Part shown: positions 1-41,806 of the stretch, piece by piece
Layout: the number at the start of each line of letters is the position of its first letter
Numbering within the stretch: position 1 is the first letter of the stretch
DNA from: Candidatus Anstonellales archaeon
GTDB taxonomy: Archaea; Micrarchaeota; Micrarchaeia; Anstonellales; CG1-02-47-40
Assembly (NCBI GenBank): GCA_038869735.1
Contig: JAWCQO010000008.1
Coordinates: 1-41,806, forward strand
Direction of reading: 5' to 3'
DNA: 41,806 nt
The notes under the pieces: generated by a model
Databases searched by the model: none
The model's input: only the letters and a program-made list of their open reading frames with translations
Told to the model about the DNA's origin: nothing
Position numbers and translations under genes: made by a program

Positions 1-77
1 GAAAAAGTATGGAAAAGGTTGGAATAAAGATGGAGAGGTGGGATAGTATCCCACTTATTAAGAATGTAGAAGCATAA
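1..77 (+). CDS. possible 3' end of a gene entering from the left edge
   Basis: One plus frame is open from base 3 to a TAA at 75-77 and ends in the residues IPLIKNVEA. The other two plus frames close sooner. The fragment is too short to assign to a family. The 17-base hairpin at 38-54 lies inside it. The next gene is convergent and ends 36 bases further on, so a plus-strand gene ending here would fit. It could also be chance. Confidence 0.25.
   Translation, partial: KSMEKVGIKMERWDSIPLIKNVEA
38..54. repeat. perfect 7-bp stem hairpin
   Basis: GTGGGAT and ATCCCAC are separated by three bases (AGT). It lies between the left edge and the convergent end of the transporter gene. There is no T-run after it on either strand, so I do not call it a terminator. 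Confidence 0.4.
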
Positions 78-113
78 ACGTGCGTTGCATACCGATACTT
101 CTTTGTTGGATAA

Positions 114-998
114 TCATATCCGATGCAATTTGTGGCTAGTATGGGAGTAGCGGTTTATTATAATATTTGCAGTAATTATTAGTAGAGCACCTGCAATTTT
201 TCCTAGGGAGATGTTCTCAAAAAGAACAAGTGTTGAAAGGAGAAACGACGTCAGAAACGCGCTTGAGTTATGGATTGCTGAGCTCACATGGGGCTCGTGG
301 TATGCAAGGGAATAATCAAACAAAATAAAAGTTATAGCTGTAAGAAATCCTATAATTCCTATTGCATAAAGAGACAAAAGGTCAACTCGAGTAGCAGCGA
401 TGCCTTCTGCGTGCAATAGAGGCGCAAGGAACATAAAACCAAAAAAGAGAGACCACAGAGTTATTTTAAAAACCGAATGCCTTCTCTCTTCAAATTTTAT
501 TTGCTCATTTGCAAATGCAGAGCAAAGTGCCCCAACTAGGCCAAATACTATGCCTAATAAATCTGAAAGTGGCTCAAGTGTGTTTTCATAAAAGAAAATA
601 CCGACTCCTATAAAAAGAAGAGCCATCCCAATTATCACTTTCTTTCCAACATGTATCTTCTCCATCAAGCTTTCGAGTATGACAGAAAAAAATGGTGTTG
701 TAAAGATGAGAGTGACTGCTACAAAAAATGGAAGACGCGAAATCGAAAGGAAGTAGAAGTAAAATGAGAGAGCTATAGCTATCCCAATGATGGCTAAAGG
801 CACTATCTCTTCTCTGGTAATTCTTATTTCTTTTTTTCGGTGAGTCGCAAGTAGAATGATAAGGAGGAAAACTGAAGCAAGAAAAAGCCGTGATGTGGCG
901 ATGAATGTATCTGAGAAATGATTTTGCAAAATCCTTTTTAAGAAGGAGATTATACCCAAAAATATGCCAGAGACAACAACTAGTAGATAGGACTTCAT
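114..998 (-). CDS. EamA/DMT-superfamily membrane transporter
   Basis: This protein of 294 residues is almost entirely hydrophobic and can be read as about ten membrane segments in two halves. That matches the usual 280-310 residue, 5+5 helix design of the drug/metabolite transporter family (EamA). The first helix begins directly at the N-terminus and the last is followed by a short His-rich tail (HTSHKLHRI). In this family such proteins export or exchange small metabolites or nucleotide sugars; the substrate cannot be read from the sequence. It is the last gene of the minus-strand run that starts with the KH protein at 6096, 16 bases after the preceding gene, so it is probably co-transcribed with it. 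The family is a confident call, the function is not. Confidence 0.85.
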   Translation of the reverse strand: MKSYLLVVVSGIFLGIISFLKRILQNHFSDTFIATSRLFLASVFLLIILLATHRKKEIRITREEIVPLAIIGIAIALSFYFYFLSISRLPFFVAVTLIFTTPFFSVILESLMEKIHVGKKVIIGMALLFIGVGIFFYENTLEPLSDLLGIVFGLVGALCSAFANEQIKFEERRHSVFKITLWSLFFGFMFLAPLLHAEGIAATRVDLLSLYAIGIIGFLTAITFILFDYSLAYHEPHVSSAIHNSSAFLTSFLLSTLVLFENISLGKIAGALLIITANIIINRYSHTSHKLHRI

Positions 999-1014
999 GT
1001 TTGTCTCACTCCGC

Positions 1015-1428
1015 TTAAATTAATAAGTATTTCTTGCGAGCGTAATTTTTTCGTCTGTATTTTCTTAAACGAACACAGAGCCATGAAGAAGAGACACCTA
1101 TGCTCTGGGATGCCTCCTTTAATGTTTTTCCCATCAAAATTAGGCGTAACGCTTCTCTGAGTTTTTCTTCATTAACTTTTTCTTTTCTTCCTCTTTTGAG
1201 GTCTATCTTAATTAATTTCACACCAACTGTCGGGAATGCCTTTAGGACCTTTGCTGGAATGGTTTTAAGGATTCCATTGGAAACAAATATTCGCTTGACT
1301 CTTGTCTTTGTAAGAAGAATTGAAAAGAGAATTTTACTTGGCTTCACTTTCAGGACAAACTCCTCGGATTCCGTATTGTTTTTAATTATATCTAAAATTT
1401 TTGTTCTATTTCCTGAAAGTTCAATCAT
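1015..1428 (-). CDS. small basic protein with C-terminal helix-turn-helix, unrecognised
   Basis: I do not recognise the family. The N-terminal ~80 residues look like a small alpha/beta domain. The C-terminal ~45 residues read like a Hin/resolvase-type helix-turn-helix: a helix (EKLREALRLILMGK), then LKEASQSIGVSSSWLCVRLRK, then a very basic tail. DNA or RNA binding is therefore plausible. The frame is open up to a GTG at 1455, which would overlap the end of the upstream gene by 23 bases. I prefer the ATG at 1428, just after the upstream stop (137 residues). It sits between an unknown gene and the transporter at the distal end of the topoisomerase VI operon. Confidence 0.6.
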   Translation of the reverse strand: MIELSGNRTKILDIIKNNTESEEFVLKVKPSKILFSILLTKTRVKRIFVSNGILKTIPAKVLKAFPTVGVKLIKIDLKRGRKEKVNEEKLREALRLILMGKTLKEASQSIGVSSSWLCVRLRKYRRKNYARKKYLLI

Positions 1429-1432
1429 AGCA

Positions 1433-2740
1433 TTAGTCACTGCGTTTGATTTCACTTAAGAAAGCAGCACCGCGACCTTCAAATAAGGATGAAACTTTTT
1501 GGACCGAATTCTCTATTTCTTCTCTAGATGCAGAGAATAGTTTCATGGATTCCTCTGTTTCAAGACCATATTTTGAACATATAAACCCCATTCCAAATTC
1601 CCTTGAACTGATGCCAGCGCTTTTTTCTTCTGAAGCTATTTTTTCCAGTATTGCAAGAGATGGTTTTTTGATACTGCCAATTCCTCCGCTAATATCAAGA
1701 ATAGCTAGCTGGCTTTCGTCTGGCACAGAAGAAAGGCTTGGAATCGGACTGCGTGATTTTCGCTCTGAGGCATTTGTTGTTGCATAGACTCTAAAAAGGC
1801 ATTCACACAACTTTTCCTTGGACCGTTTATCAACGGCTTGGTCAGAGTAAAGTTTTATAGAATTTAGTTCTTTAATGATGTCTGGATTGAGCACAAAGGT
1901 ATCGCTTATAAATGTTCCGAAGCCAAAAGCACTGAGTTCTTCTTTTGTTCTTCTAAATCCTTCAACAAGGTCGATGCGAACGTTTGGTGAGATGCCATAT
2001 CTTCTTAGTATGGCATTATAAATCTTAAGCTTGTCACCAGCATACCCCTCTTTTCCTTTGATTTCTTCTACCACTGCAAGCGAAATTGCACAGGAAATGG
2101 CAACCTTACTGCTTCTATTTTTTATTATTGAGCTTTTGGCTCGCATTAGCTCTGTTTTTATTAGTTTGGCGTCAGGGCCGTATATCCTTCTGATGCGCTC
2201 GGAAAGGTGAGCTTGAGAATTCAACTTGAGAGTCTCGATCTTTTTCTGTCCGCCTTGAGTATATTCAATAGTAGCTATCGTCTGCATATATGGACTGTAA
2301 TGTTCGGATAATAGCTCCATTAGAAGCTTGTAAGATTTTATTGCATATTCGCCACCTTTGACAAGCATGCTTATGTGATTCCCTCCCAACGGAAGGTAGG
2401 GAAGAAGATAGCTCTCTCCTAGGCGTAAAGCGATTATGTGAGCCGCATGCGCTACTCTAACTCGATTTAGAGTAAACTTCTTTAGGTTTGAGATGTATTT
2501 TATGTATGAAAGCTGCTTTTTTTGGTCATCCTTATCTGCTTCCGCAGAGTAGTCCATCTCCTTTTGCGTTATGGCAAGAAGCACAGAGAAAGGGGCAGAG
2601 AAACCTTGAGCAAGCATCTGCGAACGAAAGTTGGATAGAGTATTGAGATTTTCAACTGATACTGTCCTTGATTCGCTTATTTCATCTAGCAAACTGTTGG
2701 CTTCTGCAATTAGATGAAATGATGAGAAAAGAGTGTCCAT
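1433..2740 (-). CDS. unrecognised 435-residue mostly helical protein downstream of top6A
   Basis: No family is recognised with confidence. The protein is predicted mostly alpha-helical, without signal peptide or membrane segments. A central stretch at about residues 205-265 (SKVAISCAISLAVVEEI, then ILRRYGISPNVRIDLVEGFRR) has the helix spacing of a cyclin/TFIIB-type repeat, but I cannot show homology. A more polar region with several Ser and Pro residues follows at about 325-350, then a C-terminal helical part. The gene begins 40 bases after top6A ends and runs into the small HTH gene, so it is probably in the same transcript as Topo VI. It is a real gene on grounds of length, frame and position. 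Confidence 0.6.
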   Translation of the reverse strand: MDTLFSSFHLIAEANSLLDEISESRTVSVENLNTLSNFRSQMLAQGFSAPFSVLLAITQKEMDYSAEADKDDQKKQLSYIKYISNLKKFTLNRVRVAHAAHIIALRLGESYLLPYLPLGGNHISMLVKGGEYAIKSYKLLMELLSEHYSPYMQTIATIEYTQGGQKKIETLKLNSQAHLSERIRRIYGPDAKLIKTELMRAKSSIIKNRSSKVAISCAISLAVVEEIKGKEGYAGDKLKIYNAILRRYGISPNVRIDLVEGFRRTKEELSAFGFGTFISDTFVLNPDIIKELNSIKLYSDQAVDKRSKEKLCECLFRVYATTNASERKSRSPIPSLSSVPDESQLAILDISGGIGSIKKPSLAILEKIASEEKSAGISSREFGMGFICSKYGLETEESMKLFSASREEIENSVQKVSSLFEGRGAAFLSEIKRSD

Positions 2741-2780
2741 CAGATAGATTTGGAATCTTGCGTATAAAAGCTTTCGTTTG

Positions 2781-3905
2781 CTATGGCAAAAATTTCTTTT
2801 TTTCTATTTTTTCTTTTAGGTACTCACCTACAAATGAAAGGCGAGGACCCTGAAGTGCGTCTTGCTCTATTTTTTGCTTGGTCCGTAAAACTTGTTTTAA
2901 CTCCTCTATCCACTCTTTATGAGCTTTAATCCAAGGGTATTCGAGCATTTCTTCAGCTCGCTTTATGTCGACTTCCTTCGCCTTTATGGTGAGCTTGGAT
3001 AGAAAATCATAATCTTTTATATCGCGCATAGTCACTCCGATGAATTTTGACTCTGGAACTGCAACATCATTTGCAATGTAAGCTAAGTTCATGCTCCCTG
3101 TTTTAATTGTCCAATATATATACCACCCCCACGCATCACAGTCTGTAAAACAATATACTGGAAGTTTTTTGCTTGCAAGCTTTCTGATTAATCTGCGACA
3201 ACCCCGCGAGGCTTGGCCCTTAGGGCTGATAAGAATGCAGTTTTCTTTCTTCCAGAATTTGTCCTCATTAAGTCTCTGCCACATAGCATCTTTCTCAACG
3301 ACAAGAACATAATCTGCGTCAATGCTCAAAAACTCCATTCCGTTATCTACATCCGATGGAATCATCCACCCGCTTCTCCCTTGTTTTGTACAGTCAATTT
3401 CTATTTCTTCCCCTCCAAACTTATCAAGAAGGACGAGAGGACCCGCTACAACTCCTTTCCTATCCGTGCTTAGATTGAGATCCTCTCGCTTTACGTTGAG
3501 TGAAACTTCCAAGTCTTCTATGAGGGGATTGGATTCTGATTGTTCTGAAAATAGCTCTTCATCTAAATCTTCACCAAGAGAAAATTTGAGTTGATAGAAG
3601 AGACCTCTTATTGAAGTATGGGAATTTTCTTTGAGGAATTTAGCACATTTGCTTGCTATTGCAACAGTTTGCATAAATTTGCGTGCTTGACCTACATTTA
3701 CAAATGTACGTTTTTCTATTTTGTTTCCAAGTCTTAAGTAACCGACTCCTTCATCATAGATAACGTTACCTTTTGACCGTAGCACAGTCTGGAATGTTGG
3801 GCTCTTACCTTCTTTTATTTCAGAAACCATTTTCTGTCCTAATGAGATAAGTTTATTTAGTGGAGTTAGTGTTTCATTCTCATTTTCTACACTCCGCTTT
3901 CCCAT
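2781..3905 (-). CDS. top6A: DNA topoisomerase VI subunit A
   Basis: This is the Spo11-like subunit that cuts both DNA strands in type IIB topoisomerase VI and works as an A2B2 complex with subunit B. The N-terminal winged-helix (CAP-like) domain carries the catalytic tyrosine in SIRGLFYQLK (Tyr104 counted from the ATG). The Toprim domain supplies Glu204 (VLVVEKDAMW) and the pair Asp255/Asp257 (CFTDCDAWGW), the usual Mg2+ ligands. Length (374 residues) is normal. Two starts are possible: a GTG at 3920 overlapping the top6B stop as GTGA, or the ATG at 3905, which has GAGGTG about seven bases upstream and is preferred. The gene follows top6B directly, as in most archaea. Confidence 0.96.
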   Translation of the reverse strand: MGKRSVENENETLTPLNKLISLGQKMVSEIKEGKSPTFQTVLRSKGNVIYDEGVGYLRLGNKIEKRTFVNVGQARKFMQTVAIASKCAKFLKENSHTSIRGLFYQLKFSLGEDLDEELFSEQSESNPLIEDLEVSLNVKREDLNLSTDRKGVVAGPLVLLDKFGGEEIEIDCTKQGRSGWMIPSDVDNGMEFLSIDADYVLVVEKDAMWQRLNEDKFWKKENCILISPKGQASRGCRRLIRKLASKKLPVYCFTDCDAWGWYIYWTIKTGSMNLAYIANDVAVPESKFIGVTMRDIKDYDFLSKLTIKAKEVDIKRAEEMLEYPWIKAHKEWIEELKQVLRTKQKIEQDALQGPRLSFVGEYLKEKIEKKKFLP

Positions 3906-3916
3906 TGTTGAACACC

Positions 3917-5548
3917 TCACAGATCTTCTTCTTTCGCTTCCTCCTCTTTCACCGGTTCATCATCGTATTCTTCGGAATCTTCTTCTATTGTCAGTGAAGA
4001 GAATTTCTCTTCTATCAGTTTAATCATTCTTTTTTCAAGTTCATTGGCACTTGCTTCTCCTGAGAGCTCTGCTAAATCAAGAGCCAATTGTGAAACATAA
4101 CGCATTATGGCTTTCTTTCTTCCACTCTTTTCGCTTTCTCTTATTAAGCCATGGAGGTATTTTTGGAGTTGTCGGGCAGTTTCCATTACTGCATTTTTAA
4201 TTTCTGAAACTATTTCCTCCTCTTCTGCTATTGCTTGCTTACCTGCTCCTGTATAAGGAACATGAACTGAAACGAGGTTTATAAAGACTGTAAGAGGTTC
4301 TTGGTCAAAATCACGGATGCCATATCTCCTCCAGTCTATTTCTTTTACGGCTTTTGTTATTGCACAACCGGCAGAATCAAAAACCAACGGAGCTCGATTT
4401 GCGTATCTTATTATATCTCCCTCCCGTATATCACCGCTTTGCCTACCTGCATCCCCACCATAAGCAAGCGCTATCTCTACAAGAAATGGCACTCCCCCCC
4501 GGTATATCTTTGGTGAGCGTTCTGAAACTACAAGAAATTGTGGGTTTAAGATATTTTTGAGCGATTTTTCTATCTGAGCCTTGCCTATTGGAATAAGGGA
4601 GTCAGTCGCTGGAGCTATCCACTTTACTGATTTGATGGCATTTACAAGTTCTTCTGCTTCTGCCCATTCCAGCTCTGTTGGCTTCTTTTTAAAATCGACT
4701 CCTTTTGCTATTGCCTCCAACTCTTTTACTTTCGATGATGAAACTCTGGAGAATCTTGACTGGAGAAATGAACTTATTCGAGTGCTTTGTGTATCTCTGT
4801 GCGCGTAATCGATAATATCATAAGTCGAGAGCCCAAGCGGATGAGGGAGGACTTCTTTTGGCTTTGGAGGTATTTCTTCGGAACTCCGTGGAAAAGTTAC
4901 TGATTGACCATCCGGACCAACGAACAAAATGTTTGCATGTGGATTTGCGAGTGCTGTTCTCTTTATATATTCAAAGACGCCATAGCTACTCTTATCATAT
5001 TTGCATTCCCCGAATTCTCCTTCGATTACTAAGCCGTGAGCCTCTTCTGATAAGTCTTCTTCTACCATGTTTTCCATATTTGGTCTGTTGGTCTTGAAGT
5101 CTATTGAGATATTGCACGTTATTTTCTTTTTATCATATCTTGAAACAGCAAGAATAGGTTTTCCGGTCGTAAGTTGTGCGTACATTGTGCAACCTGATGC
5201 ACCTATCCCTTGCTGACCTCTTTGTTGAGCATATCTGTGGAACTTTGTTCCTGCAAGCATCATTCCAAGGGCTTTTCCTAGGTGCTGTTTTGGGATGCCT
5301 GGGCCGTTGTCTTCAACTCTCACTTTATAAACTCCTTCTTTGTCAGAGGAAGAAAAAATCTCAACTTTGATGTCTGGAAGAATGCGAGCTTCTTCGCAAG
5401 CGTCAAGTGAATTAGTGACGTATTCGTGAACAATAGTTGTTAGTGATCGAATTTTTCCAGAGAATCCTAGCATCTGTTTGTTTTTTTTGAAAAATTCGGC
5501 TACTGAATGCTCCTTAAATTCTGAGAATATTTTTTCTGTTGATACCAT
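3917..5548 (-). CDS. top6B: DNA topoisomerase VI subunit B
   Basis: This is the ATPase subunit of topoisomerase VI. The GHKL fold is at the N-terminus: HEYVTNSLDA (Glu42, Asn46) binds Mg-ATP, VEDNGPGIP (residues 78-86) is the second ATP motif, and RGQQGIGASG (110-119) is the ATP lid. A helix-two-turn-helix part and the transducer domain with the conserved GKQAIAEEEEI switch region follow. The protein ends in a strongly acidic tail (residues ~520-543), which is a lineage-specific extension. At 543 residues it is typical in size. It starts nine bases after the KH-protein gene stops and overlaps or abuts top6A, so the three are one transcript. Confidence 0.96.
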   Translation of the reverse strand: MVSTEKIFSEFKEHSVAEFFKKNKQMLGFSGKIRSLTTIVHEYVTNSLDACEEARILPDIKVEIFSSSDKEGVYKVRVEDNGPGIPKQHLGKALGMMLAGTKFHRYAQQRGQQGIGASGCTMYAQLTTGKPILAVSRYDKKKITCNISIDFKTNRPNMENMVEEDLSEEAHGLVIEGEFGECKYDKSSYGVFEYIKRTALANPHANILFVGPDGQSVTFPRSSEEIPPKPKEVLPHPLGLSTYDIIDYAHRDTQSTRISSFLQSRFSRVSSSKVKELEAIAKGVDFKKKPTELEWAEAEELVNAIKSVKWIAPATDSLIPIGKAQIEKSLKNILNPQFLVVSERSPKIYRGGVPFLVEIALAYGGDAGRQSGDIREGDIIRYANRAPLVFDSAGCAITKAVKEIDWRRYGIRDFDQEPLTVFINLVSVHVPYTGAGKQAIAEEEEIVSEIKNAVMETARQLQKYLHGLIRESEKSGRKKAIMRYVSQLALDLAELSGEASANELEKRMIKLIEEKFSSLTIEEDSEEYDDEPVKEEEAKEEDL

Positions 5549-5556
5549 AGAAGTGC

Positions 5557-6096
5557 CTACACCTTTATTCCAAAGACTTCTTTGAGTCTCTGCTCCTTCA
5601 TTCTCTTTTTTACCTTTTCAAGATAGGTAAAAACTCCTGAATGAGATGTTCCTTCCATTATTTTGAATATTGCATTTACAGCTACCTCTATCGTTTCAAA
5701 AGGGGCAATAATTGATACTGTGTTTCCATAGACGGCAAGATCGCACTCAGCATCATGTTCTATAATGCGCTTTACTTTTCCTTCAATCCCAATTATCCTT
5801 GCTTTTTTCCTTCTTCTTTCACGTTCGTTTCGTGAAAACTCCCTCAAGTCCACTATCTTTAGAGTGTAGCCTTCTTTTGTTAGTTTCAACGCTGTAATGG
5901 GTGAGAAGCCCCTACCTATTGCCATAATTACATCTCGCGATATGTACTCTGAAAGTGGTTCTCCTTCCCATTCAATCAAACCATCAGAATTTACTCGCAA
6001 AGTTACTCCTAACCTCTCCTGAAGCATCTTTTTGGTTTGGCCATTGCGACCAACGAGGACGCTAACCCTTTTGGAAGGAATTCTTAGAAGTTCCAT
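5557..6096 (-). CDS. KH-domain ribosome-assembly protein (Pno1/Dim2-like)
   Basis: This protein of 179 residues has two KH domains. The first has its GxxG loop at residues 16-19 (VGRNGQTKK), the second at 103-106 (IGIEGKVKR). Length, the GRGFSP-like linker (GRGFSPITAL) and the basic stretch before the second KH match archaeal homologues of Pno1/Dim2, which bind the 3' end of 16S rRNA late in small-subunit assembly. In many archaea this gene sits with aIF1A and rio1. Here those two are together about 17 kb away (23579-24637) and pno1 instead leads the topoisomerase VI operon. The ATG at 6096 has AAAGGT upstream and a TTTAAAG box at 6142-6148. Confidence 0.9.
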   Translation of the reverse strand: MELLRIPSKRVSVLVGRNGQTKKMLQERLGVTLRVNSDGLIEWEGEPLSEYISRDVIMAIGRGFSPITALKLTKEGYTLKIVDLREFSRNERERRRKKARIIGIEGKVKRIIEHDAECDLAVYGNTVSIIAPFETIEVAVNAIFKIMEGTSHSGVFTYLEKVKKRMKEQRLKEVFGIKV

Positions 6097-6141
6097 AAGC
6101 TCGACCTTTATCTGGGCGCAAAGAAGTTTTGGGGAGACGGC

Positions 6142-6148
6142 TTTAAAG
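6142..6148 (-). promoter_or_regulatory. candidate TATA box for the pno1-top6BA operon
   Basis: TTTAAAG lies 46-52 bases upstream of the pno1 ATG. No other AT-rich box lies nearer in this relatively GC-rich leader. It falls exactly where the permease remnant on the other strand begins, so the island has been trimmed right up to the operon promoter. The call rests on position only. Confidence 0.35.
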
Positions 6149-6316
6149 GATTTATGGCTAAGTCCTGCTCTTGCATTGCTTCTCTCTGGTCCAAGCTTAA
6201 GCTTGCCAAGTATTTTAGTTATAGGGAAAGTTTTAGGAACAAAGGAAACGGTAGTATATGTCTTAATTGTTATAATTTATTCTACAATTGCAGGTTTAAT
6301 TTTTGGTTTATTATAA
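6146..6316 (+). pseudogene. C-terminal remnant of a UPF0718/ArsP-type permease
   Basis: Only about 56 codons remain. The translated end (LWLSPALALLLSGPSLSLP, then ILVIGKVLGTKE, then two hydrophobic segments to IAGLIFGLL) looks like the last part of the DUF318/ArsP permease family, including its conserved GP-LSLP turn and two final membrane helices. The rest of the gene, normally 300 residues or more, is absent: the frame runs straight into the promoter and antisense of the KH gene. I therefore read it as a truncated leftover. The frame itself is intact to a TAA at 6314-6316. The family call is from memory of the motif, not from a search. Confidence 0.6.
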
Positions 6317-6409
6317 ACAGAACCAGAAATATTCCCCCTCCCCCGCTGCTTCGCAACATATAGTCTGCCTTTGGCAGTTAATTTAAAGTCAGTAAGAAAA
6401 AACTACGGT

Positions 6410-6450
6410 GGCAAAAAATTTAGGCGGACTCGCGACTCGAAATTTTTGCC
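6410..6450. repeat. inverted repeat with 18-base loop
   Basis: GGCAAAAAATTT (6410-6421) and AAATTTTTGCC (6440-6450) are complementary over 11 bases, apart from one extra A. The loop is GC-rich. Its right arm belongs to the long direct repeat; the second copy has only the AAAAATTTTCC part of it (7613-7623). It could fold in RNA or single-stranded DNA. Confidence 0.5.
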
Positions 6451-6585
6451 TTAGGTATCGTTGCACTAAAATTTCGTCTTCCCTTCGCTCAGAGAGCATA
6501 ACGCGATTTAACGGTTACGCTCACCTGCAGTTCACTCCACCCAAATCATGCTTCGCAGGACTTCGTCAAATCGCATATGTTAGGC
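6423..6585 (+). repeat. direct repeat copy 1, with attC-like palindromic core 6496-6585
   Basis: The core folds as an imperfect palindrome of 90 bases. The outer arms are GCATAAC (6496-6502) and GTTAGGC (6579-6585), 6 of 7 complementary. The right arm fits the integron R' consensus GTTRRRY exactly; the left misses RYYYAAC by one base. The inner arms GCGATTTAACG (6503-6513) and CGTCAAATCGC (6564-6574) pair 10 of 11, and CCTGC/GCAGG further in can pair too. Size and arm order are as in attC recombination sites. One departure: the gap between outer and inner arms is 0 bases on the left and 4 on the right, where attC sites usually have a few on both sides. A homologous copy in the same orientation is at 7592-7750. 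Confidence 0.55.
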
Positions 6586-6719
6586 GTAATTCGGAATTCG
6601 GCTTCCCCTACCCACCCTCTCTTAATTTGAGAGAGTTTGTATAGACCAAATTAAACTTGTAATTAGCCACAAAGCTAAAAATATGATTGCTTGTCTTAAA
6701 AGATTTTGACATTTTTTAT

Positions 6720-7397
6720 TCATTTTATTATTTCTACTTCTGACTCATTTAATGTTTTTTGTGTTGGTGATAGCCTCTTTTTTATTATTTCTAAATATTT
6801 TAATTCTTTTTCTATGCCTATTGAATTTCTACCTAATTTTTTAGCTACTACTGAAGTTGTCCCAGAACCTAGAAAAGGATCTAAAATTAAATCACCTGGT
6901 TTGGTACAAGATATAATAATTCTTCTTAATAATTCTTCGGGCTTTTGTGTTGGATGTTCTCCAGCCCATTTTTCTTTTTTAGGTGTTAATGGAATACACC
7001 AAACATTTCTCTTTTGTTTTCCTTTAGGATTAAGAGCGTCATAAATTAAATTTTTTGTATCTTCATAATTAAAAGTCCATTTCTGCCCATTTCCATTTTT
7101 GGATGCCCAAATTAAATGCTCTGTACTTTCTGTAAAAAATCGGCAAGTAATATTTGGTTGGGCGTTTGGCTTAAACCAAACTATACTATTGTTTATCTTT
7201 AGATCAGACATCTGTTGAATAATGTAACCTACCTGGTAGATATTGTGGAATGAACCACAGACCCATAAACTACCTCCGTGTTTCAAAATTCTAAAGCATT
7301 CTGTGAGCCATTCAACATTAAATTTAAAGAAATCATCTTTGTTGAAAATATCCCATTCCTCTTGCATTGTTACATGGCTGCTATATTTCCACCCCAA
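6720..7397 (-). pseudogene. 5'-truncated DNA methyltransferase (beta-class, N4-cytosine/N6-adenine type)
   Basis: The last ~225 residues of a restriction-modification type DNA methyltransferase. The SAM-binding motif is near the C-terminus (LILDPFLGSGTTSVVAKKLG, then GIEKELKYLEIIKKRL). Upstream are ILKHGGSLWVCGSFHNIYQV and the HPTQKP motif typical of this family. In this class the catalytic DPPY/SPPY motif comes first, just before the residues aligned with GWKYSSH. Here the frame loses similarity exactly at GWKY: only a TTG could start it (7397), and the residues before that (SFLIL) do not supply the motif. The enzyme should therefore be inactive. It abuts another truncated methyltransferase on the other strand. 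AT-rich compared with its neighbours. Confidence 0.75.
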
Positions 7398-7591
7398 GAT
7401 TAGAAAGCTATAAAAAAGACGAACTTACTCATGTAAAAATTACAAAGACTGGAACCGTCTATTCTAAAGAAGGCTTATTTTCCCAACAATTTACAAAACG
7501 TAAATTAAGAGAAATTTTTGATAAAGGTGGGTTAAAATCTGAAATTAGGGAATTGAATCCTATTTCTTATTTGTGTATCTGTAGAAAATGA
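7385..7591 (+). pseudogene. C-terminal remnant of a class I SAM-dependent methyltransferase
   Basis: About 68 codons remain. The run TPRLESYKKDELTHVKI, then GLFSQQFTKRKLREIFDKGG and a closing ISYLCICRK look like the C-terminal strand-helix-strand part of small class I methyltransferases of the kind found near surface-sugar genes. No SAM-binding N-terminal part is present: upstream the frame only reads the antisense of the DNA methyltransferase remnant. The stop codon (7589-7591) is directly followed by the second direct repeat (from 7592), which is how a gene sits relative to attC in an integron cassette. The family is recognised by pattern only. Confidence 0.55.
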
Positions 7592-7750
7592 GCGGACGCA
7601 GGAGGGGAACTCAAAAATTTTCCATTCGGACGTTGCACTAAACCTCGTTTCTAACTGAAGCGTATAACAGTTATTAAACAGTTTGCTTGGTTGCACCTCG
7701 TTCTCTCTAAATTATGCTACACATGACTTTATCTAAGCCAGATGTTAATC
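7592..7750 (+). repeat. direct repeat copy 2, with attC-like core 7662-7750
   Basis: Aligns over its whole length with 6423-6585, with short gaps. Both have GCGGAC at the left, an identical 12-mer CGTTGCACTAAA (6459-6470 and 7631-7642), an ATAAC left arm, the shared AAAT-ATGCT block (6543-6552 and 7709-7717), GACTT, and ATGTTA at the right. My hand count over the ~90-base core is about 52 identical positions. The outer arms are GTATAAC (7662-7668) and GTTAATC (7744-7750), 5 of 7 complementary. The inner arms are much weaker than in copy 1, although TTTGCTTGG can pair with part of CTAAGCCAGA. The two copies are diverged, so they are not a recent duplication or a simple attL/attR pair. Confidence 0.5.
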
Positions 7751-7910
7751 AAATATCGTCAAATTTCTTCGATTTATTCTCTTTTTGAAGTCTCTTTTTT
7801 ATCTGTTCATTAGGTTCTTTGTCAGAAACGACAGATTCAGAGCTGTTGATTCTGCATAGATATCGGTGATAAAAATTAGGATTTTTGATGTTTAGGGCAT
7901 CAACATTGAG
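7749..7910 (-). pseudogene. unassigned open frame without start codon (possible gene remnant)
   Basis: A 53-codon minus frame between two stops, with no ATG. It has a protein-like composition: KNPNFYHRYLCRINSSESV, then a charged helix (EPNEQIKKRLQKENKSKKFDD) to the stop at 7749-7751. It lies just downstream of polC in the same direction and ends inside the last bases of repeat copy 2. It could be the tail of another gene lost in the island. I cannot assign it, and chance is possible. Apart from this and the repeat, the 348 bases 7592-7939 hold nothing I can see. Confidence 0.3.
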
Positions 7911-7939
7911 TCAACGAAGCCTGTCTAGGAAAATCGCAG

Positions 7940-10900
7940 TTACATAAATTCTGACAAATCGGACTGCTTTGATTTTTCATCAACGAATATACTTTCTATT
8001 TCGTCTTCAAGAAGTTCTAATCTTTGTTTTAGATAGGATGGGAGCTCATAGAGCTTAATCATTCGTTTTGACACTTCGAGGTATTTTTCTATTCCTCCTC
8101 TATTAACAGTAAGAAGAAGTTTATCCCCACATTTTGTGCATTTTCCAACAAGAGGTATTCGCCTGTATTTTTCATTACACGAAACACACCTAAATTTTTG
8201 GCGCGAAAATGCTCTTAGGTTACCGTAGAGGTCAGGTAAAAAGTGAGAGAGGATTATGCGTTCGGCAACGTCTCTTACGTCTACTGATCGTAATCGCCTC
8301 TCCAACGACAGCTGGGCATCGACCTTTTCTTCCATATCTTTAAATTTTATATAAGTGGTAGTCAATGGGCCAGCATCTATGGAACTGGTTTGGTGAGTAA
8401 ATAAAAGGCCTCTATATTGGTCTTGAGTGCCAAGTGTATCTTTAACAAGCTTTATAGTCAGCTCAGAAGGAGAAAGGTATTTTTCAGAAGCTTCGTAAAA
8501 AGCGAGAGGAAGCTCATTGCATATTTCCATAGAATGCGATTCGTCATCGACTTCTAAGGGGTCAATCACAGCAGTAAGCACGCGCGTAGCATCCATGGTT
8601 CCGCCTCTGGATTCTGGTACGTAATACAGAGAGAAGTTTAAAAGTGCGTCCAAAAGAAGAATGAGCGAGTCTTCATCTCCGTCTGCATTTCTTCTTTTAG
8701 CGGTATGAAAATAAGGATGGGCAAATCCTACGCGTGCTTTAGTAAAACCAATAAGCCGGCACAAGATACCTGCGGATGTGTGCGGGGATATTCCGATAAA
8801 AAGTTTTCCGACAAGGTCAGCTGGGGATTTTATTTTATAGTAAGGTTCTAATCCGTAAAGGGAGACTAGGAGATCGTCAATGAAGGCTGCCACATGCGTG
8901 AAGTATTCGCCACCTGCTTGCGATAGTATAATATCTTGAGGCTTGAGTTCAACAAGTTGGTCCTCGCTTTTTAGATCCTCGCCTTTGTAATCATGAGTAT
9001 AGCCCAGCTCTTTTAGCCTTGAAACTGGGGTGCCGATTTCTCTTGGATAGAAGTGAGTTAGAGGGACATCAGTGGAATCAAATCTGCACGTTCCATCTCT
9101 GAATATTGATAATTTGTGTTTAGCGCGCAATATTCCTTTCTCAATTCGTTCAGGAATCTTGAATGTTGATATCAGGCCTTTTACTCCTTTGACTTCGTCC
9201 GGTAGACTATTGGGCTCAGTTATACCTAGTCTTCTCTTCGCTTCCTCAAACACCTCCTCAAAGTTGATTGGGCGTTCTTCATAAAATTTACAGTTTACAT
9301 TGCAAAGGCTACACCATTCCTGGTATCTTTCTTTTCCACACTTTGGGCAAATATATACAAAATCGCACAAACCTCCACAGCTACAGAGTTTGGTTACGTT
9401 TATTTTACTGCATTGTGAACACTTTAGTCTTGCAATCTCCACACTGATACCGTGTCCTTCAGCAGTAGGGCGCTCGCGAAGGCTTTTGTATGTTTTGATA
9501 ATGCTTCTGTGTTTTATTGTTCGGCCTAGGGGAAATAGAACGTGAACAGGCGGTTTCATCTCTCTTCTTTTGGCCTTCTCCGGCCTGCCCATTCGCGCAC
9601 CGATATAGGTCGGGGCTTTCTCTTTGACAATAACACCTGAAGTTTTGTTTAGTATGCTCATAACCCCGCTACCGCGGTTTTCTGAAAATATTTTATCAAA
9701 TCGCTCAAAGCTTAGGGAATTTTCAACAAGCAGACCCAACGATTTGAGAAGTGCCAATGCGTTTTCTTTCCCTATTATAACCTCTCCCTCTGAGACAGTA
9801 TGAAGAACGCAAAGTTTTTCTAAAATTTCTTTGCCTTCTCCAAGCGGAAGAGCTATGTGTTTAATTCCACCAAGCCAGTCGCGGGATATTTTGGCAGACA
9901 AAAGGTATTTTGCAAGAAGAAGAAGTTCTTCTTCAGTTATATCATGCCAGAAGTAGGTGTATAACGGATGAAGAGGTATATTATGTTCTTCTGATAGTCT
10001 AAAAGCTTCGTCTGCACTAGGATTTGGCTTTGCTCGAATGCCTTTTGAGGCGCATATTTGGGAATACCACTCAAAACACCAAGCACTTGGAATTAATGGG
10101 TGGTTAGATTTGATAAAATCGCCGACAGAAACCAATAAATCTCCAAGAAATAGGATTTTATCTATTTTGCCTAGCACAGCTGTTGCTTCTTCTGTAGAAT
10201 TTAACTTGACAACTGAACCATCCAAGAGTTTTACAACTGGCCCCTCTATCGAATCGCATGGAGAAACAACGCAACCCTTTCCCGGGCGCTCAACTTTCAT
10301 CTGCGTTCCAACTGCAAGAAATGAGTCCAAAATTACCATCGTAGCAGGATGCACTGCCTTTGCCATTATGCCTGTTGCTCTTGTTCTACCATATCTAAGG
10401 CGAAACCCCCCTGCCTGCATGGGATAGGCAAATATTGGCCTACCCGCAACCAGCTCATCTAAGAATGTAGTATTTGGCTTTATTTTTATTATTCCCTCTT
10501 TTTTCCCAATGCGGATAACGGCTTCAAGCCAATCCCAGTCAAGACCAAATTTCTTTGCATATTTTAAAACTTTGCTTGCTTTTTGAGCTATTCCTTCGCA
10601 CACGACAAGAGCTATTCCTCCACGTATCCTATTGGTAATATCCTCACTTATGGTTCTTCCGTGGGAATCCTTAACAAGCCTTTTCAGGTCGCGCTTAACA
10701 GCAACCTCTATTTTTTCTGTTGGTTCTCCCTCTATGCACACAGGACAATTTTTTATTATGTGCCGGATATGTTCATCTGGAGGTTTATATTGGAGTCTTG
10801 CGCAGCGAGCGTTGTATATTTCGCATTCCTCGACATATCTTTCTATTTCATCATCAGTAGCCCGAAAATCTCCAATGCCAAGCTGCCTTCTTGCAACATC

Positions 10901-11389
10901 CCCCAGTACCACTGAAAGCGCGGCTATTGTTCCGCCAGCCGACCGAATTGGGCCTGCAAAATAAAGAGCAAGACACTCTGAATCATCTTGATTTTTTATG
11001 ATGCGGATTTTAGCTATTCCTTCTGTAGGAGCAACGAGTACGCCTTCTGTAAGGATACCAACACCGGTTCTGACTGCTTGGTCTATCAGCTTTTCTTTAG
11101 GTCCTGAGATGAACTCACCCGCACATATTCTCTTTACTATCTCATATGCAATAGTGGTTCTCTCCAAACCTACTGATTCCAGCTTACGGATTTCTTGGGC
11201 AATTCCTGGTGGTCCAACTATCCCTTCAACTCTTCCAGCAACGTCTTCAGCTATCTTTATTTCGACCCCACAAGCAGGGTCAAAACCTTTTTTCCTTGCC
11301 AGTGAAGCAATTTCGTAGGCACTTTCTAGTTCGTGCCTAAGAAGCGAAAAATATTTCTGCATTTCTTCATCTGCTACAAGCATAATCAT
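7940..11389 (-). CDS. polC: DNA polymerase D (Pol II) large subunit DP2
   Basis: The catalytic subunit of the archaeal replicative polymerase PolD. The active site is NADGDED (residues 901-907 from the preferred ATG) with Asp903 and Asp905 as the Mg2+ ligands; ESRGGTMDATRVLT follows. Two zinc modules are visible: a multi-Cys region in the middle (CSQCSKINVTKLCSC, CPKCGKERYQEWCSLC) and a C-terminal one (CVSCNEKY, CTKCGD). At 1149 residues it is intein-free, although the catalytic NADGDED region is a known intein insertion site in this family. The ATG at 11389 overlaps the polB stop as ATGA. A TTG at 11395 is also open but less likely. It ends in SDLSEFM, and the island lies directly after it. 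Confidence 0.97.
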   Translation of the reverse strand: MIMLVADEEMQKYFSLLRHELESAYEIASLARKKGFDPACGVEIKIAEDVAGRVEGIVGPPGIAQEIRKLESVGLERTTIAYEIVKRICAGEFISGPKEKLIDQAVRTGVGILTEGVLVAPTEGIAKIRIIKNQDDSECLALYFAGPIRSAGGTIAALSVVLGDVARRQLGIGDFRATDDEIERYVEECEIYNARCARLQYKPPDEHIRHIIKNCPVCIEGEPTEKIEVAVKRDLKRLVKDSHGRTISEDITNRIRGGIALVVCEGIAQKASKVLKYAKKFGLDWDWLEAVIRIGKKEGIIKIKPNTTFLDELVAGRPIFAYPMQAGGFRLRYGRTRATGIMAKAVHPATMVILDSFLAVGTQMKVERPGKGCVVSPCDSIEGPVVKLLDGSVVKLNSTEEATAVLGKIDKILFLGDLLVSVGDFIKSNHPLIPSAWCFEWYSQICASKGIRAKPNPSADEAFRLSEEHNIPLHPLYTYFWHDITEEELLLLAKYLLSAKISRDWLGGIKHIALPLGEGKEILEKLCVLHTVSEGEVIIGKENALALLKSLGLLVENSLSFERFDKIFSENRGSGVMSILNKTSGVIVKEKAPTYIGARMGRPEKAKRREMKPPVHVLFPLGRTIKHRSIIKTYKSLRERPTAEGHGISVEIARLKCSQCSKINVTKLCSCGGLCDFVYICPKCGKERYQEWCSLCNVNCKFYEERPINFEEVFEEAKRRLGITEPNSLPDEVKGVKGLISTFKIPERIEKGILRAKHKLSIFRDGTCRFDSTDVPLTHFYPREIGTPVSRLKELGYTHDYKGEDLKSEDQLVELKPQDIILSQAGGEYFTHVAAFIDDLLVSLYGLEPYYKIKSPADLVGKLFIGISPHTSAGILCRLIGFTKARVGFAHPYFHTAKRRNADGDEDSLILLLDALLNFSLYYVPESRGGTMDATRVLTAVIDPLEVDDESHSMEICNELPLAFYEASEKYLSPSELTIKLVKDTLGTQDQYRGLLFTHQTSSIDAGPLTTTYIKFKDMEEKVDAQLSLERRLRSVDVRDVAERIILSHFLPDLYGNLRAFSRQKFRCVSCNEKYRRIPLVGKCTKCGDKLLLTVNRGGIEKYLEVSKRMIKLYELPSYLKQRLELLEDEIESIFVDEKSKQSDLSEFM

Positions 11390-12840
11390 CGCCAAGAGTT
11401 AAAGTCCAGGGCAGTTATCTTGCAAGTTTTAGACTCGCATATATAAACTATTCCTGGAGAAGGCACATGTCCCATACGCACCTGAAAATCTGTCCTAGAC
11501 TGAAAGGTACCGGAGTTTAAAACCAATGTTCCTCTGTAGAAAGTATAGGCATTTTTGTGCAAGTGGCCCATATGCATAACATCAGGCTCATTTTGGATAA
11601 CCATATAATCATGGCGTTCAGGGATTATAAGATTCTCTCCGTAGATTGGCGATAGGTGTCGTCTTTTAAGTAGCTCTACCATGGGCTTTTCTGGGTGCAT
11701 ATAATCAAGACCGGATGCGTTTGAGATTATCCCGTCAAGTGAGGTCCCATGGTAAACGAGGTGTCGTAATCCTTCTATATCCACCCACCCGGGACTTCCT
11801 ATACGCTTGACATCTGCTTTTATTAGATCTTTGCTTATTAGAGGCTGTGGATCCGCCCTGCGAACTGCGTCGTGATTGCCCGGCGAAACTATTATTTCTA
11901 TATAATCTGGAATGCGTGATATCAACTGGTCAAAGGCTTCGTATTGCTTAAATACATCTTTTATTGCAAGTTCTCTCTCTTGGAGAGGATATACCCCAAT
12001 TCCGTCTATGATATCGCCGGCAATTACTATGTACTTGACCTTTCCTGCAAGTTCTTTTCTATCACTTCCTCCGCAAAGCCACTCTATAAACTTTGAAAAC
12101 TCTCTTTCGAGAAAATTCTTGCTTCCTATATGTAAGTCTGATAAGTAAGCTATTGCAACATCTATGTCTGTTTTTTTCTGTTCTCGGATAGTGGGGAGGT
12201 CAAGATACATTATATCCGTTGCAAAGACAAAGGGGTCAGAAACTCTCCCATCAATTGCAACAATATCATCAAGAAGAACTGATTTTGCAAGAGCAAATAT
12301 TCTATAGTCTGATTGTTTAACAAGCACCTTTGCAGTTCCCTTGAGGTCTTCGATTTCAAAAAGCAAGTTTCCTTGTTTAGTTATTCGCTTTTCATATACA
12401 AGTCCTATTAGCCTAACCTCTTTTCTTTCAAATTCCTTAAGGCGATTTGTCTCGACAATAGGTTTATCGGTGGTTCGGCTTCTCCTGATAAGCGCTTTCA
12501 TTCTTTCGAATCTATCGGTGAAGTGGTAGATAAAGTCTTCCACGCTCCCTGTGCATCTTGACTTTCCAGAGACGTCATCTTCATGAAGAATTCTAATTTT
12601 AGATGGATATTCTTTGGCCGCAGGATAAAAGTCATCTGATCTTTTTATTTCGACAGGTGTTGGAATTTTGTTCTTCTCGGCGATTATTTCCTCTATGTCT
12701 TTTCTTTCAACGAACAAGAGATTGCGATGAAGTATTTCTTTTATAACATCTTGAGGCTTATCAATTTTTTCTAAAAGTTCTTCTGCACCCTCACTAATGC
12801 GAACTCCTGCTGATAATAGTTTTTCTAGAGCCTCCCCCAT
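11386..12840 (-). CDS. polB: DNA polymerase D small subunit DP1 (3'-5' exonuclease)
   Basis: The proofreading subunit of PolD. An N-terminal helical region (~1-60) is followed by an OB fold (~135-215) and a calcineurin/Mre11-like phosphodiesterase. All metal-binding motifs are present: SDLHIGS (Asp235, His237), AGDIIDG (Asp276), SPGNHD (Asn322, His323), VYHGTS (His364) and MGHLHKN (His426, His428). Both nuclease metals can therefore be bound, as in active archaeal DP1. Length 484 is shorter than in Pyrococcus because the N-terminal linker is short. It overlaps polC by four bases, so the two subunits are translated from one message. Confidence 0.96.
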   Translation of the reverse strand: MGEALEKLLSAGVRISEGAEELLEKIDKPQDVIKEILHRNLLFVERKDIEEIIAEKNKIPTPVEIKRSDDFYPAAKEYPSKIRILHEDDVSGKSRCTGSVEDFIYHFTDRFERMKALIRRSRTTDKPIVETNRLKEFERKEVRLIGLVYEKRITKQGNLLFEIEDLKGTAKVLVKQSDYRIFALAKSVLLDDIVAIDGRVSDPFVFATDIMYLDLPTIREQKKTDIDVAIAYLSDLHIGSKNFLEREFSKFIEWLCGGSDRKELAGKVKYIVIAGDIIDGIGVYPLQERELAIKDVFKQYEAFDQLISRIPDYIEIIVSPGNHDAVRRADPQPLISKDLIKADVKRIGSPGWVDIEGLRHLVYHGTSLDGIISNASGLDYMHPEKPMVELLKRRHLSPIYGENLIIPERHDYMVIQNEPDVMHMGHLHKNAYTFYRGTLVLNSGTFQSRTDFQVRMGHVPSPGIVYICESKTCKITALDFNSWR

Positions 12841-12930
12841 AATTCTTCATATTAAAAATCGGGATAAAAGAATAAATAACATTGGATTGCCCTTGATTGC
12901 GAAATTCAATCTCTGAGAGAAACGTGCCGA

Positions 12931-13185
12931 TTATTCTTCCTTTAATGACTCTAATTCTGACAGAATGGTCCATATCTGGGTTCGAGCATGGATGGGCATG
13001 TTTATGTCTTCGGAGATAGAATCAAGCAGATAAATAGCTGAGCTTGCTCGTATTTTTATATCCCCCTCTTCGGCTACTTTCTCTTTCGCATCTGAAACTG
13101 CTTTCCTGATATTCTTTGGAATAGATGTATCTTCTATCAACTCTTCCATCAGTCGGAGAATATAAGATATTTTCTCTGCTTGCAT
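12931..13185 (-). CDS. UPF0147 family protein
   Basis: A small all-helical protein of 84 residues matching the archaeal family UPF0147: repeated short helices with IPKNIRKAVSDAK and MPIHARTQIWTILSELE. Its function is unknown. The ATG at 13185 has GGTGA six bases upstream; a GTG three codons earlier (13194) is the other choice. It lies between the tRNA-Pro gene and the polB promoter on the same strand, and is probably its own short transcript or transcribed with the tRNA. Confidence 0.9.
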   Translation of the reverse strand: MQAEKISYILRLMEELIEDTSIPKNIRKAVSDAKEKVAEEGDIKIRASSAIYLLDSISEDINMPIHARTQIWTILSELESLKEE

Positions 13186-13282
13186 AGACGTCACCGATTG
13201 TGAAGAAGAGTTTGCTTATCATGCCTAAAGAAACATTAGATAAAAAAAGAATAAAAAGCCATAGGAGAGCTTGCAAATGATT

Positions 13283-13354
13283 GGGGTCGCTGAGATTTGA
13301 ACTCAGACCGTCGGGTCCCGAACCCGAAAGCATACCAGGTTAGCACACGACCCC
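13283..13354 (-). tRNA. tRNA-Pro, anticodon CGG
   Basis: The acceptor arms GGGGTCG and CGACCCC pair fully. The anticodon arm TCGGG-TTCGGGA-CCCGA gives anticodon CGG with G37, as in proline tRNAs. The T arm CTGAG-TTCAAAT-CTCAG is perfect. The D arm is the weakest part, and no CCA is encoded. No intron is seen. An AT box (reverse of 13393-13400) lies about 40 bases upstream. Confidence 0.93.
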
Positions 13355-13424
13355 TTGTATTGTGCTTTATTATTGTTACGGGTATGTAGTAAATATTAAA
13401 ACGTATTTTTGCTTAAAATGCATT

Positions 13425-13874
13425 GTGATTTCGATAATCCTTGACAGGGAAAACTACAAGCCGGGCATGGAGATAACCGCGCAGATACACATTAAACTGA
13501 AGAAGGAGATTAGGGCAAGAGGTATTTTTGCAACCCTCATATGCACAGAAAAAAGATTGGAAGAGGTAAGGAGAGTAATGGACAGCTATGACTACCTTCA
13601 AGAGCGTGATCTTGGAGTACAGAGAAGAACACATATAAAAACCGAAGTAAGAGAAATTTCAAGGATTTGTTATAGCAAAGACGTGAAATTAGCTGGGGAG
13701 GGCATATATAAAGAGGAAGAGTTTGTTGCTAAATTCTTAATTCCACGAGATGCAAAAACCACAAGCTATGAGTTCGGGCACGATAACGCGATTTATGTTT
13801 GGAGAATAAAAGTAAAGATAGATATCCCTTTTGCGTTAGACAAAAATGCTCAAAAAGAGGTAATGGTAGTCTAA
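13425..13874 (+). CDS. arrestin-like (SpoOM-type) domain protein
   Basis: A beta-sandwich protein with the features of archaeal and bacterial arrestin-like domains: an N-terminal strand with DRENYKPGMEI, then RARGIFATLICTE, then a core FLIPRDA and a C-terminal pair of strands VWRIKVKIDIPFALDKNAQ. Homologues are involved in protein sorting in eukaryotes and sporulation in bacteria; the archaeal role is unknown. The frame is open from an ATG at 13362, but that would lie inside the tRNA-Pro promoter and add residues unlike the family. I prefer the GTG at 13425 (149 residues), which begins directly with the first strand. It is followed 23 bases later by argS. Confidence 0.65.
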   Translation: MISIILDRENYKPGMEITAQIHIKLKKEIRARGIFATLICTEKRLEEVRRVMDSYDYLQERDLGVQRRTHIKTEVREISRICYSKDVKLAGEGIYKEEEFVAKFLIPRDAKTTSYEFGHDNAIYVWRIKVKIDIPFALDKNAQKEVMVV

Positions 13875-13897
13875 TGTAATTGGGATTAGAGTAAAAA

Positions 13898-15736
13898 ATG
13901 AGGACGATTTTCTTGAAAAAAGAAGTAGAAGACAAGATTTCAAAGCTTATTTCTGAGGCAACTGGGATTTCATCACAAGACGCACTGCGCACACTAGAGA
14001 CTCCAAAAAACAATTTTGGAGATGTTGCTTCAACTGTCTCCTTTCAGGTTGCAAAGCGATATGGGGGGAAAAAGCCAAGCGAAGTAGCCAAGGAAATTGA
14101 AGGAAACATTGGAAAGGATGAGTGGATTTTGAAAGTAGAAGCGGTTGGTCCTTACCTTAATTTTTTTCTTTCAGATGAGTTCTATTCTTATGCATGTGCA
14201 AGAGTCATCGAGATGGGAGAAAGGTTTGGGAAAGAAAGAAAGGATGGAGGAAAGATTCTGCTTGAATTTCCTTCCGTAAACCCAAACAAACCTTGGCACG
14301 TTGGACACTTACGAAACGCAATTCTGGGAGATTGTGTTGGAAGATTACTGGAGTTTGTTGGAAGAAAGGTAGAAAGACAAGATTATATAGATGACTTAGG
14401 ATTGCAAGTTGCAGAAAGTCTGTGGGGGTATCTAAACCTTGAAAGAGAATCTGTAGGAAAGTTTGACCATTGGATTGGGAAACAGTATGTAGAAGTGGAA
14501 AAGCGAATGGATAGTGAAAAAGTGAAAGAGGAGGTTAGAGCTCTGCTAAAAAAAATGGAAACGGGGGACAAAGAAATATCTGCTTTGCATCAGGAAATGG
14601 TTGAGACGTGTGTTAGAGCTCAGTACGAAACTGCTATTGGTATGGGAGTATATCACGATGTGCTTATAAAAGAGTCAGATATTGTGAGTACTATATACAA
14701 GGAGGGGATTGAGCTACTACTAAAAAGCAAAAGCGTCGTATACGAACGCGAAGGGCAAAATGCAGGTTGCATTGTTGCACGCATACGGGGGGAAGAATTT
14801 GAGGGGATGAAAAATCCAGATGTGGTTCTTGTTAGAAGCGACGGAACGGCTACTTACACTGCAAAAGATGTCATTTTTCATCTGTGGAAGTTTGGAAAGC
14901 TAAAAGGTCGACTTAAATACAGAAAGTTTATTTCGCAACCTAACGGAAAGGACTGTTTTATTAGTGCGCAAGATGGAATTGAGATGGAATTTGGGAAAGC
15001 AGACCAGTGCATAAACGTAATAGGAATGGAACAGACATATCAGCAGAAGGTAGTTAAAGAAATTTTAAGGTCTTTGGGTTATGAGAAAGAAGCAGAGGCT
15101 TTGCGCCACTTGTCTTATGAACACGCTTATCTTCCCAGTGGAAGATTCTCAGGAAGAGAAGGAACGTGGATAGGATATACGGCAGACGAACTTATCGAAG
15201 AAGGGATAAGGAGGGCTCGAGAGAAAGTAGTTAGAAAGATGAGTGAGGAGGAGAAGGAGAAAGTGGCACGAGAAGTAGCTATCGGGGCTATTAGGTTTTC
15301 TTTAGTTTCAAAATCCCCTGAAAAAAAGATTGTCTTTGATTGGGATAAGGCTCTCTCACTGGAAGGAGATTCTGCACCGTATTTGCAGTACGCCTATGCA
15401 AGGATTTGTGGTATAATTAGCAAGGGAGGCGGACTTAAAACTGAAGTAAAAAGGAAGATTGCATATAGGTATACGCCTGAAGAGAAAAACCTTTTGAAAG
15501 TAATTTTGAAGTTTCCAGAAATACTGGAGGAAGCTGCAAGAGAACTTTGGCCTCATAGAATCTGCGAGTATGCCCTTGATATAGCCTCTGCGTTCAATAA
15601 ATTTTATACGACTTCTCCAGTAATCAAAGCTACTGGTGATGAGAAGGAAGCCAGAATCAGAATATTGATTGCCTCACGAAACTGCATAAAGAATACACTT
15701 TCTTTATTGGGGATAGCGGCACTTGAGGAAATGTAG
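13898..15736 (+). CDS. argS: arginyl-tRNA synthetase
   Basis: Class I synthetase charging tRNA-Arg. The N-terminal ~110 residues are the Arg-specific tRNA-binding (Add1) domain. The HIGH motif is in NPNKPWHVGHLRNAILGD (134-137). The usual KMSKS is replaced by a SGREGT segment, as in most ArgRS, and the C-terminal DALR anticodon-binding domain follows (YLQYAYARI, then CIKNTLSLLGI). At 612 residues it is at the long end of the usual size. It is followed by tRNA-Arg(TCT), a substrate of the enzyme. A T-rich stretch (15753-15762) between the two may end the argS message. Confidence 0.96.
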   Translation: MRTIFLKKEVEDKISKLISEATGISSQDALRTLETPKNNFGDVASTVSFQVAKRYGGKKPSEVAKEIEGNIGKDEWILKVEAVGPYLNFFLSDEFYSYACARVIEMGERFGKERKDGGKILLEFPSVNPNKPWHVGHLRNAILGDCVGRLLEFVGRKVERQDYIDDLGLQVAESLWGYLNLERESVGKFDHWIGKQYVEVEKRMDSEKVKEEVRALLKKMETGDKEISALHQEMVETCVRAQYETAIGMGVYHDVLIKESDIVSTIYKEGIELLLKSKSVVYEREGQNAGCIVARIRGEEFEGMKNPDVVLVRSDGTATYTAKDVIFHLWKFGKLKGRLKYRKFISQPNGKDCFISAQDGIEMEFGKADQCINVIGMEQTYQQKVVKEILRSLGYEKEAEALRHLSYEHAYLPSGRFSGREGTWIGYTADELIEEGIRRAREKVVRKMSEEEKEKVAREVAIGAIRFSLVSKSPEKKIVFDWDKALSLEGDSAPYLQYAYARICGIISKGGGLKTEVKRKIAYRYTPEEKNLLKVILKFPEILEEAARELWPHRICEYALDIASAFNKFYTTSPVIKATGDEKEARIRILIASRNCIKNTLSLLGIAALEEM

Positions 15737-15768
15737 ATTGATTTGGATTCTCTGTTTTTATTATCAGC

Positions 15769-15777
15769 TTTATAAAT
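15769..15777 (+). promoter_or_regulatory. TATA box for tRNA-Arg
   Basis: TTTATAAAT is centred 35 bases before the first base of the mature tRNA, which is the expected place for an archaeal TATA box given a short 5' leader. It shows the tRNA has its own promoter rather than depending on argS. Confidence 0.65.
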
Positions 15778-15807
15778 TATCGAGTTAAAAATCTACATTG
15801 TTACAAT

Positions 15808-15882
15808 GGGCCCGTAGCTCAGGCTGGATAGAGCGGCAGCCTTCTAAGCTGTAGGCCGTGGGTTCAAATCCCATCGGGCCCG
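15808..15882 (+). tRNA. tRNA-Arg, anticodon TCT
   Basis: A complete cloverleaf: acceptor GGGCCCG/CGGGCCC, D arm GCTC-loop-GAGC, anticodon arm GCAGC-CTTCTAA-GCTGT giving anticodon TCT (AGA codons), T arm GTGGG-TTCAAAT-CCCAT, discriminator G. No intron and no encoded CCA. It sits 71 bases after argS. Confidence 0.96.
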
Positions 15883-15940
15883 CTTGTTTGAAAAGACAAA
15901 CAGAATGGATTTTATATTTTGTGCATGTGAATTTATTTTT

Positions 15941-16264
15941 ATGAGAGAAGACGTGGTGTACCCCCTTCTTGCGCTCGTTATCATGGTAGTTATAGCAATA
16001 ATGGCATACCACTTTTTAGAAGGGTGGGATTTCTTAACGTCAAGTCTCTATGCAACGGCGACTGTGACGACAATTGGGTATAGTGAAGTTAGCCCAAAAA
16101 CGCTCTATGGAAAGGTATTCACAATAGTTTTTATGATAGGGGGAGTTGCCACAGGATTCTATGCTCTTATACGGCTGTCTCATTTCTCCAAAGAGACGTT
16201 TGAAAAAAGATTTAGAAAAATAGCAGAAAAGTTAGAAGATATGGATGAGAGAAAGCGCGTATAA
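15941..16264 (+). CDS. small two-helix potassium-channel-like protein (Ion_trans_2)
   Basis: Two membrane helices flank a pore loop, the minimal KcsA-type layout. Helix 1 is ~residues 5-26, the pore helix and filter 33-50, helix 2 58-77, followed by a basic cytoplasmic coil (KETFEKRFRKIAEKLE). The filter reads TVTTIGYSE where typical channels have T-V-G-Y-G-D: the second filter glycine is Ser48 and Asp is Glu49. Ion selectivity is therefore uncertain. The frame is open from 15884, right after the tRNA. The ATG at 15941 is preferred because the first helix begins just after it. Four copies would be needed for a pore. Only 107 residues. Confidence 0.75.
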   Translation: MREDVVYPLLALVIMVVIAIMAYHFLEGWDFLTSSLYATATVTTIGYSEVSPKTLYGKVFTIVFMIGGVATGFYALIRLSHFSKETFEKRFRKIAEKLEDMDERKRV

Positions 16265-16285
16265 AAATCCTCACTCCATTCTTTG

Positions 16286-16313
16286 AGTAGTAATAGATAA
16301 GTAGTAATAGATA
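16286..16313. repeat. perfect 14-bp tandem duplication
   Basis: AGTAGTAATAGATA occurs twice head to tail between the convergent channel and enolase genes. A degenerate third unit may follow (GCAATAGATGATA). It looks like a replication-slippage product in a non-coding gap. Confidence 0.6.
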
Positions 16314-16353
16314 GAAGAGAAAGCAATAGATGATAAAGTTGCAAATGAATGTT

Positions 16354-17592
16354 TTATCTAAAAGCTGCAAATTGGGCTTTACTTCCAAGCTCCTCTTCTA
16401 TTCTTATTAGGCGGTTGTATTTAGCTGTTCTCTCTCCTCTTGCAGGCGCACCTGCTTTTATTTGGCCACTGGTTGTTCCGACTGCAAAATCGGAAATGAA
16501 AGTATCTTCGGTTTCGCCTGAGCGGTGGGAGACCATAATTTTCCAACCGGCCGATTTTGCGAGTTTGTAGGAATTGAGAGCTTCGGTCACAGTTCCTATC
16601 TGATTTATCTTTAAGAGAAGGGCGTTACAAGATTTTTTGTTTATAGCTGTTTGGATTCTGGAAGGATTGCTTACAAGTAAATCGTCTCCTACTATTTGAA
16701 CCTTTTTAGTTGCTGTTATCTCTGCAAACGAGTCAAAGTCGTTTTCATGGAAGGGGTCTTCAAGACTGATTATAGGGTAGGTTCCAAGAAGCTGTGAATA
16801 GTATTCAAACATCATCTGGGTGCTTAGCTTTTTACCATCTATTAAATAAGTTCTTTTTGAATAGAATGAAGTTGCTGCAACATCTATTGCAATTTTGACT
16901 TGTTTTTGGTAGCCTGACTCATCTATGGAAAGTAGAAGTGTCTCTATGGCTTCGTTTGTTGTTTTCAATGGAGGAGCATAGCCACCTTCATCTCCTACGT
17001 TTTTTGCGCTTTTTCCATATTTCTTTTCCAATATCCTCCCAAGGCAATGATAAATCTCGCTTCCCATTCTTATTGCTTCGCGAAAGTTTTTTGCACGCAC
17101 GGGGGCTATCATGAACTCCTGGATGGATAGCTCATTTCCAGCATGCATTCCTCCATTTAGGATATTCATAAAGGGAATAGGAAGAAGTCTTCCACCAAGA
17201 TGTTTATATAGCGGCTCTCCTGCACATTGCGCACCGAGCCTTGCACACGCCATTGAAGTTGCAACGATTGCATTTGAACCGATAAATGATTTGTTTGGTG
17301 TGCCATCCAGTTTGATGAGTAGTCGATCTATTTCCGCCTGGTCCTCTGCGTTTTTACCTAAGAGGTTTTTTGCAATTATGGAGTTTACGTTTTTTACAGC
17401 TTTGTCAACCCCTTTGCCATTCCATCTTTTTCCTCCATCACGGATTTCGGCTGCTTCGTGTCTTCCTTTTGATGCACCTGAGGGGGCTACCCCCCTTCCC
17501 ATAAGTGAACCTGAGAATACATCAACTTCTACAGTAGGATTTCCCCTTGAATCCAGAATCTGGCGGCCTATAACACGCGTTATTTTTGACAT
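16354..17592 (-). CDS. eno: enolase (phosphopyruvate hydratase)
   Basis: Interconverts 2-phosphoglycerate and phosphoenolpyruvate. The family landmarks are all present: an N-terminal DSRGNPTVEVDV, SIQEFMIAPV, GDEGGYAPP, the metal ligands in LEDPFHENDF and VGDDLLVSN, the catalytic lysine region LLLKINQIGT, and the signature SHRSGETEDTFISD. With the ATG at 17592 the protein has 412 residues, normal for archaea; upstream codons to 17628 are open but hydrophobic and unlike the family. It works with the FBP aldolase and FBPase at 33.7-35.4 kb in gluconeogenesis. Confidence 0.97.
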   Translation of the reverse strand: MSKITRVIGRQILDSRGNPTVEVDVFSGSLMGRGVAPSGASKGRHEAAEIRDGGKRWNGKGVDKAVKNVNSIIAKNLLGKNAEDQAEIDRLLIKLDGTPNKSFIGSNAIVATSMACARLGAQCAGEPLYKHLGGRLLPIPFMNILNGGMHAGNELSIQEFMIAPVRAKNFREAIRMGSEIYHCLGRILEKKYGKSAKNVGDEGGYAPPLKTTNEAIETLLLSIDESGYQKQVKIAIDVAATSFYSKRTYLIDGKKLSTQMMFEYYSQLLGTYPIISLEDPFHENDFDSFAEITATKKVQIVGDDLLVSNPSRIQTAINKKSCNALLLKINQIGTVTEALNSYKLAKSAGWKIMVSHRSGETEDTFISDFAVGTTSGQIKAGAPARGERTAKYNRLIRIEEELGSKAQFAAFR

Positions 17593-17659
17593 ACTAACTA
17601 ATCTAACAAAAATAAGAATAAAAAACAACTGGTATTCTGAGTAGGGTATACACGGCGTT

Positions 17660-18349
17660 TTAGAAAAGTGAGTAATGCATGTCTATGTTTACAAAGTTTA
17701 CCTTCCTCAAAAACTCAACTTTAGATGCAACAGTTGTAAGGAAGTAATAACTAACGGCTATACCCCCTGCAAACACCAATCTTTCTAATATGACCCTTAG
17801 GATCCCCACCTCAACTAACCAGTAATAGGGTGTCGTATTGAATGTGTAAATCCAGATTGTTCCGCCAACTGCATGTGCGCTGAACGTTGCGCCAAGACTC
17901 CGCAAGAAAATATTGTTTGGGAGCAACATTGAAATGAGTGGGATGAACCAGAGAAGTGAAAACTGCCATGCTTCTGAGCCAACAGGATGTAGCACAAACA
18001 GCACTATGCAGACAAGGGGAACAATAGCGCCTACTTTTATCTTTCTTGAATACAGAGAAAAGTAGATAGTTGCAAATACCATGGGGAGAAAAAGCAAGGC
18101 GGATTGAAGTGTCAAAGCCTTTGAATTAAAAATAAATGAAAAGACTTCTGCAGCCAAAATAACCATCGAGCCGAGGCCAGGACCCAAGAAACCGCCTATA
18201 GTGGGACCAAAAAACTGGAAAAGTGTGAAAACTCTTTCTGACCCTACAACTTTAAAGACCGGGATATTGTCGGCAATGGCAACTAAAGCTACAAATGACA
18301 AAATAATACCTATGCTTTTTGGGTGCAGATACTTTCCAATCTCCACCAT
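17660..18349 (-). CDS. membrane protein resembling an ECF-transporter S component
   Basis: About six hydrophobic segments in 229 residues, with the glycine-rich turn FGPTIGGFLGPGLGSMV after the second segment and LGATFSAHAVGGTIW near the end. That layout is like substrate-binding S components of ECF vitamin transporters, but I cannot name the subfamily. The ATG at 18349 has GGAGGTTGAG just before it and is clearly the start; a TTG at 18364 is also open. It starts 25 bases after a gene for a free-standing domain found in dihydropteroate synthases, so a pterin or folate-type substrate is a reasonable guess and no more. No ECF energising ATPase is in the window. Confidence 0.6.
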   Translation of the reverse strand: MVEIGKYLHPKSIGIILSFVALVAIADNIPVFKVVGSERVFTLFQFFGPTIGGFLGPGLGSMVILAAEVFSFIFNSKALTLQSALLFLPMVFATIYFSLYSRKIKVGAIVPLVCIVLFVLHPVGSEAWQFSLLWFIPLISMLLPNNIFLRSLGATFSAHAVGGTIWIYTFNTTPYYWLVEVGILRVILERLVFAGGIAVSYYFLTTVASKVEFLRKVNFVNIDMHYSLF

Positions 18350-18374
18350 TATCTCAACCTCCAACTGTTTTTTT

Positions 18375-18764
18375 CTATAGCTTATATTTTTTATTTTTTA
18401 TGATTTGGTCTATGTCATCCACTATGCCTTCATATTCACTCCTCTTTTCGCCCATATAATAACCCTGCATTCTCATTTTTGCCTGAAGTTTCGTAAACTG
18501 TGCTATTGTACCCATCAAAAGCACGTCTGTCTTTTCCTTTGCGCAATTTACAGTATACTGCGACACGGTTGCATCTCCTCCTTCAGCAATCATCTCCTGT
18601 TTTAGGATATTTGCTACTGCGTTGCGAACGTTGTGAAGTTTTATACACACAAAAACAGCTTTAGGAGCCATTATTTTTACACAGGCGTCCGAAACGTCTA
18701 TTTCTTTTATTGCGTTGGCTGCTTCTTCTACAGTATTAAATTTAAGTTCCTTTGGGTTATACAA
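18375..18764 (-). CDS. free-standing DHPS-associated N-terminal domain protein
   Basis: The 129 residues resemble the extra N-terminal domain in dihydropteroate synthases of some bacteria and archaea: PKAVFVCIKLHNVRNAVANI, ILKQEMIAEGGDATVSQYTV and KTDVLLMGTIAQFTKLQAKM match its typical run (KA-F--IKL-NV, ILKQEML--GGEAAV, TDVLLMGT--Q---L). The TIM-barrel synthase itself is missing; the next gene is a membrane protein instead. The function of the isolated domain is not established to my knowledge. It heads a two-gene unit with the S-component-like protein. Confidence 0.65.
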   Translation of the reverse strand: MYNPKELKFNTVEEAANAIKEIDVSDACVKIMAPKAVFVCIKLHNVRNAVANILKQEMIAEGGDATVSQYTVNCAKEKTDVLLMGTIAQFTKLQAKMRMQGYYMGEKRSEYEGIVDDIDQIIKNKKYKL

Positions 18765-18829
18765 AAAACTCCCTTCCTAAAATAGGACAACAATAATAAT
18801 AAATGTTGCGGGCAACCAAATACGGACTT

Positions 18830-19018
18830 ATGCAAGTTATCATTGACGAAAAAAAGAAAAAAATCAAATTTTCAGGAACAATTGAACGACTTCTCAAAAA
18901 ACTTAAGTTAGGGCGAGAAACTGTGGTTGTAAAAGTAAATGGGAAGCTTGCCCCAGAGAATATGAGATTAAAGGGGGAGGAAAAAGTAGAGATAATAAAA
19001 GTAGTATTTGGGGGTTGA
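18830..19018 (+). CDS. ThiS/MoaD-type ubiquitin-like sulfur carrier (TtuB-like)
   Basis: A 62-residue beta-grasp protein: two N-terminal strands (MQVIIDEKKKKIKFSG), a helix (IERLLKKLKL), then strands VVVKVNGK and VEIIKVVFGG. It ends in Gly-Gly, the tail activated as a thiocarboxylate in this family. The gene abuts the thiolase gene with no gap, so it is most likely the sulfur donor for that enzyme, as TtuB is for TtuA. The frame is open from 18803, but the ATG at 18830 begins directly with the first strand. The E1-like activating enzyme is not in the window. Confidence 0.8.
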   Translation: MQVIIDEKKKKIKFSGTIERLLKKLKLGRETVVVKVNGKLAPENMRLKGEEKVEIIKVVFGG

Positions 19019-19942
19019 ATGAACAACGCTCTAAAGTGCCACAAGTGCGATAGGGAAGCCACCGCCTATCTTATATCTCTTAATATTAATCTTTGCAAAA
19101 ACCATTTTACAGAATATTTTGAGAAAAAATTTTTTAGAACAATAAGAGAGTTCGAACTGATTAAAAAAGATGAAACGGTTGCGGTAGGCCTTTCCGGAGG
19201 TAAGGACAGCTCAGTTATGTTATATTGCCTCAAAAAGTTGCAAAATATCTTTCCGTTTAAATTGGTTGCAATCACCGTTGATGAAGGAATAAGGGGGTAT
19301 AGGCCATCTTCGCTTATTCTTGCAAAAAAACTTTGCAGGAGACTTGGAATTCCACTTAAAATCGTTTCTTTTAGATCATATATAGGAAAGAGCCTGGATG
19401 AAATAGTCAAGAGAAGAAAGAGACAATCCTGCTCATTCTGTGGGGTTTTTAGAAGGTATCTGTTAAACAAAGCTGCAAAGGAAATAAGTGCAGATAAGCT
19501 TGCGATAGGACACAATTTAGATGATTTTGCTCAGACTGCGATTATGAACATAATACGAAATGAGCCTTCCAGACTTGCAAGGTTTGGCGTCAGAAGTGGA
19601 GTTTTTGAAGAGGGAGGCTTTGTAACAAGAATCAAGCCTCTTGCCAGATTGGGCGAAAAAGAGGTTGCTATTTATGCTCTTCTTCGTAAAATTCCACTAC
19701 ACATGAGGGAATGTCCATATGCCAGACATGCTCTCCGACAAAGAGTAAGAAAAATGATAAATGAGTTAGAGGAGAGGTACCCGGGTACCAAGCAACGAAT
19801 ATTTGCGAGCTTTCTTGATATCCAGAGTGCGTTGAAAAAAAAGTATGCTTTAAGAAAAAGCGCAATAAAACTCTGTAGATCTTGCGGCGAACCGAGTGGA
19901 GGAAGTATATGTATGAGTTGTAAAATGATTGAAAAAATCTGA
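19019..19942 (+). CDS. tRNA 2-thiolation PP-loop enzyme, TtuA/Ncs6 family
   Basis: Adenylates and thiolates a uridine in tRNA. The order is an N-terminal zinc site (Cys7, Cys10, Cys26, His29), the PP-loop ATP motif LSGGKDSS (58-65), Fe-S cysteines CSFCG (138, 141) and ECPYA (232), and a C-terminal zinc site (Cys286, Cys289, Cys298, Cys301). These are the marks of the TtuA/Ncs6 branch. Homologues act on U54 (TtuA) or the wobble U34 (Ncs6); the sequence alone does not say which. Start is the ATG right after the stop of the sulfur carrier. A run of six T (19953-19958) follows the stop. Confidence 0.9.
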   Translation: MNNALKCHKCDREATAYLISLNINLCKNHFTEYFEKKFFRTIREFELIKKDETVAVGLSGGKDSSVMLYCLKKLQNIFPFKLVAITVDEGIRGYRPSSLILAKKLCRRLGIPLKIVSFRSYIGKSLDEIVKRRKRQSCSFCGVFRRYLLNKAAKEISADKLAIGHNLDDFAQTAIMNIIRNEPSRLARFGVRSGVFEEGGFVTRIKPLARLGEKEVAIYALLRKIPLHMRECPYARHALRQRVRKMINELEERYPGTKQRIFASFLDIQSALKKKYALRKSAIKLCRSCGEPSGGSICMSCKMIEKI

Positions 19943-19952
19943 TGAAGTCTTA

Positions 19953-19958
19953 TTTTTT
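19953..19958 (+). terminator. T-run terminator after the thiolase gene
   Basis: Six T followed by ATTTTAT, 11 bases after the stop codon. Archaeal termination needs only such T-rich stretches, without a hairpin. Confidence 0.45.
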
Positions 19959-20085
19959 ATTTTATCTAGTCCTGCTTTCTGTCTACACAAAGTAATAATA
20001 GATTTAACCTGTATGTAATTAAATGTAATTAGAAGATCGGTCAGGACATGGAGCGAAGTTTCAAGGAGATTTAGATGGGATAGTT

Positions 20086-22191
20086 ATGGCTGAATACGAA
20101 GAGACGGTGGTTGAAGAATTCAGACAGTTTTTTTCATCTGTCATGGAAAAGGAAATAAGTAATCTTGCACTGGTCTATCCGTCAGTTAGGAGTCTTGTTG
20201 TGTCGTATCCTCTCCTGGAGAAGTTTAATGCAGACCTTGCTGATGCGCTTATCCTAAAACCTGATGAAGTGATTGAAGCTGCTGAAGAAGGGATAAGACA
20301 GATGGGCGTTGGGATGCCGGGGATAGATTTTAAACCCCACGTTCGCTTCTGCGACCTGCCGGATAAAAACTTGCTGGTGCAGGATATAAGCTCAAAGCAT
20401 ATAGAACGACTTATCGCTGTAAAAGGGGTTGTGACAAAAAGAACAGAGGTTATGCATAAGGTTCAGATTGCAGTATATAGGTGCCGAAATTGTAATAAAG
20501 AGGAAAAAATCCCGATGCTCAAAAAAGCCGCACCTCCGCAAAAGTGCAAGGGTTGCGGTGGTAAGGAACTCCTCTTTCAGGAGGAAGAATCGTATTTCGT
20601 TGATATCCAAAAGGCTGAGATGCAGGACCTCTTAGAAAGAATTAGAGGAGGAGCGCCGGCTGCAAGAATAATGCTTTTTCTTGAAGACGACTATGTAAAT
20701 TCAATAACTCCCGGCGACAACATTGAAGTTACCGGAATTATGAGAATAATGCCGCTTATTCCGAACCGAGGAAGAGGCGGAGGTCCAAAGGTCCAAACTT
20801 ATAGTCGCTATCTTGATGTGATGCATATAAAAAAGATGCAGAAAGAGTTTGAAGAACTTGAAATCAATGAGGAGGATATTAAAAAAATAAAAGAACTTGC
20901 CGCAGACCCAAGGATTTATACTCGAATGGTGAAGTCTCTTGCTCCTTCAATATATGGGCACGAGGAAGTAAAGGAGGGAATATTATTACAGTTATTTGGA
21001 GGAACAAGAGACAAAAAGCTTGAAGGTACAGGCGGAGTTGTAAGAGATGACATGCATATCTTGTTGATAGGTGATCCTGGAGCTGCAAAAACAAGATTCT
21101 TATTGAACGTTACAGCACTTGCACCTAAAAGCATTTATGTATCTGGAAAGACGGCAACAGGAGTAGGTCTCACGGCTTCGGCTGAAAGAGATGAAATGGG
21201 GGAAGGGGGATGGACGCTTAAGGCAGGCGCTCTTGTCATTGCATCTGGAGGGATAGGTGCCATCGATGAATTTGACAAGATAGAAGAAAGCGAAAGAGCA
21301 ATAATGCATGAAGTAATGGAAAGCCAAACAATAAGTATTGCAAAAGCAGGAATAGTAGCAAAATTCAGAGCAAAGACAGCTATTCTTGCGGCAGCAAACC
21401 CAAAAATGGGAAGATTCGACCCTGGCAAACCTCCTGGAGAACAGTTCGACATTCCAACAACGTTGCTATCAAGATTTGATTTGATTTTTCCAATAATAGA
21501 TATAATGGACGAAGAAAAGGACACAAAGCTTGCTCAACATATATTAAAGATACACCGAAAAGCTGCAGAAAGAAGTGCATTGGAAGAAGGTGATGAAAAA
21601 GAGAGGGAAGGTGAGTTTAAGGAGGAGGTATCTGACCCTGACCAGATAAGCCAAGAACTTCTTAGAAAGTACATTTCTTATGCAAGAAAGGAAATAAGAC
21701 CCGTGCTTACTCCTGAAGCTGAGAATAGACTGCAAGACTATTATGTCCAACTTCGCAGTCAGGCAAAAAGAAGTGGGGGGGGTGTTCCGATTACTCCCAG
21801 GCAGATAGAAGGACTTATTAGGATGAGTGAGGCTTCTGCAAAGATAAGATTATCTGAAAAGGTTGAGTTGCAGGACGCTGAGAGGGCGATTAGGCTTATG
21901 GATTGGATTTTGCATAAGGTTTATACTGACAGAGAAACTGGTAGGATAGACATAGATATAGTAACCACCGGGATTCCAAAATCAAAAAGAGATAAAATAG
22001 AAACCATAATCGGAATTATAAGGGAATTGCAAAGAGAGTATGATTCAGTTGAGATAGCAAAAGTGGTTGAGCGGGCAAAGGAATATAAGGATATTGACGA
22101 AGTTTTTGTAAGAAGAACGATAGAGGAACTGATTGACAGAGGTGAACTATACAGAAGAGAACCTGGTTTTGTGCGTCTGGTCAATCCTTAA
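20086..22191 (+). CDS. mcm: replicative helicase MCM
   Basis: Hexameric helicase of archaeal replication. The N-terminal part holds a zinc module (Cys133, 136, 154, 157) in the OB domain. The AAA+ core has Walker A GDPGAAKT (329-336), Walker B GAIDEFDKI (Asp394, Glu395), sensor 1 AAANP (Asn438) and the arginine finger LLSRFD (Arg463). An acidic insert lies at ~505-525, and a C-terminal winged helix ends the protein. At 701 residues it is normal and intein-free. It heads a plus-strand run that continues through the presenilin-like protease to aIF2-beta, aIF1A and rio1. Confidence 0.97.
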   Translation: MAEYEETVVEEFRQFFSSVMEKEISNLALVYPSVRSLVVSYPLLEKFNADLADALILKPDEVIEAAEEGIRQMGVGMPGIDFKPHVRFCDLPDKNLLVQDISSKHIERLIAVKGVVTKRTEVMHKVQIAVYRCRNCNKEEKIPMLKKAAPPQKCKGCGGKELLFQEEESYFVDIQKAEMQDLLERIRGGAPAARIMLFLEDDYVNSITPGDNIEVTGIMRIMPLIPNRGRGGGPKVQTYSRYLDVMHIKKMQKEFEELEINEEDIKKIKELAADPRIYTRMVKSLAPSIYGHEEVKEGILLQLFGGTRDKKLEGTGGVVRDDMHILLIGDPGAAKTRFLLNVTALAPKSIYVSGKTATGVGLTASAERDEMGEGGWTLKAGALVIASGGIGAIDEFDKIEESERAIMHEVMESQTISIAKAGIVAKFRAKTAILAAANPKMGRFDPGKPPGEQFDIPTTLLSRFDLIFPIIDIMDEEKDTKLAQHILKIHRKAAERSALEEGDEKEREGEFKEEVSDPDQISQELLRKYISYARKEIRPVLTPEAENRLQDYYVQLRSQAKRSGGGVPITPRQIEGLIRMSEASAKIRLSEKVELQDAERAIRLMDWILHKVYTDRETGRIDIDIVTTGIPKSKRDKIETIIGIIRELQREYDSVEIAKVVERAKEYKDIDEVFVRRTIEELIDRGELYRREPGFVRLVNP

Positions 22192-22216
22192 AAAGAAAGA
22201 ATCCAAAGTTTTATCT

Positions 22217-23119
22217 ATGAGTAAAGTGACATTTTCAATAATTTTGATGTTTGCTCTTGCACAGGTTATAGGGATTTTTACAGGAATAGGTCTTATAGGG
22301 CTGGCACGTGTAGAACCTCAACTGATGGAGTTTAATATTTCTCCAACAGAAGATGTAAACAGTATAAGCAATGCTTTTTTTATTTTTATTTATATGATGG
22401 TGGGAGCGGCTGCATTATTCGTTGTGTTAAAGGTTTATAAAGGAATTATTTTATTTAACATTATTAATTTTTTAGTTGTCTTCTTGGGTTCAAATGTAGT
22501 CTTTTTAGTAATGTTTAATCATTTTGATATTCCGTTTAACTTGAGCATCTTATATTCTATTTTAGTTTCGCTGTTATTAGCTGGATTAAATATTTTGCGG
22601 TCAGAAATAAACAACTTTGCTGCCATAATATCAAGCAGTGGTGTGGGGGCACTTTTTGGATTTTCGATTGGTTTTTATCCTGCAATTGTCCTCGTGGTTC
22701 TTCTTGCCATTTATGATTATTGGGCAGTCTTCAAAACTAAGCATATGATAAAATTTGCAACTGAATTTGGGAAGAGAAAACTTCCGTTTTTTGTATCCTC
22801 AAAAGAAACAAGGAGGATCAAGGAAAAATTAGAAAGCAGCAAAGGCGTTGTAGAGGTTGAGAAGGAAGTTGAGGGAGGAAGCATTTCACTTGGAACGGGA
22901 GATATAGCTATACCCGTAATGTTGGCTGTTTCTAGTTATGACGCATTTGGGTTTGAAGGAGTGATAGCAGTTTTTATTGGATGTGTTTTTGGACTGAGTG
23001 CAATTGTGAGTATGGTATATAAAAATAGAATCTTTTTACCTGCGATACCTCCAATTTGCTTGGGAGGATTACTTTCTTTATTAGTCTTGGAAATTGTGAG
23101 GTCAGTCATACTTTTTTAA
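22217..23119 (+). CDS. presenilin/signal-peptide-peptidase-like aspartic protease (A22 family)
   Basis: An integral membrane protein of 300 residues with about nine hydrophobic segments. The paired catalytic aspartates are in AIYDYWAV (Asp167) and SLGTGDIAIP (Asp229), i.e. the YD and GxGD motifs. The substrate-gating PAL-like motif is the LPAIPP segment (274-279). A charged cytosolic loop (~195-222) separates the two halves. These proteases cut peptides within the membrane. The ATG at 22217 is preferred; the upstream open frame overlaps the end of mcm and is unlike the family. It begins 25 bases after mcm. Confidence 0.85.
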   Translation: MSKVTFSIILMFALAQVIGIFTGIGLIGLARVEPQLMEFNISPTEDVNSISNAFFIFIYMMVGAAALFVVLKVYKGIILFNIINFLVVFLGSNVVFLVMFNHFDIPFNLSILYSILVSLLLAGLNILRSEINNFAAIISSSGVGALFGFSIGFYPAIVLVVLLAIYDYWAVFKTKHMIKFATEFGKRKLPFFVSSKETRRIKEKLESSKGVVEVEKEVEGGSISLGTGDIAIPVMLAVSSYDAFGFEGVIAVFIGCVFGLSAIVSMVYKNRIFLPAIPPICLGGLLSLLVLEIVRSVILF

Positions 23120-23165
23120 ATAGAAACGAAGTAAAAAGTATGAAACGTCAAAATCAGTGGTAGCT

Positions 23166-23567
23166 ATGAAGAATTATGAAAAGTTGCTTGATAATGCTTA
23201 TGCTGGGATTCCGGCACGCTCCCGTGAAGAGAGCCGGTTTGAGATACCAGTTCTAGAGGTTTTTTTTCAAGGGACTAAGACTATTGTAAAAAATTTTGAC
23301 GATGCAGTGGATAAGATTAGGCGAGAAAGGCGGGAGATAATAAAATACCTGACAAAAGAACTTGCACTTCCAGTAACGTATGAAAATGGAAGGATGGTTT
23401 TTAGTGGGAAGGTAAATGAGCGTCTTTTGAATGAAAAATTCTCAGATTATGTAAACAAAAACGTGATTTGCAAAGAATGCAAAAGGCCAGATACCACTAT
23501 AATTGAGGAACATGGCATAAAGATGCTTAAATGTGAAGCGTGTGGAGCTAAATGCTCACTTAGATAA
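23166..23567 (+). CDS. translation initiation factor aIF2 subunit beta
   Basis: Part of the aIF2 complex that delivers initiator tRNA. It has an N-terminal helix (NYEKLLDNAY), the alpha/beta core (KTIVKNFDDAVDKIRRE, HLxKEL-like YLTKELALPV) and a C-terminal zinc ribbon with CKEC and CEAC pairs. 133 residues, full length. A GTG three codons upstream (23157) is open, but the ATG is standard. The stop is followed by AGGAGGG, the ribosome site for aIF1A. Confidence 0.95.
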   Translation: MKNYEKLLDNAYAGIPARSREESRFEIPVLEVFFQGTKTIVKNFDDAVDKIRRERREIIKYLTKELALPVTYENGRMVFSGKVNERLLNEKFSDYVNKNVICKECKRPDTTIIEEHGIKMLKCEACGAKCSLR

Positions 23568-23578
23568 GGAGGGTAAAA

Positions 23579-23863
23579 ATGGAAGAACAGGAATCGATAG
23601 GACGCGTGAGGCTTGCAAAGGAAGACGAAATTTATGGGGTTATAGTATCAAACGTAGGCTCCTCTCATCTTATTGTGCAATGCAAGGATGGGCGTGAGCG
23701 TATGTGTAGGATTCCGGGAAAGATAAAAAGAGATATATGGGTTAAGGAAGGGGATGTAGTTTTAGTAAAACCATGGCAGCTTGAATCAGACAAAAAATGC
23801 GACTTGGTTTGGAGGTACAATCGACTACAAGCTGAGTGGCTAAGGAAGAAAGGAATTATTTAA
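23579..23863 (+). CDS. translation initiation factor aIF1A
   Basis: A single OB fold of 94 residues: KEDEIYGVIVSNVGSSHL, then MCRIPGKIKRDIWVKEGDVVLV, then WRY near the C-terminus, all typical of archaeal aIF1A. It binds the ribosomal A site during start selection. A strong AGGAGGG lies six to eight bases before the ATG. It lies 11 bases after aIF2-beta and 24 before rio1. Confidence 0.96.
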   Translation: MEEQESIGRVRLAKEDEIYGVIVSNVGSSHLIVQCKDGRERMCRIPGKIKRDIWVKEGDVVLVKPWQLESDKKCDLVWRYNRLQAEWLRKKGII

Positions 23864-23887
23864 GCACTTCTTTTAGATATTATATAT

Positions 23888-24637
23888 ATGGCACTTCTAC
23901 TTTCAAAGAAAAAGCGTCCTAAGAAAGAGGAGAAGCAAATTAAGAAAGAGAATAAGATAGAAGGGGAGGTGTTTGATAGAAACACGTTAATTTGCTTAAG
24001 CTCGCTTATAGGGAGAGGGGTTATAGAATCTGTTGAAGGAGTTATTTGCCGCGGAAAGGAAGCAAATATTTTTCTTGCAAAGAAAGGAGAAGAATTTTTT
24101 GCTGTGAAGATATTTAGAATTGAGACTAGAACTTTTTGGCGCCTTTTACCTTATGTAAATGGAGACCCGCGCTTTGAAGGAGCGCTCAAAAAAAGAAGAG
24201 CGCTTGCTTTTGTCCTTGCAAGAAAGGAATTTTCAAATCTAAAAGTAGCATGGGAGGCTAATGTGCGATGCCCAAAGCCTATAAAGTTTCTACGCAACAT
24301 TTTAATCTCAACGTTTTTGGGAGAGAACGGAATCAGATATCCAAGATTAGCAGAGGCTGGAAGTGAAAATCCAGAAACAGACCTTAATAGAATTTTGGAG
24401 GAGATTAAGAGGCTCTATTCTGCAGGACTGGTGCATTCTGACATTTCAGAGTATAATGTGGTTATGTGTTCTGATGGCCCATATCTGATAGATTTTGCGC
24501 AGGCAGTTTCAATAAAGCACCCGCGAGCAAATGAATTTTTAGAAAGGGACGTATCAAATATTATAAGATATTTTGAAAAAAAGTATGGAATAAGGAGAAA
24601 CAAAGAAGCAGAAATTGCAAAAATCATATCGGTATAG
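23888..24637 (+). CDS. rio1: RIO1 family atypical serine kinase
   Basis: An atypical kinase/ATPase that acts in late small-subunit maturation. There is a basic N-terminal tail (1-25), a modified P-loop (GVICRGKEANIF), the ATP lysine Lys74 (FFAVKIFR), the Rio1-type insertion with TRTFW and VNGDPRF, the catalytic loop VHSDISEYN (Asp185, Asn190) and the metal aspartate LIDFAQAV (Asp202). 249 residues is full length. It closes the mcm-to-rio1 run, next to aIF1A as in many archaea. Confidence 0.95.
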   Translation: MALLLSKKKRPKKEEKQIKKENKIEGEVFDRNTLICLSSLIGRGVIESVEGVICRGKEANIFLAKKGEEFFAVKIFRIETRTFWRLLPYVNGDPRFEGALKKRRALAFVLARKEFSNLKVAWEANVRCPKPIKFLRNILISTFLGENGIRYPRLAEAGSENPETDLNRILEEIKRLYSAGLVHSDISEYNVVMCSDGPYLIDFAQAVSIKHPRANEFLERDVSNIIRYFEKKYGIRRNKEAEIAKIISV

Positions 24638-24657
24638 ATTTTTGTTTTGATATCTCT

Positions 24658-24993
24658 TTAATAGCCCCTTAGTTTAATTATTGCTTTGGCGATATCCCCA
24701 TCTGATTCTTTGAGTGCTATTCTTGCTTGTTCCTCTGAGACCCCTACTGCCTGGATAACTAGCTTAATGTCCTCTGATGAGGGCTCTTGCTCTTGCAGTT
24801 TTTCCTCTCCCGAAATTTGATAGGTAGAGCCTGATAAGCCGGGCAGTGTTATTTTTATTATTTTAGGATTTTCTAGGAGTATATTTTGCTCTTCTGTCTC
24901 TATCAGTACCTTTTTTGCATGCAATTCTTGACTTTTTATTCCCATTTGCTGCAGCATTTTTTTCATTTGAAATGGGTCTAGGCCTGGCAACAT
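24658..24993 (-). CDS. nac: nascent polypeptide-associated complex protein (archaeal NAC)
   Basis: A ribosome-bound chaperone, homodimeric in archaea. The start is like that of other archaeal NACs (MLPGLDPFQMKKMLQQMGI), followed by the beta-barrel NAC domain (KVLIETEEQNILLENPKIIKI in two strands) and a C-terminal UBA domain (VSEEQARIALKESDGDIAKA). 111 residues from the ATG at 24993. It is the last gene of the minus-strand run that begins at 29859, 18 bases after eS1. Confidence 0.93.
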   Translation of the reverse strand: MLPGLDPFQMKKMLQQMGIKSQELHAKKVLIETEEQNILLENPKIIKITLPGLSGSTYQISGEEKLQEQEPSSEDIKLVIQAVGVSEEQARIALKESDGDIAKAIIKLRGY

Positions 24994-25011
24994 AACAGAG
25001 AACAACACCCT

Positions 25012-25614
25012 TTATGAAAAGGTTTCTTCAACCTCACTTTTTCTTATTTCTATTCTCTTAATTGGACCAAATAATTTTATTGGCGGATAAAGTCTCTTTT
25101 GGAGTCTACTGAAAAGTAGTTCCTGCATAAGAGTAGAGAAGTCAGAGTGTGAAGCTATATCTAAAAGCTGTTTTTTTGTTTCGTGTCTTATGATGGTTTT
25201 GACTCTGCTCGATACTTTAGCCCCAGTAACAATCAAGTACTTTAGACGAACTTTTTGATTATCTTGAGTAGTAACGTCAACTACGCCTGTGATTAGAGAT
25301 TTGCGTCGACGGATGATTGTTTTTATGTATGCAGGTATGAGCTCATGGCCTATGAGTTTAGTGTGGGTGGTTTTTCCTTTTACATCATATATTCTTAGGT
25401 CGACTCGGGTGTAGACGCTTGTGGGAGCTGACCCTCCACTAAGTTCGTCTAAACTAACACGAATTACTCGATTCTTGAGATTTTCCTCATTTCCAGATAC
25501 TACCTTTCCTATTTCTTTTTGTTCAAAGGGAGGGGGGGCTATTACTGAATACCAACTTTTTGTCTTCCATGTGTCAACGCCTCTTGACTTTTTCACTGGA
25601 TTTTTGCTAACCAT
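25012..25614 (-). CDS. rps3ae: ribosomal protein eS1 (S3Ae)
   Basis: A small-subunit protein of the archaeal/eukaryotic set. Landmarks are WKTKSWYSVIAPPPF near the N-terminus, RVDLRIYDVKGK, HELIPAYIKTIIRRRKSL and the C-terminal PPIKLFGPIKRIEI. 200 residues is normal. It lies 23 bases after uS15. Confidence 0.96.
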   Translation of the reverse strand: MVSKNPVKKSRGVDTWKTKSWYSVIAPPPFEQKEIGKVVSGNEENLKNRVIRVSLDELSGGSAPTSVYTRVDLRIYDVKGKTTHTKLIGHELIPAYIKTIIRRRKSLITGVVDVTTQDNQKVRLKYLIVTGAKVSSRVKTIIRHETKKQLLDIASHSDFSTLMQELLFSRLQKRLYPPIKLFGPIKRIEIRKSEVEETFS

Positions 25615-25637
25615 CTGTTAAGACACCTCTTAGAAGC

Positions 25638-26093
25638 TTATCTTACAAGCAGTGAAGCGGTTTTTGGGTCATATGTCCAGTCAAACGGCAAACGTTTCGT
25701 AGAGCGATAGTATTTTACGAGTCGCCTTATTTTTGATTCAATGTGTCTGAGTTTTGTTCGGTTGTGTATGTCTGATTTATTTTGTTCAAGATGTTTTCTC
25801 ATTCTTACTGCGCGCTTTATGAGATAAACAAGATCTTCAGGATAATCTATTTTTATCCCTCTCTCTTCCATTATCTTTGTTATTGACTTCCCACAGAGGT
25901 TTTTTACTGATGGGACACCGTAGGTATCACGTAAAAGCATTCCGATTGCGGTTGCACCCATTCCACTCCTTCCAAACTTTTCTATCATATCCTCCACTTC
26001 GTATGCTGAATATTCGACCCATTCTGGACTTATGCGAGTTGATGGCTTTTTTGAGCCAGATTTGCCTCGTTTTCGCGTATGCATTCTTGCCAT
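25638..26093 (-). CDS. rps15: ribosomal protein uS15
   Basis: The archaeal long form of S15, with the N-terminal extension MARMHTRKRGKSGSKKP and the S15 core (HLEQNKSDIHNRTKLRHIES, then LVKYYRSTKRLP). 151 residues. The ATG at 26093 begins one base after the rdgB stop; upstream codons to 26105 would overlap rdgB. It binds the central domain of 16S rRNA. Confidence 0.96.
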   Translation of the reverse strand: MARMHTRKRGKSGSKKPSTRISPEWVEYSAYEVEDMIEKFGRSGMGATAIGMLLRDTYGVPSVKNLCGKSITKIMEERGIKIDYPEDLVYLIKRAVRMRKHLEQNKSDIHNRTKLRHIESKIRRLVKYYRSTKRLPFDWTYDPKTASLLVR

Positions 26094-26094
26094 A

Positions 26095-26652
26095 TCAAAA
26101 CCCAAACCTCTTTTTTAAGAAAATTGCCAACTTTTCAAGTGCAAGCCTCCGGTGTGAAATAACATCTTTGAGATTTTTATCCTCTCCAAATGTACTTTTC
26201 TTTCCCTTTGGAATGAATATTGGGTCGTAACCAAATCCTTCTGATCCAGAAATGCGTTTGGCAATATTACCGACGCATTTTCCTGAGAAGATTTTTATTA
26301 TGTCTTTATCGGCATATCCTATGCATGAAACAAATTCTGCACTCCTATCTTTTTTATTTTCCAAAAGCTTGAGTATGCCGTCCAGCCCAATTTTTCTGTA
26401 AACATAGGCTGAATAGGCTCCAGGAAATCCCTCCAACGACTTTATAAATATACCGCTATCTTCAACAAAAAGCGGTTTTCTGTATTTTTCATATGCATAA
26501 CGGGCTGCTTCTTTTGCAACTACTGCACAATCTTCTGCTCTTACTTCTTGGATTAAATCATGCTTGTGGGCTATATTTATTCCACGTTCTTTTAAAATCT
26601 TTTTGGCTTCTATAAACTTTCCTGCGTTTGAGGTTACAAAGAGGATGTTCAT
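26095..26652 (-). CDS. XTP/dITP pyrophosphatase (RdgB/HAM1 family)
   Basis: Hydrolyses non-canonical purine triphosphates to keep them out of nucleic acids. Family motifs are present in order: VTSNAGKFIEAKKIL, VEDSGIFI with the catalytic Asp, GAYSAYV, GFGYDPIFIP and the closing SHRRLALEKL. 185 residues is full length. Its ATG overlaps the valS stop as ATGA. Confidence 0.94.
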   Translation of the reverse strand: MNILFVTSNAGKFIEAKKILKERGINIAHKHDLIQEVRAEDCAVVAKEAARYAYEKYRKPLFVEDSGIFIKSLEGFPGAYSAYVYRKIGLDGILKLLENKKDRSAEFVSCIGYADKDIIKIFSGKCVGNIAKRISGSEGFGYDPIFIPKGKKSTFGEDKNLKDVISHRRLALEKLAIFLKKRFGF

Positions 26653-29030
26653 TTTATTTCAACTCGCAATTCGTTGCCGGTTTTTATTTCTACCTTTCGT
26701 GCCTTAGATGTTCCTTTTATCTCGTCTAAGATACAACTAAGGTCATGAGGGCTTGATATTGTTATTTGGTTTAACTCCGCGTTGAGGGCGAGGCCGTGAG
26801 CGGATTTATATTGGCGTATTTGAGAAATGATGGTATTTAGTTCGGTACATATCTGCTCTGCTTTCTCATCGTGTATTCCCATTTTGGTGGGCCAGGAGGA
26901 AAGATGGACGCTTTCCTTTTCATCATTCTTAAAAATTTGGTAAATTTCTTCAGAAAGGTGTGGGGCAAAGGGAGCAAGCAATTTAGTGCAGCAGAGAAGA
27001 ATATGCCAAAGGCTGTATTGGGCTGATTTTTTTGATTTTTCCCCATAAACTGAAGGCTGGTAGATGCGATGTTTCACGTACTCCAGATAATAGTCACAAA
27101 AATCATGCCAAAAGAAAGAGTGTATTCGAGAAATAGCAGAATGGTATTCAAAGTTTTCAAAATCCTGAGTAACCGTCTCTATCAGCCTATCAAGCCTTGA
27201 GAGAATCCACTTGTCTACGCAGCGCAGGTTAGCTTTATCAGTATCTGAATAGATGTAATCGGAATTGGCTTTCTGGACCATCCTTGCAGCATTCCAGAAT
27301 TTTATTATAAAGCTTTTTGCGAACTTCAAATCTTGATATGAAAAGGGGCGATCAGTAGCTTTTGCTCCGCTCATTGCTGCCCATTGGCGAACAGAATCAG
27401 CATAGTATTCGGCTATTAGTTTGTCTGGAGGAATAACATTTCCAAGTGATTTGCTCATTTTCTTGCCATCTGGGGCAAGGACGTTCCCATTCAAAAGCAA
27501 CTCTTTAAAAGGTGGTGTCCCTGTTAGTTCAGAGCATCTATATATCGTATAATATGCCCATGTGCGGATTATCTCAACTCCCTGTGGGCGGAGGGATATA
27601 GGGTAGATTCTTTTGAAGAATTTTTCATCTTCTTCCCATTTTGATATTATTAGGGGAGTTATGCTGGAATCAATCCAACAGTCGCATGTTGAAGTTTCTG
27701 GGGTGAGAGGGGAGGAACATTTTGGACACCGGCGAACTGGGTCTGTAGGAGGATTTACGGGTAGTTCTTTTTCGCTTGCAGTAAAGATTTCATTGCAGGT
27801 AGTGCAGAGCCAAAATGGGAGGGGAGTTCCGAAGACTCGCTGACGAGAGATAACCCAATCCCATTCAACGAAATTTGCCCAGTCCTCAAGGTATCGTATT
27901 GTAAATGATGGGGTCCATTTCATTTTTTTGGCAGCGGAAATTATTTTCTCGCGCTTGTCTTTTATTTTAGCAAACCATTGCTGGGATTGGATGAGCTCTA
28001 CCAGCGATTTACACCTATCGTGGATTTTTGGATGTTGGATTATTTTCTCTTTCTTTACAATTTTTCCTTCATTTTCTAATTTTTCAACAATTTTTATTCT
28101 TGCCTCTTCGCATTTTAGTCCAGAATACTCTCCCGCATTTATGAGTCGTCCAAATCTGTCAATGGCATCTATGACAGGTAGTTTGTAGCGATACATCCAG
28201 ACAACATCTTGTTTATCTCCAAATGTGCAAACCATGACAAGGCCGCTTCCGAACTCAAAATCAACTTCTTCATCAGAATATATTGGAATCTCCTTTCCAA
28301 GTGGAGTTATTGCTTTCTTTCCTTTAAGGCTTTTGGAATATCTTTCGTCAGATGGATGGTAAAGCACTGCTACGCACGCATGCAAGAGTTCGGGACGCGT
28401 CGTAGCGATGAGGATATCTTTTCCTTCACAATCGAATTTTAGGTAATACAATTCTCCGCTAAGCTCAATTTCTTCGGTATCTGTCTTCGCTATTGCGCTT
28501 TGGCACTTTGGACACCAAAAAACAGGGTGTGTTGCACGGTATATCTCTCCTTGTGAATACATTTTCAATATGGAAAGTTGGACTTTCTTCCAATATTCCG
28601 GCGACATTGTTTTGTATTCGTATCTCCAGTCTGGTGATAAACCTAAAGAGATCATTTGAGACTTCATTTTTTTTATGCATTCCTCAGTCCAGGAGATGCA
28701 GAGTTTTCTGAATTCTTCCGGATTCCTTTTCCCATATTTCTTTTCAACTATTGATTCTGTAGGAAAACCTTGGCAGTCCCATCCTTGGGGATAATAAACA
28801 TTAAATCCACGCATCCGTTTGTATCTTGCTGCAAAATCAAAATAACAGTAGGAGAGAACATGACCCATATGAAGTTCACCACTTGTAAATGGAGGTGGAG
28901 TGTCAATTGAGTAGATCTCTTTTGATGAATCTGATGAATCAAAGATATAGATACCGTTTTTTTCCCAAAACTCCTGCCATTTTTTTTCTATTTCGAGAGA
29001 ATAATCTTTTGATGAATCCCATTTAGTCAT
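26649..29030 (-). CDS. valS: valyl-tRNA synthetase
   Basis: Class I synthetase. HIGH is HMGH at residues 54-57 after PPPFTSGEL. The CP1 editing domain has ATTRPELLHACVAV. The KMSKS motif (DGKKMSKSLGN) is near residue 520. CDCWIDSSITPL fits the archaeal ValRS type rather than IleRS. An anticodon-binding helical domain follows (WILSRLDRL, FFWHDFCDYYLE). From the ATG at 29030 it has 793 residues, shorter than bacterial enzymes because the C-terminal coiled coil is lacking, as is usual in archaea. The start overlaps the end of the MBL gene by eight bases. Confidence 0.95.
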   Translation of the reverse strand: MTKWDSSKDYSLEIEKKWQEFWEKNGIYIFDSSDSSKEIYSIDTPPPFTSGELHMGHVLSYCYFDFAARYKRMRGFNVYYPQGWDCQGFPTESIVEKKYGKRNPEEFRKLCISWTEECIKKMKSQMISLGLSPDWRYEYKTMSPEYWKKVQLSILKMYSQGEIYRATHPVFWCPKCQSAIAKTDTEEIELSGELYYLKFDCEGKDILIATTRPELLHACVAVLYHPSDERYSKSLKGKKAITPLGKEIPIYSDEEVDFEFGSGLVMVCTFGDKQDVVWMYRYKLPVIDAIDRFGRLINAGEYSGLKCEEARIKIVEKLENEGKIVKKEKIIQHPKIHDRCKSLVELIQSQQWFAKIKDKREKIISAAKKMKWTPSFTIRYLEDWANFVEWDWVISRQRVFGTPLPFWLCTTCNEIFTASEKELPVNPPTDPVRRCPKCSSPLTPETSTCDCWIDSSITPLIISKWEEDEKFFKRIYPISLRPQGVEIIRTWAYYTIYRCSELTGTPPFKELLLNGNVLAPDGKKMSKSLGNVIPPDKLIAEYYADSVRQWAAMSGAKATDRPFSYQDLKFAKSFIIKFWNAARMVQKANSDYIYSDTDKANLRCVDKWILSRLDRLIETVTQDFENFEYHSAISRIHSFFWHDFCDYYLEYVKHRIYQPSVYGEKSKKSAQYSLWHILLCCTKLLAPFAPHLSEEIYQIFKNDEKESVHLSSWPTKMGIHDEKAEQICTELNTIISQIRQYKSAHGLALNAELNQITISSPHDLSCILDEIKGTSKARKVEIKTGNELRVEIK

Positions 29031-29859
29031 TGAAATCACTAAGTCTCTTCGTGGACTTTGGCTTGCTTTCACTTTTGAATAGGTCACCATCCAACTCGTA
29101 TTTTCCTCCATCTTTTGCAGCAATTGTTTTTACACCTGTGGCATCAGTTATCTTCTGAGCTTCCAACCAAGCTGGATTTTTGAAAAATTTCATTCCAAGA
29201 TGAGTCAGTATACATAAATTAGGCTTTGCAACTTTTAAAATTTCTATCGTATCCTCACTAGAAAGATGGTCTGGAATCCCGGACCCCTTGGGCTTAAGAT
29301 TATTTATTACAAGGCAATCGCACTCTTTAAAGAGAAGGCCTAGGTCGGAGAAGTATTCTGTATCCGAAATATAGCCAAGCGTTTCACCTTCATGATGTAG
29401 TTTGAAGCCGAAATTTGAAGGTTCATCGTGCCTGAGGCCTATTATTTCCATCATAAAGGATTTTGAGTTCATTTTTTCTTCTATTTTTGTTCCGTTGGTG
29501 GCTACTATTCTTTTTAATGGGAGGTTCTGATGATAAAGCGAAAGAGCCTTGTCTCCTTTTTCGTCTCCCTCCAGAGCATTCTTGCTTCCTATTAATATCC
29601 CTCTTTTCTTTAGACCGTAATAGGTCATTGCTTCACATAAAACAGCTGCATCCGAACAGTGGTCTATGTGATTATGAGTAACAACAATAACGTCTGTTTT
29701 TAGAGGATTTTCTTTTAAGCGGACCATGTTTGAGAGTGCTCCCGGTCCTGGGTCTATGTGAAATACAAGGCTACCTTTTATTAAGAAACCTCCAGTGCCG
29801 CGCCACTGCTTTATTAGATTCACCCTCCCCCCGCCAGTTCCAATAAAAACAAGTTTCAT
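29023..29859 (-). CDS. metallo-beta-lactamase-fold hydrolase
   Basis: Carries the two-metal signature THNHIDHCSD (His62, His64, Asp66, His67), later metal-ligand candidates GLRHDEPSN and YISDTEY, and a C-terminal ILTHLGMKF. The beginning KLVFIGTGGGRVNLIKQWR is typical of the fold. It differs from RNase Z and from Int11/CPSF types, and I cannot name the substrate. The ATG at 29859 begins with the first strand; an open frame to 29874 adds only MLIML. First gene of the valS-rdgB-uS15-eS1-NAC run. Confidence 0.85.
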   Translation of the reverse strand: MKLVFIGTGGGRVNLIKQWRGTGGFLIKGSLVFHIDPGPGALSNMVRLKENPLKTDVIVVTHNHIDHCSDAAVLCEAMTYYGLKKRGILIGSKNALEGDEKGDKALSLYHQNLPLKRIVATNGTKIEEKMNSKSFMMEIIGLRHDEPSNFGFKLHHEGETLGYISDTEYFSDLGLLFKECDCLVINNLKPKGSGIPDHLSSEDTIEILKVAKPNLCILTHLGMKFFKNPAWLEAQKITDATGVKTIAAKDGGKYELDGDLFKSESKPKSTKRLSDFND

Positions 29860-29960
29860 AAGCATAATTAGCAAGTTAAGTGTTTTATAGATGTATGCGG
29901 GATTTTGAATAGTTTGGAGTAAGAAAGATTTTTATTGTGGTCAAAAGAAAAACAACGACT

Positions 29961-31616
29961 ATGCGAGTTCTTATAACTGCAGCTTTACCTTATGCCAATG
30001 GTCCAATTCATTTAGGACATATTAGAAGTACATATCTCCCTGCCGATATTTACGCGCGATTCAACCGGCTAATCGGAAACGACACGCTTTATATATGCGC
30101 CATGGATGAGCACGGCACACCAATTGTAGTGGCTGCAGAAAAAGAAGGAAAAAATCCAAAGGAGTTTGTGGATTATTATTATAAAAAAGATAAAGAAGAG
30201 TTTAGCAAACTTGGTTTTTCTTTTGACATATTCCATCGAACTAGCAGCGAAGAGAATAGGGAGTTTACACAGATGTTTTTTGAGAAGCTTAAGGAGAACG
30301 GTTATATATACGAAAAAGAGGTCTCTTCTCCATATTGTGAGAGATGTAGGAGATACCTGCCTGATAGATTTGTAATAGGAACTTGTCCCAGCTGTAGTGC
30401 AGATGAGCAATATTCTGATTATTGCGAGGTATGCGGAAAGGCATTGCAGGGTGGGGAGATAATAAATCCTCGATGCATAGTCTGTAAGGAGAAACCTGTT
30501 GGAAGGGTGGCTAATCACTATTTTTTTAGTCTATCTTCATTTTCCGATAAGCTTGAAAAGTGGTTAGCTGAGAATACCAACTTGCAGAAAGAAGTTGTAA
30601 ATTATTTATTGGGTTGGATTGAGAAGGGCCTATCGGATTGGGATATAACTAGAGATTTGGAATGGGGAGTGCCTATTCCAGGAAAAGATAACTGCGTCTT
30701 TTATGTTTGGTTTGATGCTCCGATTGGATATGTCTCAAGCACTAAGGCATGCACCAACGAATGGGAAAAATACTGGAAGGAAGAAGGATCGGAGATAGTA
30801 CACTTTATAGGAAAGGACATAGCTTATCATCATTTTCTCTTTTGGGTAGCAATGTTGATGGGAATAAATGATGGATTCAGGCTACCGGACAAGATTCCCG
30901 TAAGAGGTTATCTTAATCTGGAAGGAAAGAAATTCTCAAAAAGCAAGGGATGGTTCGTTTCTCTTGGATGCTATTTGGAAAATTTTGAACCGGATTATCT
31001 TAGATATTATGAAACTGCAATTACCCCTCATTCTGTTGTAGATGCTGACTTTGTTTGGAAAGAGTTTCAATCGAAGATAAATAATGAACTTGTTGCCTCT
31101 TTGGGAAATTTCGTGCATCGAACTTTGTCATTGATCAAGAAATTGAATGGATGTGAAGTTCCGCAACCAATTGACCTTGATGAGAAAGATAAGGATATGC
31201 TAATGAAAATAACTAAAGCAAAGGAAAACATCAGAAAACTTATTTCTGAATTCAACTTTAAGGAGGGCCAGGAAATGATGATGGCACTCTCTGATAATTT
31301 TAACCGTTATCTCTCTGAAAGAGAACCGTGGAAAGATAGGGATGAGAGAAGAAGAAAAAATTGTCTTTATGTATGCATGCGTGGAATTTCTGCTCTTGCA
31401 ATACTTATGCAACCCTTTCTGCCTTTTTCTTCTCAAAAGCTTTGCCAAATGTGCGGAATTGAAAAAAAAGAGGTTAGATGGGAAAACATTGATGCTGAGC
31501 TAATAAAACCTCATACGAGAATAGAGAATTTTGAACCGCTATTCAAAAAAATAGAAGATGAAAAAATAAAAAAAATGGAGAGCATGCTCTATGGCGGTGG
31601 GGAGGGCGCTGATTAG
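29961..31616 (+). CDS. metG: methionyl-tRNA synthetase
   Basis: Class I synthetase. HIGH is HLGH at 17-20 (PYANGPIHLGH). The zinc knuckles are in the CP domain (CERCRRYLPDRFVIGTCPSC, then CEVC and CIVC). The KMSKS equivalent KKFSKSKGW is near residue 325, and a helical anticodon domain closes the protein (NFVHRTLSLIKK). 551 residues. It lacks the C-terminal EMAP/Trbp111-type tRNA-binding domain; in many archaea this is a separate gene. The ATG at 29961 is preferred; a GTG at 29937 is open. Confidence 0.95.
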   Translation: MRVLITAALPYANGPIHLGHIRSTYLPADIYARFNRLIGNDTLYICAMDEHGTPIVVAAEKEGKNPKEFVDYYYKKDKEEFSKLGFSFDIFHRTSSEENREFTQMFFEKLKENGYIYEKEVSSPYCERCRRYLPDRFVIGTCPSCSADEQYSDYCEVCGKALQGGEIINPRCIVCKEKPVGRVANHYFFSLSSFSDKLEKWLAENTNLQKEVVNYLLGWIEKGLSDWDITRDLEWGVPIPGKDNCVFYVWFDAPIGYVSSTKACTNEWEKYWKEEGSEIVHFIGKDIAYHHFLFWVAMLMGINDGFRLPDKIPVRGYLNLEGKKFSKSKGWFVSLGCYLENFEPDYLRYYETAITPHSVVDADFVWKEFQSKINNELVASLGNFVHRTLSLIKKLNGCEVPQPIDLDEKDKDMLMKITKAKENIRKLISEFNFKEGQEMMMALSDNFNRYLSEREPWKDRDERRRKNCLYVCMRGISALAILMQPFLPFSSQKLCQMCGIEKKEVRWENIDAELIKPHTRIENFEPLFKKIEDEKIKKMESMLYGGGEGAD

Positions 31617-31641
31617 TGGTTGGTTCTGATTAAATAGTAGA

Positions 31642-32970
31642 TTATATTTTTGGAAGATATGTATTTAGTTCCCAAGGCGTGACTTCAAGCCTATAATCGT
31701 TCCACTGCTGCTTTTGAGCTTCAAGGAGCTTTTCAAAGATGTGGTCTCCAAGTGTCTTTTTTACAAGAGTGCTCTTTTCCATCTCCATTATTGCTTCACC
31801 GAGGCTTCCAGGAAGGGTATGGACGTATAACTTTTTGAGCTTCTCATCATCAAAGTGATAGAGATTCTCTTCAACCGGTTGTGGGGGGGTCATTTTCTTC
31901 TCCATCCCATCCAATCCTGCATTAAGCATGCAAGCAAAAGCAAGATAGGGATTGGCAGAAGGATCCGGATATCTAAGTTCACAACGAGCAGAAGATGTCT
32001 TTCCGGCAGCGTATTTGGGTATTCTGATGAGTGCCGACCTATTAGTTTTTGCCCAACAGATGTAAACTGGAGCTTCATAACCCGGTACTAAGCGTTTATA
32101 TGAATTCACTGTTGGAGCAACTACGCCACACATCTCTCTTGCATGATGAAGCTGGCCGGCAACAAAGAAAAGAGCTTCTTCTGATAGGTCATATACTTTA
32201 TCCCCAAAAAAAGCATTTTTTCCGTTTTTCCATAGAGATTGGTGAGTATGCATTCCTGAACCATTTATGCGGGCGATAGGTTTTGGCATAAAGGAAGCAT
32301 GAAGGCCGTTCATCTTTGCCACTGTTTTTATTACTGTTTTGAAAGTGCAGACGCTGTCAGCTATATAGAGTGCATCTCCATATTTGAAGTCTATTTCATG
32401 CTGGCCAGGTGCTACTTCGTGGTGGAGAGCCTCAACCTCAAGTCCCATTCCCTCCAAGAAAGGCATGGCCTGTCTCCTTATCGTCGCTGCCATGTCATAT
32501 GGGGCCAGGTCAAAATACCCTGCTGAATCGTGAGGCTTTGGATAAGCGTCACAATTGTTGTTATGAAACAAAAAGAATTCAAGTTCAGGGCCTATTTTGT
32601 AGTCATAACCCATCTCCTTTGCGCGTGCCAATGCTTTTTTTAGAGCATAACGCGGATCTCCATCAAAAGGTTTGTTTTCAGTTGTATAAACGTCACAGAT
32701 GATACGTGCAACCTCTGGAGACCAAGGCAGAATAGCGAAGGTAGATGGATCTGGTTTTAGTAGCATATCTGATTCATAGATACGGACAAATCCTTCTATA
32801 GAGGAACCATCAAACCAGACCCCTTCAGAAAACGCGGCATCAAGGAGACGGGCGTTTATTTCTACGTTCTTGACGATTCCGAATATATCAACAAACTGCA
32901 TCTGAATAAATTTTACTCCCTTTTTTGAAACTTCTTCTAAGATTTCCTCTGCACCTCTTTCTCTAGTCAT
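31642..32970 (-). CDS. glnA: glutamine synthetase, type I
   Basis: Makes glutamine from glutamate, ammonia and ATP. The beta-grasp N-domain (QMQFVDIFGIVKNVEI) is followed by WFDGSSIEGF, metal and substrate loops (GPELEFFLF, EVAPGQHEIDFKYG), NGSGMHTHQSLW, and the closing RCELRYPDPSANPYLAFA. 442 residues is the short GSI-alpha size; I see no clear adenylylation loop. A GGAGGT lies ten bases before the ATG. It is divergent from an Lrp-type regulator, the likely controller. Confidence 0.96.
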   Translation of the reverse strand: MTRERGAEEILEEVSKKGVKFIQMQFVDIFGIVKNVEINARLLDAAFSEGVWFDGSSIEGFVRIYESDMLLKPDPSTFAILPWSPEVARIICDVYTTENKPFDGDPRYALKKALARAKEMGYDYKIGPELEFFLFHNNNCDAYPKPHDSAGYFDLAPYDMAATIRRQAMPFLEGMGLEVEALHHEVAPGQHEIDFKYGDALYIADSVCTFKTVIKTVAKMNGLHASFMPKPIARINGSGMHTHQSLWKNGKNAFFGDKVYDLSEEALFFVAGQLHHAREMCGVVAPTVNSYKRLVPGYEAPVYICWAKTNRSALIRIPKYAAGKTSSARCELRYPDPSANPYLAFACMLNAGLDGMEKKMTPPQPVEENLYHFDDEKLKKLYVHTLPGSLGEAIMEMEKSTLVKKTLGDHIFEKLLEAQKQQWNDYRLEVTPWELNTYLPKI

Positions 32971-33019
32971 CTAGCACAGCACCTCCACACAGTTTTTTTG
33001 ATTTGGGTTTTTATTGAAC

Positions 33020-33076
33020 CATAATTTATATTTTTTGTAAAAAAAATGAAATAAAAGATAAGATTTTTATAAAAAA
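33020..33076. promoter_or_regulatory. divergent promoter region glnA / lrp with AT-rich palindromes
   Basis: On the minus strand AAAAATATAAATT (reverse of about 33024-33036) can serve glnA. On the plus strand TTTTTATAAAAAA (33064-33076) can serve the regulator, leaving a leader of about 60-70 bases. Two inverted repeats coincide with these boxes: TTTTTT-GT-AAAAAA (33031-33044) and TTTTTATAAAAA. Lrp-family proteins bind such AT-rich palindromes, so the regulator probably acts on both genes. The boxes are read by eye only. Confidence 0.45.
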
Positions 33077-33163
33077 CGAAACAAATATACAAAGAAATAA
33101 GTTAAAAAAGCTCATAATCGAACATTTGAACCGGTGTCAAGGAGTGTCAGGGAGGCAGAGTCT

Positions 33164-33613
33164 ATGAAGCTTAGCAAAAATGAACAAAAGATATTGGAGG
33201 TAATTGCAAAAGATGCTTCATTGTCGTATCGGCAGATAGCAAAAAGATGCAAAGTCTCTCCTTCAACGGTACTAAAAAACGTTGAGCGACTCAAAGAAAT
33301 GGGCATAATAAAGAGGCAGATTTCTATCGTTGACTTTGAAAAACTGGGCTATGATGTCTACGTCATAATTCAGCTTAGAGTTGCTAAAGGAAAGTTGTTT
33401 GAGGTTGAAGAAAAAATTGCTTCTGACTCACGAGTTTTTGGGGTGTATGACCAGACCGGTCAGTTTGATGCCACGGTCCTTGCAAGGTTCAAGAATAGAA
33501 AGGAACTTGATGAATTCTTAAAGAAGATTCAGACTTATCCCTTTATAGAAGATACTGAGACTTCACTAATTTTGAATGTGGTTAAAGAGAATCCAATTAG
33601 CATATTTGACTAA
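33164..33613 (+). CDS. Lrp/AsnC family transcriptional regulator
   Basis: An N-terminal winged helix (LSKNEQKILEVIAKD, then YRQIAKRCKVSPSTVLKNVERL) and a C-terminal RAM ligand-binding domain (VYVIIQLRVAKGKLFEVEEKI, then GQFDATVLARF). 149 residues. The ATG at 33164 has GGGAGG about nine bases upstream; the in-frame GTG at 33134 is upstream of that site and less likely. Family members sense amino acids. Its divergent position suggests control of glutamine synthetase and of itself. Confidence 0.92.
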   Translation: MKLSKNEQKILEVIAKDASLSYRQIAKRCKVSPSTVLKNVERLKEMGIIKRQISIVDFEKLGYDVYVIIQLRVAKGKLFEVEEKIASDSRVFGVYDQTGQFDATVLARFKNRKELDEFLKKIQTYPFIEDTETSLILNVVKENPISIFD

Positions 33614-33658
33614 ACTTTTAAAATATGGCAGAGAATAAAAAATGGGAGGGTGATTAAT

Positions 33659-34426
33659 ATGCAGATAGGTGAAGCTGTAAGATTGTCAAGGATTGTACGC
33701 AGAAACAGAGTTCTTTTACTTGCAATGGATCAAGGGATGGAACATGGCCCTTCTGACTTCAACGAAAAAAATATTGATCCCTATTATGTGCTTGATATTG
33801 CAAGAAAAGGAGGGTTTACGGGAGTAGTTTTGCAAAAGGGGGTAGCAAAGCATTATTTTGAAAGCTACGCAGGCGAAGTACCCCTCGTTCTTAAATTAAA
33901 CGGGAGGACTAATATAGTCCCAAAAGATGAAGTTTATTCTCCTCCTGTTGCAACTGTAAAAGATGCTGTTAACTTTGGGGCAGATGCGATAGGATATACT
34001 ATATATGTAGGTTCACCAAACGAATCCAGAATGTTTACAGAATTCGCTCAAATAGAGAAGGAAGCAAGAGAGTACGGAATGCCGACGATAATATGGGCTT
34101 ATCCAAGAGGTAAATTTGTTCCAAACGAAAAGGATCCAGGAGTAGTTGCATACGCAGCGAGGGTTGCGCTTGAACTGGGAGCAAACGTAGTAAAGGTAAA
34201 CTATACCGGTTCCACAGAGTCATTTAAAAGAGTAGTTCAGGCGGCTCAAAAAACACTCGTGATTTCGGCTGGTGGTAGTAAACAAAGTGATGAGGAGTTC
34301 CTCGAAAAGGCCAGGGAAGTTATGAATGCAGGTGCAGCTGGCTTCGCAGTTGGAAGGAATGTCTGGCAAAATGAAAATCCGATGAAAATTACGGAAGCAT
34401 TAAAGAAGATAGTCTTTGGAGATTAG
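33659..34426 (+). CDS. archaeal class I fructose-1,6-bisphosphate aldolase
   Basis: A TIM-barrel Schiff-base aldolase of the DhnA/FbaB family. LLAMDQGMEHGP (Asp24) is the pattern of true FBP aldolases. NVVKVNYTGS gives the Schiff-base lysine (Lys179), and WAYPRG the catalytic tyrosine (Tyr148). A phosphate site is formed by SAGGSK and AVGRNVWQ. 256 codons with the stop, usual length. A GGGAGGGTGA lies just before the ATG at 33659. The related ADH synthase of aromatic biosynthesis normally has DHG rather than DQG here, so I favour aldolase. FBPase follows 26 bases later. Confidence 0.9.
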   Translation: MQIGEAVRLSRIVRRNRVLLLAMDQGMEHGPSDFNEKNIDPYYVLDIARKGGFTGVVLQKGVAKHYFESYAGEVPLVLKLNGRTNIVPKDEVYSPPVATVKDAVNFGADAIGYTIYVGSPNESRMFTEFAQIEKEAREYGMPTIIWAYPRGKFVPNEKDPGVVAYAARVALELGANVVKVNYTGSTESFKRVVQAAQKTLVISAGGSKQSDEEFLEKAREVMNAGAAGFAVGRNVWQNENPMKITEALKKIVFGD

Positions 34427-34452
34427 CAGTTAGGTGGAATTGGGGGAGACAA

Positions 34453-35373
34453 ATGCTTCAGATAAGTCTCAAGGAGCACTTAGAAGGTCTTAGAGACAGT
34501 AAGCTTGCAGAATTGATTTATGCGTTTTCTCAGCTATCAATAGATATTCGCCAAGAGCTCCCTGAGAAATTGAAGGGAGAAACACTTAACAGGAACAAGT
34601 ATGGAGAAATTAAAAAGGAGTTAGATGAATGGACGAATAAATTTTTGATTGAGCAACTTGGGAGCACGGGATTAGTAAATAAAATTTATTCTGAAGAGCT
34701 TGAGGAGGCAGTCGCTCTAGACTACCAAGCTCCGTTTTTCGTATCGATTGACCCATTAGACGGATCATCAAATATAGAATCCAATAACCCTTTTGGGACA
34801 ATTTTGGGAGTTTACAAAAACGATCTTCCTACTATTGGAACAAAGATAGTGGGTGCTGCATATATTTTATATGGTCCAATAACTACACTGGTGTATAGGA
34901 CCGAAGACGCGACTCATGAGTTTGTTAAACAGAGAAAAGGTAAATCCGAATATTTTTTGGTAAATGAAGGTTTAAGACTTCCAGAACCTGGAAAGGTGTT
35001 TGGGATTGGTGGAGACCCTTTGGAGTGGGATAAGCGATTCTTAAAATTTGCAAAGAATCTTTTTAGAAGACACAAGTTAAAGGTTAGATACTGTGGGGCA
35101 TTCGTTGGTGACTTTTCTCAGATACTTCATCACGGAGGATTCTTTGCTTATCCAGCTTCACTAAAAAATCCTTCTGGAAAACTACGGCTTTTTTTTGAGG
35201 TACAGCCAATGAGCTATTTGATTGAAGGAGCTGGTGGGGCAGCATCAAATGGGCGTGAGAGGATACTTGAAATAGAATCCATGTCTGTAGATGCAACTGT
35301 TCCTGTTTTTATGGGTAACCGATATCTCGTATCAGAACTTGAGGAAGTATTAAATGAACCTGAACAAGTTTGA
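34453..35373 (+). CDS. fbp: fructose-1,6-bisphosphatase, class I
   Basis: Hydrolyses fructose-1,6-bisphosphate in gluconeogenesis. The metal-binding motif FVSIDPLDGSSNIE (Asp100, Asp103) with the upstream pair Glu81/Glu82, NPFGTILGVY, and the C-terminal LFFEVQPMSYLIEGAGGAAS are class I hallmarks. 306 residues is slightly short. Many archaea use instead the bifunctional class V aldolase/phosphatase, so a separate class I enzyme beside a separate aldolase is notable. Its last 20 bases overlap the next gene. Confidence 0.95.
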   Translation: MLQISLKEHLEGLRDSKLAELIYAFSQLSIDIRQELPEKLKGETLNRNKYGEIKKELDEWTNKFLIEQLGSTGLVNKIYSEELEEAVALDYQAPFFVSIDPLDGSSNIESNNPFGTILGVYKNDLPTIGTKIVGAAYILYGPITTLVYRTEDATHEFVKQRKGKSEYFLVNEGLRLPEPGKVFGIGGDPLEWDKRFLKFAKNLFRRHKLKVRYCGAFVGDFSQILHHGGFFAYPASLKNPSGKLRLFFEVQPMSYLIEGAGGAASNGRERILEIESMSVDATVPVFMGNRYLVSELEEVLNEPEQV

Positions 35374-36394
35374 AATAAGAAGGCAAGAAGCTGTAGAGGG
35401 AAAATCGTATTCAGCTGTACTTGTTTTTTCTGGGGATTTCAAACAGTGGTGCGAGGATTTTTTTTATTTGACTGGAAAGCGAATTGACGGTTCGATACTT
35501 ATTTTAAGGAAAGGAAAACCGAGTATTTTGCTTACTTCGCGAATGAATGTCGCAGAAGGAAAAAAGGCAGGGATGAAAACACTCATTTATGATAAAAAAA
35601 ATCCTCTGGAAAGAGTTGGACGGTATCTAAAAGGGATAAAGAATATCGGCATAAATTACTCGTTTGTATCATATGCCCAGTATAGGAAGATTAGATTAAA
35701 ACTGAGAAAAAAGAAAATTTTGGATTGCGGGAGAAACATTCTTTTGCAGAGGATGATAAAAGATAGGGAAGAGATCCAAAAAATACGCAAAGCACAGAGG
35801 ATTACGAGGGATATAATTAACTGGGTGGGTAGGTTAATATACAGCGGGATGAGAGAGGACGAAGTAAAACAACGAATTCTGAAAAGGACAATTGAATTTG
35901 GGTGTACGCCTGCATTTTTGCCAATAGTCGCTTCTGGAACTTCTAGCGCAAGTCCTCATTATAGTGGTGGAAAAAAAAGGCTTTCAGGAGTAGTTCTTAT
36001 AGATTATGGAGTAAGATATGAGGGATATTGTGGGGATATGACGCGATGCTTTTTTTTAGATGAATGCAAAAAAGAAAGGGAGGTTTATTCGAAGCTTCAG
36101 AAAATATCTAATGAAGTCATAGTGAATATAAAAGAAGGGATGGAGGTCAGAAAACTGGATTTATTACACACCAAACTCATGAAAAAATATAATTTACCGG
36201 AACCTATACATTTACTTGGTCATGGTATAGGATTGGACGTCCATGAACTTCCGTCAATTCATGTGAGAGCAAAGGAGAAGATATATGCAGGTGAGGTTTT
36301 CACTATTGAACCCGGGGCTTATTTTCCTGGAAAGTTTGGAGTAAGGTATGAGGATGTTATTTACTTTGATGGAAAAAAAGCTAATGTATTGTGA
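35354..36394 (+). CDS. M24 family metallopeptidase (Xaa-Pro aminopeptidase-like)
   Basis: A creatinase N-terminal domain (~1-135) is followed by a pita-bread catalytic domain. All five metal ligands are present: Asp217 (LIDYGVRY), Asp228 (CGDMTRCF), His290 (LLGHGIGLDVHE), Glu319 (TIEPGAYF) and Glu333 (VRYEDVI). 346 residues, a standard size for proline dipeptidase/aminopeptidase P-like enzymes. It begins inside the end of fbp (20-base overlap), so translational coupling is likely, although no functional link is obvious. Confidence 0.93.
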   Translation: MNLNKFEIRRQEAVEGKSYSAVLVFSGDFKQWCEDFFYLTGKRIDGSILILRKGKPSILLTSRMNVAEGKKAGMKTLIYDKKNPLERVGRYLKGIKNIGINYSFVSYAQYRKIRLKLRKKKILDCGRNILLQRMIKDREEIQKIRKAQRITRDIINWVGRLIYSGMREDEVKQRILKRTIEFGCTPAFLPIVASGTSSASPHYSGGKKRLSGVVLIDYGVRYEGYCGDMTRCFFLDECKKEREVYSKLQKISNEVIVNIKEGMEVRKLDLLHTKLMKKYNLPEPIHLLGHGIGLDVHELPSIHVRAKEKIYAGEVFTIEPGAYFPGKFGVRYEDVIYFDGKKANVL

Positions 36395-36406
36395 TTGCTT
36401 GTTCTC

Positions 36407-36412
36407 TTTTTT
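36407..36412 (+). terminator. T-run terminator after the M24 peptidase
   Basis: Six T within a T-rich stretch (TTCTCTTTTTTGTTTTAG), 13 bases after the stop codon, between two convergent genes. Position and composition fit an archaeal terminator. Confidence 0.5.
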
Positions 36413-36430
36413 GTTTTAGTTTGTGTGTTC

Positions 36431-37171
36431 TTATTTTAATAAATATTCCCAGCTCTTTATTTGCATCTCTCTTCTTGACTTGAATCCAAGTTCAGAGTAG
36501 CAGTCGAGAAGGTAGGGATGGGGGTTAAAGTGTGGAACAGAGATTAGATAGTTTTCGAGGTCGTTAAGAAGTGGGTATACCTTTTTTTCGTAAACTTCCT
36601 TTACTTTTGTACTTAAACCTCCCTTTTTATTTATTATTGCGTGTGAGATGTCTTTGTGCACAAATGCAAATGAAACTGTCCTTTCCTCCTCTTCTTTTGT
36701 GATTATATTTTTTAGTATTTTTTTGCAATTTGCAGAGATAGTAAGAGAGGTTTGGGTCTTTGTTATATTAAACTCTGACGGAGAGAATTTTATAAGAAAA
36801 TATGATTGGAAGTGTTCCTTCCCTTCTTTTGTTTCAACAAATTTTGAAAGTAGGATTAGATTACCTTCATAAATGGAAAGTGCTCGTGTGGAATCGCCAG
36901 CAAACCTGATTGGTTGCTTTTGTCCATCAACATACATTGGCTGGAAGTAATTTGAAGAGGAGGTGTAAGGTGCACGGGGTTCGAAAAGAGGGTAAGAGAC
37001 CTTTATTGGAAAGGGGAGATTTGAGCAAATGTCTTTTGAGAAGGAAGGATCAGCATTTGAGAGGTTAGTTGTAATCTCCATCCGCTCAATATCCCTTAAA
37101 AAATACCCATTGATTTTGGTTATGTATGAGTTCGGGAGATTATCAAAGCCCAGACAAATCCCCTTTTCCAT
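36431..37171 (-). CDS. unrecognised 246-residue protein
   Basis: I do not recognise a family. The protein is soluble-looking, mixed alpha/beta, with no signal peptide or membrane segment. A Pro/Tyr-rich stretch (YPLFEPRAPYTSSSNYFQP) at about 60-78 is followed by beta-rich segments, then a C-terminal helical part ending with PHFNPHPYLLDCYSEL. It starts nine bases after the end of the SlyD-like gene and is surely co-transcribed with it. Confidence 0.55.
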   Translation of the reverse strand: MEKGICLGFDNLPNSYITKINGYFLRDIERMEITTNLSNADPSFSKDICSNLPFPIKVSYPLFEPRAPYTSSSNYFQPMYVDGQKQPIRFAGDSTRALSIYEGNLILLSKFVETKEGKEHFQSYFLIKFSPSEFNITKTQTSLTISANCKKILKNIITKEEEERTVSFAFVHKDISHAIINKKGGLSTKVKEVYEKKVYPLLNDLENYLISVPHFNPHPYLLDCYSELGFKSRREMQIKSWEYLLK

Positions 37172-37180
37172 TCTTTTACA

Positions 37181-37786
37181 TTATTCATGAAATTCAATTT
37201 CATTGATGTTGTTAAAAAACGATTTAATAACTGATTTAAGAACTTCCTTTTTTTGACTATAAACGTTTTGAGAAGGAGGATTTTTTACTTTTATTACGAC
37301 TTTTTGCTCTTCTTCTTTGACATCTGCATCTATGCCAATGTCTTTTGCAAGTGCTTCTATTTTTTCTTTATCTGTGGTTAATATTTTTTCTAACTTTAAG
37401 TGATAAGTTAAGTGCTCTCCTGCAAGTGGATGATTGAAATCTGCCATAACACGACCAGAGTTTACGGATCTTATCTTTGCAAAAAGACCATTGATAGATA
37501 CAGCTTTACCTGGGGTAGGGGTTATGTTTTCTTTGATGAATGTAGATTGCGGGACTATTCGAATGAGGGAGGGGTCTCGTTCGCCGAACCCTTCTCTTGG
37601 AGAGACAGAAACTTCTACTTCTTCTCCTTCATTTAAAGTTCCGAGAGCCTTTTCAAGCTTCGGTATCATTTGACCTGTGTTTAAGATTATCAGTTTATTT
37701 TTTGCCTCTTCAAAGGTTGTATTGGTGTCAGATATCTTGCCAAGATACGAAACAAGTAAGAATGCTTTTTCTTCCAATTCACTCAC
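37181..37786 (-). CDS. FKBP-type peptidyl-prolyl isomerase, SlyD-like
   Basis: A folding helper with cis-trans prolyl isomerase and chaperone parts. The FKBP core (GQMIPKLEKALGTLNEGEE) is interrupted by the insert-in-flap region carrying SPREGFGERDPSLIRIVP and continues with DFNHPLAGEHLTYHLKLEKI, the archaeal SlyD/FKBP26-like layout. A C-terminal extra domain of ~60 residues (KEKIEALAKDIGID and onward) is also usual in archaeal long forms. The start is a GTG at 37786 (GTG AGT GAA). It leads a two-gene unit with an unknown protein. Confidence 0.92.
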   Translation of the reverse strand: MSELEEKAFLLVSYLGKISDTNTTFEEAKNKLIILNTGQMIPKLEKALGTLNEGEEVEVSVSPREGFGERDPSLIRIVPQSTFIKENITPTPGKAVSINGLFAKIRSVNSGRVMADFNHPLAGEHLTYHLKLEKILTTDKEKIEALAKDIGIDADVKEEEQKVVIKVKNPPSQNVYSQKKEVLKSVIKSFFNNINEIEFHE

Positions 37787-37801
37787 CCATTCACTAATAC
37801 T

Positions 37802-37825
37802 TTAAATAGTTAAGATATATAGATA
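37802..37825 (+). promoter_or_regulatory. AT-rich promoter between slyD-like and membrane-protein genes
   Basis: TTTAAATAG and then AGATATATAGATA lie 25-50 bases upstream of the ATG at 37851 and directly before the divergent GTG at 37786. They could provide TATA boxes for both directions. Confidence 0.4.
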
Positions 37826-37850
37826 TTTGAAATTGTTATTGGTTGGTTTT

Positions 37851-39044
37851 ATGGATAAAAACAGCCTAATAAAGCTTTTTGTTATTGCGATTGTAGTTGT
37901 GTTCGTATTTGAGCTAATAGCAATCTATGGGCTAAACAGAAGTACAAATAATGAAACTGGTGATTCTAGATATGTAGAGAAAAATTATGAGGGGATAATA
38001 AGAGGACGACTTATACTAAATTCCTATGAACCGGTTTTGAGGGTATTGCATAGGGGGGGCAATGAAATAGAGTTGCTTGCAAAAAAACTAAAGGAGGAAG
38101 GAATAGTTACTTATTACCTAAATCCGAAGGAGGGAGTTTTGCTTCTTAACTTAAAAGACGCCAACGATATTGGAGCAGTTGCAAAACGGTTTAAGGAACT
38201 AAACGCAAGCTCGTATAGTCGAGCCTTTTTCTCCCTGTTAAAAACGAATTTGACTGTGGAAGGTGTGGGAGATATACCTGTTGCATCTTCAACCATAAGA
38301 GATGAGATAGAGCCACGATTTGAAGTAGGGGAAGAAGTTCTGGGACAGTTTCCTGCACGAATAAGTGGAACTGAGGGAAAGGAATTTTTCATTGTAGCTT
38401 GGGGTTCAATTACGTTCTTGCCCAAAACATTTGAAAATCAAAGCGCAAGGATACGTATACTTGAAACAAGCCAGAAGAGAATTGAACTTATTATTCCGTG
38501 GGAGAAAAGGGATTTAGATATAGAAAAGATTAAAGCAAAATTTGATAGAGGGGTTGAATACTCAGCAAGATCCTTTGTGATATTTGAAAATGAGATTGGT
38601 CCAGAAGTACAAGGCAGGATAGTAGAGAAAAAGTTGGATTACATAACTGCTGTGTATGCTGACACGCTTTCCGTCTATGAAAATTTTACTGATAAGAGAA
38701 GGATAGTCGAAGATCTTGACGGTATTGCGCTATCTTTTCCAAATTCTACCGTTACGCTAACTTTAAATGGAACTGAAAATGTGAATTTGACGGATATAAA
38801 AAAGAAGTTTGAGGATGTTGCCGGCATTGATAGTGTTAATAGTGTTAAGGAGTATTCGCTTGTCAAGATTAAGTTGCCCGCATCAATAGAAGTAGAAGGT
38901 AGGAATTATTCAGTTAGTGAGACGGAAGGGGCTTTATTTCTTGAAGGGGAATATTCTGCTGGAGAAGAAATGGACATTTTTATTGATGGGAGTACTCTGG
39001 GAAGTTATGTCTATTCTTTAGGTTATCTAAGAAAGAAACGTTAG
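37851..39044 (+). CDS. membrane-anchored extracytoplasmic protein, unrecognised
   Basis: 397 residues with one N-terminal membrane helix (LIKLFVIAIVVVFVFELIAI, about 6-25) after a short charged start, so the rest is probably outside the cell. The exterior part is mixed alpha/beta with several N-x-S/T sites (NNET, NASS, NLT, NFT, NST, NGT), consistent with glycosylation. Two similar-looking alpha/beta units may be present (ELLAKKLKEEGIVTYYL near 75, IDIEKIKAKF-like near 225), which I could not confirm as a repeat. No family is recognised. The ATG at 37851 is used; the upstream TTG at 37827 lies in the promoter. Confidence 0.65.
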   Translation: MDKNSLIKLFVIAIVVVFVFELIAIYGLNRSTNNETGDSRYVEKNYEGIIRGRLILNSYEPVLRVLHRGGNEIELLAKKLKEEGIVTYYLNPKEGVLLLNLKDANDIGAVAKRFKELNASSYSRAFFSLLKTNLTVEGVGDIPVASSTIRDEIEPRFEVGEEVLGQFPARISGTEGKEFFIVAWGSITFLPKTFENQSARIRILETSQKRIELIIPWEKRDLDIEKIKAKFDRGVEYSARSFVIFENEIGPEVQGRIVEKKLDYITAVYADTLSVYENFTDKRRIVEDLDGIALSFPNSTVTLTLNGTENVNLTDIKKKFEDVAGIDSVNSVKEYSLVKIKLPASIEVEGRNYSVSETEGALFLEGEYSAGEEMDIFIDGSTLGSYVYSLGYLRKKR

Positions 39045-39073
39045 AGGTTTAGAGGAGAAAAGCTGAAAACGTA

Positions 39074-39079
39074 TTTTTT
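39074..39079 (+). terminator. T-run terminator
   Basis: Six T followed by ATTATAA, 29 bases after the stop of the membrane-anchored protein gene. Confidence 0.4.
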
Positions 39080-39153
39080 ATTATAAAGCTTAGTCGATAG
39101 CTGATATGTTATGTGTCTAATTTTCAAATACAGTGGGACTAAAATAAGAAAGA

Positions 39154-39193
39154 TTTAAAAATATATCATGATTATATCACGAAAGATCATGAT
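39154..39193 (+). promoter_or_regulatory. TATA box with twin ATCATGAT operators
   Basis: TTTAAAAATA (39154-39163) is a TATA box. It is followed by two identical 8-bp palindromes ATCATGAT at 39165-39172 and 39186-39193, exactly 21 bases apart (two helical turns). Two TGTGATT motifs follow at about 39199 and 39210. The palindromes sit where the transcription start is expected, the typical place for repression. The gene downstream (39219) encodes a winged-helix regulator, so autoregulation is likely. Confidence 0.55.
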
Positions 39194-39218
39194 TCGATTG
39201 TGATTTGGTTGTGATTGA

Positions 39219-39734
39219 ATGGAAAAGAAAGAAAAAGACATTTATAATACTTTTCATTCGCAAGGCGACCGCTCCCTATCTTCTGGTGGGGAGATAGAAC
39301 ATGAGCGATTAGAAAGAGAGGTGGAAGAAGCAAAAAATATTGCAAGAGATCCCTTCCTCCTTTCTTCTCTAATGCTCAGAATACTCCGAGAAAAAGAAGA
39401 GATGAAAACGTTGCTGAGGGAAATTCTTGAAAAATTAGAAGATATTGAGAAAAAGCTTTCATATGAGGAAGAAGGCGAACTTGTTGAGCCGCTTTTGCTC
39501 TCTAAACAAGATGAGGAGATTGTAGATTTGATAATAGAAAAGGGAGCCGTCTGCGCACTTGATATACAAAAAAGACTAAACTACAAGGGAAAAAACGCGG
39601 CATGTGCAAGGCTTTCGCGCCTTGCTGATGCTGGCATCTTAGTAAAAAGACAAGTAGGAAAGACAGTGTATTATCAGCTTTCTCAAGCTGCAAAATCTCG
39701 CACTAATTTTGGGGGAAGTGGGCCGATGGTTTAA
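39219..39734 (+). CDS. winged-helix transcriptional regulator with coiled coil
   Basis: 171 residues. The N-terminal ~30 are polar. A long charged helix follows (~55-80, REKEEMKTLLREILEKLEDIEKKL), a probable dimerisation coiled coil. The C-terminal half is a winged helix (~95-155): EEIVDLIIEKGAVCALDIQK, then GKNAACARLSRLADAGILVK and the wing RQVGKTVYYQL, as in ArsR/MarR-type regulators. No effector site (e.g. metal cysteines) is evident. Twin palindromes in its own promoter suggest it represses itself. Confidence 0.8.
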   Translation: MEKKEKDIYNTFHSQGDRSLSSGGEIEHERLEREVEEAKNIARDPFLLSSLMLRILREKEEMKTLLREILEKLEDIEKKLSYEEEGELVEPLLLSKQDEEIVDLIIEKGAVCALDIQKRLNYKGKNAACARLSRLADAGILVKRQVGKTVYYQLSQAAKSRTNFGGSGPMV

Positions 39735-39750
39735 GCATAAGAATTATTCA

Positions 39751-39840
39751 CCTCCCACTATTTTGCCATCCGCCCTTCCCCGACTGCTTGAAGAGGAAAA
39801 GGGCGGCCGAATTAAGCCGCCCCGCCTCCCACTCGGCAAA
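39751..39840. ncRNA. GC-rich structured intergenic segment, candidate RNA or switch
   Basis: In an AT-rich region these 90 bases are clearly GC-rich. CCGCCCTT (39770-39777) can pair with AAGGGCGG (39799-39806), while GGGCGGC (39801-39807) can pair with GCCGCCC (39816-39822). The two hairpins share bases and exclude each other. The nonamer CCTCCCACT occurs at 39751-39759 and 39825-39833. No T-run follows on the plus strand; on the minus strand a T7 lies before the hairpins. The promoter of the next gene lies downstream, so this is not its leader. I do not recognise a known RNA family. Confidence 0.35.
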
Positions 39841-39858
39841 AAAAGAGAATACAAAGAA

Positions 39859-39866
39859 TATATAAA
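39859..39866 (+). promoter_or_regulatory. TATA box for the HTH/PIN gene pair
   Basis: TATATAAA ends 31 bases before the ATG at 39898. With the usual spacing the transcript would start within about ten bases of the ATG, and no Shine-Dalgarno site is present, so the message is probably leaderless. Confidence 0.6.
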
Positions 39867-39897
39867 GTTATATATCTGTTATTAGTACTATTTAGCC

Positions 39898-40446
39898 ATG
39901 CAAGAGATTGCGGAATGTGTTGAGGAAATGTACGAAGGACTTTCAAAGTCCGATTCACGTCTTATGAGAAAGGCAAATGACAGGTGCATTGCATTTCTTG
40001 CAGTCAGTCCAAGTCCGCTATTTCTTTCTCTCTCGGTTATTTCTTATGTTCTTTCAAAGATTCTTTCAAAACCAAGATACATGGAAAGAAAAGCAAACCA
40101 AGATTATTTGAAAGCAATAAAAGACGAACTTCTCACGTGCAGGGGGTATATCCGCTCAGAAAAAGAAGTGGAGGTTGGGGAGTCAATAAAAAAGATGTTA
40201 AAAGTTGTTGAACAATTAAATGCAAGTGATAGAAGATTCTTTCTGGGTCTTGAGGAGAAGGCCAAATTAAAAATTGCAGTTACACTGTACGCACAGGGAT
40301 TCTCTTTGGGTAGAGCATCTGAGATTACTGGCGTTGATGAAAGGGAAATCCTCAAGTATGCGGGAGGTACTATGATGTTTGACAGATTGCCAGAAAGAAG
40401 AGGAATCGGCGAACGCGTAAGTATTGCAAGGAGGATATTTGGATGA
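39898..40446 (+). CDS. helical protein with HTH-like C-terminus, partner of a PIN protein
   Basis: 182 residues, all helical. A short hydrophobic segment (~38-58, SPSPLFLSLSVISYVLSKIL) lies in the first half. The second half has a helix-turn-helix-like run: KLKIAVTLYAQGFSLGRASE, then ITGVDEREILKYAG. Its stop overlaps the next start as ATGA, so it is made together with the PIN protein. The order, a DNA-binding-like protein first and a PIN nuclease second, is like VapBC toxin-antitoxin pairs, though both proteins are longer than in VapBC. I do not recognise the family. Confidence 0.6.
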   Translation: MQEIAECVEEMYEGLSKSDSRLMRKANDRCIAFLAVSPSPLFLSLSVISYVLSKILSKPRYMERKANQDYLKAIKDELLTCRGYIRSEKEVEVGESIKKMLKVVEQLNASDRRFFLGLEEKAKLKIAVTLYAQGFSLGRASEITGVDEREILKYAGGTMMFDRLPERRGIGERVSIARRIFG

Positions 40447-41150
40447 GAGCAAGAGAATCCCTCGATATAGTATGTGATTCTTCTTCTATTATTTCTCTCA
40501 CAGACTCTTGCCTTGTAAATGTCCTTTATTTTCTTGCTGACATGTTTGATGGGAAATTTATAATTTCAAAGGGCGTTGAAAATGAATGCGTACGCCGACC
40601 AATGGGGATGAAGAGTCACGCGTTAGGGGCTCTTATAATTAGAAAGGCAATTTCAGATGGGATCCTATTTGTTTATGAAGAAAGCGTAAAAGAATCTGGA
40701 AAGGAGATTATGGATTTAGCAAATCACTCGTTTTTTATAGATGGGAGACCACTTCATTTAGTAGATGAAGGGGAAGCGGAGACCCTTGCATTGGCGCAAA
40801 GAATAGGTTCTAGCACGCTTTTAATGGATGAGAGGACAACTCGGATTCTATATGAAGAACCCATGAGACTTGCAAGGCATCTTGAAGATGAGTTCAGAAA
40901 AAAGGTTAGGGTTGATTATAGACGCCTTTATAAATTTTTACGAAGAGTTGGAAAAATTAACTTTATTAGAAGCACCGAACTTGTAGCTGTAGCTTATGAA
41001 AAGGGTTTTTTCAGCTCTTTTGGAAAAATGGAGAAAGTTGCACTTGAATCATCACTTTACGCGCTGAAATTTTCAGGGGCTTCAACTGGTTTTGAGGAGA
41101 TAAAGAGTTATGTAGAGAAACTTGGATTCAAAAGGTCTGAGTACAAATGA
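40443..41150 (+). CDS. PIN-domain-like nuclease
   Basis: The first ~140 residues read as a PIN fold: IVCDSSSIISL (Asp12), KGVENECVRRP (Glu46/Glu48), LVDEGEAETLALA (Asp108, Glu109, Glu111, Glu113) and STLLMDERTTRIL (Asp129), i.e. the acidic residues for two metals. A C-terminal ~95-residue helical domain follows, which is unusual for a small toxin. PIN proteins are RNases in toxin pairs, rRNA processing or decay. It overlaps its upstream partner by four bases and lies 19 bases before the XPF-type gene. Confidence 0.75.
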   Translation: MRARESLDIVCDSSSIISLTDSCLVNVLYFLADMFDGKFIISKGVENECVRRPMGMKSHALGALIIRKAISDGILFVYEESVKESGKEIMDLANHSFFIDGRPLHLVDEGEAETLALAQRIGSSTLLMDERTTRILYEEPMRLARHLEDEFRKKVRVDYRRLYKFLRRVGKINFIRSTELVAVAYEKGFFSSFGKMEKVALESSLYALKFSGASTGFEEIKSYVEKLGFKRSEYK

Positions 41151-41169
41151 AAGATGTGGAGGGAGAGGG

Positions 41170-41806
41170 ATGGTTTTTATTGTCGCGGATAGACGGGAAG
41201 ATCATTCTATTTTTGAGGTTCTTAGAGAGCTTGGGGCAGATGTAAAAGAAGAACAGCTTGAAATTGGCGATTTTGTTCTCTCAAGCCGTGTTGTCTGTGA
41301 AAGAAAGACGCGGACGGATTTTGAAGACTCTATAGTTGATGGAAGAGTCTTCAGACAAATAAAGGCTTTAAAAGAAGCTTACCCATGTGTTCTTGTTATC
41401 GTGGAAGGAAAAAGAAACGAAGAGGGCGAAAATCGCATCTCGCGCAAAGCTCTTCTTGGAGCGTATGCGAGTTTGGCAGTTGATTTTGGAATCTCGCTCT
41501 TCTTTACAAAGGACCAACAATCCACTGCTGAATTTTTGTATGCTGTTGCAAAGTATGAGCAAGAAGGAAAGAAGGCACCTCTTCCCGTATGTGCAAAGAA
41601 GAAGATGCTTACACTTGAGGAATATCAAAGAGCGGTAATTGAAAGTTTACCGAAAATAGGGCCAAAGCTTGCACGGTCAATTCTAGACCAATTTGGAAGC
41701 ATAAAGAGTGTAGTAAATGCAAGTGAAAAAGAACTCTGGGCCGTAAAGGGATTGGGTAAAAAAAGAGCAAGAATGATTATGGAAGTACTTACGTGGGAAA
41801 GGAAGG
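41170..41806 (+). CDS. XPF/ERCC4-type structure-specific nuclease, truncated by the window edge
   Basis: At least 212 codons, still open at the right edge. The ERCC4 nuclease is at the very N-terminus: VADRRED (Asp7, Glu10), IGDFVLSS (Asp34) and CERKTRTDF (Glu44, Arg45, Lys46), the GDx(n)ERKx3D signature. A helix-hairpin-helix pair follows (ESLPKIGPKLARSILDQFGS, then LWAVKGLGKKRARMI). There is no helicase in front, so this is the short XPF form rather than the helicase-nuclease fusion Hef common in euryarchaea. It cuts branched DNA in repair or fork restart. The ATG has GGAGGGAG just upstream. Confidence 0.9.
   Translation, partial: MVFIVADRREDHSIFEVLRELGADVKEEQLEIGDFVLSSRVVCERKTRTDFEDSIVDGRVFRQIKALKEAYPCVLVIVEGKRNEEGENRISRKALLGAYASLAVDFGISLFFTKDQQSTAEFLYAVAKYEQEGKKAPLPVCAKKKMLTLEEYQRAVIESLPKIGPKLARSILDQFGSIKSVVNASEKELWAVKGLGKKRARMIMEVLTWERK

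Follow-up and report, generated by a model that had tools for sequence, protein, structure and literature searches.

Cassette capture by integrons is held to depend on the I2 domain, which is regarded as exclusive to integron integrases, and the missing intermediates have been named as an obstacle to reconstructing the origin of these enzymes (PMC7790495). The integrases (IntI) are recognised through this extra domain (PMC9024848). In most archaea, the chromosomally encoded dimer resolvase is XerA (PMC8371274). Here we describe an island in an archaeal chromosome that is a two-site CALIN by the literature criteria (two or more attC sites separated by less than 4 kb, and no integrase). It is very probably what remains of an integron-type array of cassettes, which entered the space between the genes for the DNA polymerase D large subunit (DP2) and a KH-domain protein in this lineage and then decayed. 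The sites, their orientation, the truncated genes and the interrupted gene pair are observed, whereas entry by cassette recombination is what we infer from them.

The stretch of DNA analysed (the window) is an entire contig of 41.8 kb, contig C8 of the Candidatus Anstonellales genome designated G000 (884 kb; completeness 96.85%, contamination 0.07%). All genomes compared in this study are draft assemblies, mostly or wholly metagenomic. The island and its borders comprise the following features.

5557-6096, minus strand: KH-domain protein (Pfam KH families), the left border, found in 28 of the 29 relatives searched.
6097-7939: the island, 1.84 kb, bounded by the KH-domain gene and DP2.
6137-6316, plus strand: C-terminal fragment of an ArsP_1 permease (PF03773), 5'-truncated; gene end of the first cassette.
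6394-6495, plus strand: block before attC 1, common to the copy on contig C11, with GGCGGACTCGCGACTCG and CGTTGCACTAAA.
6496-6585, plus strand: attC 1, with R'' GCATAAC (6496-6502), L'' GCGATTTAACG, L' CGTCAAATCGC and R' GTTAGGC (6579-6585).
6586-6602, plus strand: cassette-start motif after R' (GTAATTCGGAATTCGGC); 14.8 bits and rank 2 in the window with an R'+start matrix made without this genome.
6720-7397, minus strand: N6_N4 DNA methylase gene that lacks the N-terminus (186.8 bits with PF01555, matched from profile position 18 onwards).
7412-7591, plus strand: 3' end of a 5'-truncated gene with no family assigned (ORF 7367-7591); its stop abuts the repeat.
7592-7661, plus strand: block before attC 2 (GCGGACGC, CGTTGCACTAAA), from the alignment with copy 1.
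7662-7750, plus strand: attC 2, decayed, with R'' GTATAAC (7662-7668) and R' GTTAATC (7744-7750); L'' stem lost.
7940-11395, minus strand: DP2 (PF24846, PF24844, PF03833), the right border.

DP2 and the KH gene are adjacent in relatives, with gaps of about 13 bp (G005), 37 bp (G027) and about 47 bp (L037), so that the island interrupts the pair and the empty site is visible. The G+C content of the island is 0.349, against 0.393 in the remaining window. In another genome of the same family (G001; L070, G001:C1, 6801-9464), a gene named as a P-type ATPase from its sequence lies between DP2 and KH, with no attC, and this spot therefore accepts other kinds of insertion, a point that counts against the cassette-relic reading. 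The best named relatives of the DP2 come from two Micrarchaeota assemblies (56 and 53% identity), followed by other archaea at 43-45%, and on the strength of this one gene we call the chromosome Micrarchaeota-like. We consider it highly unlikely that contamination or misassembly has put a bacterial array into an archaeal bin. The genomes concerned are indeed drafts and several attC contigs are short, but the island lies in the interior of a contig of 41.8 kb whose order of DP2, topoisomerase VI-like subunit and KH genes is common to relatives, and the recombinase contigs of two further genomes discussed below (G004 and G006) bear RadA/Rad51 and RIO1 genes.

The recognised genes of the island are all incomplete. 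The permease fragment (ORF 6032-6316) matches the C-terminal 53-54 positions of PF03773 (profile positions 241-293 of 294; 46.2 bits). The methylase lacks a conserved motif near its start, whereas its intact relative on C11 matches PF01555 positions 1-221. For the 7412-7591 fragment, neither a Pfam match nor a convincing PDB match was obtained; by eye it had the appearance of a methyltransferase C-terminus, an assignment that was backed by no searched library and was rejected. Near position 7390, the methylase and this second gene, on opposite strands and both without 5' ends, point away from a common point, as if a deletion had brought two divergent genes together.

A preliminary description of the window had reported two direct repeats with a common exact 12-mer, each preceded by a plus-strand gene end, and both statements are borne out. 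The repeats (CGTTGCACTAAA being the 12-mer) are directly oriented with 99 identities over 149 positions (BLAST E 6e-11), and their local score of 33 lies far above those of 1000 shuffles (at most 16) and of 614 other tiles of the window (at most 17). The gene ends are those of the permease and of ORF 7367-7591, whose TGA (7589-7591) abuts the second repeat. The R boxes proposed for copy 1 are also found as described. The two attC sites lie ~1.17 kb apart in one orientation.

For attC identification we used covariance models of our own (R1-R3), together with a generic scan that looks for R'' (RYYYAAC) and R' (GTTRRRY) combined with L arms that can pair. Model R2 comprises eight attCs from four genomes (G004, G006, G002 and G101) and none from G000; its training sites were found by likeness to G000 sites, which makes the model independent in sequence and not in the choice of members. 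This model ranks the two sites of the island first and second in the window, in agreement with the decayed cassette array without an integrase that the same description had proposed: 6496-6585 is the best of 41.8 kb (52.1 bits, E 9.1e-10), and 7662-7750 is the runner-up, weak when taken alone (16.7 bits, E 0.24, all positions scored). The generic scan likewise places 6496-6585 at the top of the window, and misses 7662-7750, whose L stem is lost. Known attCs of class 1 integrons have scores similar to that of 6496-6585, and among 40 random sequences matched for length and dinucleotide composition one scored as high. Compared with shuffled interiors, the L'' stem is beyond chance in copy 1 (P 0.002) and not in copy 2 (P 0.81).

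Some observations count against reading the island as a relic. Copy 2 cannot be called by structure alone, and the R'+start matrix reveals no attI-like box at the left edge of the island. Unconstrained bottom-strand folding, which had been suggested as a check, gave unremarkable results for both cores (copy 1, z -0.31; copy 2, z +0.41). The asymmetric arm spacing that had been raised as a further counter-argument loses its force: unequal arm spacers, one of 1-2 nt and the opposite one of 5, are a family trait of intact sites in other genomes (G003, G004, G101 and G002).

A search with copy 1 recovered related sites elsewhere in G000, on contig C11, and in two genomes from other families of the same order (G004 and G006), and these copies, as had been anticipated for a cassette array, stand beside cassette-like genes. 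C11 holds the third and fourth copies of the repeat, the third being 84% identical over 217 bp (182 identities between the attC 1 region and C11:8378-8162), and model R2 finds both sites (E 3e-11 and 6e-7). The nearest site to attC 1 belongs to its own genome (C8_1 vs C11_1, 82%), while CGTTGCACTAAA precedes an attC in G006 too. On contig G004:C54, four attCs at intervals of ~0.9-1.7 kb with unrelated genes between them make up a classic array.

The attC stems R''/R' and L''/L' of the C11 locus and its relatives are under base-pair selection. The R2 training sites have a covariation score of 0.281, while shuffles give 0.123 and none of 500 reaches the observed value; the structure used here came from members of the training set, and the shuffle control takes no account of kinship among the sites. 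Stem changes on both sides occupy 18 cells against 7.5 expected, and the signal vanishes when the partner is slid. The bottom-strand folds of several attCs of the family are far better than those of shuffles (z -4.9, -5.6, -3.6 and -3.8). A branched bottom-strand fold, with a long stem and two inner hairpins, was seen in intact attCs of the family at L094 772-877, L074 3490-3593, and L016 5747-5849 and 6594-6700. The conserved cassette-start motif after R' (GNAATYGCTCGGCG-like) exceeds the usual seven bases, for example at 6579-6602 of the window. Cassette starts and ends look weakly inverted to each other; scored as terminal inverted repeats, each start against its own end, they show a weak effect (mean score 32.1 vs 27.4).

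Copies dispersed over two contigs, with homology between copy 1 and C11 that spans about 190-217 bp, might also be expected of a MITE or other short transposon family. We regard this origin as very improbable, since strong homology stops at the R' core, the conserved part consists of two nested stems with compensatory changes, and the G004 sites part different genes at cassette spacing; neither terminal inverted repeats nor target duplications were noticed when the copy borders were read by eye. A phage or plasmid origin of the repeat was rejected as well, as it had no match among phages or plasmids and no exact motif in viral contigs. The position of the repeats after stop codons and their inverted repeats would also suit 3'-UTR elements, either structured RNAs or terminators. 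This reading is very improbable, given that the Rfam matches in the window are two tRNAs only, that R' and R'' match the attC consensus boxes, and that the cassette-start motif after R' is common to recombinase-proximal boxes.

The locus on C11 (L009, G000:C11) has an integron-like layout, with the following features.

10458-11365: broken XerA-type recombinase and attI-like box, the recombinase divergent from the cassettes.
10458-10464, minus strand: attI-like R' box, followed by the cassette-start motif.
8184-10457, minus strand: first cassette (restriction-modification) with its attC; an HxlR/CDGSH pair and the second attC come after it.
8275-8184, minus strand: first attC (model R2).
7464-7370, minus strand: second attC (model R2).

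The first C11 cassette carries a methylase and a tail-to-tail DUF6996/DUF6997 gene, presumed to be a restriction-modification pair. On the other side of the box lies a divergent gene for a tyrosine recombinase, disrupted by both frameshifts and stop codons, with its start ~81 bp from the box; G006 has the same divergent arrangement of recombinase, attI and cassette, with the box 86 bp from the gene start. Using a matrix of R' and the 17 following bases that was trained on attCs only, we obtained 19.2 bits for the C11 box and 24.2 bits for the G006 box, neither of which was in the training set, against a null maximum of 16.4 over 182,214 positions. With the G000 sites left out of training, the C11 box scored 19.3 and came first on C11, compared with 17.9 for a presumed chance match in the window; a matrix match at window position 37064 falls within a coding frame, and we attribute it to chance. 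Outside the box, the C11 and G006 regions match at 24 of 38 positions (null mean 11.3; 0 of 5000 shuffles as good). We thus regard the sites beside the recombinase genes on C11 and in G006 as putative attI-type sites. The reading of C11:10458 as half of a plus-strand attC was dropped, because the cassette-start motif shows that it belongs to the minus strand. At its beginning (L009, 1-1464), C11 carries an open-ended ORF of ~33-residue repeats (e.g., ALSNNTVASLFAQHPDAVVQIAQATGKDAWLAFE).

By its sequence, this recombinase is of the XerA type and has no IntI-specific I2 insertion. The best family for the intact homologue from G003 is NF040815 (archaeal XerA; cut-off 220 bits), with 239.3 bits; a homologue from G083 reaches 219.3, just below the cut-off, and the broken copies on C11 and in G006 reach 117.1 and 153.1 bits. 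The best PDB matches of the C11 fragment are the XerA structures 5hxy and 4a8e. The G003 enzyme falls below the cut-off of TIGR02249 (integron integrase), and the alignment of the recombinase to this profile skips about positions 176-236. In all copies the segment between the catalytic K region and HxLRH measures 62-65 residues, compared with 106 in IntI1 and 68-72 in XerC/XerD. Within the G000 genome, TIGR02249 matches occur on C11 only, none of them over the cut-off, and none in the window array. The search for an integron-type recombinase that the preliminary description had called for thus led to the broken tyrosine recombinase with an attI-like box on C11, which is of a type without the IntI-specific domain.

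In G003, the recombinase is intact (356 aa) and is followed ~100 bp after the gene by a weaker attI-like box (11.2 bits, P 1e-5 per position). After the box come a methylase and a second gene, an attC (R2 44.4 bits; fold z -3.6) and a next gene, the last being DUF262-like in appearance. The contig (G003:C55, L094) starts with an apparent tRNA 3' end, and the 356-aa protein has an extra N-terminal part. The G004 contig (C35) ends at the recombinase start codon. Three attC genomes, G000 and two others of the order, have an assembled recombinase flank, and in each of them an attI-like box adjoins the gene, strongly in two. Although G004 and G006 belong to different families, their recombinase genes (L092, C35 end; L093, C21) are 93-98% identical at the DNA level and their attCs G004_2 and G006_2 are 95% identical, which suggests recent transfer between them. 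Both copies are damaged, showing a frameshift and loss of the first catalytic arginine region, which brings the damaged copies to three (G000, G004 and G006) out of the four known from attC genomes.

In a set of 301 genomes from the phylum, five have a close homologue of the recombinase (above 80 bits, a line set after the scores were seen): G000, G003, G004, G006 and G083, which come from different families. attCs at E at most 0.01, called with a model not trained on G003, occur in eight genomes (G000, G002, G003, G004, G006, G053, G091 and G101). Four of the five recombinase genomes thus also have attCs (hypergeometric P about 1e-6; 3e-5 without G000; 4e-4 within the order without G000; kinship is ignored in all three values). 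The attC genomes without the recombinase are G002, G101, G053 and G091, whose assemblies are incomplete. No genuine IntI appeared among the 301 genomes, none of which reached either E 1e-45 or the cut-off with TIGR02249, whereas IntI1 as a positive control matched the profile over its full length with 505.6 bits.

By analogy with known integrons, a working attC would be folded on one strand through its R and L arms, a tyrosine recombinase would recombine at the G/TT of the R' box, and a gene with its attC would move as a circle through recombination between attC and attI. The likely source of the window array in G000 would be the C11 locus, and we infer that both stem from the same system, with the XerA-type recombinase as the candidate enzyme that moved the cassettes. 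Because the C11 recombinase is broken and copy 2 is stemless, the window array can probably no longer move, except where copy 1 is acted on by a foreign integrase.

Evidence from related genomes points to arrays of this kind being operated by a recombinase that lacks the part held to be essential for such DNA shuffling. That an I2-less XerA-type recombinase captures integron cassettes in this archaeal phylum, possibly as an integron variant, is a proposal to which we give a little less than an even chance, based on gene layout and co-occurrence; the established necessity of I2 (PMC7790495) counts against it. The relic could also be that of an ordinary integron, in which a classical I2-bearing IntI, acting in trans or since lost, moved the cassettes and the XerA-type enzyme was uninvolved. 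We hold this to be a serious possibility, if rather short of even. IntI with I2 is the sole enzyme known to recombine attC (PMC7790495), IntI-less CALINs are common in archaeal metagenome-assembled genomes (PMC9668308), most recombinase copies found in attC genomes are damaged, and attC genomes without a recombinase exist. Against an ordinary integron stand the absence of TIGR02249 matches at E 1e-45 among the 301 genomes, the recombinase beside an attI-like box in three of three attC genomes with an assembled flank, and the co-occurrence with attCs.

Should cassette capture by the XerA-type enzyme be true, single-strand attC recombination would need no I2, and the system would be either an integron form older than I2 or a solution reached independently, perhaps one that uses the longer branched attC fold. 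The I2-less recombinases at attI-like boxes in three genomes, with attC cassettes behind the boxes, are candidates for the missing intermediates or for a second solution. Since the extra domain serves to recognise IntI, platforms of this kind would probably be classed as CALINs. The G003 copy is a full open frame, which makes I2-less capture directly testable.

Like a CALIN in the IntegronFinder definition, the island has two attCs in the same orientation, genes that end before each of them and no integrase; it differs in that its second attC is stemless, its recognised cassette genes are all truncated and its surroundings are a neighbourhood of core archaeal genes. It is a well-anchored integron relic of an archaeal chromosome, internal to a contig, between core replication genes and with an empty site in relatives. 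The main text of the report on archaeal integrons (Ghaly et al. 2022, PMC9668308), which does not mention Micrarchaeota, describes features that recur here, namely attC arrays in metagenome-assembled genomes, restriction-modification cassettes, attCs that are more alike within one genome, and an attI immediately downstream of the integrase gene, as in G003; the IntIs described there have the IntI-specific domain, which the recombinases studied here lack. The class 1 integron (IntI1, attI1, aadA1 attC) has the same R''/R' boxes and nested arms, and its divergent layout is found on C11 and in G006, whereas the attCs of the present family are mostly 90-100 bp long instead of 60-70, with unequal spacers, and the K-HxLRH segment is far shorter than that of IntI1. 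Unlike archaeal XerA in general (NF040815), the close form described here is confined to five of the 301 genomes and stands beside cassettes. In bacterial Xer-dif (pdif) modules, genes are moved by Xer-type recombinases without I2, and dif sites are short (~28 bp), double-stranded sequences and not foldable attC sites. The arrays of this phylum would resemble these modules in being mobilised by I2-less Xer-type enzymes and differ from them in having foldable attC sites in place of dif.

Follow-up and report, generated by a model that had tools for sequence, protein, structure and literature searches.

The two-gene unit at positions 17660 to 18764 raises the question of why a domain related to the extra N-terminal part of a dihydropteroate synthase (DHPS) should stand alone beside a membrane protein that resembles the S component of an ECF transporter, and what the two proteins might accomplish together. 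The window, meaning the whole 41,806-nucleotide stretch of DNA that was analysed, is contig C8 of genome G000 of a Candidatus Anstonellales archaeon (884 kb, 97% complete). One relative, LFW-35, is Ca. Anstonella stagnisolia (PMC8561730), which puts the host within the Micrarchaeota, order Anstonellales. The upstream gene, here called D (18375..18764, minus strand), encodes a free-standing domain of 129 amino acids that we propose to be a flavin-dependent dihydrofolate reductase. Its open reading frame begins with TTG and is preceded by a strong Shine-Dalgarno-like sequence, AGGAAGGGAG (GGAAGGGAG, just upstream of the TTG; 18769..18778, minus strand), read directly from the DNA. The downstream gene, M (17660..18349, minus strand), encodes an S-component-like integral membrane protein of 229 amino acids, proposed from its open reading frame, structural model, Foldseek matches and folate linkage to be a folate importer. 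The mechanical call for M extends from 17660 to 18364 with a TTG start at 18364; however, a directly read Shine-Dalgarno-like GGAGGT (18357..18362, minus strand), 7 nt before the ATG at 18349, falls inside the TTG-started stretch, and hence the natural start is likely the ATG at 18347-18349, which gives the 229-residue protein and leaves a 25-nt gap after the D stop codon.

Pfam and NCBIfam searches returned no credible match for D or M (for M, none at E up to 10), and a sequence search of the PDB with profiles of both proteins gave no match. An RNA-family search of the window found two tRNAs and no riboswitch or other RNA family, and a promoter search yielded no informative signal. Divergent from D lies a gene for a small ThiS/SAMP-like protein with a C-terminal GG (18803-19018, plus strand), followed by one for a PP-loop protein that is TtuA-like and has zinc-finger motifs (19019-19942, plus strand); these two neighbors are a probable tRNA 2-thiolation pair. 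The window also encodes, at 15884-16264 (plus strand), a 126-residue protein in which an Ion_trans_2 pore domain and a filter-like TVTTIGYSE motif are present.

A sequence-only reading of this locus had matched the 129-residue protein to the extra N-terminal domain of some DHPS proteins, with no synthase attached, and both statements held. In a tblastn search of a plasmid collection, the archaeal domain aligned with residues ~4-112 of a 381-residue Sulfurovum FolP (34.5% identity, 3e-6), the N-terminus of which was the sole match to D outside archaea in that search, and a D profile scored 60 bits against the same N-terminus. Residues 121-377 of the Sulfurovum protein are DHPS by TIGR01496. D is a stand-alone ORF that is not fused to a synthase, and PF00809 (the Pterin_bind TIM barrel) found no match in it. 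The two domains have in common M32, K35, A51, N52, I53, K55, Q56, V67, C74, D80, L83, G85, T86, K96, and Q100, and the matching D residues are invariant or nearly so in the archaeal set. By sequence comparison, D is homologous to the N-terminal extension, ~110 residues long, of a bacterial (Campylobacterota) FolP.

This extra N-terminal domain was reportedly found by Levin et al. in 2007 to bind FMN, and its conserved residues are said to have been mutagenised in that work. According to a passage of PMC1971073 that cites Levin et al. 2007, Helicobacter FolP carries at its N-terminus a flavin-dependent dihydropteroate reductase, "DHFR2", so that the earlier statement that the isolated domain has no assigned role is outdated. 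Because the homologous Helicobacter domain is a flavin-dependent reductase (PMC1971073), D is by analogy probably a catalyst rather than the binding or regulatory partner that had been suggested, with the link from D to Helicobacter running through the Sulfurovum FolP and the literature.

D was found in 19 of the 301 genomes of the phylum, a lower bound given that genomes were searched with one sequence; a search of viral contigs found no D. Most relevant to its role is the company it keeps. In three genomes of genus g109, D forms the C-terminal part of HPPK and adjoins a DHPS-FolB gene, an unusual folate synthesis cluster (the HPPK-D fusions lie at L018:1441-2274, L017:970-1836, and L020:1444-2316, with SHMT, ThyX, and FolC close by). 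In G097, D is a separate ORF immediately upstream of DHPS; G097 and the g109 genomes are the only ones in which D adjoins DHPS. None of the 19 D-bearing genomes carries dihydrofolate reductase (DHFR, PF00186), compared with 57 of 296 genomes overall.

What, then, would such a domain find to reduce in the host? Family-by-family tests of G000 found none of DHPS (PF00809), DHFR (PF00186), or ThyA, while ThyX, SHMT, and FolC are present and an SHMT-FolD-FolC-MTHFS-PurN cluster (MTHFS being 5-formyl-THF cyclo-ligase) occupies G000:C1 ~24.9-29.4 kb. The host uses folate and is without the means to make it or to reduce it by the usual enzyme. Its ThyX (G000:C7 ~51,890-53,515; L149:3890-5518) is a 542-residue protein with two Thy1 domains; most of the Micrarchaeota genomes that were tested show this double-Thy1 arrangement as well, with two matches in one ~540-residue frame. 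Near-complete folate pathways have been reported for some Micrarchaeota orders in a 2025 study, and the sections of that paper on which we draw mention neither D nor a folate importer (PMC12892359).

The pairing of D with M recurs well beyond this host. Among the 14 Micrarchaeota genomes that hold both genes, D and M lie side by side in the same orientation in 11 (G000, G001, G002, G003, G008, G019, G086, G098, G285, G286, and G287), spanning five families, and in G009 each lies at a contig end. The pairing is not chance, and both proteins carry invariant residues, those of M including W134, H159, W177, E189, and R190. M itself is far more widespread than D (77 of 296 genomes), and at 23 of the 67 M loci read with their flanks a folate gene was found in the flank. 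At 20 of the 67, representing at least five families, FolC or PurN lies within 160 bp of M or overlaps it, whereas only 1 of the 20 control stretches drawn from those genomes held any folate gene. Complete clusters, the genes of which were confirmed in representatives with Pfam and NCBIfam, are also seen: SHMT-FolD-FolC-PurN-M in G089, G091, and G092, SHMT-FolD-FolC-MTHFS-PurN-M-ThyX in G085, and ThyX...D-M-PurN-MTHFS-FolC-FolD-SHMT, with a gene for a ferredoxin-reductase-like oxidoreductase, in G086.

Gene content across the phylum, in a genome set that includes many incomplete metagenome assemblies, follows the same line. FolC is present in 52 of 58 genomes with M and in 8 of 22 without it (p 3.9e-6, a statistic that ignores relatedness), and M or DHPS occurs in 58 of 60 FolC-bearing genomes, a count that likewise takes no account of relatedness. 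M was found in 0 of 12 PF00809 genomes (p 0.025, relatedness again ignored) after removal of G098 and of G099, the latter a weak partial match; the G098 "DHPS" match was rejected, being methionine synthase MetH. M is tied to folate and probably belongs to folate salvage. The earlier interpretation is partly supported: the uptake of a folate-like cofactor gains support from the placement of M in or beside folate-enzyme clusters in many genomes and from its tracking of FolC.

We consider it fairly probable that D and M form a folate-salvage operon, in which M imports folates and D acts as a free-standing flavin-dependent dihydrofolate reductase. In such a pathway, M would supply a cell that is unable to make folate with the vitamin from outside, whether as folic acid, as dihydrofolate, or in reduced form, and in this lineage it seems to act with no ECF T component. 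FolC, for which the gene lies elsewhere in G000 and beside M in many relatives, would trap the folate by polyglutamylation, and D with reduced flavin would convert oxidised imported folate to tetrahydrofolate in place of the missing DHFR. Tetrahydrofolate would then supply SHMT, FolD, PurN, and ThyX. We infer here the substrate and direction of M, the flavin and the activity of D, and whatever contact the two proteins may make. Since the cluster includes a 5-formyl-THF cyclo-ligase, reduced folates may be salvaged too, which would account for the many M-bearing genomes that manage with neither D nor DHFR. Speaking against the reductase reading, ThyX produces no dihydrofolate, so that only a modest need for such an enzyme is expected.

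The alternative that fares best accepts M as a folate importer and gives D another task, such as providing electrons or substrate to ThyX or reducing another pterin. Most genomes with M have neither D nor DHFR, and the prediction that genomes with M and without D would carry DHFR instead failed on the distribution of PF00186; M therefore does not require D, D is not the sole answer to a missing reductase, and dihydrofolate reduction may be non-essential. The best PDB fold match of the D model (pLDDT 93.9) is the flavin- and folate-binding ThyX, a weak match (E 0.07, TM about 0.6), and in G086 D lies close to ThyX and to the ferredoxin-reductase-like gene. However, comparison of D with ThyX showed no relationship in sequence, leaving the fold match as a hint only, and ThyX occurs in nearly all tested genomes whether D is present or not. 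D instead keeps company with DHPS, with HPPK, or with folate uptake, and no genome in which it was found also has DHFR. We regard a different task for D as rather unlikely, and a dihydrofolate reductase remains our preferred reading of this protein.

A second alternative, which was the view of the sequence-only reading, is that the substrate of M is a folate precursor, such as a pterin or p-aminobenzoate, with D serving as a binding, carrier, or regulatory protein. Some S components do bind precursors, for example hydroxymethylpyrimidine, and D is linked to pterin enzymes. Nevertheless, a search for the synthase elsewhere in the genome showed DHPS to be absent from G000, which could use neither pterin nor p-aminobenzoate by that route and yet has FolC and folate-using enzymes. 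The presence of M or DHPS in nearly every FolC-bearing genome is the pattern to be expected were M to deliver the vitamin ready-made, and the relatives of D are enzymes (PMC1971073). Import of a precursor appears quite improbable, and import of folate itself accords better with these observations.

The structural model of M bears on how such import might proceed. Foldseek comparison of the AlphaFold model (pLDDT 88.7) with the PDB returned as best matches nearly all ECF S components (RibU, BioY, ThiT, and FolT); the best 18 matches are vitamin or, in one case, metal ECF S components, with probabilities up to 1.00 and E-values of 0.02-0.6. The model thus supports an S-component-like fold for M, a resemblance of fold with modest E-values. 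Pfam and NCBIfam comparisons gave no sequence or profile match between M and the known S-component families.

A further question is whether M is tied to an ECF T/ATPase module. The host has one ECF operon, encoding an S-like protein, an ATPase, and CbiQ (G000:C1 ~101.1-103.3 kb; L098:4146-6258); its S-like membrane protein has 267 residues and no Pfam match. An ECF ATPase is thus encoded elsewhere in the genome, a point that the sequence-only reading had proposed to check, and the operon tracks missing riboflavin synthesis. The host genome lacks lumazine synthase (RibH), and non-cobalt T components occur almost only where RibH is missing (1/25 against 45/55, p 1.7e-11, ignoring relatedness); on this ground the host operon probably imports riboflavin by way of a new S component. 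A partnership of M with this operon is unsupported, since the host-type T component is missing in 31 of the 32 genomes that have both M and RibH, and M shows no profile similarity to the S-like protein of the operon. For the same reason, the co-occurrence of M and T first seen (36 genomes against 13 expected) was not counted as M needing T. No recognisable T component was present in 41 of the 77 M-bearing genomes (PF02361 or profile A4), and the lineage-specific T profile, A4, found no further T components. Given that the T module of the host resembles a riboflavin importer and that so many M-bearing genomes are without T, M probably works without an ECF module. In Ca. Anstonella (L099; G003:C2 169000-180000), the only CbiQ sits in a CbiMNQO-like metal transporter locus, as read by eye, and thus its T component does not represent a shared vitamin module.

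The same data make it very improbable that M imports riboflavin or FMN for D as a flavin-dependent client, the pair coupling flavin supply to a flavoenzyme: no single structure matches the fold of M better than T. maritima RibU, relatives of D use flavin, and the host is without lumazine synthase, but M is spread independently of RibH (32 RibH-positive and 26 RibH-negative genomes among those with M; p 0.61, ignoring relatedness), a distribution on which a RibU-like role was rejected, another S-ATPase-T operon in the host is almost perfectly complementary to RibH, and M adjoins folate genes rather than flavin genes.

A broader proposal follows the folate-salvage reading, and we put it forward tentatively: M may represent a new family of archaeal folate importers, S-component-like and ECF-independent, which in some lineages shares an operon with what would be the first free-standing flavin-dependent dihydrofolate reductase, the two replacing folate synthesis and DHFR. 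In many microbes that use folate enzymes, neither a folate importer nor a dihydrofolate reductase is known, and both gaps have been named for bacteria (PMC1971073). The D-M pair provides candidates in archaea for both. Read in this way, the pair would explain folate-dependent purine, glycine, and thymidylate chemistry in small-genome Micrarchaeota that do not make the vitamin, would show what these organisms must take from hosts or neighbors, and would give a functional name to two families outside the coverage of Pfam and NCBIfam.

Set beside the bifunctional Helicobacter FolP (DHFR2), D is a homologous domain with the conserved set of M..K, ANI-x-KQ-E/D, V, C, D..L.GT, and K..Q residues, and both proteins are found where FolA is absent; D differs in that it stands alone, in a genome that has no DHPS at all, and in having a membrane-protein partner, and elsewhere in the phylum it is fused to HPPK. 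With the dihydrofolate reductases FolA and FolM, D shares the proposed reaction, but it is an unrelated protein whose proposed chemistry uses flavin rather than NADPH directly. M is similar to the ECF S components FolT, RibU, ThiT, and BioY in predicted fold and size, and to FolT in its folate-linked gene context, whereas it has no detectable sequence or profile match to them and the T component is missing in about half of the genomes with M. Solitary S-type transporters do exist, namely BioY without ECF and the VUT/YhhQ family. Like these, M is S-component-like without a recognisable T component; unlike them, it belongs to another family and has another proposed substrate, folate.
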